From: Deltaproteobacteria bacterium
GTDB lineage: Bacteria > Desulfobacterota > GWC2-55-46 > UBA9637
Direction of reading: 5' to 3'
NCBI GenBank assembly: GCA_016219285.1
Contig: JACRNJ010000060.1
Coordinates: 1-62,652 of the forward strand
DNA: 62,652 nt
Shown: piece by piece, positions 1-62,652 of the stretch
Numbering within the stretch: the stretch's first letter is position 1
Layout of the letters: every line of letters starts with the position of its first letter
Position numbers and translations under genes: made by a program
Notes under the pieces: model-generated
Seen by the model: the letters and a program-made list of their open reading frames with translations, nothing else
The model's database searches: none
Told to the model about the DNA's origin: nothing

Positions 1-2
1 CG

Positions 3-170
3 GACGAACTGGCTTGGGCGCACGTTAAGGCGAAAATAGCAAAGGCGACTACACAGACTAAGGCTGAACTCAAAAATACGGTTAAACGCGTAATGAGGAG
101 ATTGCAGAAAATGCCGCATATTGTTAAAAGTTTCTTTCATGCCCCTTCCTGTGCATATGCAATTTTATGA
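3..170 (+). CDS. IS630-family transposase, C-terminal part (cut by window edge)
   Basis: The frame opening at base 3 runs 55 codons to TGA at 168-170. It begins DELAWAHVKAKIAK, which resembles the C-terminal DDE-superfamily region of IS630-type transposases (usually NPDELVWxxVK, where the E belongs to the catalytic triad). The tail is basic, with TVKRVMRRLQK. Only the end of the gene lies in the window, so it cannot be said whether the element is intact. No terminal inverted repeat was recognised in the 200 bases that follow. The family call rests on motif resemblance alone. Confidence 0.65.
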   Translation, partial: DELAWAHVKAKIAKATTQTKAELKNTVKRVMRRLQKMPHIVKSFFHAPSCAYAIL

Positions 171-333
171 GGCTTTGTCATGTTAGTTCTTAGTAAGCTG
201 AGTAGGTTATTCATAGGGGCTCACTCATTTGAATCTATAATTTTGCACAATGGTCAAGCACAAACGAAGTGTTTTAGCATTTACTCAAAAAAAGGAAGAC
301 CTGAAAAATCTTCAAAAAAATCAAAAATCTAAA

Positions 334-362
334 TTGAATAGTAACACTATTTGTCATATAAT
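334..362 (+). promoter_or_regulatory. Candidate sigma-70 promoter for lptF
   Basis: TTGAAT at 334-339 and a perfect TATAAT at 357-362 are separated by 17 bases. Transcription would begin near 369, only a few bases before the ATG at 375 but about 57 bases before the ATG at 426. This spacing is one reason for preferring the later lptF start. Confidence 0.5.
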
Positions 363-425
363 ACAAAACTATAAATGGCTTTAACCCAAAAAAACGCAGC
401 TGCATTTTTTGACAAACTCTCAAAT

Positions 426-1619
426 ATGCCAAAAACTATAAGTTCTTACATATTCAAAGAAACAGCCGTTACTTTTGCATTAACTGTTGCCATTTTCGCC
501 GCCACATCTCTCCTGAGCAAGGTCCTAAAACTTGTAGATCTGATGGTCAGTTATGGAGTGGGGCCGTTCATCATCCTGAAGTTCATTTTATTCATCATGC
601 CATCCTTCCTGATATATATTATCCCAATGTCATTTCTCATATCCGTGCTTATCGTATACAACAGGCTTTCGAGCGACAATGAAATAACAGCAATGAAGGC
701 ATCCGGATTAAGCATAGTAAGAATAAGCATGCCTGTCGCATTTATAGCATGCCTTGCATATATCATATCAAGTTTTTTTACCCTCTATGCCTTTCCATTA
801 GGGAATCTATCATCTAAAAAGCTGCTTTATGATGTGGCAAAAACAAAGGCCTCTATAGGTTTGAAGGAAATGGCATTCAACGACCTGTTTGACGGGCTGA
901 TATTGTATGCAAATCGTATCAAAGCGGAAACAGGAAAAATGCATGGGGTTTTTATTTCTGACCGCAGGGATGAAAAAAGCAGCTACATTATAGCGGCAAA
1001 TACCGGCCTTCTTTCATCTGACCCTCAAGGCATGAAGTTAATTTTAAATCTTTCTAACGGCACAATCCACAGGGCAGAGGAAAACGGGCTTTATAAGGTA
1101 ATTACATTCAATACATACAGTTTAAACCTGAGCTCAAAAGAAAATAAAACAGAAGATACAGCCGCCTCAAAAACCAACTATGAGCTGACCGTAGGGCAAC
1201 TTCAAAACAGGATAACCGACATAAAAAAAGCCGGTCATAACCCTGCGCAATACATAGTAGATCTTCATACAAGATTTGCGCTGCCTGCCTCCATATTTGT
1301 TTTCGGCCTTTTCGGCATTCCATTAGGCATCCAAGGTGTTAGAACCACAAGGTTTACCAGTTTCACTGTCGGCATGGTGATTGCTCTTTTTTATTACATG
1401 TTGTCAACTGTCATGGAGTCACTTGGAAAAAAAGATATAATAAATCCAATATTAGCAGTATGGGTAACAGATATATTATTTGGCATAGTGGGCGCTGTTA
1501 TATTTTATAAGGCAAGCAAAGATTCTCCTGTGCAGTTACTGTCATGGCTGCAAGAAAAAAAAGATGCCGCAGCTTTTCATGTTAAAGGCATGTTGATGAG
1601 GCCCAAAAATAGACATTGA
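426..1619 (+). CDS. lptF: LPS export ABC transporter permease LptF
   Basis: Inner-membrane permease of the YjgP/YjgQ family, which with LptG and LptB2 extracts lipopolysaccharide from the inner membrane. Three N-terminal membrane segments are followed by a periplasmic beta-jellyroll region (about residues 150-255) and three C-terminal segments including FALPASIFVFGLFGIPLGIQ. The start at 426 (MPKTISSYIFKE) aligns with the usual LptF beginning. An in-frame ATG at 375 would add 17 residues, but that stretch falls in a sequence repeated at 3226 and leaves almost no leader after the promoter. Neither start has a clear Shine-Dalgarno. The last codons and the TGA come from the palindromic repeat at 1602. 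lptG lies 5.2 kb downstream rather than adjacent. Confidence 0.93.
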   Translation: MPKTISSYIFKETAVTFALTVAIFAATSLLSKVLKLVDLMVSYGVGPFIILKFILFIMPSFLIYIIPMSFLISVLIVYNRLSSDNEITAMKASGLSIVRISMPVAFIACLAYIISSFFTLYAFPLGNLSSKKLLYDVAKTKASIGLKEMAFNDLFDGLILYANRIKAETGKMHGVFISDRRDEKSSYIIAANTGLLSSDPQGMKLILNLSNGTIHRAEENGLYKVITFNTYSLNLSSKENKTEDTAASKTNYELTVGQLQNRITDIKKAGHNPAQYIVDLHTRFALPASIFVFGLFGIPLGIQGVRTTRFTSFTVGMVIALFYYMLSTVMESLGKKDIINPILAVWVTDILFGIVGAVIFYKASKDSPVQLLSWLQEKKDAAAFHVKGMLMRPKNRH

Positions 1620-1817
1620 TTTTTGGGTAAACTGGCAAGTCCTTGACAGACGTTTCACCTGTCAAGGGCAAGTTGGCTGCCAGACAAGGCAGAGGCCATT
1701 TTTACGACGAGCCGTATGTCATCAATACGGTGAGGAGAAAAAATGCGCCGATAACAAAGTATGGCAGCCAAATCGCCAGTTTGTAAAATAGCGAAGTCTT
1801 CAATCGCTATTTTACGG
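1602..1817. repeat. Composite palindromic repeat, family A copy 1
   Basis: It opens with a palindromic unit here called P1 (1602-1627: CCCAAAAAT, 8-base loop, ATTTTTGGG). Next come a hairpin CTTGACAG...CTGTCAAG, a core with ACAAAGTATGGCAG, and a terminal hairpin TAAAATAGCGA...TCGCTATTTTA. Related copies lie at 20997-21247 and, inverted, at 47091-47304. This copy lacks the CCCCT-rich palindrome carried by the other two. P1 supplies the stop codon of lptF. Confidence 0.8.
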
Positions 1818-1831
1818 ATGAGGAGGAAATA

Positions 1832-2470
1832 TTGACAACAACTGCTCCAGTAAAGAAATCAAATTTTTTCAAGCTGCTTTATTACATTATCAGAAGCAGA
1901 ACAGCCCCGTTTGAAAAGGTCTTAAAATACATTCCAGATAACGCAAATATCCTTGATATTGGATGCGGCTATGGAATCTTAATAGACTTAATTAATGCAA
2001 AAAAGGATAATTGCAAAATCATTGGGATTGACATAGACCATAAGAGAATAAAGGAATTGCAAAAGGCATATCCTCATAATAACTTTATTGCAGGAGATGC
2101 CCTTGCAGAGGCAAAGAAACTGCTGGTTGGGAAACGTACGTTTGACTGCATCATTATATTTGATGTCATATATCTCTTTAAACACGAAAAACAGAAAGAA
2201 CTTATACGGATTGCCTCAGAATTATTGAAGCCATCGGGCATCTTCTTAATAAAGGAGATAGACACTGAGGCAGGATTAAGGTTTTTATTTTCTTATTTAC
2301 AGGAGCTTTTTTCCGTTAAGATTGTCAAAATGACAAAGGGGGACGGCCTGCACTTTATGAGCAAAGAGGCTATATCAAAAGAACTTTACAAAAACAACTT
2401 GAATACTGAAATTATCAGGATGGGGAGTATATTGCACCCCCACACATTGATTATCGGCAAAAAATATTAG
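1832..2470 (+). CDS. Class I SAM-dependent methyltransferase
   Basis: Small methyltransferase of 212 residues. The glycine-rich SAM-binding motif I is ILDIGCGYG near residue 40, an acidic residue closes strand 2 (IIGIDID), and later motifs follow at FDCIIIFDVIYLF and LLKPSGIFLIKEID. The start is TTG, chosen because AGGAGG at 1821-1826 stands 5 bases upstream and no better codon follows. It lies 11 bases before the glycosyltransferase gene, so the two are probably co-transcribed. The acceptor is unknown. Its place among glycan genes suggests a sugar or lipid substrate, which is inference. Confidence 0.8.
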   Translation: MTTTAPVKKSNFFKLLYYIIRSRTAPFEKVLKYIPDNANILDIGCGYGILIDLINAKKDNCKIIGIDIDHKRIKELQKAYPHNNFIAGDALAEAKKLLVGKRTFDCIIIFDVIYLFKHEKQKELIRIASELLKPSGIFLIKEIDTEAGLRFLFSYLQELFSVKIVKMTKGDGLHFMSKEAISKELYKNNLNTEIIRMGSILHPHTLIIGKKY

Positions 2471-2481
2471 GAGGCTGTTAA

Positions 2482-3228
2482 ATGGAGAATATTACAATTT
2501 TTTACCCTATGTATAATGAAGAACTATATATAAAAAGGGCGGTTGAGGCGGCAAAAGAAGCAGGCGACCGGATGCTAAAAGACAACGAGATAGGAGATTA
2601 TGAGGTTTTACTCGTGAATGATGCCTCAACAGATGCTACAGCCATGATTGCAAACGAGCTTGCGGCAAAAGACCGCCGCATACGGGTAATCCATCACGAT
2701 GTAAACAGGGGACTTGGAGGTTCTTTAAAAACAGGCTTTTATAATGCAAAAGCGGATGTAATACTTTATTCCGACGCCGACTTGCCTTTTGACATGATGG
2801 AGCTTAAAAAGGCCTATAGGTTTATGAGATATTATGAGGCTGATATTGTATCTGCCTTCAGGTTTGACAGGACAGGTGAAGGAACCCGCAGGCTTATCTA
2901 CTCATATATTTACAACACGTTAATAGCCATCCTCTTTGGCCTGAGGGTGAAGGATGTCAATTTTGCCTTTAAGCTTGTCAGAAGAGAGGTATTGAAGCAT
3001 GTGTCGCTGAGGTCAGAAGGAAGTTTCATAGATGCCGAACTGCTTATTAAGGCTAATAAATACGGCTTCAAGATTATCCAGTTTGGAACAAATTATTTTC
3101 CCCGCACCCGGGGTGTTTCAACCCTGTCCAGCCCATCCGTCATCGTAAAGATTTCTAAGGAGCTTTTTTCTCTGCGCAAAGAAATAAATTCCATCCAGCC
3201 TGTGGTAAAAGAGGATGAACACCGTTAA
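2482..3228 (+). CDS. Family 2 glycosyltransferase, dolichol/polyprenyl-phosphate mannosyltransferase type
   Basis: GT-A fold enzyme of 248 residues that would transfer a sugar from a nucleotide sugar to a lipid phosphate. Visible are the N-terminal nucleotide-binding strand FYPMYNEE, NDASTDAT, the DXD-type metal site YSDADLPFD near residue 95, and an acceptor-side region rich in basic and aromatic residues. No C-terminal membrane anchor is seen, so it resembles soluble DPM1-like members. The start has a good Shine-Dalgarno (GGAGG) 7 bases upstream. It would suit making a lipid-linked sugar for the GT83-type enzyme at 5204. That link is inference. Confidence 0.85.
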   Translation: MENITIFYPMYNEELYIKRAVEAAKEAGDRMLKDNEIGDYEVLLVNDASTDATAMIANELAAKDRRIRVIHHDVNRGLGGSLKTGFYNAKADVILYSDADLPFDMMELKKAYRFMRYYEADIVSAFRFDRTGEGTRRLIYSYIYNTLIAILFGLRVKDVNFAFKLVRREVLKHVSLRSEGSFIDAELLIKANKYGFKIIQFGTNYFPRTRGVSTLSSPSVIVKISKELFSLRKEINSIQPVVKEDEHR

Positions 3229-3254
3229 CCCCCAAAAAGCGCAGTTGCATTACG

Positions 3255-3404
3255 GCATACAGCAGGCCTGAAAACAAAGTATCGTTGGGATTTGTAGATG
3301 GGTTAAATAACAAAATCAGGATTATTCAGAGAAGGGCTTACGGTCTTCGTGATGAGGAATATCTGAGGCTCAAAATCTTTACCTGCATGCTCAAGGAGAT
3401 ATAA
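3255..3404 (+). pseudogene. ISL3-type transposase C-terminal remnant
   Basis: One frame reads AYSRPENKVSLGFVDGLNNK followed by IRIIQRRAYGLRDEEYLRLK and ends CMLKEI before TAA. This closely resembles the C-terminal end of ISL3-family (IS204/IS1001/IS1165) transposases. No start codon and no upstream catalytic domain remain between the glycosyltransferase stop and this point. It is a decayed fragment directly in front of an AT-rich methyltransferase gene. Its last codons (AAGGAG) double as the Shine-Dalgarno for the ATG at 3406. Confidence 0.75.
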
Positions 3405-3405
3405 A

Positions 3406-4407
3406 ATGACCAACACGATTACGCGAAGAGCCAACAAAAATATGGCACACAAAATTAATCTATTTAAGCATCATCATTCTTTAACTGATTTTTATCTCTC
3501 TTACATTGATAATTTATATCAAAATCCCATTATACAAAAGCAAATATTAGATTATTCATCATTCTTAAAATATAGTAGTATGCTAAGCGAAAGAGAGCTA
3601 TTTAAAAAGATACTCATACATTATCTTGAAGAAGCAGAATTGACTTTATCTCTGATAAAATATCTTAATTTTAAAAAAAATGATTTGTTATTAGAAATTG
3701 GAGGAGGACTTGGTTTTGTTTATGGTTTTCTTAAAAAACAGGGTTTTAATGTATATGGAATAGAACCTTCAGATTTAGGTTTTGATGGATATTTTAATGC
3801 TGCTATTCAGATATTTAAAATAATAGACGTTGATAAATCTAATTTTTATCCTTTTCCAGCAAAAGAATGTGTAAAAATAAATAAACAATTTGATATAATA
3901 TTTTCAAATAATGTTTTGGAACACATACCTGAATTGGAAAAATCATTTTTTGCTATGAAGCATATTTTAAAATCTAATGGTGTAATGGTTCACAATACTG
4001 TTAACTACTTTGTTCCTTATGAAGCACATTTGAAAATATTATTAGTTCCTTTTTTCCCAAAACTTACTGAATTTTTTAAACCAAGTCTAAAAAAATCCTC
4101 TCTGTGGAATGGTTTGAGATTTATTACATCTAATCAATTGAAGAATATATGCAAATCTGAAAATCTACATATAACATTCAGAAAAGATACACTACAAAAA
4201 ACATTTCTTAGGTTGGACAGTGATCCAGAGTTTGCTACACGGCAAAAATATTTTATTTATATACATAGAATTCTGAAATTAACAAGATTAATTAGAATAC
4301 TTGACAAAATTCCGATTGCTCTTACAACTCCTATTGAATTCACTATTAGAAAAAATTCTTTGTGGTACGAGAAAAGGCCTGCTGGGGCCGGAGGTCTAAC
4401 GGGATGA
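3406..4407 (+). CDS. SAM-dependent methyltransferase, AT-rich
   Basis: Protein of 333 residues with a class I methyltransferase core near residues 90-200: LLEIGGGLGFVYGFL (motif I), YGIEPS, FDIIFSNNVLEHIPELE and LKSNGVMVHNTVNYF. The long C-terminal region is not assignable. Base composition is far more AT-rich than either neighbour up to about 4370 and then reverts abruptly, which suggests acquisition. The first dozen residues (TNTITRRANKN) look like sequence left from the transposon remnant, so a start at the Met codon at 3442 is possible. Its stop overlaps the next start (ATGA at 4404-4407), implying translational coupling. Substrate unknown. Confidence 0.78.
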   Translation: MTNTITRRANKNMAHKINLFKHHHSLTDFYLSYIDNLYQNPIIQKQILDYSSFLKYSSMLSERELFKKILIHYLEEAELTLSLIKYLNFKKNDLLLEIGGGLGFVYGFLKKQGFNVYGIEPSDLGFDGYFNAAIQIFKIIDVDKSNFYPFPAKECVKINKQFDIIFSNNVLEHIPELEKSFFAMKHILKSNGVMVHNTVNYFVPYEAHLKILLVPFFPKLTEFFKPSLKKSSLWNGLRFITSNQLKNICKSENLHITFRKDTLQKTFLRLDSDPEFATRQKYFIYIHRILKLTRLIRILDKIPIALTTPIEFTIRKNSLWYEKRPAGAGGLTG

Positions 4408-5207
4408 AGCATTTTCTCATTGTTAATGCTGATGATTTTGGTCTATGCGAGGAAATAACCAAGGGCATCATAAAGGCATATCAAGAAGGCATTGTCACAT
4501 CTACCACGGTCGTAGTTAATGGCGCTTATTTTGATAAAAGCGTATACCTATTAAAAGATTCAGGCATTGATGCCGGCATACACCTTACCCTTGTTGGAGG
4601 TGAAAAACCTGTTTCAGGATATATTGACGGCCTTGTGGATGAAAGGGGTTTCTTTTTAAAGAGTTATGGAGAGGTCATAAGGAGAATTGTATCAGGCAGA
4701 TTTGATAAAAAGGCGCTTAAAAGGGAATTGTATGGGCAGATAAACATTCTCATGGATACAAAGGTAAAAATAACTCATATAGACAGCCACCAACATTTGC
4801 ACCTCTTGCCGCCTGTAAGAAACATAATCATAGATGCGGCGAAGGAATTTAAAATAAAGTGGATACGAGCGCCCCGCTCAGGTTTTTCTGATATAAATTG
4901 CATCGGCATAAATATATTAGCCTCCCTATTAAAAAGAAAACTTAAAAAAAATCAGCTTGGGTTTACTGATAATTTCATCGGCTTTGAAGAGAGGGGCCAC
5001 TTGAACCAAGAGAGATTACTTGCCCTGCTTAAAAATCTAAAAAGCGGCGTTACAGAGCTGATGGTTCATCCCGGGTATGACGCATCTCATAGATACGATT
5101 GGAAATACTCATGGGAAGAAGAGTTGAATGCCCTTACCTCAGATATTGCAAAATATAAACTTAAAGAGTCCGGTATAATATTAACAAATTTTAGCGAGAT
5201 AAAATGA
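4404..5207 (+). CDS. YdjC/ChbG family carbohydrate deacetylase
   Basis: Metal-dependent deacetylase of the YdjC family (ChbG, HpnK), 267 residues, which removes an acetyl group from an N-acetyl sugar. Signature parts are IVNADDFGL at residues 6-14 (the Asp pair near the metal), GIHLTL near 62, and THIDSHQHLHLLPPV near 126 with the histidine ligands. The start at 4404 has GGAGG 9 bases upstream and matches the family N-terminus; an in-frame start at 4362 would run back through the previous gene. Both ends overlap neighbours by ATGA. HpnK-type hopanoid function is possible, but no other hopanoid gene is present, so a surface-glycan substrate is equally likely. Confidence 0.88.
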   Translation: MKHFLIVNADDFGLCEEITKGIIKAYQEGIVTSTTVVVNGAYFDKSVYLLKDSGIDAGIHLTLVGGEKPVSGYIDGLVDERGFFLKSYGEVIRRIVSGRFDKKALKRELYGQINILMDTKVKITHIDSHQHLHLLPPVRNIIIDAAKEFKIKWIRAPRSGFSDINCIGINILASLLKRKLKKNQLGFTDNFIGFEERGHLNQERLLALLKNLKSGVTELMVHPGYDASHRYDWKYSWEEELNALTSDIAKYKLKESGIILTNFSEIK

Positions 5208-6706
5208 AAAAATATAGCTATTTAACCTATATAACTATAATAGCCTTTTTTATATTCAGAATTTTCTACATTGCCACAACAGAGTATAATCTTGTCGCGG
5301 ACGAGGCATATTTCTGGGATTGGTCAAGGCATCCTGCATTAAGTTATCATGATATGGGTCCCATGGTTGCATGGATAATTTGGTTTTTTACCCATATCTT
5401 TCCCGTGTCAGAATTTTCTGTAAGAATTGGGGCGGCTGTATTAGCCGCCATGACTGTGATTGTAATATACCGGCTTGCGGTTGAACTCACCGCATCATAC
5501 TTGTTGGGATTTATCGTAGTTCTTCTCTTTCATGTCACGCCCATCGGCACAGCAGGCGGCGTCATTATGACCTACTATTCTCCGCAGGTGTTTTTTATGT
5601 CCCTTACGGCCTTTTTCTTGTGGCGTCTCGTAAAGGAGAATAAGGCATGGTGGTTGTATCTTATTGGTTTGAGCCTTGGGTTGGGAATATTATCTCATCA
5701 CATGTTTATATTTTTTACCGGGGAGGTTGGCCTTTTTCTCCTTGTTTCTGCAACACAGAGAAAATGGTTTCAACGTAAAGAGCTTTATATTGCAATGGTT
5801 ATAGAGCTCCTGGCGGCAAGCCCGGTATTTGTATGGAATCTAACGCACGATATTGTCATGTTCAGACATGCCATCGGTTTAATGGGCAAGGTTCATACCT
5901 TTACAAGCACCTTATTGAAGTATATTGGCGGACAGGCAGGGGTGCATACGCCTTTGCTCTTTATTGCAGTTATTTACGGGATAACGGTCAGCGGTTATCG
6001 CGGTATAAGGTTTAAAGATGATAAACACCTTTTACTTTTTTCTCTTTCGGCTCCGCTCATTGTATTCATAGCCTTTTTGAGTATCGGAGGAAGGACAGAG
6101 GCAAATTGGCCCATTTCTGCCTATGTAACAGGCATCATCAGCGCAGTATATGTCGTATACGAAAAGTATAAAAAAGGCTCGCCTATTTTAAAATTTATTA
6201 TAAATGCCTCTCTTGTAGTAACAATATCAATAAGCCTGTTTGTATCTGCCATTGCATATTATCCGTCATTGATAGATAAACTCGGTTACAGGCTTCCCCC
6301 GCAACAAGAACCTGCTGGGAGGCTTTATGGATGGAAAGAGTTGGGTAACGAGGTGTCAGGGGTGTTGGCTGCATTACCCCCTGGCAGTTTTGTGGCGGCA
6401 AATGAATACGGTCTTGCTGCGCAGCTTGCATTTTATGTAGATGGCCATCCGGAGGTTTATATTCTCGCGCAAAGGCGTTATTATAGCCAGTATGATTTCT
6501 GGAATAATTTTAATGTTGTAAAGGGGAAAGATGCCGTATTTGTAAAAACCGGTACTATAGATAGGAATATTGAAGCCTTATTTGACAGGGTTGAATTATC
6601 AAGTCATTTGATAAACAAAACCAAATACGGCGATATCAGACGAGAGTTTTATCTCTATAAATGTTATGGCTATAAAGGCGCCAAAACAGAAATTGTAGCA
6701 TTCTGA
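5204..6706 (+). CDS. Integral membrane glycosyltransferase, GT83/ArnT-like
   Basis: A 500-residue polytopic protein with a DEAYFWDWSRH motif in the first periplasmic loop (residues 34-44) followed by DMGPMVAW, as in the ArnT/PMT superfamily, where the acidic residues near the first loop are catalytic. About ten membrane segments are followed by a soluble C-terminal part of roughly 120 residues. Enzymes of this group move a sugar from a polyprenyl-phosphate donor to lipid A, a glycan or a protein on the periplasmic face. It overlaps the deacetylase by four bases (ATGA). It is a natural partner for the GT2 enzyme at 2482. The acceptor cannot be read from sequence. Confidence 0.87.
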   Translation: MKKYSYLTYITIIAFFIFRIFYIATTEYNLVADEAYFWDWSRHPALSYHDMGPMVAWIIWFFTHIFPVSEFSVRIGAAVLAAMTVIVIYRLAVELTASYLLGFIVVLLFHVTPIGTAGGVIMTYYSPQVFFMSLTAFFLWRLVKENKAWWLYLIGLSLGLGILSHHMFIFFTGEVGLFLLVSATQRKWFQRKELYIAMVIELLAASPVFVWNLTHDIVMFRHAIGLMGKVHTFTSTLLKYIGGQAGVHTPLLFIAVIYGITVSGYRGIRFKDDKHLLLFSLSAPLIVFIAFLSIGGRTEANWPISAYVTGIISAVYVVYEKYKKGSPILKFIINASLVVTISISLFVSAIAYYPSLIDKLGYRLPPQQEPAGRLYGWKELGNEVSGVLAALPPGSFVAANEYGLAAQLAFYVDGHPEVYILAQRRYYSQYDFWNNFNVVKGKDAVFVKTGTIDRNIEALFDRVELSSHLINKTKYGDIRREFYLYKCYGYKGAKTEIVAF

Positions 6707-6832
6707 TATGGTTTTCCTTTCCGCAAAAAAATATCGGCAAAGTTTAAACTTATAAAAAAATCAATATGCCAAGCCCAGGGGGCAGGCTTATTGGACGGAG
6801 CAATTCTGTCCCCGGCAACACAAAAGGCAAAG

Positions 6833-7915
6833 ATGCTAATGAGAATACTGACCCGCTATATCCTTGTAGAGTTTCTTAAAATATTTATGCTGGCGCTCAC
6901 TGCCTCTATCTCTCTATATATCATAATAGATATAGTTGAAAACATTGGAAATCTTATACATCATCGCATACAGTTTTGGGACGGCCTTATTTTTTTTCTA
7001 TGCAAAGCGCCGTTTATTTTCTATCAGATAAGTCCTGTTGCTGTTCTTATGGCTACACTTCTATCTGTCAGCATCTTTGCCAGATCCAATGAAATCATTG
7101 CGGCAATGGCAAACGGCATTAATATATTAAGATTATCCTTTCCATTCTTTGCAAGCGCCTTGGTTATTTGCGGGCTTAATTTTATACTGAGTGAATCAAT
7201 CATCCCTCTGGCCAACCAAAAGGTCTTGGCAATCAATCAAGTGATAGACGGCTCAATTAAAAAGACTCAATTTGCACAGAATAACATCTGGTTTAGAAAT
7301 AATATGAATATTTATAGCATCATATATATAGAACCGCAAAAGGGAGTTTTAAAAGGCCTGACCATTTATAATTTTGACAGTGATTTTAATATTATTAAAA
7401 GGATTGATGCCAAAGAAGTAAACTGGATTGATGGAAGGTGGATTGCCGGAGAAAGCGAATTGTTTAACTTTCAAGAAGGCAAGCTGCTTGATAAATCAAA
7501 AACAGCAGGCAGCACAATACCGCTTGCAGAAAAACCTGAAGATCTTAAAAATATTGAGAGGCTTGCAGATGAAATGAGTTTTAGAGAGCTTATGAGATAT
7601 GTCAATAAGCTGAAGAGCGAGGGCTATGCTGCTACCAGATATATTGTGGATTTGCATTCAAAAATCTCGTTTCCGCTGGTAAGCATTATCATGGTAATGC
7701 TGGGAATTCCATTTGCATTGAAGAGCGGAAGGCACGGCGGCATAGCTGTTGGAATAGGCGCCAGTATTGTTATAGCTTTTAGCTACTGGGTTATCTTTGC
7801 AGTTAATACCTCTCTCGGATACAATGACATAATTCCGCCAATACTGGCTGCATGGCTTACGAATTTTATCTTTGCCGGATTGGGAGTTTTGATGCTTGCG
7901 TATGTAAGACAATAA
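6833..7915 (+). CDS. lptG: LPS export ABC transporter permease LptG
   Basis: Second permease of the LPS exporter. The N-terminus MRILTRYILVEFLKIF is typical, three membrane segments follow, the periplasmic jellyroll lies near residues 140-255, and the C-terminal half carries YIVDLHSKISFPLVSIIMVM and GIPFAL. Starts at 6833 or two codons later at 6839 fit best; the frame is open back to a TTG at 6791, but that adds residues the family does not have. AAAGG at 6822 serves 6833. It converges with the response regulator gene across 28 bases with no clear terminator. It probably depended on an lptFG promoter before the glycan genes intervened. Confidence 0.92.
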   Translation: MLMRILTRYILVEFLKIFMLALTASISLYIIIDIVENIGNLIHHRIQFWDGLIFFLCKAPFIFYQISPVAVLMATLLSVSIFARSNEIIAAMANGINILRLSFPFFASALVICGLNFILSESIIPLANQKVLAINQVIDGSIKKTQFAQNNIWFRNNMNIYSIIYIEPQKGVLKGLTIYNFDSDFNIIKRIDAKEVNWIDGRWIAGESELFNFQEGKLLDKSKTAGSTIPLAEKPEDLKNIERLADEMSFRELMRYVNKLKSEGYAATRYIVDLHSKISFPLVSIIMVMLGIPFALKSGRHGGIAVGIGASIVIAFSYWVIFAVNTSLGYNDIIPPILAAWLTNFIFAGLGVLMLAYVRQ

Positions 7916-7943
7916 GAAGTGATAACGCATATCAATAGCTGTT

Positions 7944-8621
7944 TTACTCTTCTCCCCCTTCCTTTAAAATATATCCTATACCCCTTACTGTATGTATCAG
8001 CTTTTTAAATGTGTCTTTGTCTATTTTATTTCTCAGATGATTCACATACACATCAATAACATTGGTATCGCTGTCAAAGGTATAATCCCATACATGTTCT
8101 GCTATCATCGTTCTTGTAAGAACCTTATTGGGATTTCTCAAGAAATACTCCAGAAGCCCGTATTCCTTTACAGTTAAATCTATTACAGTATCGCCTCTTT
8201 TAGCCTTTCTCGTTGCCTGATCAAGAATAATGTCAGCAAACTTAAGCTCAGCAAGGCCATAATCCTTCCTTCGCATAAGCGCCCTTACCCTGGCCACAAG
8301 TTCTTCAAATGCAAATGGTTTACTCATATAATCGTCAGCCCCGCTATCAAGCCCTCTTACCTTATCGTCTACAGTATCCCTTGCTGTAAGAAGCAGTACC
8401 TGGGTTTTTATGCCCTTAACCCTTAAGTCCCTCACCACATCAATGCCGTTCTTTTTAGGAAGCATTATATCCAATATAATGACATCATAATCATTTGTTG
8501 ATGCCATATATTCGCCCTCAACACCGTCAAATACCACATCAACTGCATAGCTCTCCTCTTCAAGCCCTTTTTTAATAAAACCCGCAACTTTCTTTTCGTC
8601 TTCTACAACAAGTATACGCAT
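7944..8621 (-). CDS. OmpR/CusR-type response regulator
   Basis: Two-component regulator of 225 residues. The receiver domain (1-118) has the acidic pocket ED at 7-8, phosphorylation site D51 (VIILDIMLPKKNG), and the conserved Lys in DDYMSKPF near 101. The C-terminal winged helix (about 125-220) has YVNHLRNKID and VRGIGYIL. It resembles the CusR/CzcR/TctD group. GGGAGG stands 6 bases before the ATG. No histidine kinase is adjacent: downstream lies convergent lptG and upstream the M16 peptidase, so the gene is an orphan here. Its targets cannot be inferred. Confidence 0.93.
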   Translation of the reverse strand: MRILVVEDEKKVAGFIKKGLEEESYAVDVVFDGVEGEYMASTNDYDVIILDIMLPKKNGIDVVRDLRVKGIKTQVLLLTARDTVDDKVRGLDSGADDYMSKPFAFEELVARVRALMRRKDYGLAELKFADIILDQATRKAKRGDTVIDLTVKEYGLLEYFLRNPNKVLTRTMIAEHVWDYTFDSDTNVIDVYVNHLRNKIDKDTFKKLIHTVRGIGYILKEGGEE

Positions 8622-8640
8622 AGGAACCTCCCTTCTTAAT

Positions 8641-8698
8641 TTACGATTTACGATTTGAGATTTTAAATCGTAATTCGTAAATCTAAAATCGTAAATCT
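8641..8698. repeat. Heptamer repeat junction (ATTTACG type)
   Basis: Direct copies of ATTTACG-like units are followed by their reverse complement (AATTCGTAAATC), so the junction can fold into a long imperfect hairpin. The M16 peptidase stop codon (residues KDLRF then TAG) is read from the repeat. Confidence 0.75.
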
Positions 8699-9936
8699 TT
8701 TTCCTTTACCTTGCCAATCGCAGCAATGGTTATCTTCTCCGGATTAAAAACTTCGTTAGCCAACTTCATAATATCTTTTGCAGTTACCTTATCTATGCCG
8801 TTTACTATTTCTTTCACAGTAACCGTCCTTTTAAAATATATTTCGTCTCTTGCAAGTTTTGTCATCCTGCTCTCGCTTGTCTCAAGACCAAGCAGCATAC
8901 CCCCTTTGAGCTGTTCTTTTGCAGATTGGAGTTCTGCCTTAGGAACTTCCTTTTTTATAAATACATTGAGTTCTTTTAGAATCAATTCCACTACTTTGCA
9001 GAATGTATCAGGGGCAGTTCCGGCATACACCACAAGCGAGCCCACATCACTGCAAAGGTTTAAATAAGAGTATACAGAATAGGCAAGACCCCTCTTCTCT
9101 CTTATCTCTTGAAATAATCTGGAGCTCATACCTCCGCCCAACAAGGTGTTAAGAAGGTAAACCTTGTATCGGTCAGAATGCGCCTGATTAGGCGAAGGGA
9201 CGCCTAAACAGAGATGCACCTGTTCTAAATTTCTTTGTTCAAGAGCAGTTCCGGAATGCGAGATTGGAGATTTGAGATATTTGATTGGAGGTTTAAGGTC
9301 ATAATCAAGCATTTTCTCAAAAGGCTTCAAAAGCTTTAACAGCCTTTTGTGCTCTATATTTCCTGCGGCAGTGATAATAACAGCATGGGGCAGATAAGAC
9401 TGCTTGAAATATGAAACAATATCATCTCTTTTAATTGAGTTTATAGTCTGAAGAGTGCCAAGCACAGGCATCCCAAGAGGATGTCCTTTCCACAAGGTCA
9501 TTGCAAATATATCGTGGATTAAATCATCAGGTGTATCTTCAACCATCTTTATTTCCTGTAAAACCACCAGCCTTTCTTTTTCAAGTTCTTTTTTGTCAAA
9601 CTTTGAGTTCATGAATATATCTGATAAAAGGTCAACTGCAAGAGGTATATCTTTGCTCAACACCTTTGCATAAAAACATGTATTTTCCCTCCCTGTAAAT
9701 GCATTAAGCATGCCGCCCACAGATTCTATTTCCCGCGCAATATCAAGCGCAGTCCTCTTCTCCGTGCCTTTAAATAAAAGGTGCTCAATGAAATGGGATA
9801 TGCCGTTTTTTACTGTGCTCTCATGCTTTGAGCCGATATTTACCCATATACCAATAGAAGCCGATTGAATATCTGGCATCTCCTCGGTAATAATCTTTAA
9901 ACCGTTTTTTAGTTGGGTTTTATAAATCTTGGACAT
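8683..9936 (-). CDS. M16 family zinc peptidase (processing-peptidase-like)
   Basis: Insulinase-superfamily protease of 417 residues. It has the inverted zinc motif HFIEH (H48, E51, H52) and the distal glutamate region LQEIKMVEDTPDD, so this is a catalytic subunit. The C-terminal half has EIREKRGLAYSVYSY. The position downstream of pnp is typical of many bacteria. It may act on misfolded or peptide substrates; the physiological target of this group is not settled. No Shine-Dalgarno is visible. Two parts come from repeats: the C-terminal KDLRF, and a segment around IKYLKSPISH encoded by 9255-9294 with GAGATT/GATTGGA units. No M16B partner is visible. Confidence 0.92.
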   Translation of the reverse strand: MSKIYKTQLKNGLKIITEEMPDIQSASIGIWVNIGSKHESTVKNGISHFIEHLLFKGTEKRTALDIAREIESVGGMLNAFTGRENTCFYAKVLSKDIPLAVDLLSDIFMNSKFDKKELEKERLVVLQEIKMVEDTPDDLIHDIFAMTLWKGHPLGMPVLGTLQTINSIKRDDIVSYFKQSYLPHAVIITAAGNIEHKRLLKLLKPFEKMLDYDLKPPIKYLKSPISHSGTALEQRNLEQVHLCLGVPSPNQAHSDRYKVYLLNTLLGGGMSSRLFQEIREKRGLAYSVYSYLNLCSDVGSLVVYAGTAPDTFCKVVELILKELNVFIKKEVPKAELQSAKEQLKGGMLLGLETSESRMTKLARDEIYFKRTVTVKEIVNGIDKVTAKDIMKLANEVFNPEKITIAAIGKVKEKDLRF

Positions 9937-9964
9937 AATTGGTGGGAGGAAAGAAATACCGTTG

Positions 9965-10051
9965 CCCGTGTCCGTTATCCGTGTCTGTGAGAAAATATAA
10001 AAAATCGGTCTTGATTTTCACAGTCACGGAACACGGTCACGATTCACGGTT
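9965..10051. repeat. Heptamer repeat junction (CCGTGTC type)
   Basis: CCGTGTCCGTTATCCGTGTC is followed after about 30 bases by the complementary CACGGAACACGGTCACG. It begins just after the pnp stop in transcript order and fills most of the pnp to M16 peptidase gap. Confidence 0.75.
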
Positions 10052-10053
10052 TC

Positions 10054-12147
10054 TTAACTTGTAACTGCCTTGCCAAGCGCCTCTTTCCTGGAAAGTCTTA
10101 TCTTCCCCTGTTTATCCACTTCCAAAACCTTTACAAGCACCTCGTCGCCTTCCTTTAGCACATCCTTGACATCTTTTACTCTTTCTTCAGACAATTGAGA
10201 TATGTGTATCAGGCCGTCTGTTCCTGGAAATATTTCTACGAATGCGCCGAAGTCCATAATCTTTCTTACCTTGCCAAGATAAATCTTTCCAACCTCCGCC
10301 TCCTGGGTAAGCTCCTTTACCATGGCAATTGCCTTTTGCGCCGCCTCATCGTCAGCAGAGGCAATATTTACCTTTCCTGAATCATCTATATCAATCTTGA
10401 CGCCGGTCTTTTCTATAATACCCTTGATATTCTTTCCACCGGGTCCTATAACATCCTTTATCTTCTCTTGCTTGACATAGATGGTAATAATCCTCGGCGC
10501 ATGTACAGAAAGCTCCGTCCTTGGAGACGATATAGCCTCTTTCATCTTTTTAAGGATATGGAGTCTGCCTTGTTTTGCCTGATATATTGCCTGCCTCAAA
10601 ATCTCTTTTGTCACGCCTGTTATCTTTATGTCCATCTGAAACGCAGTGATTCCGCTTTCTGTGCCGGCAACCTTAAAATCCATATCGCCAAGATGGTCTT
10701 CGTCGCCAAGTATGTCTGAAAGCACAGCAATATTTTCGCCTTCTTTAATCAAGCCCATTGCAATGCCGGCCACAGCGTCTTTTGTAGGAACACCGGCATC
10801 CATCAGGGATAGAGATGCGCCGCATACAGTTGCCATAGATGATGAACCGTTACTCTCCAATATGTCTGAGACAATCCGTATTGTGTAAGGAAACGCGTCA
10901 GCCTCCGGAAGAATCTTTGTTACAGCCCTTTCTGCCAGTGCGCCGTGGCCTACCTCTCTTCTGCCAGGCCCTCTCAGCATCTTCACCTCACCGACAGAGA
11001 ACGGCGGAAAGTTATAATGAAGCATGAAGGTTTTATACTCCCATCCCGATAGGGCATCTATCTTCTGTTCATCTTCTGATGTGCCGAGGGTTGTAACAAC
11101 CATTGCCTGGGTTTCACCTCTGGTAAACAGACCTGATCCATGGGTCCTTGGAAGCAATCCCACCTCGCATGTTATTGGTCTTATATCGGTTAGGCCTCTG
11201 CCGTCTATCCTTATATTTGTAGAAAGCACAGACTTCCTCAATATGTGGTATTTGAGGTCTTCAAATATCTTTGTTATCTCTCCCTCTCTGCCTTCGTAGG
11301 TGGATTTGAGCGCTTGTATCAGTTCTTTGGATATATCGGATAACCTCTGGTATCTGTCCTGTTTGGAGGGGATATTAAGCGCCTCTTTTATTTTAATATC
11401 AGCAAATGCCTTTACCTTTGCTGTCAATTCATTGTCTATGCTGACAGCAGGAACAGGCATCTTTGATTTTCCGATTTCCATGATTATCCTTTGCTGGAGT
11501 TTTATAACCTCCTGCATGGAATCATGGGCAAACATCATGGCATCAAGGAGTTCATCCTCTGACACCATCTTTGCGCCGCCTTCAACCATTATTATTTCAT
11601 CTTGGCTGCCGGCTACTATTAAATCAATATCGCTGCTTTCCTTTTGCTGCTTATATGCAGGGTTGCATATAAACTTTCCGTTTATCCTGCCCACCCGAAC
11701 GGCTGCTATCGGGCTATTAAACGGAATATCAGAAACCATAAGCGCGGTTGAGGCCCCGATCATTGCCGCTATCTCAGGGTCGTTTTCCGGATCGAGCGAA
11801 AGAACTGTGGCAATAATCTGTGTCTCGTTGAAATAACCCTCCGGGAAAAGAGGCCGAAGCGGCCTGTCTATCAGTCTGGAGCAGAGGACTTCTTTTTCGC
11901 TGGGTCTGCCTTCTCTCTTGAAAAACCCGCCAGGAATCTTTCCTGCTGCGTAGGTCATCTCCATATAGTTCACCGTCAGAGGAAGAAAATCTTTGCCTTC
12001 GCTTGCTTGTTTTGCCGCACAAGCAGTAACAAGAACTATTGTATCCCCGTATCTTACTACCGCTGAACCATTCGCCTGCTTGGCCATCTTTCCAATCTCT
12101 ATTGAAATTGGTCTGCCGCCAAAATCTATTTCATACCTCTTTGTCAT
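10054..12147 (-). CDS. pnp: Polynucleotide phosphorylase
   Basis: Exoribonuclease that degrades RNA phosphorolytically from the 3' end and is a core degradosome enzyme. The 697 residues contain two RNase PH domains, the second with the phosphate and metal sites ([29 protein letters not shown]), then a KH domain ([16 protein letters not shown], about 560-620) and an S1 domain ([21 protein letters not shown], about 622-690). Length is standard. AGGAGAG precedes the ATG. It follows rpsO as in most bacteria. In E. coli the transcript is autoregulated through an RNase III cut upstream of pnp; here that interval holds repeat hairpins. Confidence 0.97.
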
Positions 12148-12164
12148 TTGGTTTTTTCTCTCCT

Positions 12165-12303
12165 ATGAAAGTCAAAGGTCAAAAATCAAATATACGGGGT
12201 CAAGGATTCGAGGATTCAAGTAACGAGTGTTTTCCACTTGAATCCTCGACCCCTCGACCCATGGCCCATGGAACCCTTGATTTTGCCTTTTGCCTTTTTA
12301 TTT
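12165..12303. repeat. Heptamer repeat junction between pnp and rpsO
   Basis: Mixed units GTCAAAG, TCGAGGATTCAAG and CAAAAGG lie on both sides of a short spacer in inverted order (GATTCAAG...CTTGAATCCTCGACC), so the region can fold. The rpsO stop TAA lies at its edge. This is where an RNase III site controls pnp in E. coli. Confidence 0.7.
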
Positions 12304-12564
12304 TCTTAAGCCTAATTTACCAATAATAGCCTTGTACCTGTTGATATCGTTTTTCTTCAGATACTCAAGCAGCCTTCTTCTTTGACTAACAAGCTTTAAG
12401 AGGCCTCTTCTGGAATGATGGTCATCCACATGCACCTTGAAATGTTCGGTCAAGTAGTTTACCCTCTCGCTTAACAAGGCAATCTGTACCTCTGGCGAAC
12501 CGGTATCTGCCTCTTTTCGCTTGAAGGTTTTTATAACCTCCTGTTTTCTTTCTTGTGTAAGCAT
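12298..12564 (-). CDS. rpsO: 30S ribosomal protein S15
   Basis: Primary 16S rRNA-binding protein of the small-subunit platform. The 88 residues beginning [17 protein letters not shown] match the family length. The helix-loop signature is [20 protein letters not shown] and [21 protein letters not shown]. The start at 12564 is set by AGGAGGT a few bases upstream; ten more in-frame codons upstream are not part of the family. It sits between truB and pnp in the standard order. A 58-base palindrome ends 31 bases upstream of the start. Confidence 0.97.
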
Positions 12565-12595
12565 ACTCTTTTTACCTCCTTTTTTTAACAACATC

Positions 12596-12653
12596 GCGCA
12601 TAGCGACCCACCCCTTCCCCTCCAAGGAGGGGAAGGGGTGGGTCGCTATGCGC
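12596..12653. repeat. Perfect 58-base palindrome upstream of rpsO
   Basis: Two 28-base arms (GCGCATAGCGACCCACC... and its exact complement) surround a 2-base centre. In the truB-rpsO mRNA this would form a 28-bp duplex, a plausible RNase III substrate. The CCCCTTCCCCTCC part resembles palindromes at 21083-21129, 47202-47263 and 58084-58124. No U-run follows, so it is not an ordinary terminator. Confidence 0.85.
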
Positions 12654-12677
12654 TTCTTCTATTCGCTATTACTTGTT

Positions 12678-13622
12678 CTATTTAAATACCCTCTCCAGTT
12701 TAAAACCGCCACTGCCTTTATATCGGGCAAGGGCAATAATTTTTCCATTGCTGGTAAAGCTTACCATCTCATCGTCTCTAATGGAAGAAGAAAAGTCTAT
12801 TCCTTTAGAAAGGACAGCCGAGGAGGGTCTTACAGCCTTCCCTGCCAGCAGCGTTGGAAGAGGCGCTATGCCATCCATTATTCTGCCCGCTGATGTTGTA
12901 TCAACCTCTATATCATAGATATCTGCAAAAATTCTTTCAATGGAAATAATACTTTTTGCTGCAATATCCTCTTGAAAATTCCTGAGGCTGTCTATTGTAA
13001 TGCTCTGTTTCAGGGAAAACTGCCCGCTCTTTATCCTTCGCAAACTAACGATGTGTGCGCCGCATCCCAGTTTTCTTCCTATGTCAAAGGCAAGGCTTCT
13101 TATATATGTCCCTTTGGAACATACCACCCGAACAGTAACAAATGGAATGGTAATATCATTCACACATATGCTGTAAATCTCTATATCTCTGGGTCTTCTT
13201 TCTACCTCAACTCCCAACCTTGCAAGTTTGTAAAGAGAAATACCATTCATTTTTACCGCTGAAAACATTGGCGGCATCTGCTTTATTTTTCCTTTAAAGC
13301 TATCTATAACAGCAGTTACATTCTTTTTATCCAGAGATGCTGTATCGCATTTTGCCACCACACTGCCTGCGCTATCATAGGTGTCGGTCTCTTCCCCAAG
13401 CTTTATAACAGCGAGGTATTCCTTTTCCCCATCTTCTAAAAATCTGGCAAGCCTTGTAGCATTGTTTATGCAAAGAGGCAGGACACCGCTTGCAATAGGA
13501 TCAAGGGTGCCAATGTGCCCTACCTTTCTTGCCCTTAATATCCTTTTTACAATCATCACAATATCGTGTGATGTAGGCCCTGCCGGTTTATCTATAATCA
13601 AAATACCGTGCTGGCTATCCAT
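12678..13622 (-). CDS. truB: tRNA pseudouridine(55) synthase
   Basis: Converts U55 in the T-loop of tRNAs to pseudouridine. The N-terminal HGILIIDKPAGPTSHD and HIGTLDPIASGVLPL contain the catalytic Asp at residue 41, and KGTYIRSLAFDIGRKLG and the active-site Tyr region KEYLAVIKLG are present. A C-terminal PUA-like segment (about 240-314) follows, so at 314 residues it matches the longer TruB form. Its start overlaps the end of nrnA by 8 bases, implying coupled translation. It lies in the rimP to pnp operon. Confidence 0.96.
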   Translation of the reverse strand: MDSQHGILIIDKPAGPTSHDIVMIVKRILRARKVGHIGTLDPIASGVLPLCINNATRLARFLEDGEKEYLAVIKLGEETDTYDSAGSVVAKCDTASLDKKNVTAVIDSFKGKIKQMPPMFSAVKMNGISLYKLARLGVEVERRPRDIEIYSICVNDITIPFVTVRVVCSKGTYIRSLAFDIGRKLGCGAHIVSLRRIKSGQFSLKQSITIDSLRNFQEDIAAKSIISIERIFADIYDIEVDTTSAGRIMDGIAPLPTLLAGKAVRPSSAVLSKGIDFSSSIRDDEMVSFTSNGKIIALARYKGSGGFKLERVFK

Positions 13623-14595
13623 TTATCTTTCTTTCCGTCGCCTGTATTACCTTTTCCTTAACTTCCTGAAGGCTGCCTTTTATGTTGCACCCTGCAGCAT
13701 TCATGTGGCCGCCGCCGCCAAACTCCTGCGAAATATCAGCCACATCTATTCTGCCTTTAGACCTGAAGCTTATCTTATATTCACCAGGCCTTGCTTCTCT
13801 AAAAAGCACACCAACTTCAACTCCCTCAACAGTCCTCGCATAATTTACAAAACCGTCAACTATGTCCTTAGCTGCATTTACCTTATTCAACATATCAAGT
13901 GTAACAATCAAGGATGCCACCTTACCATCTCCTGTAACCTCTAATGTATTTAAGACTGAGGCAAGGAGTGTTAATTTGTTCAGAGGATTACTCTCATATA
14001 TCCTTTGAGATATATCCCACGGTTTTACTCCAAGCCCAACCATTTCTCCGGCAATCCTAAATGCCTTTGGAGTGCTGCTGCTGTATCTAAATGAGCCTGT
14101 GTCTGTCAGTATTGAAACATATATATCAGTTGCTATATCACTGGTTATCCCAACATTTATTTCCTTTAAAAGGTCATAGACCATCTCCCCGGCGGCACAG
14201 GCATCATCATCTATCACATTTATATCGCCAAAACAGTCATTTGTAGTATGATGGTCAATATTGATAAGCTTTCCTTTATTTTTAATCTTGTTAAAATCCT
14301 CGCCAAGCCTGTCTTTCTGTCCGCAGTCTACAACAAGAACAGCATCGTATATCTTGTCTTCATTTATCCTATTTACTACCTTATCTGCAAAAGGGAGGAA
14401 TTCAAAGACTTTGGGGACAGGGTCGTACAAATACGCGGTTACATCCTTGTTAAGTTCTTTCAATCCAATGGCAAGGGCAAGCGTTGAGCCTACAGCATCC
14501 CCTTCGGGGTTGACATGGGAAGATATTAGAAAGGTTTGCCCATTTTTTATTTCATTGATTACTTGCTCGAATTTGTTGCTCACATTTAATCTCAC
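13615..14595 (-). CDS. nrnA: NrnA-type DHH/DHHA1 phosphoesterase
   Basis: Bifunctional oligoribonuclease and 3'-phosphoadenosine-5'-phosphate phosphatase family, 326 residues. DHH motifs: SSHVNPEGDAVGS (residues 25-37), VVDCG, NIDHHTTNDCFG, and the DHHA1 glycine-rich EFGGGGHMNAAGC near the C-terminus. The start is GTG; no clear Shine-Dalgarno is seen. It is commonly found between rbfA and truB. Breakdown of pAp would also serve the APS kinase pathway represented by cysC in this window, although that link is general knowledge and not shown here. Confidence 0.93.
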   Translation of the reverse strand: MRLNVSNKFEQVINEIKNGQTFLISSHVNPEGDAVGSTLALAIGLKELNKDVTAYLYDPVPKVFEFLPFADKVVNRINEDKIYDAVLVVDCGQKDRLGEDFNKIKNKGKLINIDHHTTNDCFGDINVIDDDACAAGEMVYDLLKEINVGITSDIATDIYVSILTDTGSFRYSSSTPKAFRIAGEMVGLGVKPWDISQRIYESNPLNKLTLLASVLNTLEVTGDGKVASLIVTLDMLNKVNAAKDIVDGFVNYARTVEGVEVGVLFREARPGEYKISFRSKGRIDVADISQEFGGGGHMNAAGCNIKGSLQEVKEKVIQATERKING

Positions 14596-14599
14596 ATGA

Positions 14600-14740
14600 A
14601 TAAATTTCTAATTTCTAAATCCTAATTCCTAATAAAATGTCAAAAAACATAAATTATAAATTGGGTTATCGGACACTTAGTTGGAAACATGTCCCCGAAG
14701 GCCTTCATCGGGGATTAGACATTAGGATTTAAAAATTGTA
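14600..14740. repeat. Repeat junction nrnA-rbfA with a CCCCGA/TCGGGG palindrome
   Basis: TAATTTCTAAATCCTAATTCC at one end pairs imperfectly with ATTAGGATTTAAAAATT at the other. In the middle at 14693-14713 is the palindromic unit here called P5 (CCCCGA, 9 bases, TCGGGG, preceded by ACATGT), which recurs inside tyrA and dnaE. Confidence 0.75.
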
Positions 14741-14741
14741 T

Positions 14742-15086
14742 TTAAGCGCCTTTAATCTCCTTGATAATAGTCTCTATGCGGCTGGCATATTCCAGTGAAT
14801 CGTCAAACTTGAATGTAAGCTCCGGCATGCATCTTAATTTAAGCCTTTTCCCAAGTTCTCTTTTGATATAGCCGCTTGCACTCTTAAACCCTTCCATGGT
14901 TTTTTCTTTGTCTTCACCGCTGCCAATCATGCTGAAATAGACCTTAGCCTGACGCAGATCTTTTGAAAGTATTACCTTTGTTATAGTAACAAAACCGACC
15001 CTGGGGTCATGAATCTCTCCGAAGAGCATTGTTGCAACCTCTTTCCTTATCTCTTCGCCAACTCTATCAGAACGGTTGTAAGTCAT
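14742..15086 (-). CDS. rbfA: Ribosome-binding factor A
   Basis: Late 30S maturation factor that binds near the 5' end of 16S rRNA, 114 residues. The family pattern is clear: RVGEEIRKEVATMLFGEIHD PRVG at the start, then ITKVILSKDLRQAKVYFSM and ELTFKFDDSLEYASRIETII. Length is normal. It lies between infB and nrnA as usual. A short purine run (TTGAGAT) stands before the ATG. Confidence 0.96.
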   Translation of the reverse strand: MTYNRSDRVGEEIRKEVATMLFGEIHDPRVGFVTITKVILSKDLRQAKVYFSMIGSGEDKEKTMEGFKSASGYIKRELGKRLKLRCMPELTFKFDDSLEYASRIETIIKEIKGA

Positions 15087-15089
15087 ATC

Positions 15090-15176
15090 TCAAGAAATCA
15101 GAAGCAAGATGCAAGATGCCATATAGAGAAGATGCTGTTTTTTTCTGGCTTCTTGCCTCTTGCTTCTTGCAACTAT
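15090..15176. repeat. Heptamer repeat junction (GCAAGAT type)
   Basis: GAAGCAAGATGCAAGATGCC and the complementary TTCTTGCCTCTTGCTTCTTGC flank about 25 bases. The infB stop (TAG) is immediately followed by the repeat. Confidence 0.75.
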
Positions 15177-17542
15177 AGCTTAGCTGCCACCTCTTCCATC
15201 TGGTAAGATTCTATAATATCGCCTACCTTAATATCGTTAAATCCTTCTATGGCAATTCCGCATTCATAACCCGATGCAACTTCTTTAACATCATCCTTGA
15301 ATCTCTTCAAAGAGGCCATCTTTCCATCATATATTACTACATTGTCCCTTATAAGTCTTACCCTGCTGCCCCTCGGTATTTTGCCTGCAACTACATAACA
15401 TCCAGCCACAGTTCCCACCTTTGAGACACGGAATGCCTCTCTTACCTCTGCCCGGCCCATGATATTTTCTTTTATGGTTGGCGCCAGCATGCCTTCCATA
15501 GCTTTTTTAATATCATCTATCAATTCGTATATGATGCTGTAAAGCCGTAAGTCCACACCCTCTTTTTCTGCAAGAGACTGAGCCTTTGGTTCAGGCCTTA
15601 CATTGAAGCCAACCACTATTGCATTGGATGCGGCGCCCAGCATCACATCGCCTTCTGTAATACCCCCCACTGCGCTGTGGATAATATTGACTTTTATAGC
15701 ATCTGTTGGAAGCTTATTTATTACCTCCTTTACCGCTTCTACAGAACCCTGAACATCGCCCTTTACAACAACGCCAAGTTCCTTAACCTCGCCCTGTTTA
15801 ATCTTTTCATATAGCTCTGCAAGGCTTATCTTTGCCGTCTTTTTAAGCTCCGCCTCCTGCTTCTTTTTAAACCGTATGCCGGCAATCTGTTTTGCAGTTA
15901 CCTCATCCCGTACAACAGCAAATACATCTCCCGCCTCGGGAACGCCGGAAAGCCCCAACACTTCTACTGGCATAGAGGGGCCGGCATATTCCACCTTTTT
16001 TCCCCAATCGTTTATCATTGCCCTGACCCTTCCTGAATGCGCCCCGCTTACAAATGCATCGCCTGTCCTCACAGTCCCCTCATGTATTAAAACTGTTGCA
16101 ACAGGCCCGCGGCCTTTATCAAGCTTTGCTTCAACAATAGCGCCCTTGCCAGGTTTCTTAGGATTTGCCTTCAATTCTAATACATCGGCCTGCAGAAGGA
16201 TAAGCTCCAGCAGCTCTTTTATGCCAATTCCCTTCTTTGCAGAGACCTCGGCAAATATTGTATCTCCACCCCATGCCTCCGCCACAAGCCCATATTCTGT
16301 CAATGCCTGCCTTATCTTATTAGGTTCAGCGCCAGGGATGTCAATCTTATTTATTGCAACAATTATGGGGACATTTGCAGCTTTGGCATGATTTACCGCC
16401 TCTATTGTCTGCGGCATAACTCCATCATCTGCCGCTACTACAAGCACTACTATATCAGTTACCTTTGCGCCTCTGGCCCTCATGGCTGTGAACGCTTCAT
16501 GACCTGGGGTGTCAAGAAATGTTATATCGCCCTTGTCAAGATGAACGTGGTAGGCGCCTATATGCTGAGTTATCCCTCCTGCCTCGCCAGCTGCAACATT
16601 TGTCTTCCTTATGGCATCAAGAAGGGAGGTCTTGCCGTGGTCAACATGACCCATAACAGTTACAACCGGAGGTCTTGTCTTCAATTCACCATCTACCTCT
16701 GAAATATCCTCAAGGAGCAATTCTTCCTGCGGGGCAATACTCTCCACCTCATATCCAAAATCATGGGCAACCAATGCGGCTGCATCTGCATCTATGAACT
16801 GGTTTATTGTAACCATTATACCGAGGTCCATAAGCTTTTTTATAATATCGCCGGCCTTTATGCCAAGCCTCTGAGAGATATCCCCCACACTTATGGCATC
16901 TGTTACTTTTATAACCCTCTTTGCCGCCTTTGGTGTCGTTATCTCGGTCTTCTTAAGCTCTCTCTCTCTCGGAGGCGGTTTAATTTTATTAAATTTTTCA
17001 AGCCTTTCAAATTTGCCTCTCTTGCCAAAAGTTCCTCTTTTTTCATACTGTTTCTTCTTTACAGGCCTTTCTGTAGAGACAATCTTTATTTCTGTTTTAA
17101 CATGTTTCTCTTTAGATATTTCTCTTGGTACTGCGCCTTCTGGGATAAAAGAAGCAGTTTGCGCCTCCTGTGAAGGAATTTGTTCTGCCTTAATTGGTTT
17201 GGCAGCCGATGCTTCTTTTCCTGCAATCACTGAGACATGCATTTCTCCCTTTTTCTTTGTCTTTGTTGGAGCAGGTTCTCTTACATGTTTCTCTGAGGAA
17301 ATAGTCTCAACAACTTTTTCCACTTTAGCAGTTTTTTTGAACTCCGCCTCTGCCTTAACCTCTGGCTTCTTTGCCGATTCCTTGAATTCACCGGCTTCCT
17401 TGGCAGTCTCTTTTTTCTCGGCCTCGCTAGGCTCTGCCGCCCTCCTTCTGATAACAGTAGGCTTTACCCGTTTTTCTTCTACTTTTTTACCTGCCTGCAC
17501 AGGCAGGTCAGTTTTTTCTTGCTCTTTCTTTTTATCTGGCAT
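15173..17542 (-). CDS. infB: Translation initiation factor IF-2
   Basis: GTPase that places initiator tRNA on the 30S subunit. The 789 residues begin with about 210 residues of Lys/Glu/Ala-rich linker, then an IF2_N helical domain ([16 protein letters not shown]), the G domain ([12 protein letters not shown] near 298, [14 protein letters not shown]), beta-barrel domain II, domain III and the C-terminal fMet-tRNA-binding domain. The N-terminal linker includes DLPVQAGKK, encoded by a perfect palindrome at 17489-17508. The position after nusA is the standard one. AAGGGG lies about 14 bases before the ATG, rather far. Confidence 0.97.
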
Positions 17543-17565
17543 TGTTTTTATATTAACCCCTTAAT

Positions 17566-17634
17566 AATAGTAAGCAGTATGGAGTAAGGAGTATGCATTA
17601 ACTGTTTACTGCCTACTGTTTACTGCTTACTGCT
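17566..17634. repeat. Heptamer repeat junction (AGCAGTA type)
   Basis: AAGCAGTATGGAGTAAGGAG is followed by the complementary TACTGTTTACTGCTTACTGC. The last nusA codons (SSKQ) and its TAA stop are read from the repeat. Confidence 0.75.
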
Positions 17635-18921
17635 TTCCTGTGCCGCTTCCAATACCTTTTCAGCCTTTTTCAAACCAATACCATCTATTGTGGAAAGCTT
17701 TTCTATCCCTGCATTCAACACATCTGATACTGTATTCAATCCGGCATTCTTAAGAACATCCCTTGTTTTCGGCCCAACACCGGGAAGAGATGATATGTCT
17801 TCGTCATCTGTCTTCCTTGGTTCCTCTTGTTTAGGTGTTTCTTCTGAAGCTCCAGCGCCTTCTATGCCTGCCTGTTCCATTGCAATCTTTTTTACCTCTG
17901 TCTCACTATGGATATCTATCTTCCACCCTGTGAGTTTTGCAGCCAGCCGGACATTTTGCCCTCTCTTGCCTATAGCCAGAGAAAGCTGGTCATCCGGCAC
18001 TATAACCTCCATGGAATGGTCTGTCTCATCCATAATAACTCTGACTATATGGGCAGGCAATAACGCATTGCATATAAATTTTGCAGGCTCGTCAGACCAC
18101 GCAACTATATCAATCTTCTCGCCTCGCAATTCCTGCACAACTGCCTGGACCCTTGAACCCTTAACACCAACACATGCGCCGACAGGGTCAACTGCCTGAT
18201 CATTCGACGATACGGATATCTTTGTCCTGTCTCCAGCCTCCCTCGCAACACCTTTTATATTGATAATACCTTCATATATTTCAGGCACCTCCATCTCAAA
18301 GAGCTTTGCTACCAAATTTGGATGTGTCCTTGAAAGTACAATCTGAGGCCCTTTTTGCACATTTCTGACATCTAATATGAATGTTCTGATCCTGTCACCC
18401 TGTCGGTAATTTTCTCTCTTAATCTGTTCTTCCTTTGGAAGAACCGCCTCAGCCCTTCCCATGTCTATAAGGATATCTCCTCTTTCAAATGTATGAACTA
18501 TCCCTGTTACAATTTCACCTCGTTTATTTGTATACTCATCATATACAATATTTCTTTCAGCCTCCCTCATCTTCTGAATAATAATCTGCTTCGCAGTTTG
18601 CGCAGCAATCCTGCCGAACTCGCTGGTGTCAAGTTTTATGCCAAGGCTGTCTCCGACAGCTGCCTCTGGGTCAAATTCATGCGCCTCTCCTATCGATATC
18701 TCCTTATCATGGTTTGAAATATGTTCAACAACTGTCTTAAATTGAAAAAGCTCTATCTCCCCTAATTCCTCATTAAAATGCGCCTCTATAACCTTATGTG
18801 GCCCATGTTTTTTTTCAGCCGCCTTGACCATAGCAGCTTCAAGGGCTTCTACAAGTATGGCTTTATCAAGCCCCTTATCCTTGCCAACCTGTTCAATTAC
18901 ATTATTAAGATTAAGTCCCAT
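17620..18921 (-). CDS. nusA: Transcription termination/antitermination factor NusA
   Basis: RNA polymerase-binding elongation factor affecting pausing, termination and antitermination. Domain order is visible: N-terminal RNAP-binding domain (1-125), S1 (GEIVTGIVHTFERGDILIDM), KH1 and KH2 (DPVGACVGVKGSRVQAVV, SLAIGKRGQNVRLAAKLTGW), then a short acidic link and one C-terminal helix-hairpin-helix region (SSLPGVGPKTRDVLKNAG). The start at 18921 is set by GGGAGG with 6 bases spacing; six upstream in-frame codons are not needed. The last residues come from the repeat at 17566. Length is 433 residues. Confidence 0.97.
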   Translation of the reverse strand: MGLNLNNVIEQVGKDKGLDKAILVEALEAAMVKAAEKKHGPHKVIEAHFNEELGEIELFQFKTVVEHISNHDKEISIGEAHEFDPEAAVGDSLGIKLDTSEFGRIAAQTAKQIIIQKMREAERNIVYDEYTNKRGEIVTGIVHTFERGDILIDMGRAEAVLPKEEQIKRENYRQGDRIRTFILDVRNVQKGPQIVLSRTHPNLVAKLFEMEVPEIYEGIINIKGVAREAGDRTKISVSSNDQAVDPVGACVGVKGSRVQAVVQELRGEKIDIVAWSDEPAKFICNALLPAHIVRVIMDETDHSMEVIVPDDQLSLAIGKRGQNVRLAAKLTGWKIDIHSETEVKKIAMEQAGIEGAGASEETPKQEEPRKTDDEDISSLPGVGPKTRDVLKNAGLNTVSDVLNAGIEKLSTIDGIGLKKAEKVLEAAQESSKQ

Positions 18922-18940
18922 AAAAAACCTCCCACCCAAG

Positions 18941-18998
18941 ATTTACGATTTTAGATTTGAGATTTTTAAATCGTAATTCGTAAATCATAAATCATAAT
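18941..18998. repeat. Heptamer repeat junction (ATTTACG type)
   Basis: GATTTACGATTTTAGATTTG is followed by AAATCGTAATTCGTAAATC. It is almost the same sequence as the junction at 8641, between unrelated genes, and fills the rimP-nusA gap. Confidence 0.75.
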
Positions 18999-19456
18999 TG
19001 TATCTCCAGCCTTGCCTTATCAATATCGTTAAAGGGTATCTCCCATCTTTTGCCTTCGCTGTCTATCAAAAAAACCATGCCTTCTTTAAAATCATCCAGT
19101 ATTGCCAGAAAGTTTCTCCTGCCCAGTATCGGCTGTTTTGTCTTAATCTTTACCTTTCTGCCCTTATACCTTACGAAATCCTTTTCTCTCGTTAGGGCTC
19201 TGTCAAGGCCGGGAGAGGATACCTCAAGGGTATAACTATGGTGAATAATATCCTTTACTTCCAGTATAGTCCCAAGCTCAGCGCTAACATCACCGCAGTC
19301 GTCAACTGTTATCCCTTCCTGTTTATCTATAAAAAACCTAAGAACCCATCGCCCATGCTCCATTTTATATTCAATATCAACGAGCTCCATCCCTTTTTCC
19401 AGCAGAACAGGCTCTGCTAATTCCCTTACCTGCAATATTACATCTTCTACCTTCAA
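18992..19456 (-). CDS. rimP: Ribosome maturation factor RimP
   Basis: 30S assembly factor of 154 residues. ELAEPVLLEKGMELVDIEY, FIDKQEGITVDDCGDVSAEL and LEVSSPGLDRALTREKDFVRY are characteristic. The start is TTG at 19456, giving (M)KVEDVI, with GGAG 6 bases upstream; the frame is open to 19507, but that extension runs into a terminator-like hairpin. It is first in the nusA-infB operon, and the upstream hairpin could attenuate the operon. Confidence 0.94.
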   Translation of the reverse strand: MKVEDVILQVRELAEPVLLEKGMELVDIEYKMEHGRWVLRFFIDKQEGITVDDCGDVSAELGTILEVKDIIHHSYTLEVSSPGLDRALTREKDFVRYKGRKVKIKTKQPILGRRNFLAILDDFKEGMVFLIDSEGKRWEIPFNDIDKARLEIQL

Positions 19457-19485
19457 AATACACTCCAAAAACAATGCCCTTAAAT

Positions 19486-19512
19486 AAAAAAGCGGGCATA
19501 AGCCCACTTTTT
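19486..19512 (-). terminator. Terminator-like hairpin in the rimP leader
   Basis: On the minus strand AAAAAGTGGGC pairs with GCCCGCTTTTT around a TTAT loop, with one G-U pair, and the 3' arm runs into T residues. It lies about 30 bases upstream of the rimP start, so it may be an attenuator or the terminator of a short upstream RNA. Confidence 0.55.
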
Positions 19513-19792
19513 AAAAAACATCAGTTAAGAAAACTATCATAAAAGTTTTTGTATTGCAAGTAAAAAGTTTATTTTTTGTTTTGTTATTTTATTTTGCAGA
19601 AGTTCATTGCTCATTTGTTTTTCAGTGTAGTTTTTCCATTACATTCTGGCTTATAGACCATCTTTACCCTTGCCTTTATTAACACTTATTGATATTTTTA
19701 AAATATTCTGACACATATATAAAAAATATATTGCGGCTAGCCTGAAATATCAGTTTGCCTCACAAAGTGAAACTCTCTCTGCTTTAGAAGAA
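19513..19792. other. AT-rich divergent intergenic region, rimP / deoB
   Basis: About 280 bases separate the divergent rimP operon and deoB. No tRNA, coding frame or conserved leader was recognised. Hexamers resembling promoter elements occur (CTGACA at 19708, TATATT at 19727 on the plus strand), but their spacing is poor. Promoters for both directions should lie here. Confidence 0.5.
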
Positions 19793-21007
19793 ATGACAAG
19801 TAATGAAATGAATTTTCATATGAAGGATAGAAAAATAGACAGGGTAGTTCTGCTTATTCTTGATAGTGTAGGTATAGGTGAATTGCCGGATGCGAAAGAT
19901 TATAAAGATAAAGGAAGCAATACCCTTGGAAATATAATCAAAACCCTTGGAGGCATTGCTATGCCAAATCTTGAAGCCATGGGCATGGGCCTTATTCAAG
20001 GTGTCGAAGGGCTTAAAAAATTTAGCAATCCAATTGCCTCTTATGGCAGAATGGCGGAGGCATCTCAAGGCAAAGATACTTCTACAGGCCACTGGGAGAT
20101 TACAGGGCTTGTCCTTGATAAACCTTTTCCAACATATCCCAATGGTTTTCCAAAAGAAATAATGAACAGGTTTAAGAAAGCTACGGGCCTTGATTACCTG
20201 GGAAACAGGGCAGCCTCTGGCACAGAGATTATAAAAGAACTTGGCGAGGAACATATTAAAACAGGCAAACCAATCGTATATACCTCTGCCGACAGTGTTT
20301 TCCAGATTGCGGCACACGAAGATATAATACCTGTTGCTCGGCTGTATGAGATATGCAAGATTGCAAGAAAGATTGTTAATAAATATAACATCGGCAGGGT
20401 CATAGCAAGGCCGTTTGCTGGCGGCAAAGGCTCATTTAAAAGAAGCGAACATAGAAAGGATTTTTCTTTAACTCCAACAGGCGAAACAATTTTGGACAAA
20501 TTAAAGGAGAGCGGGTTTCCTGTCATCGGTATTGGCAAGATAGGCGATATATATGGACATCGCGGACTTACACAAGAGATACATACAAAGAATAATATGG
20601 ACGGGGTTAATAAAACCATAGATGCGATAAGGAAAATAAAGAAAGGCCTCATATTCACAAACCTTGTTGACTTCGACATGCTCTATGGCCATAGGAATGA
20701 TGCGATAGGTTATGCAAAGGCGCTGGAGGAAGTTGATAAGCGGATACCTGATATGCTTAATCTTTTAACTGATGGTGATATGCTTATCATAACTGCCGAC
20801 CACGGGTGTGACCCAACAACCCCTTCAACAGACCATTCCAGAGAATATGTTCCACTGCTTGTCTACGGCAAAAAATTAAAACCTGGTATTAACCTTGGAA
20901 CGCGAAAAACCTTTGCCGATGCGGGGCAGACAATTGCAGAGGCGCTTGAGGTAGGCAGGATAAATAACGGAAGTTCGTTCTTACAAAAGATAATCTCCCA
21001 AAAATAG
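19793..21007 (+). CDS. deoB: Phosphopentomutase
   Basis: Interconverts ribose/deoxyribose 1- and 5-phosphates in nucleoside salvage; alkaline-phosphatase superfamily with two Mn ions. Visible are [15 protein letters not shown] near residue 20, [11 protein letters not shown] (phosphorylated Thr region), [14 protein letters not shown], and the C-terminal metal site [20 protein letters not shown]. Starts at 19793, 19808 or 19820 are possible and none has a strong Shine-Dalgarno. It stands alone between divergent rimP and convergent cysC. The TAG stop is supplied by the P1 palindrome at 20997. Confidence 0.95.
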
Positions 21008-21247
21008 ACATTGTTTTTTGGGGAAACCTGCAAGTCCTTGACAGACGTTTCACCTGTCAAGGGCAAGTTGCCTGCCAGACAACACACCCCTAAATCCCCT
21101 ATCGAGAGGGGACTAAAGGGGTGGGTTGTGAGGAGTAAAAATTGGCCGATAACGAAGTATGGCAGGCAAATCGACTGGCTCCACTTGCTGCGAAGCGATT
21201 GCAAGTGGAAGATGTAAAATAGCGAGTGTTTCAATCGCTATTTTACG
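20997..21247. repeat. Composite palindromic repeat, family A copy 2
   Basis: P1 palindrome (20997-21022), the CTTGACAG...CTGTCAAG hairpin, an inserted CCCCT/AGGGG palindrome (about 21083-21129, TCGAGAGGGG centre), the core ATAACGAAGTATGGCAGG, an extra hairpin CCACTTGC...GCAAGTGG and the terminal AAAATAGCGA...TCGCTATTTT hairpin. This is the richest mosaic of the three copies. The 115 bases from 21248 to 21362 show nothing recognisable. Confidence 0.8.
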
Positions 21248-21362
21248 GTAATCTGAATCTATTTTAAAAGTATCTATTAACGTGCCATATTGTCATTCCT
21301 GTAAAAATTGTTGATGCAAAAGCAGGGAAAGCACATCCATAGGGTGTTGAATTTACTGTTAC

Positions 21363-21974
21363 CTAAAACCTTACATATCCTTTTTTTTCAAGGTAACTAA
21401 TTATAGCCCTTGTTGATTCCTCGACAGACATCTCTGATGTATTAATTATAATCTCTGGGTTTAAAGGTTCTTCATACGGCGCTGATATGCCTGTAAATTC
21501 CTTTACCTCGCCTGCCCTGGCTTTTTTATACAGCCCTTTGGTGTCTCTCTGCTCGCACACCTCTATTGGGCATTTCACATATACCTCAATAAATTCATCC
21601 TCTTTTTGAAGTTTTCTGGCATTTTCCCTGTCCTGCCTATCGGGTGATATAAAGGCTGTTATCGTTATGATGTTTGCATCTGTAAAAAGCTTTGCCACCT
21701 CGCCAATTCTGCGGATATTTTCGGAACGGTCTTCTGGTGAAAAACCAAGGTTTTTATTCAGGCCGTGACGAATATTGTCGCCGTCAAGTATATATGCCTG
21801 ATGTCTGTTTTCAAGCAAGGCATGCTCTAATTCAACTGCAATGGTTGACTTTCCTGAACCTGACAAACCGGTCAGCCATATAGTCACGCCCTTTTGTTTC
21901 ATCAGATTTATCCTGTCCTGTTTTGTAATCTTTCCATGATGCCATTTGATGTTCGTAGCCTTTTGCTGTGTCAT
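21363..21974 (-). CDS. cysC: Adenylylsulfate kinase
   Basis: Phosphorylates APS to PAPS. The 203 residues contain the P-loop GLSGSGKST (residues 36-44), [10 protein letters not shown], the APS-binding [36 protein letters not shown], and C-terminal [21 protein letters not shown]. The start at 21974 ([12 protein letters not shown]) has AAGGAG 5 bases upstream; a further 14 in-frame codons upstream are not family sequence. It sits at the end of the sulfur gene cluster. ATP sulfurylase is not in the window. Confidence 0.95.
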
Positions 21975-22017
21975 GTCTTCTCCTTTTCTTTGAAGTATGT
22001 ATACATTTTGCAGCATT

Positions 22018-22198
22018 TAAAGTTCACGCTCAAAAATTGCCCAGATGCAAGGCGATTGTAGTCTGCCGATTTATCGGCGCTTTTAAAAACGCCCATAAAT
22101 GGGCAATCTACAGGTATGTTGAGCGAAGAAGCAGCAGCGACAACGTCGCGGGCGCCCATGACAGAGTCATGGGTCAGGCATTTCTCAACATGAACTAG
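22018..22198. repeat. Palindromic element, family B copy 1 (nested)
   Basis: Imperfect outer arms (GTTCACGCTCAAAAATTGCC and, at the other end, GGCATTTCTCAACATGAAC) enclose an inner unit TGTAGTCTGCC...GGCAATCTACA. That unit contains two small hairpins (GCCGATTTATCGGC and GCCCATAAATGGGC). The whole fills the stretch between cysC and the stress-protein gene. Confidence 0.75.
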
Positions 22199-22663
22199 TT
22201 ACTCCTCAAACACCTCCACCTTGCATGGCGCCCTTTCAGCAAGTTCATCAACCATTGATTTTGAAAAGTATTTTAAAAATACCGACCGTTTTCTTTTTAT
22301 TGCAACCGCCGTATCAATCTTGTATCTTCCAATTACCTCAATGGCCTTTTCAACAAAATCGCCCTGTGTTGTGACTGCGTCAAAATCAACATTCTCTTCC
22401 ATCGCCCTTATCTGAACCTTGCCCATCTCTTCGTAGCCGCGCTGACGATATTCCTTCATTATGGCCTCTGTAAGCTGAGTTGAAGGCTTGTCTCCGATAA
22501 AACCTATGTCGGTAAATTTATCAAACACCTCATTGGTAAGTTCAGTCTCAATTATATAAAGGACAACAAGTTTTGCCTTTTCTTTCTTAGCCAAATGAAC
22601 AGAATACTCTATTGCATCTTCTGATGTCCTTGATGTGGAGAGTATGAGAAGTATGTTTTTCAT
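22199..22663 (-). CDS. Universal stress protein family (UspA-like)
   Basis: Small cytosolic protein of 154 residues with a Usp Rossmann-like fold: KNILLILSTSRTSEDAIEYSVHLAKKEKAKLVVLYIIE at the start. The ATP-binding GxxGxxx(9)GS loop usual at the C-terminus is replaced by KRKRSVFLKYFSKSMVDELAERAPCKVEVF, so nucleotide binding is doubtful. The start at 22663 is favoured by AGGA upstream. It lies between a DASS permease and cysC on one strand; Usp-like proteins often accompany transporters. Its role is unknown. Confidence 0.82.
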   Translation of the reverse strand: MKNILLILSTSRTSEDAIEYSVHLAKKEKAKLVVLYIIETELTNEVFDKFTDIGFIGDKPSTQLTEAIMKEYRQRGYEEMGKVQIRAMEENVDFDAVTTQGDFVEKAIEVIGRYKIDTAVAIKRKRSVFLKYFSKSMVDELAERAPCKVEVFEE

Positions 22664-22681
22664 TTGAAATCCTATGAACAA

Positions 22682-22788
22682 CGTAGTTGCCCAATTTATT
22701 GGGCGGTTTTGTAACTCAAGGCTTTAGCTTTGAGAAATCTCAAACCTGAAGGTTTGAGTTACAACCGCCGATAAATCGGCAAACTACA
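22682..22788. repeat. Palindromic element, family B copy 2 with inserted hairpin
   Basis: CGTAGTTGCCCAATTTATTG at one end and CCGATAAATCGGCAAACTAC at the other form the outer stem. Between them lies a separate hairpin, 22711-22763, with arms GTAACTCAAGGCTTTAGC and AACCTGAAGGTTTGAGTTAC. The same hairpin unit occurs inside the ppc coding sequence at 45341. The stop of the permease gene (TAG) lies in the outer arm. Confidence 0.8.
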
Positions 22789-24211
22789 ATTTTATTCCTA
22801 TCATCGGCCAATAAAATCTGGCTGTCATATTAAATACTACCCATGCCAGTATCATCATGACAATCCCTGCCTTTGCCATATCCTTTGTAGTTATGTAACC
22901 CGATGAAACCGCTATAGCATTTGCAGGTGTTGCCATTGGGAAGCAAAAAGCTAATCCTGCCGGAACCGCAATCGCATAGGTAATAAGCTTTGGCTCTATG
23001 TTAAATTGAGAAGCCATGCCTATGCCAACTGGCAGCAAGATTGCTATAACAGCGGCATTACTCATGCCTTCAGTAAGAAGTATTGTTAAAAGAGAAAATA
23101 TGGCTATAACCAATAAAGGGCTGTTTGCCCAATCGCCGATAATCGTATTTGCTATCCACGCTGCAGCGCCTGACTTTTCCATTGATGCGCCAAGTGTTAT
23201 AGCGCCGCCATACATAAGGATTATACCCCAGTTTACATACTCCTCAATATCCTTCCACCTTACCAGCTTTAATATAAAAAGGGCTACAACAGAAACAATG
23301 GCTATATTGGCAATACCGAGGCTTTTGCCAAAAAACAGCCAAAACAGTATTGTTATTATCATTACAAAACCCACAGCATATTCCATATATCCTGTCTTCC
23401 CAATCTCCTTCATTTTTCTTTCAAACACGGATTTTGCCAGATGTATATCTTCTATATCCGATGGAAAAAATCTGGTGAGCCAAAAATAGCCTATCAGGAG
23501 CATTATCAGCACGGTTGGAAACACCATCACAGTATATTCAAAGAAATCAATATTTATGCCTGTAGCCTCTTTCAGCATACCGACAGCTAGTGGAACCCTT
23601 GCCCCTCCCAGAAATGTTGCAATACCGCCGATTATACATCCCCACGCAAGCGCAAGAAAAAGCGATTTTGCATAATTTGACTTCCCTGGCTTGAGATTTA
23701 AACCCTTTGCTATTTCAAGCACAATGGGAAAAAGCATTGCTGCCACCGCATGCTCTGACATAAAAAATGAAAGCACAGCAGCTAATATAAATATGCTGAA
23801 AACAAGGCCTGCCGGTGTATTCCCAAACCTATTCATGATAGCCAGAGCTATTCTGCTGGATAGCCCGGAATGCATAGCTGCGCCGGCAAGAATAAACGCG
23901 CCTAGTATAAAAAAAACCGCCTCGTTCCCGAACAGGGCATATGTCTCTTTCTTATCCAGTATTCCAAGCAGAGGCACTGTTACAATGGCCAGAAGGCTTG
24001 TTATGGCAAGGGGAAGCAGGCCTGTAACCCATAGGATAAGGCAAACAACAAATAAAGCAATTGCCCTTTGCCCTTGGATTGTCAATCCATCTGGTGTGGG
24101 AAGATTTATAATATAAAAGAAGAACAGCCCAGTTGCCAAGAAAAATACAGGTCTGAAACTTTTTAAGATAATAATAAGCCAAATGCGGCGCCTGTCTATC
24201 TGTACCTTCAT
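22784..24211 (-). CDS. DASS/SLC13 family anion permease
   Basis: Polytopic inner-membrane transporter of 475 residues with about 11-13 hydrophobic segments. It belongs to the divalent anion:Na+ symporter family (LWVTGLLPLAITSLLAIVTVPLLGI, then FGNEAVFFILGAFILAGA). The two SNT-like substrate and sodium motifs are altered, reading FFMSEHAVAAMLFP and LTEGMSNAAVIAILLP. Family members move sulfate, dicarboxylates or phosphate. Placement with cysC and a cysteine-synthesis cluster favours sulfate or another sulfur anion, by context only. The last codons run into the family B repeat. Confidence 0.88.
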   Translation of the reverse strand: MKVQIDRRRIWLIIILKSFRPVFFLATGLFFFYIINLPTPDGLTIQGQRAIALFVVCLILWVTGLLPLAITSLLAIVTVPLLGILDKKETYALFGNEAVFFILGAFILAGAAMHSGLSSRIALAIMNRFGNTPAGLVFSIFILAAVLSFFMSEHAVAAMLFPIVLEIAKGLNLKPGKSNYAKSLFLALAWGCIIGGIATFLGGARVPLAVGMLKEATGINIDFFEYTVMVFPTVLIMLLIGYFWLTRFFPSDIEDIHLAKSVFERKMKEIGKTGYMEYAVGFVMIITILFWLFFGKSLGIANIAIVSVVALFILKLVRWKDIEEYVNWGIILMYGGAITLGASMEKSGAAAWIANTIIGDWANSPLLVIAIFSLLTILLTEGMSNAAVIAILLPVGIGMASQFNIEPKLITYAIAVPAGLAFCFPMATPANAIAVSSGYITTKDMAKAGIVMMILAWVVFNMTARFYWPMIGIKL

Positions 24212-24370
24212 ATTTCTTTACTTGTTCCACAAGAATTGCAAAATGAAATTATGAATTCTAAACTGTAAATTTATTGAAATAAAGCGCTACCTTAAAATTT
24301 TCTTTTACAAATTTAAAACCTTAAATTTGCAATGCAGCATTATTTGAAATACTGCCTGCTGCATCCTCAA

Positions 24371-25606
24371 TCAGTCTGAGTGTTCCAGCTTCACCCTCAA
24401 TTTTCGCCGCAAAGTTGCCAAACTCCATGCTGCCTTTAATCCCAATCTGGATTTGTAAAAATTTTGTGCAAATGTTTGCATCCTCGCATTATCGTCAACA
24501 AAAAATCTTCCTTCTAACGGTGTTGTCACTACGCTTATGTCCCTAACCCAGCTGGTATTTATTTTGTTCGTTGTAACCGCCCTGTAAAGATAGCCGTATA
24601 CAGGCGCAATAACTTCGGTAGACGGCATCTTATAGTGCGGCAGTTTTGCCCTCGGCGACGGACGGTAGACAGGCAGTATCGGTATAACCCCCATATTTGT
24701 CAAAAAATCTATGCCTGTTACCGTGGATTCTATGGGTTCCAATCCAACAATCAGATGCGATGCGACAGTGCCGCTGGGAAATACAGTTGCGGCGTATTCC
24801 AGGGCATCAAGATGCCTTTTCCTGCCGATAATAGCAGCCCGGCCCGGGCATATATCTTCAAATAATTTCGGATCAAATATCTCCAAGTTATACAATACGG
24901 AATCCGCCCCTATTGCATAAGTCTCATCTATCCATTTATTTTCCTTTGGCGGAAGCGCCTCCACAGCAATCAGGGTATTAAAATGCTTTTTTATTGCCTT
25001 GATATACGGTTTCAGAAATTCTATACCGCCGTCAGCCGTTTCTGAAAAACCTATGGAGAGATATACAATTTCTGCCTTACCTTCCTTGTACGCAGCCTCA
25101 ACAGTTTCCAGCACATCTTCAACTGTATAAACACTTGCTTTTCCCTTCTTAATATCCGGATTTCCAGCACAGTACCTGCATTCTATCTCTTTATTAAAAA
25201 AATCACACTGGGTTGCAGGGGTTATTGCGACATGGCCGCCGTGAACAATGCCGATTTTTGACAACGAAATGCCTGTTGTCGTTTTAAGCCTGTAAAATTT
25301 AGGTGTTGGAACAACAGACACATTAACAGATTCGGCGCCTTCTCTTACAAAAAACTTACCCTCACTTTCTATCAGTTCATAAGGTGAATCATTAACAAAA
25401 TCATCAGCATACGGAACAGTCACCCATGTATTATGAGGCAGGATAATATCCAATCCGCATGTAATATTTGCAACATCACGGCATTTGTCCAGATTCGCCT
25501 TTTTCAGCGCCTTCCCATCAACCCTTATACCCTTGAGCATAAGTTCTACCTTAAGATAGCCAGGATTGTGGAGATATGTTTTAGTTTTTTCCTTCATGAT
25601 AGCCAT
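24371..25606 (-). CDS. Radical SAM protein with atypical Cx8Cx2C motif
   Basis: Protein of 411 residues. The cluster-binding cysteines read TQCDFFNKEIECRYCAGNP (residues about 133-151), i.e. Cx8Cx2C rather than the usual Cx3Cx2C. Around them are features of a radical SAM TIM barrel: VYTVEDVLETVEAAYKEG, IVYLSIGFSETADGG (SAM-contact strand), AVEALPPKENKW, and ASHLIVGLEPIESTV. The N-terminal 130 residues are not recognised. Two start codons (25606, 25597) are possible, both without a good Shine-Dalgarno. The gene lies between MoeB/ThiF and the DASS permease in the sulfur cluster; sulfur insertion or handling is a guess from context. The 160 bases to the permease gene hold AT-rich repeat-like sequence. 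Confidence 0.75.
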   Translation of the reverse strand: MAIMKEKTKTYLHNPGYLKVELMLKGIRVDGKALKKANLDKCRDVANITCGLDIILPHNTWVTVPYADDFVNDSPYELIESEGKFFVREGAESVNVSVVPTPKFYRLKTTTGISLSKIGIVHGGHVAITPATQCDFFNKEIECRYCAGNPDIKKGKASVYTVEDVLETVEAAYKEGKAEIVYLSIGFSETADGGIEFLKPYIKAIKKHFNTLIAVEALPPKENKWIDETYAIGADSVLYNLEIFDPKLFEDICPGRAAIIGRKRHLDALEYAATVFPSGTVASHLIVGLEPIESTVTGIDFLTNMGVIPILPVYRPSPRAKLPHYKMPSTEVIAPVYGYLYRAVTTNKINTSWVRDISVVTTPLEGRFFVDDNARMQTFAQNFYKSRLGLKAAWSLATLRRKLRVKLEHSD

Positions 25607-25616
25607 AGGAAAGTAT

Positions 25617-25758
25617 GAAATTCCAAATTACAAATTTCAAATTTCAAATTTCAAATAAATCTCAATGACCAATACCCAAAAGTCTAAACAATATTTTGGG
25701 GTCATTTGGACATTGCAATTTGGAATTTATTTGTTATTTGGTGCTTGAAATTTGGTGC
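25617..25758. repeat. Heptamer repeat junction (CAAATTT type)
   Basis: ACAAATTTCAAATTTCAAAT on one side and GCTTGAAATTTGGTGC with AATTTGGAATTTATTTG on the other form inverted halves. The moeB stop (TAA) is at its edge. Confidence 0.75.
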
Positions 25759-25759
25759 T

Positions 25760-26587
25760 TTAAAAGCTATGCCCGCACTTTGCAGCTTGTATCTCGCATG
25801 CCTCTTCGTAAGTAATAAGTTCTTTAATGGTTGCCTTGTCGCTGCAAAGCGCGCATTCCGGGTCTCTCCTTACTTTCACCTTCCTGAAGTTCATGCCGAG
25901 CGCGTCAAAGATGAGCAGATGGCCTGCGAGACCGTTGCCGATGCCGAGAATTTCTTTGACGGTCTCGACCGCCTGAATAACCCCGACAACGCCTGCCAGC
26001 GCTCCAAGAACACCCGCCTCCTGACAGCTTGGCACAAGGCCTTTTGGCGGAGGTTCGGGATAAAGGCAGCGATAGCACGGCTGGCCTTCATGCGGTTTGA
26101 AGATGGTAACCTGTCCGTCAAACCTGAACATACTCCCTGATATCAATGTCTTCTTCTCAAAAAACGCCGCATCGTTCATCAAATATCTTGTAGGGAAATT
26201 GTCGCTTCCATCCAGAAGGATATCATAGTCTTTTATGATACCCCTTATGTTATCCGCATTCAGCCTTTCCTCGTAGGTTACAACATTTATGTCAGGGTTA
26301 ATGGCCTCAATAGATTTCTTGGCAGATAAGGCTTTATGCGTGCCGACCCTGCTGGTATCGTGAATTATCTGCCTCTGCAGATTACTCAAATCAACACAGT
26401 CTCCATCAGCTATGCCAATGGTGCCGACACCGGCAGCAGCCAGATATAGTAAGATAGGGGACCCAAGCCCTCCTGCGCCAAGCACAAAAACCTTTGAATT
26501 CAGAAGCTTGGCCTGCCCCTTTCCCCCAACCTCTGGAAGTATTATATGCCTGGAATAGCGCTCTATCTGTTCTTCAGTAAAGTTCAT
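25760..26587 (-). CDS. MoeB/ThiF family adenylyltransferase
   Basis: E1-like enzyme of 275 residues that adenylates the C-terminal Gly-Gly of a ubiquitin-like sulfur carrier (MoaD, ThiS or CysO). Visible are the nucleotide-binding VLGAGGLGSPILLYLAAAG (residues 34-52), the DGDCVDLSNLQRQIIH loop with the catalytic Arg, LLDGSDNFPTRYLMND, and two zinc Cys pairs (CYRC near 170, CALC near 246). No rhodanese domain is attached. With the JAMM peptidase and CysM-type synthase upstream it fits the CysO thiocarboxylate route to cysteine known from Mycobacterium. No carrier gene is seen in the window. Repeat sequence directly precedes the ATG. Confidence 0.93.
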   Translation of the reverse strand: MNFTEEQIERYSRHIILPEVGGKGQAKLLNSKVFVLGAGGLGSPILLYLAAAGVGTIGIADGDCVDLSNLQRQIIHDTSRVGTHKALSAKKSIEAINPDINVVTYEERLNADNIRGIIKDYDILLDGSDNFPTRYLMNDAAFFEKKTLISGSMFRFDGQVTIFKPHEGQPCYRCLYPEPPPKGLVPSCQEAGVLGALAGVVGVIQAVETVKEILGIGNGLAGHLLIFDALGMNFRKVKVRRDPECALCSDKATIKELITYEEACEIQAAKCGHSF

Positions 26588-26665
26588 ATCAGTTATCAGT
26601 TGTAAGATTAAAGATTAAAGTTGTAAGTTGAAACTTAAATCTTACAACCTAAAACTTTCAACTTA
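26588..26665. repeat. Heptamer repeat junction (GTAAGAT/TTAAAGT type)
   Basis: TTGTAAGATTAAAGATTAAA and the complementary CTTAAATCTTACAACCTAAA with CAACTTAC form inverted halves. The last residues of the JAMM peptidase (VRVS) and its TGA are read from the repeat. Confidence 0.75.
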
Positions 26666-27107
26666 CTCTTACCTCCTCCTCTTTAAATGCTTCTTTCTCA
26701 TCCTCAAATGTCCATGATTTGACCGAAGCAGTTTTTCCATTCTGGACAGAAATAATTACATACGAATACAATGGCCATGCCCTTTCCCTGTCAAAAGAAG
26801 ACGGCCTGTCTGGATGGTCTGGATGAGAGTGATAAAAACCAATTATCTCCAGACCGTTTAATGAAGCTTCTTTTTCTACCTGTAATAACTCTTTCGGATT
26901 TATTTCATATCTGTCATTTGCCCTGTCCTTATTCATATTTTCCAACCTGCGGGACTTCAAAACATTTTTTCCAATCCCTGACCTCTGAGCGCTCTCTCCT
27001 ACCCCTTGCTTTTGCTCCCCAACCAGTGCACCACAGGCTTCGTGGGGATAGGATTCCTCGGCATGGCTGATTATTTCATTATAAATTTCTTTAGAAAAAT
27101 AAAGCAT
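26658..27107 (-). CDS. Mov34/MPN/PAD-1 (JAMM) metallopeptidase, Mec-like
   Basis: Zinc peptidase of 149 residues. The JAMM motif is complete: Glu in YPHEACGAL and HSHPDHPDRPSSFD (HxH, ten residues, D). Related enzymes (Mec) release cysteine from the CysO-cysteine adduct. Between the glutamate and the HSH motif there is a long variable stretch (VGEQKQGVGESAQRSGIGKN and following) that looks like an insertion of about 20 residues compared with short family members. It is co-directional with MoeB/ThiF downstream and cysM upstream, which supports the sulfur-carrier role. Confidence 0.9.
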   Translation of the reverse strand: MLYFSKEIYNEIISHAEESYPHEACGALVGEQKQGVGESAQRSGIGKNVLKSRRLENMNKDRANDRYEINPKELLQVEKEASLNGLEIIGFYHSHPDHPDRPSSFDRERAWPLYSYVIISVQNGKTASVKSWTFEDEKEAFKEEEVRVS

Positions 27108-27114
27108 TTTTAAA

Positions 27115-27190
27115 TATAGGTTAAGGCTGAGGTTAAGGTTGAGGATAAAGATTTGTCCTTCTTAACCTAAACCTTAACCTCAACCTTGTT
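27115..27190. repeat. Short tandem repeat junction (AGGTTAA type)
   Basis: AGGTTAAGGCTGAGGTTAAG and the complementary CTTAACCTAAACCTTAACCT face each other across a 20-base centre. The cysM stop TAA is the first codon of the repeat. Confidence 0.75.
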
Positions 27191-27191
27191 T

Positions 27192-28142
27192 TTAATCCCA
27201 CAACCTCGTAGACAAATACCTGTCTCCGCCATCAGGAAACAGAACTACTATAACCCCTTGCTTTAACTTCTTTGCCACTTCAAGGGTGCTCCACATGGCA
27301 GCACCTGATGATTGGCCGACAAAAAGCCCTTCCTCCCGTGCAAGCCTCTTTGCCATATCATATGACTCCTCAGTTGGCGCAGATATCTTGCTGTCAAGTT
27401 TTTCAGGATGATATATGCCTGGGACTATGGATGTAGCCATATGTTTCAAACCTTCAAGACCGTGCAGCGGGGTTGCAGGCTCTATCTGTATTATCTGTAT
27501 ATCAGGGTTAAACTCTTTAAGCCTTCTGCCTGTGCCCATGATAGTACCGCTTGTTCCGATGCTTGCTACAAAATGGGTGATTTTGCCGCCTGTCTGCTCT
27601 ATTATCTCCGGACCTGTGGTATCATAATGCGCCTGAGGATTAGACGGATTATTATACTGGTCAAGCTTGCAGTATTTATCAGGGCTTTCCACATAGAGTT
27701 TCCATGCAAGCCTTATAGCGCCGTCAGAACCTTCCAGTGGATTAGAAAACACAACCTTGGCGCCAAATGCCTTTAATATCTTCTTTCTCTCTTCACTCAC
27801 ATTTGCAGGCACAACCAACTCAACAGCATAACCTTTTACAGCGCCAATCCATGCATATGCAATACCGGTATTACCTGATGTTGAATCAAGGATTATCTTA
27901 TCTTTTGTAAGCCTGCCTGCCTTTTCTGCATCCTCTATCATCCTCTTTGCCGCCCTGTCTTTTACAGAGCCGCCTGGATTATAACTCTCAAGTTTTGCAT
28001 AAACCTCTACATATTCCGGCAGATGTTTTGCAATTCTATTTATCTTAATGAGGGGGGTGTTGCCAACCATGTCGACAATAGACTGCTTTGGCGAACTTAA
28101 ATCCCATTTGGTTTGCGGTAAATCAGAAGTAAGCCTGCTCAC
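27192..28142 (-). CDS. cysM: Cysteine synthase, CysM type
   Basis: PLP enzyme of 316 residues that replaces the acetyl or phospho group of activated serine with a sulfur donor. The PLP Lys is in YNPGGSVKDRAAKRM (about residue 62), the substrate loop is DSTSGNTGIAYAW, the phosphate-binding loop is IGTSGTIMGTGRRL, and SSGAAM lies near the end. The C-terminal STRLWD tail resembles the mycobacterial CysM that uses CysO thiocarboxylate. The start is GTG with GGAG 11 bases upstream. It heads a minus-strand cluster with the JAMM peptidase and MoeB/ThiF genes, so CysO-dependent synthesis is more likely than the sulfide route. Confidence 0.93.
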   Translation of the reverse strand: MSRLTSDLPQTKWDLSSPKQSIVDMVGNTPLIKINRIAKHLPEYVEVYAKLESYNPGGSVKDRAAKRMIEDAEKAGRLTKDKIILDSTSGNTGIAYAWIGAVKGYAVELVVPANVSEERKKILKAFGAKVVFSNPLEGSDGAIRLAWKLYVESPDKYCKLDQYNNPSNPQAHYDTTGPEIIEQTGGKITHFVASIGTSGTIMGTGRRLKEFNPDIQIIQIEPATPLHGLEGLKHMATSIVPGIYHPEKLDSKISAPTEESYDMAKRLAREEGLFVGQSSGAAMWSTLEVAKKLKQGVIVVLFPDGGDRYLSTRLWD

Positions 28143-28171
28143 AATTTATATATCTCCAAAAAATATATTAA

Positions 28172-28268
28172 AAGTTGACCATTGACAAAATAACTGATTT
28201 TATCTTTACAATAAAATCACAAAACGAGGTTTAGTCACAGACTAAACATCCTATTTTGTCAATGGTTG
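28172..28268. promoter_or_regulatory. Three-stem foldable element in the cysM leader
   Basis: A 15-base outer stem (ACCATTGACAAAATA with TATTTTGTCAATGGT) encloses two perfect hairpins: TGATTTTAT/ATAAAATCA with a 7-base loop, and GTTTAGTC/GACTAAAC with a 3-base loop. It lies between a candidate promoter and the cysM start, so it would be in the mRNA leader. It may be a structured regulatory leader or another member of the palindromic repeat class. Confidence 0.55.
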
Positions 28269-28281
28269 AGTCTTTTACTCT

Positions 28282-28308
28282 TGTATAATACTTTAGTATA
28301 TTTGTCAA
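28282..28308 (-). promoter_or_regulatory. Candidate promoter for the cysM cluster
   Basis: On the minus strand a perfect TTGACA (28308-28303) is followed after 15 bases by TATACA (28287-28282). The spacing is shorter than ideal. It is the only good -35 hexamer in the cysM upstream region. Confidence 0.35.
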
Positions 28309-28375
28309 GATAAAATTAGCCTCTTTTTTGCCTCTTTTATATCTTACTTATAAACTCAACAATATCTGAAACAAT

Positions 28376-28409
28376 TTAAAAAGGCCTAATACAATTAACA
28401 TATTAGGCC
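28376..28409 (-). terminator. Rho-independent terminator after ispH
   Basis: On the minus strand GGCCTAATA pairs perfectly with TATTAGGCC around a 9-base loop and is followed by TTTTTAAATT. It lies about 50 bases downstream of the ispH stop and separates the pheA-to-ispH transcript from cysM. Confidence 0.8.
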
Positions 28410-28456
28410 CGATTCTGAATAAGTTACCGGTAATGAAATAAAGAAAGATTATAGCC

Positions 28457-29293
28457 CTAACCCCTATTTTTCACAGCTTCTATCACCTTTTCTATTATCC
28501 AGTTCGGGGTAGAAGCGCCGGCAGTTATACCTACATTTTTTGCGCCGTTAAAATGTATTTGATTTAACTCCTCCGGCACCTCTATATGATAGGTTTTAGG
28601 CTGAATCTTTCTGCAAATCTCCGCCAGGCGGTTGGTATTTGCGCTGTTCCTGCCGCCGACTACAATCATGCAGTCCACTTGTTTTGCAAGCTCTATTGAT
28701 TCCTGCTGCCTCACAGATGTTGCATTACATATGGTATTAAATATCTTAAGCTCTGATGCTTTTTTGAGGCAGTGGGCGACTACCGCCTGAAGGTTTTCTA
28801 TGGATTGGGTTGTCTGCGCCACTATGCCTATCTTTTTCCTTCTCGGCATATGCTTTAAATCTTCTACAGAAGCGGCTGCAATTATATCCTTTGCGCCGTA
28901 ACTCAAAATACCCCTGACCTCAGGATGCTCCTTTTCCCCCACAACAATCACGGAATACCCTTCTCTTGTTAACAACTCTACATAGTCATGGGTCTTTTTA
29001 ACAAAAGGACATGTTGCATCAACAACCTTGAGCCTCTTTTCTCTTATAGTCGCCATTTCATGCGATGTAACTCCGTGAGAGCGCACTATAACAGTCCCAT
29101 TATTTATTTCTTCAACCTTATCTGCCTTGGATATGCCCGACTCCTCCAACTCTTTAACAACCTGAGGGTTATGAATAATCGGGCCGAGTGTATAAATATT
29201 GCCGTTGGCCTCTTTGACACAATCATGAGCCAGATTTATCGCCCTCTTAACCCCAAAGCAAAACCCTGCATTTTTAGCAACAAGTATTTCCAT
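28457..29293 (-). CDS. ispH: 4-hydroxy-3-methylbut-2-enyl diphosphate reductase
   Basis: Last enzyme of the MEP isoprenoid pathway, an iron-sulfur protein that makes IPP and DMAPP. The three cluster Cys lie in AGFCFGVKRA (residue 12), VDATCPFVKKTH (about 95) and NTICNATSVRQQE (about 190), with the conserved TGAS-like ITAGASTPNWIIEKV. Length 278 is normal. It ends the aromatic and cmk cluster and is followed by a strong terminator. Upstream of the ATG lies an ATTTACG-type repeat fragment (29288-29325), with no Shine-Dalgarno. Confidence 0.96.
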   Translation of the reverse strand: MEILVAKNAGFCFGVKRAINLAHDCVKEANGNIYTLGPIIHNPQVVKELEESGISKADKVEEINNGTVIVRSHGVTSHEMATIREKRLKVVDATCPFVKKTHDYVELLTREGYSVIVVGEKEHPEVRGILSYGAKDIIAAASVEDLKHMPRRKKIGIVAQTTQSIENLQAVVAHCLKKASELKIFNTICNATSVRQQESIELAKQVDCMIVVGGRNSANTNRLAEICRKIQPKTYHIEVPEELNQIHFNGAKNVGITAGASTPNWIIEKVIEAVKNRG

Positions 29294-29314
29294 AATACGA
29301 TTTATGATTTAAAT

Positions 29315-30025
29315 CTAAAATATTTTTCTTTGCTTTATTATTTCCAACATCTTTGCGACTACTTCTCTTATTGTCATATCGCTTGTATCTATATACACAG
29401 CGTCGTCCGCCTTTTTTAACGGCGCATGTTCCCGCGTGGAATCCATCAGGTCTCTTTTCTTTTCATCTTCAATGATTTTTTCAAGCGAAACATCTTGCCC
29501 TTTTTCCTGTAATTCCGAATGGCGCCTTTTACCGCGAACCTCCGGAGACGCATCTATATAAAACTTGATATCTGCATCCGGAAAAACAACTGTGCCGATG
29601 TCTCTGCCTTCCATTATAACAGAACCTTTTGCTGCAAGTAAACGTTGAAGCCTGACCATTGCATCACGTACAGCTTTTTTGGATGACACCTTGGAAGAAA
29701 GTTGGCTTACAAAAGACGTTCGTATCTTTTCGGAATAATCATCGCCATCAATGGATATCCTGTTTATTCCATTTTTATTTTCGAAACACAAATTTATCTT
29801 TGAACAAAAATCTTTTAATACATTTGTATCCTCAATATCAATTACAAGCTCGTGCATCTTGAGCGCAACAGCGCGATACATGGCGCCTGTGTCAATGTAG
29901 GTGTAGGCTAATTCCTTTGCCAGAAGTTTTGCCAATGTGGATTTGCCCGAACCGGCAGGTCCGTCTATGGCGATGATATGCCCGGGACGCGATTTTCGAT
30001 TTTCGATTTTCGATTTTTGATTCAT
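29315..30025 (-). CDS. cmk: Cytidylate kinase
   Basis: Phosphorylates CMP and dCMP. After an unusual basic N-terminus the enzyme starts with IIAIDGPAGSGKSTLAKLLA (P-loop near residues 22-30); DTGAMYRAVAL, GRDIGTVVFPDADIKFYIDA and RDLMDSTREHAPLKKADDA follow. The first 15 residues (MNQKSKIENRKSRPG) are encoded by an ATTTTCG heptamer repeat. The ATG overlaps the aroA stop by ATGA, and no other start precedes the P-loop, so this extension is probably translated. The position after aroA is common. Confidence 0.95.
   Translation of the reverse strand: MNQKSKIENRKSRPGHIIAIDGPAGSGKSTLAKLLAKELAYTYIDTGAMYRAVALKMHELVIDIEDTNVLKDFCSKINLCFENKNGINRISIDGDDYSEKIRTSFVSQLSSKVSSKKAVRDAMVRLQRLLAAKGSVIMEGRDIGTVVFPDADIKFYIDASPEVRGKRRHSELQEKGQDVSLEKIIEDEKKRDLMDSTREHAPLKKADDAVYIDTSDMTIREVVAKMLEIIKQRKIF
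29988..30022. repeat. Heptamer repeat (ATTTTCG) inside the cmk N-terminus
   Basis: GATTTTCGATTTTCGATTTT is a near-perfect tandem of 7-base units at the start of cmk and is translated as KSKIENRKS. Confidence 0.8.
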
Positions 30026-31335
30026 TCCTGCGATTCAGAAACAGCGCATCCGAGACCGGAAAGCGTTTTGACAAAACCGGGAAACGATGTGTCTATGCAG
30101 TCTGTATTTGAAACAGTTATCCCTTTTTCTACTGCCAGCCCCGCAACAATCATAGACATAGCAACCCTGTGGTCGCCCCAGCTTGTGCAACTGTCATTCC
30201 CTATTGGTTTTTTCCCGCCTTCTATAGTCATACCATCTTGCAACGGAGTAACCTTAACGCCTATCTTCCTAAGTTCACTTGTCATTGATTCAATCCTGTC
30301 TGTCTCCTTTACCTTTAGTTCTTTAGCATCTTTTATGGTCGTGATTCCATCCGCAAATGCAGCGGCAACGGCAATAACTGGCAATTCATCAATGGCCCTC
30401 GGAATTATATCTCCCTTTATCTCTATGCCTTTGAGCCTGCTTGATTTTATAAGAATATCTCCGACAGGTTCGCCGGAAATTTCTCTTTGATTTGCTATTT
30501 TCAGATCTCCGCCCATTGCCTGTAATATATCAATAATCCCTGTCCTTGTTGGATTTATGCCGGCATTTTTTATCAGCAGCTCCGAATCCTTTGTGATAAG
30601 CGCGGCAACCATAAAAAATGCGGCAGACGAAATATCGCCCGGGACTTCAATCTTCTTGCCTACAAGTTTCTGCCCGCCCTTGATGCTGACGGTTGCTCCA
30701 TTGCGTTTTACATCTGCGCCGAAATATGCAAGCATTCGTTCCGTGTGGTCTCTTGAAATGGTCGGCTCAATAACGGTAGTAACTCCGTCTGCATAGAGAC
30801 CTGCCATAAGGATGGCGGATTTTATCTGTGCGCTGGCAACCGGAGAATTGTAAGTCATCCCCTTCAGTTTTGAGCCAACAATAGCAAGAGGCGCCTTATT
30901 CCCATCCTCCCGTCCGAATATCTTAGCGCCCATTAGGTTCAATGGTTCCACAACCCTTTTCATCGGCCTCTTTCTCAGATATTGATCTCCGGTGAGGACA
31001 GAAAAAAACTTCTGGCCTGAAAGCAGCCCTGTTAAAAGTCTCATGGTGGTTCCAGAATTTCCCGCGTCTATAAAATCTTCCGGCTCTTTCAGTCCGTGAA
31101 GGCCCTTGCCCTGAATGGCAACTATACCGTTTTCATGCTCATCAATGCGAATTCCCATCTGCCTGAAGGCCTTGAGCGTAGCCATATTGTCTTCGCCCTT
31201 CAAAAGCCCTTTTATTGTCGTATCCCCTTCTGCAATAGAACCGAGCATAATCGCCCTGTGAGAGATGCTCTTGTCCCCCGGAACGGTTATCTCGCCCTTG
31301 AGGGATTGGGTTTTTTTTATGGTTATGGATTTCAT
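30022..31335 (-). CDS. aroA: 3-phosphoshikimate 1-carboxyvinyltransferase (EPSP synthase)
   Basis: Sixth step of the shikimate pathway. The 437 residues have the PEP and S3P-binding LKGEITVPGDKSISHRAIML (about 10-29), DAGNSGTTMRLLTGLLSG (about 88-105), the RKRPMKRVVEPL loop, ISRDHTERML and KETDRIESMTSEL. It reads through to cmk with a 4-base overlap. No Shine-Dalgarno is visible before the ATG at 31335. In related genomes tyrA is directly upstream; here about 3.2 kb of accessory genes intervene. Confidence 0.96.
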   Translation of the reverse strand: MKSITIKKTQSLKGEITVPGDKSISHRAIMLGSIAEGDTTIKGLLKGEDNMATLKAFRQMGIRIDEHENGIVAIQGKGLHGLKEPEDFIDAGNSGTTMRLLTGLLSGQKFFSVLTGDQYLRKRPMKRVVEPLNLMGAKIFGREDGNKAPLAIVGSKLKGMTYNSPVASAQIKSAILMAGLYADGVTTVIEPTISRDHTERMLAYFGADVKRNGATVSIKGGQKLVGKKIEVPGDISSAAFFMVAALITKDSELLIKNAGINPTRTGIIDILQAMGGDLKIANQREISGEPVGDILIKSSRLKGIEIKGDIIPRAIDELPVIAVAAAFADGITTIKDAKELKVKETDRIESMTSELRKIGVKVTPLQDGMTIEGGKKPIGNDSCTSWGDHRVAMSMIVAGLAVEKGITVSNTDCIDTSFPGFVKTLSGLGCAVSESQE

Positions 31336-31367
31336 AAGATGGCCGCGCCTGCAGAAAAACTGCTTTT

Positions 31368-31544
31368 TTACTTTTTAAAATATGCCTCAGCCTTGTTACT
31401 CCTTTTACTCCTTAAATTTCTTATAACCTCTACCCTGTCTCTAAGTCCTTCCACTATTTTTATTTTCTCGTCAATAGATAATTTTACCAATTCCTTTCGC
31501 CTTTCCTCTTTTATTTTCAAGCAATTCTCTTTTGTCCATTCCAT
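31368..31544 (-). CDS. Small charged protein paired with the nucleotidyltransferase
   Basis: 58 residues (from MEWTKENCLKIKEERRKELV) rich in Lys and Glu and predicted all-helical. The start at 31544 has AGAGG about 11 bases upstream; a TTG three codons earlier overlaps the upstream stop. No family is recognised. It directly follows the nucleotidyltransferase gene and may be its partner, as small helical proteins often are in toxin-antitoxin type pairs. That is inference. Confidence 0.6.
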   Translation of the reverse strand: MEWTKENCLKIKEERRKELVKLSIDEKIKIVEGLRDRVEVIRNLRSKRSNKAEAYFKK

Positions 31545-31549
31545 AATAT

Positions 31550-32062
31550 TCAAACCTCTATCAGTTTTTTTATTTTTTCATATTTAACCGTTAGGTTATG
31601 TCTTGAAATTATATCCGCGAATACCGCTTCTTCATAGCATTTTTCTTTTATAAATTGTTCCAACCTTATCTTGTCTTTAGGTCTTCCGACATGTATACAT
31701 ATTGCCATCAGGTATTCTGCAGAAAATACCCTGACTGCTTGTCCCTCTATTACTTCTATTCTTGCTTTTTCCAATGCCTCTTTTTCCAAACTTGTTGTTG
31801 CCGGTAAAAATTGAACAGGCCAACCATCTATTACCAGCCCTCCTTTTTTAAATTCTTTATATCCTTCTTCAGCCAAACTTCCGAACAGCGATGACAATGT
31901 AATGATTCCGCCTTCATGAGATTCAATATTTATAAATACATCCAAGTCTTCCGTTAATGCGGCTTCCAAATAAAAAAATGACGCCACCGCGCCGCCTATG
32001 GCGTAGTCTTTTATTACGCCTTTTTCTTTTAGCTTATTGATTGCCTGTATAGTGCGTTTCAT
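31550..32062 (-). CDS. Nucleotidyltransferase-fold protein (AbiE/DUF6036-like)
   Basis: 170 residues with a minimal polymerase-beta-like nucleotidyltransferase signature: YAIGGAVASFFYLEAALTED followed by LDVFI, i.e. GG, then TxDLDV. The later LMAICIHVGRPKDKIRLEQF resembles the helical part of AbiEii-like or DUF6036 enzymes that read KxxRKKDxxDI. It overlaps the upstream 54-residue gene by ATGA and is followed within a few bases by the 58-residue gene, so the three are translationally linked. Such enzymes occur in toxin-antitoxin and abortive-infection loci. Activity is not certain. Confidence 0.72.
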   Translation of the reverse strand: MKRTIQAINKLKEKGVIKDYAIGGAVASFFYLEAALTEDLDVFINIESHEGGIITLSSLFGSLAEEGYKEFKKGGLVIDGWPVQFLPATTSLEKEALEKARIEVIEGQAVRVFSAEYLMAICIHVGRPKDKIRLEQFIKEKCYEEAVFADIISRHNLTVKYEKIKKLIEV

Positions 32063-32223
32063 CCTACTCCCTCAACATAATGTCTGCCGACATTGAAGTT
32101 TTGGATATGCTCGGCAAGTTTGTCAAGATTCATATCCTCTACTATTTCTTTAGCCTTTTCCTCATTTTGAGCCTCAACTTCAACATGTCCAGCGAATTCA
32201 AAATCTACAAAGAATTTGGGCAT
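32059..32223 (-). CDS. Small protein (54 aa) upstream of the nucleotidyltransferase
   Basis: A short frame below usual length cut-offs: start at 32223 with GGAGGTG correctly spaced upstream, sequence beginning MPKFFVDFEFAGHVEVEAQN, stop overlapping the next ATG (ATGA). The strong Shine-Dalgarno and coupling to the next gene make it credible. It is acidic, with a beta-rich first half (FVDFEFAGHVEVEA) and a helical second half. No family recognised. Confidence 0.7.
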   Translation of the reverse strand: MPKFFVDFEFAGHVEVEAQNEEKAKEIVEDMNLDKLAEHIQNFNVGRHYVEGVG

Positions 32224-32245
32224 AAAACACCTCCATAATAATTGC

Positions 32246-32497
32246 TTATGACATTAACCCACCGCCACCCTCATCGCCTCTTGTTTTTGCACTTTCCCAT
32301 CCAGTCTGGCCAAGTATACTTATAGATTTTGGTGGGTTTAGTTTTTTAAAAATATCAGTTTTGGGTTTGCATGCAACTTCAAAAGGACATTCTTTGAGAT
32401 TTGGCAATAATGGATTATCACCGGAAACAAAATTAGATTTTTCAATTACTATATATCCTTGAGTATCTGTACAAGGCAATATTTTATATGATTTCAT
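32246..32497 (-). CDS. Hypothetical protein (83 aa)
   Basis: Begins three bases after the stop of the nuclease-like gene, so probably in the same operon. The sequence opens MKSYKILPCTDTQGYIVIEK and has Pro-rich and Gly-rich parts, with GDEGGGGLMS at the end. No domain is recognised. Supported mainly by its tight operon position and the absence of a competing frame. Confidence 0.5.
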   Translation of the reverse strand: MKSYKILPCTDTQGYIVIEKSNFVSGDNPLLPNLKECPFEVACKPKTDIFKKLNPPKSISILGQTGWESAKTRGDEGGGGLMS

Positions 32498-32500
32498 AAT

Positions 32501-33235
32501 TTACAAGGCAAGACTGCTTTCTAATGTCGCAAGTTCATTCATTCTTGCATGCCAACTTGAAACATCATCATAGCTAAGAAATTTAGCTCTATTGTGAATA
32601 GGCCTAAAAACTTCTAAAGACAATTTTGCTTCAAATTCTTTTTTCCTGACTTCAGCAGCCACTATGCGAAAGTCAGTATAGAAATCTTGGAGTTCGACAA
32701 ACTTTGAAAGAGAATTCTTAATATCAGTTGAATGTTCAACCTCAAAAAGCATGGTAGGCATTTTCCGGACATTAAACCATATCACATCCACTGAACGTAT
32801 CCTTTGTATGATGTGTTCATATGTAAATCTATAACATTCGGCAGCAGTAGTAATTTCTCCGAGTTTTTTACCCAAATATGCATTATTCTTATCTTGATTT
32901 GGCACAAAGGTTTCATATTTCTTTAAATTGCCAATTTCTACAATTATGCCCTGAAAGTAAGTATGATTGAACTCTTCCTGTTTTTGTTTAGGAACATCTC
33001 GTGGAGGCAATATGTCAAAAGGCAACTTGTTTTTATAAGAGTTTAGTGCCCAAAGTCCAGGTCTTATCTTGAAGAAATATCTTTCATTCTGTACTATCCT
33101 TCTAATACTTGCAAATGGAGTTTTTGTTTTCCATTCGCAACCTGCTATTTTCAAGACATTTTGATTAAGAAAGCCCAGCGTGGCATAGCCCCCCTTTTCT
33201 TCCATAACTTTTATAACTGCTTCATGTTGTCGCAT
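32501..33235 (-). CDS. Putative winged-helix plus PD-(D/E)xK nuclease-like protein
   Basis: 244 residues in two parts. The first 70 (MRQHEAVIKVMEEKGGYATL...FFKIRPGLWAL) have the shape of a HARE-type winged helix, common in restriction and chromatin proteins. The C-terminal half has SVDVIWFN and MPTMLFEVEHSTDIKN, then FRIVAAEVRKKEFEAKL; the Asp and the FEVEHS strand match the pattern of PD-(D/E)xK-like restriction enzymes. No methyltransferase is beside it. It sits three bases after the 100-residue gene and three bases before the 83-residue gene. The nuclease assignment is by motif only. Confidence 0.62.
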   Translation of the reverse strand: MRQHEAVIKVMEEKGGYATLGFLNQNVLKIAGCEWKTKTPFASIRRIVQNERYFFKIRPGLWALNSYKNKLPFDILPPRDVPKQKQEEFNHTYFQGIIVEIGNLKKYETFVPNQDKNNAYLGKKLGEITTAAECYRFTYEHIIQRIRSVDVIWFNVRKMPTMLFEVEHSTDIKNSLSKFVELQDFYTDFRIVAAEVRKKEFEAKLSLEVFRPIHNRAKFLSYDDVSSWHARMNELATLESSLAL

Positions 33236-33238
33236 TAT

Positions 33239-33541
33239 TTAGAACCCCAAAATCAAATCATTAAAATTATCATCTTCTATAAATAATGTTCCTGATACAT
33301 TATTAAGATGTGTGTTCATTTGTATTGGGTTTGACAAATCAGCATATATAGTTTTTTCTTCTATAAAGTTGCCAATAAAATCTACTGCAATGGTATCAAA
33401 CTCTTTTCGTTTGTTTAACATGCGAATATCTTTCTTCTTTTTATAAACAATGCTTACTTCTTGTATTGGACCAGCAGCCCCACAATATTTATTAAATAAC
33501 CCTTCGTTTAATAATTTGTAAAATTCACTTTTCTTTATCAT
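33239..33541 (-). CDS. Hypothetical protein (100 aa), first gene of the nuclease-like operon
   Basis: Starts MIKKSEFYKLLNEGLFNKYC and continues as a beta-rich protein (FDTIAVDFIGNF, TIYADLSNPIQ, SGTLFIEDDNF). No family recognised. It is spaced three bases from the nuclease-like gene, so the two are likely made together. AT-rich like the rest of the island. Confidence 0.6.
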   Translation of the reverse strand: MIKKSEFYKLLNEGLFNKYCGAAGPIQEVSIVYKKKKDIRMLNKRKEFDTIAVDFIGNFIEEKTIYADLSNPIQMNTHLNNVSGTLFIEDDNFNDLILGF

Positions 33542-33574
33542 GTAGCTATAGTGAAAGTAATAAATAACTTGCCA

Positions 33575-33702
33575 TTTTTTCTGTCATTCCCACAGTCTTT
33601 AAGCGGGAACCCAGAGTCTTTCTGTTTTCGCCAGTATCGCAAAAGACACTGGATGCCTCCCCGAATGTCTCTATCGGGGATAGAAGCATTCGGGCATGAC
33701 AG
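33575..33702. repeat. Palindromic element with CTGTCAT ends
   Basis: Outer arms CTGTCATTCCC and CGGGCATGACAG enclose smaller palindromes, including a P5 unit (CCCCGAATG...CTATCGGGG, 33659-33679). The rest of 33542-33839 shows no coding frame. The element marks a break between the two accessory operons. Confidence 0.7.
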
Positions 33703-33839
33703 TTATTAAATTTTCATCCCTCTTTGTGAGCCAACGGCTCATGGATGTTTCATAATACCAATCTTATTTAGTTCACACCTTTAACTTAAAAGTCTTGTAA
33801 TAGAAAAATTGGGACAGCGCAACCATTCATTACCAGTCA

Positions 33840-34250
33840 TCAAATCAGTTTGCTCTCCGACAAATAATTCCGAATGGCCTTGATAAATCCCTCGGCTTTA
33901 TCTATGAAAGGTTCTACCTGTTCATAAGTAAGCTCTACATATTCCCTATAATCTCCTCGTTGGCGCATGTCAAAGGCAATATTCACAGCTTCGCCAATAT
34001 CATTTGGCAATAGACCACTTTTGATAAATCTACTGTTAAAGTAGGATAAAACTCCGCTGTGTTTTGAGGATGTATAAGGCTCAAATATAAGTAGGCCGAG
34101 GATGGCATAAAACATTGCATAGTAAACTCTATTTATTACAGACCTTGAACTTTTTCTGCCGGATAAAAGATATTTCGCCTCATCAAGGGTTTCTGAGGCT
34201 TGTTTCAGGCGATAAATGGCCAGTTCGCGCCTTTTCTCATCGGAGGTCAA
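33840..34250 (-). CDS. HEPN domain protein
   Basis: 136 residues, all-helical, of the HEPN/UPF0332 type: INRVYYAMFYAILGLL near residue 40, SSKHSGVLSYF, and MRQRGDYREYVELTYEQVEP. The canonical RNase motif Rx4-6H is not evident, so ribonuclease activity is uncertain. It overlaps the MNT gene by ATGA. HEPN/MNT pairs are known toxin-antitoxin modules in which the nucleotidyltransferase neutralises the HEPN protein, in some cases by AMPylation. Confidence 0.85.
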   Translation of the reverse strand: MTSDEKRRELAIYRLKQASETLDEAKYLLSGRKSSRSVINRVYYAMFYAILGLLIFEPYTSSKHSGVLSYFNSRFIKSGLLPNDIGEAVNIAFDMRQRGDYREYVELTYEQVEPFIDKAEGFIKAIRNYLSESKLI

Positions 34251-34570
34251 AGAGGGATTCCCTCCCTTTCTATAATCCTGTATAACGGCGATTGGTCAAG
34301 CGGACCTTCTTCTAACTCCTTCTTGCTGAAAAGCACTGCGGATATAAAACAGTCATATTGTAAATTGATATTGAATATAGCTTTATCAACATCAGCCTCA
34401 ATCCGCGGGTTTAATTCAGATAGTTCAATCATTATGTCTATATCAGATTCAGGGGTGTCATCCTCCCTTGCTTTTGAGCCGAACACGCGAAAATCGAGAA
34501 GGCTATATTTTTCGCTTAAAATCTTCTTTAGCTCCCCAATAGCACTTTTTTCTGATTGTTTTAATGACAT
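34247..34570 (-). CDS. MNT-type nucleotidyltransferase (antitoxin-like)
   Basis: 107 residues with the minimal nucleotidyltransferase motif GSKAREDDTPESDIDIMIEL: GS, ten residues, DxD, followed by a third acidic site in the strand around NLQYDCFISAV. AAAGG stands before the ATG. It is the first gene of an MNT-HEPN operon lying just downstream of tyrA. As in known pairs, it would be the antitoxin. Confidence 0.87.
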   Translation of the reverse strand: MSLKQSEKSAIGELKKILSEKYSLLDFRVFGSKAREDDTPESDIDIMIELSELNPRIEADVDKAIFNINLQYDCFISAVLFSKKELEEGPLDQSPLYRIIEREGIPL

Positions 34571-34657
34571 AGGATACCTTTTTAGATACCGGTAAAGTAA
34601 AGATTACCACATCGTTATCGTGCTAATCAATCTGAAGCAGCTCCTTACAACCTCTCC

Positions 34658-35560
34658 CTACCCCCTCTTCAAGCCATCCCTTACTGTTTTTGCCTTTTCA
34701 AATTCCTTTTGAAGCCCCTCTCCATCGCTATCTTTTATCATCTCCTCCAGCCCTTTAAGCGTCTCCTGAAATCTCCGGACAACATCAAGTATGGCATCTT
34801 TGTTTAAAAGGCAGATGTCCCGCCACATCTCAGGCGGGCTTGAGGCAATGCGGGTAAAATCCTTAAAGCCACCTGCCGAATATTTTATAATGCTTTCATT
34901 GAAATCATTTCCCCGATTAAAGCCTTCGGGGACATGTATATTGCTTACAGTGTTTACAAGGCCGTAGGCAACCACATGCGGCAGATGGCTTACAGCGGCA
35001 AGGATTTTGTCGTGTTTTTCGGCATCCATGACGATTACTTCAGAGCCTGCAATCTCCCATAACCTTTTTACCTTTTGAAGCGCGGTCTTGTTCGTTTTTT
35101 TTGTCGGGGTAATAATACATTTTCTGTTTTGAAATAACGCGGGGAATGCCGCCTCTACACCGGCATTTTCAGTGCCTGCTATCGGGTGTCCGCCCACAAA
35201 GCGGATTGTATCAGGAAGGATTTTTTCTATCTCATCAACAATGTTTTTCTTGACGCTTCCGACATCTGTGACTATTGCGCCTTTCTTGAGACAAGGCAGC
35301 GCCTCTTTTATAACCTTTGCAATGCTTGCGACAGGTATGGCAACCACAACAAGGTCTGCATCCCGGACGCCTTCTCTTGCATCCTGCGTATATGAATCAA
35401 CAACACCGAGTTTTTTTGCAGTCTCAAGATTTTTCAGCCCCCTGCCGATGCCGACAATATTTTTTGCAATCCCCCTCTCTCTCAAAATAATTGCAAGAGA
35501 GCCGCCGATAAGACCTACACCGATTATGGCAACTTTATTAAAGTGTATATCTCTTTTCAT
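34658..35560 (-). CDS. tyrA: Prephenate dehydrogenase
   Basis: NAD-dependent oxidative decarboxylation of prephenate toward tyrosine. Rossmann motif VGLIGGSLAI (residues 15-24), GGHPIAGTENAGVEAAF and LPHVVAYGLVN (substrate His) are clear. In place of the usual short turn after the His region, the protein reads NIHVPEGFNRGNDFNESI. The HVPEGFNRGNDF part is encoded by the P5 palindrome at 34911-34937 and looks like an in-frame insertion of about 12 residues before YSAGGFKDFTRIA. There is no ACT domain. Length is 300 residues. Confidence 0.95.
   Translation of the reverse strand: MKRDIHFNKVAIIGVGLIGGSLAIILRERGIAKNIVGIGRGLKNLETAKKLGVVDSYTQDAREGVRDADLVVVAIPVASIAKVIKEALPCLKKGAIVTDVGSVKKNIVDEIEKILPDTIRFVGGHPIAGTENAGVEAAFPALFQNRKCIITPTKKTNKTALQKVKRLWEIAGSEVIVMDAEKHDKILAAVSHLPHVVAYGLVNTVSNIHVPEGFNRGNDFNESIIKYSAGGFKDFTRIASSPPEMWRDICLLNKDAILDVVRRFQETLKGLEEMIKDSDGEGLQKEFEKAKTVRDGLKRG
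34911..34937. repeat. P5 palindromic unit inside tyrA
   Basis: CCCCGA, 9 bases, TCGGGG, then ACATGT. It differs from the intergenic copy at 14687-14713 at only a few loop positions, and is translated in frame as HVPEGFNRG. Confidence 0.8.
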
Positions 35561-35591
35561 TTCCGTATTATCTTATAATTAACAACTTGCT

Positions 35592-35768
35592 CCAAAAATC
35601 AATGTCTATTTTGGGGTTGCTGGTTCATGCTCAAAAATTGCCCAGATGCAAGGCGCTGTAGTTTGCCGATTTATCGGCGCTTTTAAAGACGCCCATGAAT
35701 GGGCAAGTTACAGATATGTGAGCAGCGCAGCGACGAAGGCAACACGGCAGATGGGTATTCAGCATTAA
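35592..35768. repeat. P1 palindrome plus family B element, copy 3
   Basis: A P1 unit at 35592-35616 is followed by a family B element (GTTCATGCTCAAAAATTGCC, inner TGTAGTTTGCC...GGCAAGTTACA with two hairpins, closing arm ending GTATTCAGCATTAAC). P1 is therefore able to join either family. The stretch is otherwise empty between tyrA and aroF. Confidence 0.75.
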
Positions 35769-36782
35769 CTACATCTTCCTTCCAACTGCCTCAGCTATCT
35801 TTTTAAGTTCTTTCATCAAAACCGCAAACTTATCCGGTTGTAAAGACTGCGCCCCGTCACAAAGTGCATTTTCAGGGTCTGAGTGAACCTCTATCATAAG
35901 GCCGTCAGCTCCAGCTGCAATCGCAGCCTTTGCCATAGGCGCAACCATACCCCATCTCCCGACAGCATGGCTCGGGTCTACTATTACCGGCAGGTGGGTT
36001 TCCTCCTTGATCACAGGTATTGCGCTTAAATCAAGGGTATTCCTAACCGATGTCTCAAATGTCCTTATGCCCCTTTCACAAAGTATTATTTTGTGATTAC
36101 CTTCTGCAGCAATGTATTCTGCAGACATCAGAAACTCCTTGAGTGTGGCAGATAAACCTCTTTTTAGCAGCACGGGCTTATCCACCCTTCCTACCTCTGT
36201 CAAGAGCCTGAAATTCTGCATATTCCTTGCGCCTATCTGGATTATGTCTGTATGTTGATAGATAATATCAAGATCCCTCGGATCCATAATCTCAGTCACA
36301 ACAGGCATCCCTGTCTTTTTCTTTGCCTCTGCAAGGTATTTCAGACCTTCTTCACCAAGCCCCTGGAACGCATATGGAGATGTCCTCGGCTTGAAAGCCC
36401 CGCCTCGCAAAAACCGCGCCCCTGCTTTTTTCACCTTTTTTGCAGCATCAAACAATAATTCTTTGGTTTCTATACTGCAGGGACCTGCAATTATCTGCAC
36501 CTGTCTGCCTCCAATCTTAATACCATCCACATCTATCACGGTATCCTCTCGCCTAAATTCCCTGCTAACCAATTTATACGGCTTTAGTATAGGCATAACC
36601 TTCTCTACACCTGGCAAAACCTCAAGAGGCAGCCCCTCGAGTACTGACTCATCTCCTATCACACCAAGTATTGTCCTTTCCTTACCCTTTGAGATATGCA
36701 CCGATAGACCAAGGCCCTTAACCCTTTCAACTATATGGTCAATCTGCTCCCTGGTTGCATCAGGTCTTAAAACAATAATCAT
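35769..36782 (-). CDS. aroF: 3-deoxy-7-phosphoheptulonate synthase with N-terminal regulatory domain
   Basis: DAHP synthase, the first shikimate step, 337 residues of the short KDO8PS-like group. A ferredoxin-like N-terminal domain (MIIVLRPDATREQIDHIVER, 1-70), as in the Thermotoga enzyme, is thought to mediate feedback inhibition. The barrel has IIAGPCSIET, LRGGAFKPRTSPYAFQG, IGARNMQNF, KRGLSATLKEFL, CERGIRTFE, PVIVDPSHAVGR and DGLMIEVHSDP. GGAGG precedes the ATG. It lies between tyrA and hisC in the aromatic operon. Confidence 0.96.
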   Translation of the reverse strand: MIIVLRPDATREQIDHIVERVKGLGLSVHISKGKERTILGVIGDESVLEGLPLEVLPGVEKVMPILKPYKLVSREFRREDTVIDVDGIKIGGRQVQIIAGPCSIETKELLFDAAKKVKKAGARFLRGGAFKPRTSPYAFQGLGEEGLKYLAEAKKKTGMPVVTEIMDPRDLDIIYQHTDIIQIGARNMQNFRLLTEVGRVDKPVLLKRGLSATLKEFLMSAEYIAAEGNHKIILCERGIRTFETSVRNTLDLSAIPVIKEETHLPVIVDPSHAVGRWGMVAPMAKAAIAAGADGLMIEVHSDPENALCDGAQSLQPDKFAVLMKELKKIAEAVGRKM

Positions 36783-36796
36783 AAAGAACCTCCATG

Positions 36797-36873
36797 TATG
36801 ACGTTATCCGTGTCCGTTGTCCGTGTCCGTTAAAGGCTTTTTTACGGTCACGGTTCACGGTCACGATTCACGG
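36797..36873. repeat. Heptamer repeat junction (CCGTGTC type)
   Basis: TATCCGTGTCCGTTGTCCGT and the complementary ACGGTCACGGTTCACGGTCA face each other. It is related to the junction at 9965 although the flanking genes are unrelated. The last residues of hisC (NRDREP) and its TGA are read from it. Confidence 0.8.
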
Positions 36874-37963
36874 TCTTTTTAAGCGCTTTTACAAACCTCT
36901 TATTCTCCTCCGGCAGTCCCACTGTCACACGGATGTATTCTCCAAGCCCGTAACTACCCATCGGTCTGACAATCACACCCTGTCTTAAAAGCGCATCGTA
37001 AATCTCTTTGCCTTTGCCAACTTTTATCAAGAAAAAGTTTGCCTGGGTTGGGATATATTCAAAACCCATGGCCTTAACCTCATTGAAAAGATATTCAAGC
37101 CCATCTTTATTATTCTTATGCGATTTTTTTAAGTGTTCATTATCATCCAGCGCAGCCATTGCCGCAATCTGTGCAAGACTGTTCACATTAAATGGCTGCC
37201 TTACCTTGTTCATATAGAAGTTGAGCTTTTCAGGCGCAATGCCGTAGCCGATGCGCAAGCCTGCAAGACCGTAAATTTTGGAAAATGTCCTGAGTATCAC
37301 CAGATTCTTGCCGCTGTTCAAATAATCCAATGAATCGGGAAAATCCTTGTCTGTAACAAATTCGTAATACGCCTCATCCAGAACAATAATTATGCCATCA
37401 TCACGCAGCCTGCTTATAAATTTATCAACCTGCGCCTTTGTATTCATTGTGCCTGTGGGATTGTTCGGATTAGCAATGAACACCAATTTTGTCTTTTCGG
37501 TTATCGCATTAAACATTGCATCCAAATCGTGCGTCAGATTTTTCAAAGGCACAAGTATACTTTTTCCGCCGGCAGCAGGCACAACCAGCGGATAAACCGC
37601 AAAGGATGGATTGCCCATGACAGCCTCATCGCCAGGCCTTAAAAATGTCCGGATGATAAGTTCAATGATTTCGTTGGAGCCGTTGCCTATTATGAGATTT
37701 TCCGGCCTGACTTTAAGATGCTGTGCAAGTTTTTCCTTTAAATAAAAACACCCTCCGTCAGGATACCTGTGGAGATTCTTCAACGCCTTGGATACAGCAT
37801 CCACGGCCTTTGGTGAAGGCCCAAGAGGATTTTCATTTGAAGCGAGTTTTATGGAATTTTTGATTCCCAGCTCCCGCTCAAGCTCTTCCATAGGCTTGCC
37901 AGGCGGATATGGAACTAAGGCCTCAATTTCATCGGATACGAGTTTTTTTACTGATACTACCAT
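36848..37963 (-). CDS. hisC: Histidinol-phosphate / aromatic aminotransferase
   Basis: PLP aminotransferase of 371 residues, fold type I. SNENPLGPSPKAVDAV near residue 38, NGSNEIIELIIRTFL, FIANPNNPTG, VLDEAYYEF, the PLP Lys in RTFSKIYGLAGLRIGYG and a C-terminal RVTVGLPEENKRFV are present. The start at 37963 (MVVSVKKLVSDEIEAL) has GAGAGG upstream and lies 11 bases after pheA. In this operon it may serve phenylalanine and tyrosine formation as well as histidine; sequence alone does not decide. The extreme C-terminus is repeat-encoded. Confidence 0.94.
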   Translation of the reverse strand: MVVSVKKLVSDEIEALVPYPPGKPMEELERELGIKNSIKLASNENPLGPSPKAVDAVSKALKNLHRYPDGGCFYLKEKLAQHLKVRPENLIIGNGSNEIIELIIRTFLRPGDEAVMGNPSFAVYPLVVPAAGGKSILVPLKNLTHDLDAMFNAITEKTKLVFIANPNNPTGTMNTKAQVDKFISRLRDDGIIIVLDEAYYEFVTDKDFPDSLDYLNSGKNLVILRTFSKIYGLAGLRIGYGIAPEKLNFYMNKVRQPFNVNSLAQIAAMAALDDNEHLKKSHKNNKDGLEYLFNEVKAMGFEYIPTQANFFLIKVGKGKEIYDALLRQGVIVRPMGSYGLGEYIRVTVGLPEENKRFVKALKKTVNRDREP

Positions 37964-37974
37964 ACATTGCCTCT

Positions 37975-39075
37975 CTATTGTTTTAAGCCGCCCTTTGGAT
38001 ATGACCCCATTATCTTCATAAAAGAACATTTGGTCTCCAGTTCTTTAATAGACTTGGATACTTTGCTGTCTGATACATGCCCATCCATATCTACAAAAAA
38101 TATATACTCCCACGCCTTGCCCTTCTGCGGTCTGGATTCAATCTTGGTAAGGTTGATTCCTCTCTCAGCGAACGGTTTAAGTATCTCGTATAATGCGCCA
38201 GGCATATCCTTGACTGCAAACATAACCGAGGTCTTATCATCGCCGCTCTTATCAGGATTCTTTTTCCCGATTACAAGAAATCGTGTAAAGTTGTTTGAAT
38301 GGTCCTCTATCTTCCGCTCAACTACTTGCAAGTCATATAACGTGGCAGCAAACTCACTTGCTATGGCCGCACTGGACAGATCTTCACTTGAGGTCTGAGC
38401 CGCCATAGCAGTGGATGACACATCAAACAGAGGAACATCTGGGAAACGCCCCCTTAGCCATTCTTTGCACTCTGCAATAGCGTGGGGATGAGAGTATATT
38501 TTTTTTACATCATGTATCTTGCCTGTCCTGTTTAGAAGAGAGAGTGAGACTTCCATGGTTATCTCACCGCAAATCTTTATATCAGATGTCACAAACATAT
38601 CGATGGTATGGCTCACGACGCCTTCGGTTGTATTTTCTATGGGAACCACGCCGAAATCAACCTTGCCACGTTCAACATCGTCAAAAATGTCTGCAATATC
38701 TTTCTCGGGAATAAATTCAGCGGAAAGGCCAAAAAAGTGCATGCACGCTTGATGGGTAAAGGTAGCCTTTGGCCCAAGATAGGCTACATGCAATGGCTTT
38801 TCCAACGAAAGCGATGCGGACATTATCTCCCTGAATACATTCCTTAATGCCTGATTTGGGAACGGTCCTGTATTATTCCGGATCAACCTCTGGTATATCT
38901 CCTTTTCTCTTGCAGGAACATAGAAATCCCTCTTCCCCTCTAATTTTACTTTGCCAACCTCAATTACAAGAGATGCCCTCTTATTTAAGAGCTCAAGCAG
39001 TTTATCATCAATATTATCTATTTTTGATCTTATATTTTTTATTTTTTTTAAGTCGCCCAAGTCGCTTTGCTCCAT
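37975..39075 (-). CDS. pheA: Chorismate mutase / prephenate dehydratase (P-protein)
   Basis: Bifunctional enzyme leading to phenylalanine, 366 residues. An AroQ chorismate mutase domain (IRSKIDNIDDKLLELLNKRA to about 95), the dehydratase domain (VAYLGPKATFTHQA, GVVPIENTTEGVVSHTIDM, ATLYDLQVVERKIEDHSNNFTRFLVI) and a C-terminal ACT domain (MPGALYEILKPFAERGINLTKIESRP) for Phe feedback. The first residues MEQSD are shared at DNA level with the RodZ-like gene at 55127. The true start may be a TTG at 39060, for which GGAG within that shared sequence is the Shine-Dalgarno. Confidence 0.96.
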   Translation of the reverse strand: MEQSDLGDLKKIKNIRSKIDNIDDKLLELLNKRASLVIEVGKVKLEGKRDFYVPAREKEIYQRLIRNNTGPFPNQALRNVFREIMSASLSLEKPLHVAYLGPKATFTHQACMHFFGLSAEFIPEKDIADIFDDVERGKVDFGVVPIENTTEGVVSHTIDMFVTSDIKICGEITMEVSLSLLNRTGKIHDVKKIYSHPHAIAECKEWLRGRFPDVPLFDVSSTAMAAQTSSEDLSSAAIASEFAATLYDLQVVERKIEDHSNNFTRFLVIGKKNPDKSGDDKTSVMFAVKDMPGALYEILKPFAERGINLTKIESRPQKGKAWEYIFFVDMDGHVSDSKVSKSIKELETKCSFMKIMGSYPKGGLKQ

Positions 39076-39180
39076 TTTAGATTTACGATTTTAGATTTAC
39101 GATTATTCCCACTTATTAAAGGGGGCAAGGGGGTTTATTCGTAATTCGTAAATCGTAATTCGTAAATCAGGTTATAATTT
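39064..39180. repeat. Heptamer repeat junction (ATTTACG type) with G-rich insert
   Basis: TAGATTTACGATTTTAGATT, then TTAAAGGGGGCAAGGGGG, then TTCGTAATTCGTAAATCGTA in inverted sense. It fills the accA-pheA gap. Confidence 0.75.
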
Positions 39181-39187
39181 GCAATTT

Positions 39188-40174
39188 TTAAATCACTGCC
39201 TCGTAAAACTTTCCCATCTCCCTATATTTCTTATACCTCATATCCAGCAGTTCATCCTGAGAAAATTTCCTCAAATCCTGAAGCAACCTTACAAGCGCCT
39301 CTTTCAAGGTTTTTGCCATTGTTTCTATATCCTGATGAGCGCCGCCAAGCGGCTCTTTTATTATCTCATCACTTATTTCAAGCCTATAAAGGTCTTTTGC
39401 TGTCATCTTGAGAGCCCTTGCAGCAACATCTGCCTTGCTTCCATCTTTCCAGAGTATTGCAGCGCATCCCTCAGGGGAGATTACCGAATATGTTGAATAC
39501 TCCAGCATCAGGACCCGGTCGCCGACACCGATTGCCAACGCACCGCCGCTGCCGCCTTCGCCTATAACTGCAACAATGATAGGAACCTTAAGCCTTGACA
39601 TAACCATAATATTTTTGGCAATCGCCTCTGCCTGTCCCCTCTCCTCTGCGCCTATGCCTGGGAAAGCGCCTGGCGTATCTATAAATGTTATAATTGGTTT
39701 TTTAAGTCTCTCAGCCATGCTCATCAGTCTGATTGCCTTTCTATAACCCTCTGGATTAGGCATACCAAAATTCCTGAAGACCTTTTCCTTTGCTGTCCTC
39801 CCTTTCTGGTGGCCTATAACCATGACAGGCTCATTCTCAAGCATTGCGAGGCCTCCAACTATAGCAGGATCATCCCTGAAATTTCTGTCGCCGTGCAGCT
39901 CAATAAAATCAGTAAATACCCTCTGCGTGTAATCCAGTGTGTATGGCCTGAGCGGATGTCTTGCAAGCTGCATTATCTGCCACGGCGTAAGGTTTGAGAA
40001 TATATCTTCCTGAAGTTTTTTTGCCTCTGCGCTAAGCCTTTCTATCTCGGACAAACAAGATATATGCCCCGCACTATCAGCCTTCTCACCCAAGGCTGTT
40101 TGCTTGAGTTCTTCTATCTTCTTCTCCAGTTCAACCACCGGTTTTTCGAATTCTAAGAATTGCTGAAGCGCCAT
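39188..40174 (-). CDS. accA: Acetyl-CoA carboxylase, carboxyltransferase subunit alpha
   Basis: Forms malonyl-CoA together with AccD. The 328 residues include the N-terminal helical [19 protein letters not shown], then [87 protein letters not shown] and [34 protein letters not shown]. The start at 40174 has AGGGGTG upstream; seven more codons are open upstream. It sits between dnaE and pheA. Confidence 0.96.
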
Positions 40175-40191
40175 CTTGTCACCCCTGAGAA

Positions 40192-40330
40192 ACAAATTCC
40201 AAATCTCAAATTACAAATAATATCCAATGGCCAAATCACAACAACCAAACTTTTTTTAAAATTGAAATTTTAGTCATTGGAATTTATTTGGGTTTTGGAG
40301 TTTATAATTTGGAATTTCTGTTTGCATTTT
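40192..40330. repeat. Heptamer repeat junction (CAAATTA type)
   Basis: AAATTCCAAATCTCAAATTA on one side and TTTGGAGTTTATAATTTGGA on the other form the inverted halves, with a central AAAATTGAAATTTTAG. It fills the dnaE-accA gap. Confidence 0.7.
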
Positions 40331-43300
40331 ACCTTTTTGTATTTACAACAACACTCCCATCCCCCAAAAGCGCTTCAATGTCTTTTACAAATTTTTCATA
40401 CGGTGCAACCCTAAGATTATCGGATGCTTCAATGACCACCTCTCTGTCATCCAGCAAAATATGGAAATAGACCGTGGTGCTGCCTGAATGGGCATTTAAA
40501 ATTCCCTTTATTTCCTCCAGAGAGCCATTCCCAAATTTAACCGCGCCTGCTTTAATATGAACAGAGGGCTGATTTTGGGATTCATGGTCTCTGTTTTTGC
40601 TGACCCCTGCTCCCTGACCCCCGATAGAAACATTCGGGGGCAGGCCCCTGACCTCAATTTCTTTTGTCTGCGCTGCCGGCTGCTTCAGCTTCACCCCTGC
40701 CAGAGGAAACACGGAACTCGCGATAATCTTTACATTCTCCTCCCCTTTATCAATCTTGCCTTTTACCAGAATAGGCGCATCACCGCTGAAATAGGAAGCG
40801 GCATTTTTATACACATCGGAAAATACAACTACCTCAACAGAGCCTTTGAGGTCTTCCAGGGTAACAAAGGCCATCCGGTCTCCCTTTTTTGTGTTTATCT
40901 CCTTTGCCGCCGTTACTATGCCGGCAATACTTACATCTTCATCGTCCGATTTTTCTTTTAAGCTGTCCGTATCCGCATTTGCTAAATATTTAAGCTCGTT
41001 TGCGTATTTTTCAAGAGGGTGGCCGGTAATGTAAAAACCCAGCGCTTCTTTCTCATAATGTAAGAGCTGGGCCTCATGCCATTCCTCTATGTGCGGAAGC
41101 ATGGGAACAGCTTGCAAATTTATGCCCGGCACCGCACCAAATATGCTTATCTGACCGTTATCCCTGTCTTTCTGCACAGCCTGTGACATATCCATAATCT
41201 TATCCAGTGACGTCATGAGCTGCGCCCTTTTTGCGCCGGTGAAATCAAATGCCCCGCATTTTATCAGGCTTTCTATAACACGTTTGTTCACCTTTCTCAA
41301 GTCAACCCTTGTGCAGAAGTCTGCCATAGAGGTAAACTGTCCGTCCTGCTCTCTTGTCTTGAGTATCACATCTATTGCAGCTTCCCCAACATTCTTTACT
41401 GCGGCCAAACCGAACTTTATCTTATTGCTGACAACGGTAAAATCTTTCCTGCTTTCATTCACGTCCGGCGGCAGTATTCCAATTCCCATATCGCGGCATT
41501 CTCCGATATATTTAATTACCTTGTCGGTATCAGCCGTTTCAGAAGTCAGCATCGCCGCCATAAATTCCACGGGATAGTGCATCTTGAGATATGCAGTTTG
41601 ATACGCAATGAGCGCATATGCTGCGCTGTGAGACTTGTTAAACCCATAACCGGCAAAGTTTGCCATGAGATCAAAAATCTTTTCTGCCTTCTTCTGCTCT
41701 ACCTTATTCTTCTTTGCCCCTTCAATAAATCTTTCCCTTTGGACTACCATCTCTTCGGGAAGTTTTTTGCCCATTGCCTTTCTCAGCACATCGGCGTCAC
41801 CCGGGCTGAAGCCTGCAAGAACCTTGGCTATCTCCATGACCTGCTCCTGATAAACAATTACGCCATAGGTATTGGCCAGTATATCCTTAAGCTGGGGAAG
41901 TTCATATTTTATTGGCGCTTTGCCGTGCTTTCTTTTTATAAAATCATCAACCATGCCGCTTTGGAGCGGTCCAGGCCTATAGAGGGCAACAACCGACATA
42001 ACATCTTCAAACGTCTCAGGTTTCAACTTTCTGAGCAGCTCTTTTATGCCGGAGCTTTCAAGCTGGAATATACAGTTTGTATTGCCGGAACCAAGAAGTT
42101 TATAGGTGCCAACGTCATCAAGCCTTACATTATCTATATCAAGCTCTATCCCCTTATTCTCTTTTACCAGCTTTACCGTACTGTCTATAACCGTCAGGGT
42201 TTTTAAACCAAGAAAATCAAACTTGACAAGGCCTATCTTTTCAACGGCCTTCATATCATACTGCGTTGTCACAACCTCTTCCTTGGGTCCCTTGTAGAGA
42301 GGGAGATATTCTATTAAAGGCTTATTTGCTATGACAACGCCGGCAGCATGGGTGGATGCATGACGGGGAAGACCTTCCAGAGTTTTTGCCACATCCATCA
42401 ATTCTTTAATCCGTATATCCTTGTCAATAAGCTCCTTCAGCCTCGACTCCTGTTTAACGGCATCATCAATGGTTATATTCAATACATTGGGGACAAGCTT
42501 AGCTATTTTATCAACCTCGCTGTAGGGTATATCCATTGCCCTGCCCACATCCCTTATCACCGCCTTCGCCCTCATCTGGCCAAATGTTATTATCTGGCTC
42601 ACATTATCCTTGCCGTATTTTTCCGAAACATATCTTATTACATCGTCTCTGCCTTCAATACAGAAATCTATATCAATATCAGGAAGACTTATCCTGTCAG
42701 GGTTCAAAAATCTTTCAAAAAGGAGATTGTGTTGTATAGGGTCCAGATTGGTAATGCCGAGCGCATAGGCAACAAGACTACCCGCAGCTGACCCCCTGCC
42801 GGGCCCTACCGGTATATGTTGTTTTTTGGCAAAGTTTATGAAATCCGCCACAATAAGAAAATATCCTGCAAACCCCATTGCCTTAACTACCTTAAGTTCT
42901 TTTTCCAGCCTTTCATAATAGTGCCATTTCGTGATTTCGGATTTCGGATTTCGGATTTCGGATTTTACTTCACCTTCCTCTCCCCTTTCTTCCTCCAATC
43001 CCATCGCCCTTAACCGCTTCTCCAGCCCATGCCTTGCTTGATTCTCAAAAAAGGCATCAATATCATTGCCGTCCGGAACAGGAAAAACAGGCAGGTGATG
43101 TTCTTTAAGTTTAAGCTCTAAATTGCACCGCTCGGCAATCTCTATAGTATTCTTTATTGCCTCCGGATAGCTGCTAAACGCCGTTTCCATCTCTTTTGGA
43201 GACTTGAAATAAAACTCATCAGTCCTGAACTTAAGTCTGTCGGTGGCATTTACCGTTTTTCCTGTCTGGATACAGATAAGCACATCATGCGCCCTTGCCT

Positions 43301-43967
43301 CTTCCCTCTTGAGATAATGGCAGTCATTGGTGGCAACCAGAGGTATATCCAGTTTCCTGCTTATTTCCAGAAGCCCTTGGTTCACCTTTTTTTGTTCTTC
43401 AAGTTTATTGTCCTGAAGCTCCAGATAAAATCTCTTGTTATCAAATATTGCCTTATACTCCAGAGCAACCTTTAATGCCTTCTCCTTATTGCCGTTATTC
43501 AAAAGATAGGGAATCTCTCCATGGAGGCAGGAGCTGAGGGCAATCAACCCTTCGTTGTTTGTTTTGAGAAGCTCCTTGTCTATTCTGGGCTTGTAATAGA
43601 AACCTTCAAGATAGGCAGAAGATACAAGCTTGCACAGATTCCTGTACCCCTTTATATTTTTTACCAGAAGTATCAGATGAAACGATACACCTCCGTCTTC
43701 ATCATCCCTGCTTGAGCGATTTATCGCTTTATCAAATCTGCTGCCAGTGGCAACATATGTCTCGCATCCTATGATGGGTTTTATGCCGTAGTGAGATGCC
43801 TTCTCGTAAAACTCAACAGCCCCAAACATGTTCCCGTGGTCAGTCATTGCAAGGGCAGGCATCCTGTATTCCCTGGCAAGATTGAAAAGGTCATCATGCC
43901 TTATAGCCCCGTCAAGCAGACTATACTGCGTGTGCAGATGCAAATGAACAAAATTGGAGTGCTGCAT
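40329..43967 (-). CDS. dnaE: DNA polymerase III subunit alpha
   Basis: Replicative polymerase catalytic subunit, about 1212 residues. An N-terminal PHP domain ([16 protein letters not shown]), palm catalytic Asp residues ([11 protein letters not shown] near 440), the fingers, a helix-hairpin-helix, and an OB domain ([38 protein letters not shown]) are visible. Two segments are repeat-encoded and probably lie in surface loops: [15 protein letters not shown] near residues 335-350, and [20 protein letters not shown] near 1125-1145. The start at 43967 is preferred because homologs begin close to [11 protein letters not shown]; six further codons are open upstream. It is divergent from ppc. Confidence 0.97.
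   Translation of the reverse strand: [1212 protein letters not shown]
40600..40690. repeat. P5 palindrome and CCCCTGA units inside dnaE
   Basis: CCCCCGATAGAAACATTCGG and following GGG form a palindrome at 40618-40640, flanked by GACCCCTGCTCCCTGACCCC-type units. It is translated near the DnaE C-terminus as [14 protein letters not shown]. The unit matches 33659-33679 in the intergenic element, reading the other way. Confidence 0.75.
42934..42985. repeat. Heptamer repeat (GGATTTC) inside dnaE
   Basis: Four near-perfect tandem copies of ATTTCGG are translated on the minus strand as [10 protein letters not shown] between two conserved parts of DnaE. Confidence 0.85.
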
Positions 43968-44023
43968 GGGAAAAAAGCCTATCATAATTTATGGAGTTTG
44001 AAAAGGGCTAATTCACCTTAATC

Positions 44024-44052
44024 TTGACACTATGGCGTAATAACTGTTAGCA
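44024..44052 (+). promoter_or_regulatory. Candidate promoter for ppc
   Basis: A perfect TTGACA at 44024-44029 is followed after 18 bases by TAGCAT. It is the best match in the dnaE/ppc divergent gap. Confidence 0.35.
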
Positions 44053-44069
44053 TTTGCAAACAAATCAAT

Positions 44070-44095
44070 AAAAAGCTTACTTCAGAAAGCTTTTT
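44070..44095 (+). terminator. Attenuator-like hairpin in the ppc leader
   Basis: AAAAAGCTT and AAGCTTTTT pair perfectly around an 8-base loop, with the arm itself ending in T residues. It lies 20 to 45 bases before the ppc start. It is short and may be a weak terminator or only an inverted repeat. Confidence 0.35.
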
Positions 44096-44116
44096 CATAA
44101 ACAAAGAGAGAGGAAG

Positions 44117-47086
44117 GTGGATTATGTGGTAAGAGATAAGAAGAAAAGACCGCCTCGCCAGCTTTCCAATCATCTTATACATGCGAAAGATAAAGCCCTT
44201 CTTGATGATATAGCCTATCTAAAAACAATCCTCCATCAGGTTCTTGAGGAACAGGTTGGGGCAAGGCTGCTCAAGGTCATAGAAGACCTGAGCGCAGCCA
44301 GCGCCCTTCCTGCCAAATACATAAGCCGCTCAATATTATCCAATAAATCCCGGCGCCAAAAATTTTGGTATGGAGGCAGCCTGTTAAAAAAGGTAAAAAG
44401 CCTTAGTCTGAATGAGGCAGTCCGGATTATCCAGGCATACTCAATAAATTTCCAGCTTATCAATCTGGCCGAAGAAAATTTCAGCATGCAGGACAGACGG
44501 GCAACGCAAAGGAACGGCCAGCCTGTCCCCGGCTCTCTGGAGGAATGCATCAAATCGTTTAAGCAAAAAGGCATTGGTCATGATGAAGTGCAGCTTCTCT
44601 TAACCCGACTCGGGGTCATGCCGGTAATAACAGCGCACCCAACAGAGGTGAAAAGAAGAACCGTTCTGGAAAAACACAGAAAGATATATCTTGCAATATT
44701 CAAAAAGGAAAACACTATATGGACAAAGAGAGAAAAAGAGCTTATACGGGAAGACATACTGGGAGAGGTTCAGAAGCTCTGGCAGACCGGAGATATACGG
44801 CTGGCCCGCCCCAGGGTAGAAGAAGAAGTTTTAAACGGTTTTTTTTATTTCAATAAAACATTTTTTGACGTCCTGCCCATGCTGTATGACGAGCTTTTTT
44901 ACCAGCTTCGCAAATATTACCCCGGATATAAATTTTTCATGCCCCGGACGGACGGCAGCCGCCGGACTGCCTTCCTGCCGCTATTCTCATTCGGCAGCTG
45001 GATAGGCGGCGACAGGGATGGAAATCCGTTTGTAACCAGTGAAAAGATAAACTGGACGTTAACGTCGCACAAGGAATTAGTCCTTTCCAAATACGTAGAA
45101 ATCGTATCTGCGCTTATATCCAAATTAAGCATATCCCGGCAGCTTATCTCTCCCAGCAGCGAGCTTCTTACATCCATAAAGCATGATGCGCGAGATATGG
45201 ATGCTGACGGACAAAAGATACTATCAAGAAATCCCCATGAACCATACCGACAGAAACTTTCTCTTATCAAGAGAAAACTTGAAAATACCTTAAAGGCAGG
45301 GGCCAGGGGGCAGGGGTCAGAGGGCAGGTTTGAAGAAACTGTAACTCAAGGCTTTAGCCTTGAAGGCGTCAAACCTGAAGGTTTGAGTTACAGGAACGCT
45401 GAAGAATTTATACAGGATTTGAACATAATAAAGGCAAGCCTTCATGAAAATAAGGGAGAAAGGATTTCAAAACTTGATATTGAGCCGCTGATAAGGCAGG
45501 CAGAAACCTTTGGCTTTCATCTGGCAAAGCTGGATATACGGCAGCACAGTGAAATCCATAGAATGGCTATTGCAGAATTGTTAGAAAAGGCCTGCATTGT
45601 AAAATCAGGATACCTTGCCTTGCCGGAGCATGACAAGGCAAGGATCCTTTCCAAAGAGCTTGCCTCTATAAGACCTTTGGTGCCGGACTATCTGCATCTG
45701 TCACCCGAAACAAAAGAGGTCCTGGATACATTCAGGGTAATCAAACATGCCCAGGAAGAAATAAGCTGGGATGCCGTAGGCTCTTACATAGTCAGTATGA
45801 CGCACAACGCAAGCGATATCCTGGCCGTTCAGCTTCTGGCCAAGGAGGCTGGGCTTTGCGGGGTCGGCGGCGATAACGAGCTGTTTAACAGGCTTGACAT
45901 CGTGCCGCTCTTTGAAACCATAGACGACTTAAGGAGGGCTCCGGCTATACTCAGAGAACTATTTTCAAACCATACCTATAGAAGATATCTTGCAAAAAGA
46001 GATAATATGTATGAGGTTATGCTCGGCTATTCAGACAGCTGCAAAGACGGCGGCATATTAACATCAGGGTGGGAACTCTATCAGGCTCAGAAGATAATAA
46101 CAGAGACGGCAGCGGCATATAAGCTTAAGCTGAAATTCTTTCATGGAAGAGGCGGTACCGTCGGCAGAGGCGGAGGCCCTACGCACAAGGCAATCCTTGC
46201 CCAGCCGCGAGGCACGGTCAACGGCCTTATCAAGATAACGGAACAGGGCGAAGTCATATCCTCCAAATATGCAAATCTCGGCACAGCATTGTATAATTTA
46301 AACATGCTCGTTGCCGGGGTTATGGAGGCAACATTAGACAGTGAACAGTTAACGGTTAACAGTGAACAGTCAAACAAAGAAATTATATTTGAGGAGGCAT
46401 TCAAGGAAATTTCCGAAATATCTTACAGACTCTACCGGGAGCTGGTTGATGATGCGGATTTTTTAACATACTTTTATCAGGCCACTCCCATAGAAGAACT
46501 GGAGCATCTCAATATAGGCTCCCGGCCAACATACAGAAAGGGGGGCGGCAAGGTAGAAGATTTGCGGGCAATCCCATGGGTTTTTAGCTGGAACCAAAGC
46601 AGACATATCGTACCGGGATGGTATCCGTTTGGTTCCAGTCTGGAGACGTTTATCGGCGGCAATGCCGGGCGCAAGAGGCTCCTTCAGGATATGTATGAGC
46701 ATTGGCCATTTTTTAATAATCTCGTAGATAATATTCAGATGGTTATCGCAAAATCAGACATGACAATCGCCGGATTCTACTCTTCATTGGTAAAAGATAA
46801 AAGGATAAGACATAGGATTTATAAAAAAATCAATGCGGAGTTTAACCTTACGGTAAAAATGCTCTTAATGATTACAAAACAAAAGAAGATATTGGATAAC
46901 AGCCAGTTTCTTCAAAAATCTATAGATATGAGAAAACCGAGTATAGACCCCGTAAATTATATTCAGGTCACACTTTTAAAACGACTGCGAAATGGAAGTT
47001 TAACCGGCAATGAAAAAGAAAAATTAATCGCAACGCTCATGATGAGTATCAACTGCATCGCAGCCGGGCTGCGTAACACAGGCTAA
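44117..47086 (+). CDS. ppc: Phosphoenolpyruvate carboxylase
   Basis: Anaplerotic carboxylation of PEP to oxaloacetate, 989 residues. The catalytic His region VITAHPTEVKRRTVL, SWIGGDRDGNPFVTSEKI, LGYSDSCKDGGILTSGWELYQAQ, the loop FHGRGGTVGRGGGPTHKAI and RAIPWVFSWNQSRHIVPGWYPFG are all present. It is longer than usual in part because of two repeat-derived insertions: GARGQGSEGRFEETVTQGFS and following (DNA 45295-45392) and LDSEQLTVNSEQSNKE (DNA 46338-46372). The start is GTG at 44117 or 44126; GGAAGGTGG serves the latter better. It is monocistronic, with repeats downstream. Confidence 0.96.
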   Translation: MDYVVRDKKKRPPRQLSNHLIHAKDKALLDDIAYLKTILHQVLEEQVGARLLKVIEDLSAASALPAKYISRSILSNKSRRQKFWYGGSLLKKVKSLSLNEAVRIIQAYSINFQLINLAEENFSMQDRRATQRNGQPVPGSLEECIKSFKQKGIGHDEVQLLLTRLGVMPVITAHPTEVKRRTVLEKHRKIYLAIFKKENTIWTKREKELIREDILGEVQKLWQTGDIRLARPRVEEEVLNGFFYFNKTFFDVLPMLYDELFYQLRKYYPGYKFFMPRTDGSRRTAFLPLFSFGSWIGGDRDGNPFVTSEKINWTLTSHKELVLSKYVEIVSALISKLSISRQLISPSSELLTSIKHDARDMDADGQKILSRNPHEPYRQKLSLIKRKLENTLKAGARGQGSEGRFEETVTQGFSLEGVKPEGLSYRNAEEFIQDLNIIKASLHENKGERISKLDIEPLIRQAETFGFHLAKLDIRQHSEIHRMAIAELLEKACIVKSGYLALPEHDKARILSKELASIRPLVPDYLHLSPETKEVLDTFRVIKHAQEEISWDAVGSYIVSMTHNASDILAVQLLAKEAGLCGVGGDNELFNRLDIVPLFETIDDLRRAPAILRELFSNHTYRRYLAKRDNMYEVMLGYSDSCKDGGILTSGWELYQAQKIITETAAAYKLKLKFFHGRGGTVGRGGGPTHKAILAQPRGTVNGLIKITEQGEVISSKYANLGTALYNLNMLVAGVMEATLDSEQLTVNSEQSNKEIIFEEAFKEISEISYRLYRELVDDADFLTYFYQATPIEELEHLNIGSRPTYRKGGGKVEDLRAIPWVFSWNQSRHIVPGWYPFGSSLETFIGGNAGRKRLLQDMYEHWPFFNNLVDNIQMVIAKSDMTIAGFYSSLVKDKRIRHRIYKKINAEFNLTVKMLLMITKQKKILDNSQFLQKSIDMRKPSIDPVNYIQVTLLKRLRNGSLTGNEKEKLIATLMMSINCIAAGLRNTG
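45295..45392. repeat. G-rich heptamers plus palindromic hairpin inside ppc
   Basis: Units like GGGGGCA (45295-45328) are followed by the hairpin GTAACTCAAGGCTTTAGCC ... AACCTGAAGGTTTGAGTTAC (45341-45392). The hairpin is nearly identical to the intergenic one at 22711-22763. Confidence 0.85.
46338..46372. repeat. Heptamer repeat (CAGTGAA/CAGTTAA) inside ppc
   Basis: ACAGTGAACAGTTAACGGTT continues as AACAGTGAACAGT, a self-complementary centre flanked by direct units. Translated as SEQLTVNSEQ. Confidence 0.85.
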
Positions 47087-47090
47087 CAGT

Positions 47091-47304
47091 GAAATAGCTA
47101 TTAAAAACCTCGCTATTTTACAAACCTGCGATTTGGCTGCCATACTTCGTTATCGAACAATTTTTGTTCCTCACCGTATCGGTGAACATACGGCTCGTCT
47201 CAAATAACACACCCCTTTAGTCCCCTCTCGAGAGGGGATTTAGGGGTGTGTTGTCTAACAGCCAACTTACAGGTTTCCCCGAAAATCAATGTCTATTTTT
47301 TGGG
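47091..47304. repeat. Composite palindromic repeat, family A copy 3 (inverted)
   Basis: The reverse complement of the family A layout. The P1 unit is at 47277-47304, then comes a core without the CTTGACAG hairpin, the CCCCT/AGGGG palindrome (about 47202-47263, TCTCGAGAGGGG centre), a part shared only with copy 1 (GACGAGCCGTATG), and a decayed AAAATAGCGA hairpin next to the ppc stop. Confidence 0.8.
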
Positions 47305-47322
47305 GCTAATTTAAATACCAGT

Positions 47323-48459
47323 ATGAAAACTGCTTTCTTATATTCTGATGAGTTTGGCAAATACAGCTACGGCTCAAGCCACCCGATGATGCCTGTCAGG
47401 CTCATAATTACCTACGAACTCATAAAGTCATACGGTCTTTTAAACACGCCGGATACCCGGCTGATTGATGCAAGAAAGGCAACAGAGGCGGAACTTCTTT
47501 GCTTTCACACAAAGGAGTATATTAAAACACTGAAACAGGCAGACTCGGGAGATATGCCGGAAAACGGGTGGAGGCACGGCCTCGGATTTGGCGATAATCC
47601 TGTTTTTAAAGGAGTCTATGCATGGTCGCTTTATTCAGCGGGTGCGTCTCTTCAGGCTGCGGAGTTAGTCTCGTCCGGAAAAACCGACATCGCCTTTAAC
47701 ATCTGCGGCGGCCTGCATCACGCAATGGCAGACAAGGCATCGGGCTTTTGCTATCTGAATGACGCTGTCCTTGCAATTAAATATCTGCTCACCAGGGGTA
47801 AAAGGATTGCCTATGTTGACATAGATGCCCATCACGGCGACGGTGTGCAGGCAGCGTTTTATGACACAGACCGGGTTTTAACAATCTCTCTGCATGAGAG
47901 CGGGCATTATCTTTTTCCGGGGACTGGATTTCCCAATGAGGCAGGCGTTGGCAAAGGCAAGGGTTACTCAGTCAATCTTCCTTTGCCGCCGGAGGCGGAT
48001 GATGTGGTTTTTACAAAAAGTTTTAAGGATATCGTGCCGCTGTTTATTGACAGATTCAAACCGGATATAATTGTTACGCAACTTGGCGTAGACACATTCA
48101 GGACTGACCCCATAACCCATCTTAATCTTACAACCAATGGCTTTGAGATATTGATAAACTATTTTAAGTCATGCGGCCTGCCATGGATTGCCCTGGGCGG
48201 AGGTGGTTATAACCTTGACAACGTGGCAAGGGCGTGGACATTGGCATGGACTGTGATGAATGGCGTGAAACTGCAAAACAAGATACCTCATGAATTTGCT
48301 CATATGGCAGAAAAGTTTGGTGTCAGCAGAAATTCGGTCGTTGATGAACCATTTGGACTTGCAGCCGAAAAAAGAGAGCAGCTTTTAGAATCTATGCAAG
48401 GTGATATTGCATTTCTAAAGAAAGATGTGTTACCTTTGATAAAAACAGGCAATAGGTGA
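47323..48459 (+). CDS. acuC: Histone deacetylase-like / AcuC family protein
   Basis: Zinc-dependent deacetylase fold, 378 residues. HPMMPVRLIITYELI, ICGGLHHAMADKASGFCYLN (catalytic His pair), YVDIDAHHGDGVQAAFY (zinc Asp and His), LHESGHYLFPGTG, QLGVDTFRTDPITHLNLT (second zinc Asp) and LGGGGYNL are all present, so the enzyme should be active. AcuC-type members deacetylate acetyl-CoA synthetase; this is not shown here. The start at 47323 is chosen because the frame upstream runs through the repeat and does not resemble the family. Confidence 0.9.
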   Translation: MKTAFLYSDEFGKYSYGSSHPMMPVRLIITYELIKSYGLLNTPDTRLIDARKATEAELLCFHTKEYIKTLKQADSGDMPENGWRHGLGFGDNPVFKGVYAWSLYSAGASLQAAELVSSGKTDIAFNICGGLHHAMADKASGFCYLNDAVLAIKYLLTRGKRIAYVDIDAHHGDGVQAAFYDTDRVLTISLHESGHYLFPGTGFPNEAGVGKGKGYSVNLPLPPEADDVVFTKSFKDIVPLFIDRFKPDIIVTQLGVDTFRTDPITHLNLTTNGFEILINYFKSCGLPWIALGGGGYNLDNVARAWTLAWTVMNGVKLQNKIPHEFAHMAEKFGVSRNSVVDEPFGLAAEKREQLLESMQGDIAFLKKDVLPLIKTGNR

Positions 48460-48530
48460 TAGACAATAGGCAATAGGACCAACAAAAATCCATAGCCTAT
48501 GGCGGCCCCTTGCCCATAGCCTGTATTCAT
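48455..48530. repeat. Heptamer repeat junction (CAATAGG type)
   Basis: GATAGACAATAGGCAATAGG and the complementary CCATAGCCTATGG and CCCATAGCCTG face each other across the gap. The repeat starts at the stop of the deacetylase gene and ends at the ald start. Confidence 0.75.
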
Positions 48531-49640
48531 ATGATAATAGGCATTCCAAAAGAGATTAAAGATAATGAGTATCGTGTTGCCATAACACCAGCAGGCGTCA
48601 ATGTCCTTACCAGGGCAGGGCATAAGATAATAATTGAAAATGGCGCCGGCATTGGCAGCGGAATAAGCAATGAGGAGTATCTAGATGAGGGCGCAAAGAC
48701 GGTTGACACAGCCCACGAGGTATTTAAGTCGGCTGATATGATTGTGAAGGTCAAAGAACCGCTCCCTCAGGAATATCCATTATTACGAAAAGACCAGATG
48801 CTTTTTACCTACCTTCACCTTGCCCCAATGCCTGAACTGACCAGTGCACTGATAAAAAGCGGTATCATCGCTGTTGCCTATGAAACGGTTGAGCTTCAGG
48901 ACGGAAATCTTCCGATACTGACGCCCATGAGCGAGGTTGCGGGAAAAATAGCTGTTCAGGTTGGCGCATATTATCTGATGAAGACAAACGGCGGAAGAGG
49001 AGTGCTGCTTGGCAGCGTGCCGGGCGTAGAAAAAGGGAAGGTGGCGATTATTGGCGGAGGGGTGGTTGGGACAAACGCTGCAAAGATAGCAGTAGGGTTG
49101 GGGGCAAAGGTTGTTATCATAAACCGTGGCCTTGAAAGGCTGCGTTATCTTGACGACATATTTGGAGACAGGATAGAGACCTATGCCTCAAATGCGTATA
49201 ATATTGAAAAGGCGGTTATAGACGCTGACCTCGTCATTGGTGGGGTTCTCATTACCGGCGCCAAGGCACCGCATTTGGTTACAAGAAACATGATTTCAAA
49301 AATGAGAAAGGGCTCTGTAATTGTAGATGTATCTGTTGACCAGGGCGGCTGCGTAGAAACTATTAAGCCAACAACTCACTCAAACCCTGTTTATGAAATC
49401 GATGGTATTATTCATTACGGCGTTACAAATATGCCTGGCGCTGTACCGAGAACATCAACTTTTGCACTTACAAACGCAACTCTGCCATATATTGTAAAAA
49501 TAGCAAATCTCGGAGTTGATGCATTAAAACAAGACGCCGCTTTAGCAAAAGGAGTTAATATATTTAAAGGAAAGATAACACATAGCGCTGTTGCAAGCGC
49601 AATATCAATGAATTTTATTCCTCTTGAAGGGTTGATTTAG
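48531..49640 (+). CDS. ald: Alanine dehydrogenase
   Basis: NAD-dependent interconversion of alanine and pyruvate, 369 residues. [20 protein letters not shown] with the catalytic region, [41 protein letters not shown], the Rossmann loop [20 protein letters not shown] and [20 protein letters not shown] are typical. The start at 48531 abuts the repeat and has no Shine-Dalgarno; seven more codons are open upstream through the repeat. It follows acuC by 71 bases. Confidence 0.96.
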
Positions 49641-49812
49641 ATATAATTTAGCAGCGCCTTTTTTCACACAACCTCTATCAATTCTTTCAAACAATTGACA
49701 ATTAATTTTGAATTTTAGCTAACGGACTTAATTTAATTATTGACATATTATACAAAAAATGTTTACTTCTACATTTCAAATTTTTTAATACGGCTAAAGG
49801 AGGCTACTACTT

Positions 49813-50976
49813 ATGGGAATTAAGAACTATCTTTTTACATCAGAATCTGTTACCGAGGGACATCCCGACAAGGTTGCTGATCAGATATCTGATTCTGTCC
49901 TGGATGCAATACTCTCACAAGACCAAAAGAGCAGGGTAGCTTGTGAAACGCTTGTCACAACAGGTCTGGCGCTTGTAGCAGGAGAGATAACCACAAAGGC
50001 TCAGTTAAACTATCCCGATATTATAAGGAATACTATCAGGGATATAGGCTACACCGATGCCAGTATGGGTTTTGATGCGCATACCTGCGCCGTTATGGTA
50101 ACACTGGATAAACAGTCGCCTGATATCGCAATGGGCGTTGACACTACTGAAGGCAAGGAGCAAGGGGCTGGAGACCAGGGACTTATGTTTGGATATGCAT
50201 GCAACCATACACCGGAACTTATGCCCATGCCTATACATTTTGCGCACAAGATAACACAGAGGCTTGCAGAGGCAAGAAAAAGTGGCGAGCTCAAGTTTTT
50301 GAGGCCGGATGGAAAATCTCAGGTTACAATACAATATATTAATAACAGGCCTGTAAAGGTTGATACGGTTGTGGTCTCAAGCCAGCATTCGCCTGATGTT
50401 GATAATAAAAAACTAAGAGAGGCTATAATTGAAGAGGTTGTAAAAAAGGTTATCCCGGCCGAGTTCTTGGATAAAAACACAAAGTATTATATAAACCCCA
50501 CAGGAAGGTTTGTTGTAGGCGGCCCTCAGGGTGACTGCGGGTTGACAGGAAGAAAGATAATAGTTGATACATACGGCGGCCACGGAAGCCACGGCGGCGG
50601 AGCATTTTCAGGCAAAGACCCGTCAAAGGTGGACAGGTCTGCCTCATATATGGCAAGGTATGTTGCAAAGAATGTGGTTGCAGCAGGCCTTGCAGATGAA
50701 TGCGAGGTGCAGCTAGCATATGCAATAGGCGTTGCCGAACCGGTATCAGTTATGGTTGACACATTTGACACAGAAAAGATTGCGCCGGAAAAGATTGTCC
50801 ATCTCATTCAGGAAAGCTTCAAGATGAAGCCGGCAGATATCATAAAAACACTGGATCTTCTCAGACCCATCTATAGAAAAACAGCTTCCAACGGCCATTT
50901 CGGCAGAAATGAGCCCGAATTCACATGGGAGAAAACCGATAAGGCAGCGGCATTGAAGAAAGCAGCAAAACTGTAA
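49813..50976 (+). CDS. metK: S-adenosylmethionine synthase
   Basis: Makes SAM from methionine and ATP, 387 residues. [20 protein letters not shown] at the start, [12 protein letters not shown], the phosphate loop [20 protein letters not shown] and [26 protein letters not shown] stands before the ATG. TTGACA hexamers at 49695 and 49740 lack convincing -10 partners. It is directly followed by ahcY, so SAM synthesis and recycling are linked. No SAM riboswitch was recognised in the 170-base leader. Confidence 0.97.
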
Positions 50977-50977
50977 T

Positions 50978-52352
<1,375 letters not shown>

Positions 52353-52354
52353 TA

Positions 52355-52427
52355 CGATTTTAGATTGTAGATTTAAGATTTTAGATTTTTTAAAATCGTA
52401 AATCTTAATTCGTAAATTGTAAATCAT
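52355..52427. repeat. Heptamer repeat junction (ATTTTAG/ATTTACG type)
   Basis: ACGATTTTAGATTGTAGATT and the complementary AAAATCGTAAATCTTAATTC fill the ahcY to tRNA gap, starting at the ahcY stop. Confidence 0.75.
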
Positions 52428-52431
52428 TAAC

Positions 52432-52507
<76 letters not shown>

Positions 52508-52558
52508 GATTGGCTGGGGAAATACTACTATAAGTTTTCTTAAGAATGGAGACAGTAT

Positions 52559-53095
52559 ATGAAACTGCAGCTGCAAATCACTTCTCTCAATTTTGAAATA
52601 ACTGATATTATAAAAGAACAGATACGGGAAAAGGTGGAAAAACTGGACAATTTTTACAGCCACATCATGCGATGCAGAGTTGTGATAGAGGTTCCACATC
52701 GCCACAAACATAAAGGCATGTTATACGACATTCACATTTATATGACAGTGCCTGGCGGAGAAATAGTGATAAAACGCGAGCCTGATGAGGATATCTATGT
52801 GGCAATAAGAGACGCCTTTGATGCAGCGCTGCGCAAATTGGAAGACTACGCAAGGAAACAGAGGGGCGATACAAAACGGCACGAGGAAATTCCTCCTGCT
52901 ATGGTAAGCGCCATATTTCCTGACAAAGGGTATGGCTTCATCACTACATTGGATGGCAGGGAAATATATTTTCATGAAAACAGCGTGCTTAACAACGAGT
53001 TTAAGCTCCTGAAGGTTGGCGCAGAAGTGCATTTTGCGGAAGAACAGGGAGAAAAAGGCCCTCAGGCAAGCACGGTAAGGATAATAGGGAAATAA
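52559..53095 (+). CDS. HPF/RaiA-like protein fused to a cold-shock domain
   Basis: 178 residues in two domains. Residues 1-100 are a hibernation-promoting-factor fold (ITSLNFEITDIIKEQIREKV, MRCRVVIEVPHRHKHKGMLYDIHIYM, DEDIYVAIRDAFDAALRKLEDY) that in relatives binds the 30S decoding region and silences ribosomes. Residues 112-178 are a CspA-like OB fold with both RNA-binding motifs (KGYGFI and EIYFHENSV). The fusion would add nucleic-acid binding to a ribosome-associated protein. It follows the tRNA gene and has no clear operon partner. It should not be read as a plain HPF. Confidence 0.88.
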   Translation: MKLQLQITSLNFEITDIIKEQIREKVEKLDNFYSHIMRCRVVIEVPHRHKHKGMLYDIHIYMTVPGGEIVIKREPDEDIYVAIRDAFDAALRKLEDYARKQRGDTKRHEEIPPAMVSAIFPDKGYGFITTLDGREIYFHENSVLNNEFKLLKVGAEVHFAEEQGEKGPQASTVRIIGK

Positions 53096-53203
53096 GGTTT
53101 GCAGCCAGAATGACTGTTCTTATTGCGCTAGATGGCTTCTCTGGTTTTGGTTTTAAAATTTTGATTGGGCGGGACAAGGCGGCGCTGCATTTTGGGCAGT
53201 TTA

Positions 53204-53341
53204 CGATGTTATAGTGGACGACAAAAATAAGTAGCTGTAGTTTGCCCAACCCAACCTTCTGTTGGGTGCCCCATGGGCGTATCCCCGCTTAAAGCCTGCG
53301 GGGACAAGTTTAAAACCGCCGATAAATCGGCAGACTACAAA
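53204..53341. repeat. Palindromic element, family B copy 4 (nested)
   Basis: TGTAGTTTGCC at 53237 pairs with GGCAGACTACA near 53335. Inside are ACCCAAC...GTTGGGTG, a P5-like CCCCGCTTAAAGCCTGCGGG (53283-53303) and CCGCCGATAAATCGG. The remainder of 53096-53395 has no coding frame or terminator that I can see. Confidence 0.7.
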
Positions 53342-53395
53342 TTTATGTCGCTGCCTATAGCAGGGAAGTTTGTCCCGCATTTTCTACAAAGCAAC

Positions 53396-54103
53396 TTATA
53401 CCTTCTTTCTAATCCTTATGGCGCCAAGGAGCATATTGGCAATTACAGACACAAAATAGAGTTCATCTTCCTGAAATTCTTTTGGGGCAACTGTTTGGAC
53501 ATTCAGTACTCCAAAAAGCTCGTCCTTATGAATGATGGGGTGTGACAACATAGCTGTATAATTTTGTTCCCGGAGTTCGGAAAATTTTTTATACCTGGGA
53601 TCTTTTGATACATCCTCTACATAAATAGGTTTTCCTTGCTTTGCAGCAGCGCCTGTAATACCCTCGCCCAGCTTAAGCCTAACCTTTCCAATAGCCTCTT
53701 TTCTGAAGCTTGTGGTTGCCCGTAAAACAAGTTCATTTCCGTCCCAAAGATATATTGAAGAAACATCCACGCCTAATCTTTTTGCTGTTTTTTCCACAAT
53801 GGATTGAAGCACATCATCAAGCTCATAGTCGGAACTGGCAAGCATGCTTATCTCTTCAAGGGTTATAATCTCCATCCTCTCTCTGTTTGCCTTTTCCATC
53901 TCAAAGACAAGACCGCCTTGCTCGTCAATCTTTACATGTGAAAATGTATCCCTTTGATAATAGGGATTTATCGCCTTGCTGGCCGCAGGCATGGTCTTAA
54001 ATTCCCAGAAGCCGCATGAGCATACCAGTTTTACCCTGTAGTCATCCACCCTCTCACCTTTCATTTTTTTACCGCATTTCCTGCAGCGGGTTATGGTTTC
54101 CAT
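53396..54103 (-). CDS. Zinc-ribbon plus GAF domain protein
   Basis: 235 residues. An N-terminal zinc ribbon (CRKC near residue 7 and CSC near 29) is followed by a linker and a GAF sensor domain (about 90-232): EISMLASSDYELDDVLQSIV, LGVDVSSIYLWDGNELVLRA, LGEGITGAAAKQGKPIYVED, and GVLNVQTVAPKEFQEDEL. GAF domains bind small ligands or nucleotides; no output domain is attached. The start at 54103 has GAGAGG upstream; a GTG two codons earlier is possible. It is convergent with the HPF fusion gene and downstream of the RodZ-like gene. Confidence 0.82.
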   Translation of the reverse strand: METITRCRKCGKKMKGERVDDYRVKLVCSCGFWEFKTMPAASKAINPYYQRDTFSHVKIDEQGGLVFEMEKANRERMEIITLEEISMLASSDYELDDVLQSIVEKTAKRLGVDVSSIYLWDGNELVLRATTSFRKEAIGKVRLKLGEGITGAAAKQGKPIYVEDVSKDPRYKKFSELREQNYTAMLSHPIIHKDELFGVLNVQTVAPKEFQEDELYFVSVIANMLLGAIRIRKKV

Positions 54104-54121
54104 GTACACCTCTCTTTAATA

Positions 54122-54190
54122 GAAAGAAGCGGAGAACTGGAGAAGCGTGGAAAGTGGGACAAACATTCGCCCATTCGCCTATTCACCGAT
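54122..54190. repeat. Heptamer repeat junction (CGGAGAA / TTCGCC types)
   Basis: AAGCGGAGAACTGGAGAAGC on one side and ATTCGCCCATTCGCCTATTC on the other. The last residues of the RodZ-like protein (DETRNR) and its stop fall at its edge. Confidence 0.65.
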
Positions 54191-55127
54191 TCCTAGTTTC
54201 ATCTATCTTTTCACTGCTTGCTTTCTTATCCGGCGGCAGCACCAATTTTACCACCTTACCCTCATCCCCCAAACTGCCAAGCGAATTGTTGTTAAATATC
54301 ACATTAACACCGCCTGCGTTTCCTATAAGAATAGAAAACCTTTCTTTTGCATTCCATTTTATCTTTTCCCCCTGCTTTAGAGACACCTCAAACGGGTTCA
54401 TGCCGTCAACCTCAGCTTTAATCCACGTAGGCTTTGTAGCCTCTATTATTAGTACAAAAGGGCCTTTATCAATAACAACATTGCCTGGCAATACATCCTT
54501 GTTTTCTTTTTTTGTTGACATTTTAGAGGCAGAGATTTCATGGGTTGGATTTGATTGGATTTCAGGTTTTGTTGACAAAGAAGACTCTTCTTTTTTTGCA
54601 ATAACTTCACGTCCCACCCCATTTCCAGTTTGACTCTCTCTTGTTTGGAAATTGGATGAATCGTCAACTTGCTGAACAGAAGAAGCAGTTGTGGCAGATG
54701 GCTGCATCTTTGATTTTGACATAATATACACACCGCCTGCTATTATCAATAGTGCGATAACCGCAACGGCTATAATCGCAAGCTGTGAATAAGGCGCAAG
54801 GCTTTCAGCCACAGACCTAATCAGTGGTTGAGCAATAGTTTCCGGCTTCTGTTTCATTGCAGATGTTTCATCCTCTGCAATACGAATATATGCCTCATAG
54901 CGCAGCAGTGCATCCTGCACATCTAAACCAAGGTATTTACAATATGCCTGTATAAAACCTTTTACAAAAGGCGCTGTCGGCAAGGCATCAAAATCGTTTC
55001 TCTCTATCGCAGCGAGAAGCCCGACTCTTACCTTTATTGTATTAGAAATATCCTTTAATGGGATGCCTCTAATCTCTCTCTCTCTCTTAAGATATTCTCC
55101 GGGGCTTTCCATGTCGCTTTGCTCCAT
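54183..55127 (-). CDS. RodZ-like helix-turn-helix membrane protein
   Basis: About 314 residues. A cytoplasmic HTH (ESPGEYLKREREIRGIPLKD, SNTIKVRVGLLAAIERNDFD, GFIQAYCKYLGLD) is followed by a linker, one membrane segment (LAIIAVAVIALLIIAGGVYI near 130), a low-complexity Ser/Gln/Lys region and a C-terminal periplasmic DUF4115 domain (IEATKPTWIKAEVDGMNPFE). RodZ links MreB to the cell envelope and cell shape. The start is uncertain: ATG at 55127 (MEQSD) or 55112 (MESPGEYL). GGAG inside the shared ATGGAGCAAAGCGAC sequence suits 55112. The frame further upstream is repeat-derived. Confidence 0.85.
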   Translation of the reverse strand: MEQSDMESPGEYLKREREIRGIPLKDISNTIKVRVGLLAAIERNDFDALPTAPFVKGFIQAYCKYLGLDVQDALLRYEAYIRIAEDETSAMKQKPETIAQPLIRSVAESLAPYSQLAIIAVAVIALLIIAGGVYIMSKSKMQPSATTASSVQQVDDSSNFQTRESQTGNGVGREVIAKKEESSLSTKPEIQSNPTHEISASKMSTKKENKDVLPGNVVIDKGPFVLIIEATKPTWIKAEVDGMNPFEVSLKQGEKIKWNAKERFSILIGNAGGVNVIFNNNSLGSLGDEGKVVKLVLPPDKKASSEKIDETRNR

Positions 55128-55208
55128 TGCAAAATGAAAATTGTAAAGTGCAAATTGAAAACTTCTCTTAATTTTGCATTTTTCAATTTGCAATCTTCAA
55201 TCTTAAAT
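55125..55208. repeat. Heptamer repeat junction (TTGCAAA / AAAATTG type)
   Basis: TTGCAAAATGAAAATTGTAA with GTGCAAATTG on one side and AATTTTGCATTTTTCAATTT with GCAATCTTCAATC on the other form inverted halves between the TPR and RodZ-like genes. Confidence 0.7.
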
Positions 55209-56036
55209 TCATTTCAACAAATCTATATATCCTTTCGCAGACCTTGCCATCTCGCTGTCAGGGGCAAGTTTTATAACCTCTTGAAATGCATTGAATGCCC
55301 CTTTTTTATCCTTTAGGTTTATCAAAACAAGACCAAGCCGGTAATGGGCGTCAACATAATTCGGCGCATTCTTTACCGCAAGCTCAAACATATCTGCGGC
55401 CTCTTTATCTCTGTTCATCTTCATATAGGTAAGACCAATATTGTTGTAGGCAACGATATATTTCGGATTGCTCTCTATTGCCTTTTTATAGCTTTCCTCT
55501 GCCTTTGCATAATCAGCCTTCTCATAAAAGGCGCGTCCCATGTTGAAATAGGCAAATTCCGGGGTAGTGTAAAAAATATCGGCGAGCGCAAGATTGGCTT
55601 CTGCTACGGCTAAATCCCACTCCTTTTTTTCAAGATAAACAGCTGCAAGATTTGTATGGGCATCAGAAAACTTCGGGTTTATCCTTGTAGCTTCTTTCAT
55701 ATGTTTTACTGCATCTTCATGCATGCCTTTAGCAAAATATGCCAGGCCAAGCGCATTGTGAAATGAGGCATCTTTGTGATATTTCTCCACAGCATTCGTC
55801 AACTCTTTCATAGCCGCAGTGATGTTCCCTTCATTAAGATGAACAACGCCAATCTTATAATGTATATCTGCATCGTCTTTTCGGCTTGCATCAGAGGCGG
55901 CGCAGCCGTAGAAGACAGCAAACAGCAAGATGCAAGATGCCACATGCAAGATGCAAGATTTTTTCTTGCTTCTTGATTCTAACCTCTGACTTCTAAATCC
56001 TGACTTCTGACTTCCGATTTCTGATTCCTGTATCAT
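55209..56036 (-). CDS. TPR lipoprotein (PilF/NlpI-like architecture)
   Basis: 275 residues. A signal peptide with lipobox-like FYGC near residue 45 is followed by about six TPR repeats (IHYKIGVVHLNEGNITAAMK, FHNALGLAYFAKGMHEDAVK, AYNNIGLTYMKMNRDKEAAD), so the protein should be anchored in the outer or inner membrane as a scaffold. The first 43 residues, including the charged n-region and hydrophobic core (SCILHVASCILLFAV), are encoded by heptamer repeats. The start is ATG at 56036. It is co-directional with PfkB upstream and the RodZ-like gene downstream. The partner is unknown. Confidence 0.85.
   Translation of the reverse strand: MIQESEIGSQKSGFRSQRLESRSKKKSCILHVASCILLFAVFYGCAASDASRKDDADIHYKIGVVHLNEGNITAAMKELTNAVEKYHKDASFHNALGLAYFAKGMHEDAVKHMKEATRINPKFSDAHTNLAAVYLEKKEWDLAVAEANLALADIFYTTPEFAYFNMGRAFYEKADYAKAEESYKKAIESNPKYIVAYNNIGLTYMKMNRDKEAADMFELAVKNAPNYVDAHYRLGLVLINLKDKKGAFNAFQEVIKLAPDSEMARSAKGYIDLLK
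55918..56030. repeat. Heptamer repeats (GCAAGAT and TCTGACT types) encoding a signal peptide
   Basis: GCAAGATGCAAGATGCCACA and more copies, then TCTTGCTTCTTGATTC, then TGACTTCTGACTTCCGATTT. The same unit types occur in the non-coding junction at 15090, but here they are read in frame as the N-terminus of the TPR lipoprotein. Confidence 0.85.
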
Positions 56037-56082
56037 TTTCGCTCTTTTGGCCTATAACCCATAGTCCATTGCCTGTTTCTTG

Positions 56083-56991
56083 TCATATATCCTCAAAATG
56101 GGTCAATTGCTTAAATTGACGGTATCTTTCCCGAATCTCTTTCAGCGTTAAGGTTCTCATCCTGTTCAGGCTGAAATCCTCTACATTGAAAGACGCCATA
56201 ACACTGCCAAAGATAATGGCCTGCCGAATATTTGCCTCGCTTGCATCATCTGTATTTGCTAAATATCCCATTAAGCCGCCGGCAAAACTATCCCCTGCGC
56301 CGGTCGGGTCGAATATTGATTCCAGCGGATAGGCAGGGGCAGAAAATATGGAACCGCCGTTGAACATCAGCGCCCCATACTCACCCCTCTTGATTATAAT
56401 TGTTTTTGGCCCGTAGGATATAATCTTTTTGGCGGCCTTGACCAGATTAGGCTCTTTTGCAAACTCCCTTGCTTCGCCTTCATTTAAAACAAAAAGGTCA
56501 ACCTTTGATAAAAGCCTTTTTAAGGCATCGGGTTTGCCCTCTATCCAAAAGTTCATGGTGTCGCATGCAATAAATTTCGGCCTTTCAACCTGAAGAAGCA
56601 CATTCCATTGGATATCAGGGTCAATATTTGCGAGGAATACATACGATGATTTCCTGTAAGCCTCCGGTATATCAGGCTGAAATTTTTCAAAGACATTCAA
56701 ATGGGTTGCAAGCGTATGGGCTTCATTCAGGTCATAGTCATACCGCCCTTTCCAATGAAATGTCTTCCCCTGCATCCTTTGCAGACCGGTTACATCCACA
56801 CCCTTATCTTTTAAAAAATCTATATGCTCATTCGGAAAATCCTCGCCAACCACAGCCACCAGTTTGACTTCAGAAAAATAGCTGGCAGCGGCAGAAAAAT
56901 AAGTTGCAGAGCCTCCCAGCACATTCTCTGCCTTGCCGAACGGCGTTTCAACCGAATCAAACGCAACAGAACCAACAACAAGAATGCTCAT
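56083..56991 (-). CDS. PfkB family carbohydrate kinase
   Basis: Ribokinase-like sugar or nucleoside kinase, 302 residues. SILVVGSVAFDSVETPFGKA at the start, the glycine pair VLGGSATYFSAAASYF, VVGEDFP, and the C-terminal signature SIFDPTGAGDSFAGGLMGYL with the catalytic Asp and anion hole. The substrate is not determinable; several residues of adenosine-kinase relatives match loosely. The Met at 56991 is preferred to 56994. It is flanked by repeat sequences on both sides: CCTATAACCCATAGTCCATT at 56050-56080 just downstream, and the 57003 junction upstream. Confidence 0.88.
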   Translation of the reverse strand: MSILVVGSVAFDSVETPFGKAENVLGGSATYFSAAASYFSEVKLVAVVGEDFPNEHIDFLKDKGVDVTGLQRMQGKTFHWKGRYDYDLNEAHTLATHLNVFEKFQPDIPEAYRKSSYVFLANIDPDIQWNVLLQVERPKFIACDTMNFWIEGKPDALKRLLSKVDLFVLNEGEAREFAKEPNLVKAAKKIISYGPKTIIIKRGEYGALMFNGGSIFSAPAYPLESIFDPTGAGDSFAGGLMGYLANTDDASEANIRQAIIFGSVMASFNVEDFSLNRMRTLTLKEIRERYRQFKQLTHFEDI

Positions 56992-57002
56992 CAAAACCTC
57001 CC

Positions 57003-57085
57003 ATGAAAGATTTACGATTGTAGATTTACGATTTCAGATTTTAAAGATTTTAAATCGTAATTCGTAAATCGTAAATCGTAATTGT
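57003..57085. repeat. Heptamer repeat junction (ATTTACG type)
   Basis: AGATTTACGATTGTAGATTT and the complementary TAAATCGTAATTCGTAAATC flank a short AT-rich centre. It has the same unit as 8641, 18941 and 39064. Confidence 0.8.
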
Positions 57086-57093
57086 ATTTACCA

Positions 57094-58032
57094 CTATTCC
57101 TTTATGCTGTCAATCAACGAAGAAACAGCCACCACATCCACATCTTGATTAAGTGTGTGAAACATTTCTTTTATAGCTAAAATAGTAGCCGGGTGAGGAT
57201 GCCCTATGGCAATTGCGCTGCCTCTCTTTTTTGCAATCTCTATAACTTCCTGTATCTGCGCTTTTACATAATTTATGTCTTCTTTATTATCCAGAAACAC
57301 CTGCCTGTTTGCCGCTCTAAGCCCTATATCTTTTGCCAATCTATAGGCAGCCGATTTGCTCGTGGTCTTACTGTCAAGGAAAAAGAGATTTCTCGTTTTT
57401 GCTATCTCCAGCACAACCTTCATCAATCTCTCATCCTCCGTGAACATTGAACCCATGTGGTTGTTTATGCCGGTAATATACGGAACAGCATCAATATCCT
57501 TCTTGACCTGCTCAGCAACTTTAACTTCTGACATGTTCGTAAAAAGCGCCCCCTTCCCGGGGTCATTATTCCTGGAGTCTTTCGGCTCCATGGGGAGATG
57601 CAGCAGGACATCTCTCCCGTGCACATTGGCTTCTTTTGCAACATCTTTTGAATAAGGCAGAAATGGCAATACAGCAATTGATAGAGGCAGATTTATCTCT
57701 AATAACTCCCTCAACTGTTTTATATCCTGTCCCATATCATCAATAACTATTGCGACCTTAGCCTTTGGGACAAAAGTCTTTACGGACGGAAGTGGAGGTT
57801 TTTCTATCTTTGCCACTTGAGGAGGTATAAGTAAATTCTTTTGTTCTCCCTCCTTTGCCTTATAGCCATAATACAGAATAAACCCTACGATGACCATAAT
57901 GAAAAAACCCAGCGCAATTCCAAAAATAAAGAGGGCCTTTGAAAACAAAGACCCTCTTTTACTCGTTTTGTTTTTTGACATTCTCGTGTTCCATTTTGGT
58001 TCTTCTGACTTTCCTGTGGGTAATACAAACAT
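57094..58032 (-). CDS. Divergent polysaccharide deacetylase (YibQ-like)
   Basis: 312 residues. One N-terminal membrane anchor (LFIFGIALGFFIMVIVGFIL near 40) and a periplasmic NodB-like divergent deacetylase domain: KVAIVIDDMGQDIKQLRELL (Asp pair), LPLSIAVLPFLPYS, VLLHLPMEP, GINNHMGSMFTEDER (His), FFLDSKTTSKSAAY and AIGHPHPATI. This group commonly lies next to CtpA and EnvC in envelope operons, as here. The substrate is unknown, possibly peptidoglycan or a glycan. The start at 58032 or the ATG 17 codons later (57981) is undecided, with weak Shine-Dalgarno for both. Confidence 0.88.
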   Translation of the reverse strand: MFVLPTGKSEEPKWNTRMSKNKTSKRGSLFSKALFIFGIALGFFIMVIVGFILYYGYKAKEGEQKNLLIPPQVAKIEKPPLPSVKTFVPKAKVAIVIDDMGQDIKQLRELLEINLPLSIAVLPFLPYSKDVAKEANVHGRDVLLHLPMEPKDSRNNDPGKGALFTNMSEVKVAEQVKKDIDAVPYITGINNHMGSMFTEDERLMKVVLEIAKTRNLFFLDSKTTSKSAAYRLAKDIGLRAANRQVFLDNKEDINYVKAQIQEVIEIAKKRGSAIAIGHPHPATILAIKEMFHTLNQDVDVVAVSSLIDSIKE

Positions 58033-58039
58033 AAAAAAC

Positions 58040-58172
58040 CCTAATGTCTAATTTCCAATAAAATTTCCAATTACCAATTTCCAACCTCCCCCTGTCCCCC
58101 TCCAGAGGGGGGATAAAGGGGGAGGATATTTAGATTTTTATTAGAAATTAGGATTTAGAAATTAGGATTTAA
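58040..58172. repeat. Heptamer repeat junction (TAATTTC/CAATTTC types) with CCCCCT palindrome
   Basis: CTAATTTCCAATAAAATTTC and CAATTACCAATTTCCAACC on one side, AGAAATTAGGATTTAGAAAT on the other, and in the middle the palindrome CCTCCCCCTGTCCCCC...GGGGGAGG (58084-58124), which resembles the palindrome at 12596. Confidence 0.75.
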
Positions 58173-58175
58173 TAT

Positions 58176-59489
58176 CTATGATTTCGGAGCTGTTCCCTTA
58201 AATATATACCAACTCTTTAAATAATCCAATGCCCTCTTAAGTTGGATGTCCTCAGTCTCTTCCTTTGCTTTTTCAGCCTTCTCCTCCACTTTTACTTTTT
58301 TTTCTAACTTCTCTGGTTTTTGAGTCTCTCCGCCCTCCGCCTCAAGATGTCTTTCCAGGTCCTTTTCCTTTATATGGTTTTTTGACACAACATCTTCAAC
58401 TATGATATCAGGCTCAATGCCTTTGGCCTGAATAGACCTGCCTGATGGCGTATAGTATTTAGACGTGGTAAGTTTTATGGCCGAACCATCGCTTAATGGG
58501 ATAATTGTCTGCACAGACCCCTTGCCGAATGTTTGCGCTCCCAGTATTACCGCCCTTTTATTATCCTGCAATGCTCCTGCTACAATCTCTGAGGCGCTTG
58601 CGCTTCCCCCATTAACCAAAACAATTATCATGTATGGAGGCTGAGTGCCTTCAGCCTTGGCTTCAAACCTCATATCCTGACCAGATGCCCTCCCTTTTGT
58701 GTATACAATCAGCCCCTCTTCCAAAAACTTATCTGCAATCTCCACAGCCTGCTGCAAAAGCCCGCCGGGATTATTCCTTAAATCCAGGACAAGCCCTTTC
58801 AGCTTTCCCTCCTTTGAACCAAGCTTATTCAATGCATCTTCAAGGTCATTTGCAGTTTTCTCCTGAAACTGCGAAATACGGAGATAACCAAACCCATCTT
58901 CAAGGGTCTTATACTTTACACTCTTTACCGCAATAATATCCCTTGTAAGTGTAAATTCCTGCGGATCCTTCCAACTCTCCCGAAGTATCCAGATAGTAAC
59001 CTTTGTACCCTTGACCCCACGCATAAGCTTTACAGCGTCATTTATGGTCATATCTTTTGTATATTTTTCGCCAATCTTCACTATCCTGTCCCCTGCCTTT
59101 ATTCCTGCCTTAAATGCAGGTGTATCCTCAATTGGGGCAACAACTGTCAGCATTCCATCTCTCATGCCTATCTCTATGCCAATACCACCGAAACTCCCCT
59201 TGGTTTCAACCTGCATCTCTTTATACTCTTCAGGGGGCATAAAAGATGAATGAGGGTCAAGCCCATGTAGCATGCCTTTTACTGCGCCGTAAATAAGATT
59301 CTTAGAATCTACTTCTTCAGCATAGTTATCCTGCACAATAGAAATAACATCTGTAAATATCCTTATATTTTCATATGCCTTAGGAAGTACAGCAGAAACC
59401 CTGTGATTTATTCCCCATAAAAAAATGCTTATTACTATTGCTATCCCAGTCAACGGAATAAGCCTATTCCCTTTAACCATTTTGAACAT
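58176..59489 (-). CDS. ctpA: S41 C-terminal processing peptidase (CtpA)
   Basis: Serine protease of 437 residues acting in the periplasm. An N-terminal membrane or signal segment (RLIPLTGIAIVISIFLWGI), a PDZ domain (about 90-175: GGIGIEIGMRDGMLTVVAPI, VKLMRGVKGTKVTIWI), the catalytic core with VNGGSASASEIVAGAL (Ser nucleophile) and AQTFGKGSVQTIIPL (general-base Lys), then a Lys/Glu-rich tail. GGAGGAG stands 8 bases before the ATG. In the usual arrangement it follows the EnvC-like activator gene, as here. Confidence 0.95.
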   Translation of the reverse strand: MFKMVKGNRLIPLTGIAIVISIFLWGINHRVSAVLPKAYENIRIFTDVISIVQDNYAEEVDSKNLIYGAVKGMLHGLDPHSSFMPPEEYKEMQVETKGSFGGIGIEIGMRDGMLTVVAPIEDTPAFKAGIKAGDRIVKIGEKYTKDMTINDAVKLMRGVKGTKVTIWILRESWKDPQEFTLTRDIIAVKSVKYKTLEDGFGYLRISQFQEKTANDLEDALNKLGSKEGKLKGLVLDLRNNPGGLLQQAVEIADKFLEEGLIVYTKGRASGQDMRFEAKAEGTQPPYMIIVLVNGGSASASEIVAGALQDNKRAVILGAQTFGKGSVQTIIPLSDGSAIKLTTSKYYTPSGRSIQAKGIEPDIIVEDVVSKNHIKEKDLERHLEAEGGETQKPEKLEKKVKVEEKAEKAKEETEDIQLKRALDYLKSWYIFKGTAPKS

Positions 59490-59504
59490 GATATTTGCTC
59501 CTCC

Positions 59505-59690
59505 TTATGAAGTCAATATGCAGTACGCAGTAATTGCCTACTGTCTAGTGATCAATAGAAATATCTAAATAAACAATTAAAAAGTAAAATGTGAATGACT
59601 CGTTGCTGTAATTTATTTTAATTTCAAGTTTACTGTTTAGACATTTCTATTTGATTACTGTCTTCTGCATACTCCTTACTGCCTATTTTT
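59505..59690. repeat. Heptamer repeat junction (AGTACGCAGTA type)
   Basis: TATGCAGTACGCAGTAATTG and, at the far end, ACTGTCTTCTGCATACTCCT with TTACTGCC. The last EnvC-like residues (EAKK) and the stop are at its edge. The middle (59525-59650) is AT-rich, contains GAAATATCTAAATA and its inverse TAGACATTTCTATT, and has no frame. Confidence 0.75.
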
Positions 59691-60960
59691 TCGCTTCTGT
59701 ATAAGCCAACCAATTTAACGGGTCCAACGGGACACCCTTCTGTCTTACCTCAAAATATAAGTGCGGACCCTTTGTGGAGCCTGTATCACCTACAAGGGCA
59801 ACTATATCTCCTTTTCCCACACTGGAATCCACATCTTTAATAATTTTCGAAAGACGGGCCAACAGGGTAAAATAGCCGTCGCCGTGGTCTATAATCATAA
59901 CCTTTCCATAACCTCTGAACCATCCTGAATACGCCACCTTCCCCTTGTAAACAGACCTAACCTCAGTCCCAATATTAGCAGCTATCTCAATACCATTATT
60001 AAAAGTAATTGTGCGAAATTTAGGATGCTCTACCTTTCCATACATAGAAATAATTTTTCCTGCTACCGGCATAGGCAGACCGCCTCGCATAGCCGCAAAA
60101 CCAAAGGTATGATTCCCTAGAGCATTTTCTGCCATATCCTTTTTGAATTTGTCTAAAAAAGACTGGAGTTCTTTAGAGGCCCCCTCCATTTCCCGTATGG
60201 CAGCAAGCTGTATGTTCTTTTTCTTTTTTATGGCTGTCAAGATAGCTTGCTTTTTATCCTTTTCCTCTTTTATCTCTCCTTTTTTGTGTTCAACCTCATG
60301 CTTTAAGGAAAATACCTCTTCCTGAAATACTTTAAGCCTTTCCCTTTCTGCTTCTAAAAACGATTGATTCTCTTTATAATCCCTTAACAGGTCAACATCA
60401 TACTCTACTATCTTATTTATATATTTATATCTTCTGCCAAAATCATTAACAGAGTTGGATGAAACAAGCGACTGCATTATGCCGCCTTTATTCATCTTAT
60501 ACATGGCAACCAATCGTTGGTTCAAAAACCCTGCAAGCCTTTCACTCTCGCTCACCAATGTTGTAATACGGGCATCCACAACGTTCCTTTTTCCCTTTAG
60601 CTTAACAATATTATCTTCTATATCTGCCAACTCTTCCTCTTTTTTAAATCTTGCCTTATCAAGTCTTTCCAATTCCTCAAGGATATTATTCTCTTTTTTA
60701 ACATTATATTCTAAACTTTTCCTTTTTTCCACAATCTCTCTTTTAAGAGATTCCAGCTGCTTTTCTTTCTTTACAACCTCGCCCTTGGTTTTGGGTGGGT
60801 CGGCATGGGCAGAGACAGCGAACAGCAGGCAACAGGCAGTAAACAGTAGACAGTAGGCAGGAAGCAGTAAAAGGATTTGAGATTTACGATTTACGATTTT
60901 AGATTTTAAATTCGTAATTCGTAATTCGTAATTCGTAATTGCCTGTAGCCTCATCCTCAA
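59683..60960 (-). CDS. EnvC-like murein hydrolase activator (degenerate M23/LytM)
   Basis: 425 residues. Signal peptide (about 1-51, ending SAHA-DPP), a long coiled coil (about 55-280), and a C-terminal LytM domain (GKISMYGKVEHPKFRTITFN, GYGKVMIIDHGDGYFTLLAR, GDTGSTKGPHLYFEVRQKG). Zinc-site residues seem lost: the usual HxGxD region reads NNGIEI, and the YAHL His reads Arg (LLARLS), so the domain is probably a non-catalytic activator of amidases, as in EnvC. The start is TTG at 60960 overlapping the upstream stop (TTGA), or the ATG at 60954. The signal peptide is repeat-encoded. Confidence 0.9.
   Translation of the reverse strand: MRMRLQAITNYELRITNLKSKIVNRKSQILLLLPAYCLLFTACCLLFAVSAHADPPKTKGEVVKKEKQLESLKREIVEKRKSLEYNVKKENNILEELERLDKARFKKEEELADIEDNIVKLKGKRNVVDARITTLVSESERLAGFLNQRLVAMYKMNKGGIMQSLVSSNSVNDFGRRYKYINKIVEYDVDLLRDYKENQSFLEAERERLKVFQEEVFSLKHEVEHKKGEIKEEKDKKQAILTAIKKKKNIQLAAIREMEGASKELQSFLDKFKKDMAENALGNHTFGFAAMRGGLPMPVAGKIISMYGKVEHPKFRTITFNNGIEIAANIGTEVRSVYKGKVAYSGWFRGYGKVMIIDHGDGYFTLLARLSKIIKDVDSSVGKGDIVALVGDTGSTKGPHLYFEVRQKGVPLDPLNWLAYTEAKK
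60815..60950. repeat. Heptamer repeats (CAGTAGG and ATTCGTA types) encoding a signal peptide
   Basis: CAACAGGCAGTAAACAGTAG and further units, then ATTTGAGATTTACGATTTAC and its inverse GTAATTCGTAATTCGTAATT. The ATTCGTA part is translated as the charged n-region (ITNYELRITN, KIVNRKSQI), and the CAGTA part as the hydrophobic core (LLPAYCLLFTACCLLFAV). Confidence 0.9.
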
Positions 60961-62363
60961 TTCGCCTTGTCCAACATTACAAGATTCACACTCTTTATCC
61001 TATCCAGTATTGCGCCCATATGAGAGCCTTTGCCAAGTTCAAGGTTTGTTACCACTGCCTTATTGACGGTCTTGAAGCCGTCTTTATCATGATAGCCAAA
61101 AAGCTGATGAAGCGTATAGTAGTTTCCGTTTATATTGCCAAGATAAAGCATTATGTGACCGCTTAAACCAAAAAGCGTAATACCAGGGGCTGCTGAATCC
61201 AACGCCTTGTTTATATCCTCCACCGCAGATGATGATTCACCAATGCCTGCCAGAACTGTTCCAACCATAGCCTGGCGGCTGGAATGCCGCGGCAGGTTGA
61301 TAGCCATTGTTGCAAAGACATCTTTGATAAAACTGGAGCAGTCCCTTAAGCCATTCATCCCCCCCCATCCATATCCTTCCCCTAATATCTTAAATGCCTG
61401 GTTTATTACATTGCGTTTGGTGTATGCAAGCGGCCCAATATGCGCATCTGCCTTTTTTTCAATATAACCATCTATCCATTGGAGACGGCCTTGTTTATTT
61501 TTCTCTGGAAATTTAACAACCCAATAATTTTTATCCTCGCCATTGAATGTCAGCGCAGTTCCCATAGGAACGGTTTCAATAGTTGTTTTTTTCCTGCCCC
61601 CTGCCCCCTGCCCCCCGACCCCTTGTTTCAAGACCTTTACTCTGCTTCCTGTGATTACGATGGAATACGGGATATTAAATACAGAATGAGGATTTACATC
61701 ATCTCTGTTATCCGCAAATGCTATATTGTCAATCTTTATCCAACCCCTTACAAATGATGTCTGAAAGAATCCCCACTTTTCATCCTTGCTTTTATGCAGG
61801 AGCGCAACAGGCTGAGGAGGGTATATGGCAGAGTATTGAAATGCATCAAAACCTTTGGCGGAAGGACTTTTTAAAACAGGCTCATCGGTTGGGAAAGCCC
61901 TCATATCTGCCTTTTTTACAACTACGCCAAAAACCAAATCATTTGTTTGTTTTACCGCTTCAATATTCATATTATCCAAGAGTTTCTTATAAAAAACCAC
62001 ATTTACAGCTTTTCCTTTTTTGTTAAACATATTCTTGTCCTGCGGCATAGGGTCTTTAAGCAGCCATTCAACCAAATCCTGTTTCGAAACTGTGTTTTCC
62101 AACCTTGTAACATCCGCCATTTCATCATTTTCATCAAGGATAGCCTCGTTCAACTCTTTAATTTGCTCTGGCGCGAGCATCAGCTCGTCTGGATTATTCA
62201 GCCTTTCAATCCAGAAACCTGCCTTGTAAATGGGAAAGTATTTATTTGCCATGTCAGAAGCTGTTGCGCCGGCTTTAGCAGCTTTATAATTTTGCCTGGC
62301 TTCGCCAACCTGACTCGCTTCAAGACAATAGCAGGGCAAAAGGAATACGGCAATATAAAACAT
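60957..62363 (-). CDS. SH3/NlpC-P60 peptidoglycan hydrolase-like protein
   Basis: About 468 residues from MFYIAVFLLPCYCLEASQVG, a signal peptide. An N-terminal NlpC/P60-stabilising region is followed by SH3-like barrels (about 200-345) and a C-terminal NlpC/P60 domain with GYGWGGMNGLRDCSSFIKDV (catalytic Cys), SGHIMLYLG (His) and LHQLFG. Members cleave peptidoglycan stem peptides. The KQGVGGQGAGGRKK loop in the SH3 part is encoded by a CCCCCTG repeat. The frame is open to 62486, but the added 41 residues have no better start signals. It overlaps the EnvC-like gene by four bases. Confidence 0.85.
   Translation of the reverse strand: MFYIAVFLLPCYCLEASQVGEARQNYKAAKAGATASDMANKYFPIYKAGFWIERLNNPDELMLAPEQIKELNEAILDENDEMADVTRLENTVSKQDLVEWLLKDPMPQDKNMFNKKGKAVNVVFYKKLLDNMNIEAVKQTNDLVFGVVVKKADMRAFPTDEPVLKSPSAKGFDAFQYSAIYPPQPVALLHKSKDEKWGFFQTSFVRGWIKIDNIAFADNRDDVNPHSVFNIPYSIVITGSRVKVLKQGVGGQGAGGRKKTTIETVPMGTALTFNGEDKNYWVVKFPEKNKQGRLQWIDGYIEKKADAHIGPLAYTKRNVINQAFKILGEGYGWGGMNGLRDCSSFIKDVFATMAINLPRHSSRQAMVGTVLAGIGESSSAVEDINKALDSAAPGITLFGLSGHIMLYLGNINGNYYTLHQLFGYHDKDGFKTVNKAVVTNLELGKGSHMGAILDRIKSVNLVMLDKAN
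61594..61632. repeat. Heptamer repeat (CCCCCTG) inside the NlpC/P60 gene
   Basis: CTGCCCCCTGCCCCCTGCCC, i.e. three tandem 7-base units, translated on the minus strand as QGVGGQGAGG. Confidence 0.85.
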
Positions 62364-62536
62364 TACCTTTCTAATCCTAACCCGGTTAAAAATCACATGA
62401 AAATTATTGATTTGTGCTGCGTAGGCAAAACCATGCAAGAGATAGAGATTGTGAAAGATTTTAAAAAAGTTCATAGCATGCTTCATGCTGGTTTGATATC
62501 ATACTATAAAAACTAACTCAAGTAAAATTGACATTA

Positions 62537-62560
62537 CCAAAAATCAATCTATTTTTGGGG
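62537..62560. repeat. Solo P1 palindromic unit
   Basis: CCAAAAAT ... ATTTTTGG with a shortened loop (CAATCT). The same P1 unit ends family A copies and stands before the family B copy at 35592. It provides the stop codon of the minus-strand frame that enters from the window edge. Confidence 0.75.
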
Positions 62561-62652
62561 ACAAGACAGTTTTACTTATTGAAATTTTGGCGTCATGAAT
62601 GATACCCTCTTGTGAAATGACAGACAATATGCCTTTTAAATCAGGTTTTGTA
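62544..62652 (-). CDS. C-terminal part of an unknown protein (cut by window edge)
   Basis: A minus-strand frame entering from the right edge reads TKPDLKGILSVISQEGIIHD and AKISISKTVLSPKID before TGA. It has the look of a real protein end, with alternating hydrophobic residues. Its last residues SPKID and the stop come from the P1 palindrome, exactly as for lptF and deoB. The family is not recognised. Confidence 0.5.
   Translation of the reverse strand, partial: TKPDLKGILSVISQEGIIHDAKISISKTVLSPKID

Follow-up and report, generated by a model that had tools for sequence, protein, structure and literature searches.

A palindromic unit that stands both in frame in a tyrA gene and in non-coding DNA raises the question of whether one spreading element accounts for both copies and makes protein insertions. 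Within the window, which is the whole analysed stretch of 62,652 nt, the initial annotation had placed this unit, named P5, at 14687-14713 (ACATGTCCCCGAAGGCCTTCATCGGGG, + strand) and at 34911-34937 (ACATGTCCCCGAAGGCTTTAATCGGGG, read on the - strand). Both copies were recovered at these positions and are nearly identical, as had been proposed, with differences at two of 27 positions, both in the loop; moreover, they were paired as a 28-nt inverted match by an independent repeat search. The full architecture (tag, 7-bp stem and 9-nt loop) occurs four times in the window vs none in 20 Markov controls. The features discussed below are as follows.

34658..35560, - strand: tyrA, prephenate dehydrogenase of 300 aa, the host gene (ORF; Pfam PDH_N 1.8e-44, PDH_C 7.4e-28)
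34910..34936, - strand: tyrA unit, CATG + TCCCCGA + AGGCTTTAA + TCGGGGA, in frame; a 27-nt gap in G003, G001 and G010, present in G006
14688..14714, + strand: second unit, in non-coding DNA; spanned by no ORF of at least 90 aa
40618..40644, - strand: unit CCTGCCCCCGAATGTTTCTATCGGGGG, in frame in dnaE, flanked on both sides by GTCAGGG heptamers; encodes GLPPNVSIGG
53282..53308, - strand: unit CTTGTCCCCGCAGGCTTTAAGCGGGGA, within a larger palindromic intergenic repeat (GCCGATTTATCGGC...)
33654..33680, + strand: hairpin with the stem and loop of the unit and without the CNTG tag, a diverged or hybrid copy (R1 score 33.9 bits)

The tyrA insertion

The closest solved structures to the tyrA product are prephenate dehydrogenases. 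Alignment of TyrA with its relatives, as the initial annotation had proposed, revealed exactly nine extra residues, HVPEGFNRG, which is the peptide that the tyrA copy had been said to encode; they are common only to this genome and to G006, a member of the same family but of another genus, whose tyrA holds the same unit with one substitution. The nine residues are missing in G001 and G003 of the same genus, in order-level relatives and in nearly all others, as well as in the solved TyrA homologues. The extra stretch had been drawn as 18 residues long, and its flanking parts, NI and NDFNESI, are ordinary TyrA residues. In the DNA, empty and filled sites differ by exactly 27 nt (empty AATAT/AAATGATTT, filled AATAT-ACATGT...GGGG-AAATGATTT), with a shift of one base (A) in the borders not resolvable at this site. 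An AlphaFold2 model of TyrA (mean pLDDT 91.2; residues 212-220 below 50) positions the insert in a loop between helices 180-207 and 224-227, a prediction consistent with a tolerated surface loop.

In the TyrA gene tree, G006 groups with G003 (support 83), apart from this genome, and simple vertical inheritance of the insertion is thus unsupported; a tree from other host-gene fragments, in which some nodes are weak, placed G006 outside the rest of the family. The tyrA and moeA units are both present in this genome and in G006 and missing in closer relatives, a pattern that, judged from these sequences, would need parallel insertion, gene transfer or precise loss. A second tyrA 3'-end fragment (40 aa, 85%) lies downstream of the intact gene of G003 (L018:3203-3320; G003:C113:17057-17176), and a tyrA fragment with 94% identity to the G003 gene is found on a contig filed under a Candidatus Daviesbacteria MAG (L086), which probably belongs to this lineage and was misbinned.

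The host of the other genic unit in the window is dnaE, encoding the DNA polymerase III alpha subunit (Pfam DNA_pol3_finger 3.8e-59), and the linker at the unit site is much shorter in relatives. Several further repeats were observed in the window. A larger palindromic intergenic repeat (GCCGATTTATCGGCG...GCCCATAAATGGGC), itself a target for the 27-nt unit, is found at 22055-22119, 22759-22795, 35657-35719 and 53309-53346, and AT-rich arrays of AGATTTACGATT-type near-heptameric repeats at 8636-8697, 18925-19014, 52349-52432, 57002-57091 and 60866-60941. A perfect 28-bp inverted repeat with a 2-nt loop (12596-12653) is unrelated to the unit, and a longer repeat at 1602-1815, 20990-21249 and 47086-47310, sharing pieces of 46-97 nt at 84-94% identity, is possibly a separate mobile element.

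A hairpin kept by compensatory changes

A genome-wide search, also proposed initially, found the unit dispersed throughout the genome. Across the 2.28-Mb genome, 26 copies of the strict palindrome CCCCGA-N9-TCGGGG were counted vs zero in the reversed control. Sixteen strict copies were used to build a covariance model, which gave 132 genome matches at E<=1, the majority of them at E<=0.01. The 102 matches listed with their flanks share one architecture of a CNTG tag, a 7-bp stem and a 9-nt loop, with the stem consensus YCCCCGA/TCGGGGR, of which variants are present, and the loop [AG]NGNNTNNA; the tag reads CNTG in 84 of the 88 distinct copies. Because the covariance model itself rewards pairing, a left-half-only search with the right arm unspecified was also run, which returned 79 genome copies vs one in the reversed control. 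Among the 57 distinct 27-mers from this search, Watson-Crick pairs are formed at 368 of 399 stem positions (shuffle mean 284, maximum 305), compensatory changes are seen at four of the seven stem pairs, and a stem type, TCCCGTT/AACGGGA, newly surfaced. The hairpin is kept by compensatory changes. When folded as single-strand DNA, the unit forms the stem as drawn, gaining one loop pair at most (z about -3.3 to -4.3). No curated Rfam family matched the unit, a tRNA being the sole Rfam match in the window, and no earlier description of the unit was found in literature searches.

The distribution was counted using a pattern with both arm ends specified, for which controls gave 0 or 1 everywhere. 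By this count, this genome has 78 copies, and the 11 examined genomes of the order all contain the unit, at 18-108 copies per genome. Copies were also found in the same class (73 in G024, 14 in G019 and 9 in G032), elsewhere in the phylum (7 in G073) and in the genome of a Betaproteobacteria MAG record (15 in G100), and there were zero in most other genomes searched. One genome, G088, yielded many R1 matches, none of which fits the full CNTG pattern, so the R1 matches outside the order are not all one element. The closest named relatives of this genome are groundwater 'Deltaproteobacteria' MAGs. In IMG/VR, one viral contig per pattern contains the exact unit (L371:8470-8496, L372:2702-2728), representing possible phage or misassigned host DNA.

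Exact insertion into genes and repeats

Half of the listed matches (50 of 102, one site being counted twice) are positioned within ORFs of at least 180 aa, in both orientations and all phases: 17 in sense phase 0, 17 in sense phase 2, three in sense phase 1 and 13 in antisense. With the double-counted site removed, sense outnumbers antisense by 36 to 13 (p=0.001), and the scarcity of sense phase 1 is as expected, because that frame runs into a stop codon in the common loops. Since 27 nt equal nine codons and most frames of the unit are open, an insertion adds nine residues without a frameshift, and six different peptides arise depending on frame and strand. The hosts identified by Pfam include Memo, prephenate dehydrogenase, RarA, DNA methylases, HemW, TldD, PPDK, a HypE-like protein, GH3, QueA, PolX, the ProRS, IleRS and ValRS tRNA synthetases (proS, ileS, valS), UvrC (uvrC), UvrD, MoeA, ArgJ, a diguanylate cyclase and others, and some hold several units: three in RecG (recG) and two in porphobilinogen deaminase (hemC). 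The initial suggestion that the same unit occupies coding and non-coding DNA and makes protein insertions thus holds for about 50 in-frame copies in long ORFs, and neither of the two outcomes named initially as refuting it, the same residues in TyrA of distant relatives or absence of the unit elsewhere in the genome, was observed. A 27-base hairpin in roughly a hundred copies sits inside dozens of genes and adds nine amino acids per insertion, which means that a dispersed DNA element among the smallest known also reshapes proteins.

A single chimeric query, joining 27 fragments of host genes, was used to gather orthologues from seven relatives. Clean nine-residue presence/absence differences were seen at the protein level in many host genes, and exact 27-nt empty alleles in 11 genes: TyrA, Memo, RarA, an N6-methylase, HemW, PolX, ProRS, TatD-radical SAM, MoeA, a transglutaminase and ArgJ. 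In about four fifths of the 88 distinct copies, the base preceding the unit is identical to its last base (G..G, paired with C, or A..A, paired with T). The two bases differ in MoeA and ArgJ, which shows that the unit includes its last base and that target duplication is absent: the target site duplication has zero length at these two genes and at most one ambiguous base at the other empty-site genes. Sites with a differing neighbour base set the borders as CATG-TCCCCGA-N9-TCGGGGA, so that the unit itself stood as first described while its borders had been drawn one base over. The positions upstream favour A-A-R in the 88 distinct copies, a preference that persists after removal of the copies in heptamer arrays and palindromes. 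Taken together, the unit inserts as an exact 27-mer in either orientation, with neither duplication nor loss of target, preferring sites after A-A-R.

Units also land in each other's loops, in other palindromes and in heptamer arrays. In the TatD-radical SAM gene of G006, a second unit lies inside the loop of the first, and this genome shows the same unit-in-unit nesting in UvrC and in a GGDEF protein; 14 of the 88 copies are in or beside TCAGRR heptamer motifs, and 12 of the 88 are inside another palindromic repeat. A multicopy element of ~230 bp, often at contig ends, carries one 27-nt unit (L204, L205, L206, L207, L209, L244), and no transposase was found in it at the locus examined. The idea that the unit is an IS end was rejected, since the identical contig-end copies are one unit within this ~230-bp element.

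The inserts in RarA and ArgJ are private to this genome among the sampled genomes, with six and five empty relatives, respectively, and some insertions therefore probably arose after this lineage separated from the relatives sampled. Different units occupy one and the same position of the transglutaminase gene in this genome and in G007, and on this sequence evidence parallel insertion probably occurs. It could be argued that the sequence is ancestral, that the empty alleles are deletions and that chance, gene conversion or slippage scattered the repeats; the patchy presence at tyrA and moeA would speak for this. Nevertheless, outgroup empty sites refute this at most loci, and the privacy of the RarA and ArgJ inserts, the differing units at the transglutaminase site and the nesting all count against it, leaving the ancestral reading scarcely credible. 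That the unit is a dispersed insertion element is near certain.

Another view is that insertions are retained for a function of the peptide, or of a hairpin in the mRNA, in the host gene. Replication, repair and tRNA-synthetase genes are frequent among the hosts, and numerous intragenic REPs in other species have likewise been reported from replication and repair genes (PMC3733652). However, the peptide varies with frame and strand in six forms, the TyrA insert is predicted to be disordered, and presence varies between relatives, which makes retention for function highly improbable; selection has probably not favoured the inserted peptide, which is likely to be neutral or slightly costly.

Known systems and the putative mechanism

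The initial annotation had likened the unit to Rickettsia palindromic elements (RPEs). The likeness stands as an analogy for in-frame behaviour: RPE-1 to RPE-7 and the Wolbachia WPE are also palindromic repeats placed both between genes and in frame in conserved protein genes, as is the unit. It fails for size and tag, since RPEs occur in host-restricted bacteria and are longer (105-146 bp; PMC2229807) or CGTC-tagged (RPE-4 and RPE-6; PMC3733652), whereas the unit is 27 nt long, CNTG-tagged and found in subsurface bacteria. Protein-coding palindromic repeats have been known until now chiefly from Rickettsia and Wolbachia; here, the same outcome is seen in subsurface bacteria, where a much smaller unit with precise limits occupies dozens of sites, core genes among them, and relatives have clean empty alleles.

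GTAG- and CGTC-tagged REPs share with the unit a tetranucleotide tag adjoining a short hairpin; CGTC REPs are likewise without a known transposase, and some tagged REPs are intragenic, including in repair genes (Di Nocera 2013, PMC3733652). The unit fits their size range (a 20-40 bp palindrome with a tag at one end) but not their tags, and differs in its CNTG tag, fixed stem of 7 and loop of 9, exact 27-mer insertion and lack of a linked RAYT; no RAYT (Y1_Tnp) gene flanked by the repeat, as in a GTAG REP/REPtron, was found. Nor does it fit a MITE with terminal inverted repeats and target duplication, as no target site duplication was found.

Y1 (HUH) tyrosine transposases of the RAYT and IS200/IS605 kind recognise a tag plus a hairpin and insert single-stranded DNA while leaving no target duplication. 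If the unit were REP-like and mobilised by such an enzyme, this would explain the recognition of a tagged hairpin, the short purine-rich A-A-R target and the missing target duplication, and this genome has eight Y1_Tnp matches. There is, however, no unit near any of these eight loci, no linked or consistently co-occurring Y1 transposase, and no Y1_Tnp match in G024 (complete, 73 copies), G008 (complete, 25 copies) or G019 (98% complete, 14 copies), so a Y1 enzyme as the mover is unlikely. Separately, a TATG-TTGGGTT-N9-AACCCAA hairpin follows a Y1 transposase gene at L132:1913-1939, with the same 7/9 geometry and a different sequence.

In Nostoc and its relatives, Elhai et al. in 2008 reportedly described the SDR1-8 families, of 21-27 nt, with compensatory changes, insertion in tandem heptamers and in mini-transposons, and self-nesting. 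By that family definition, the unit shares a 27-nt hairpin with covariation, heptamer context, a ~230-bp multicopy element and self-nesting, a likeness drawn by description. SDR5 of cyanobacteria also inserts precisely inside a short target (PMC4390886; cyanobacterial SDR work is cited there and in PMC3116915). The unit is set apart from SDRs by its lineage and by sitting, systematically and in frame, in conserved protein genes for which exact empty alleles exist. Spread by reverse transcription of an RNA copy is said to have been proposed in the 2008 study for some SDR elements of cyanobacteria. Such a route would suit the conservation of the hairpin and the sense bias in genes, but RVT_1 is missing in most element-rich genomes, including G001, G003, G005, G006, G008, G009, G019 and G024, and spread through RNA is accordingly highly improbable. 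The unit thus appears, from its tag and size in the case of RPEs and REPs, to be a member of none of the tested families, resembling RPEs in behaviour and, with SDRs compared by description, cyanobacterial SDRs and tagged REPs in anatomy.

The reading that we consider likely is that of a non-autonomous 27-nt element, mobile now or in the past, a single strand of which would be pasted by a trans-acting enzyme. The exact 27-mer, the absence of duplication, the tagged hairpin, the purine-rich target, landing in hairpin loops and the sense bias point to a single-stranded hairpin intermediate, and on this anatomy and the analogy with IS200/IS605 we have moderate confidence that a trans-acting factor moves it. 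The mobile form would be a folded single strand, probably DNA, which a candidate trans-acting enzyme would paste into single-stranded or looped target DNA; insertions in genes would survive where the nine residues fall in tolerant places, such as the predicted surface loop between two helices in TyrA. More tentatively, and possible at best, machinery other than a Y1 transposase or reverse transcriptase may paste folded 27-nt strands in several bacterial lineages, choosing the site partly by a terminal-base match; if so, a nine-codon cassette keeps adding peptide loops to core proteins. With precise borders and empty alleles in hand, the movement of such small elements and their power to generate protein variation become directly testable, and annotators and structural biologists should be cautious, because inserts of nine residues in proteins from such genomes are dispersed DNA elements.

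Heptamer arrays (GTCAGAA or GTCAGGG) were also observed inside dnaE, queA, proS and other genes (window 40618-40700, L214, L221, L245). These coding arrays differ in length between relatives and look like a second source of protein insertions.
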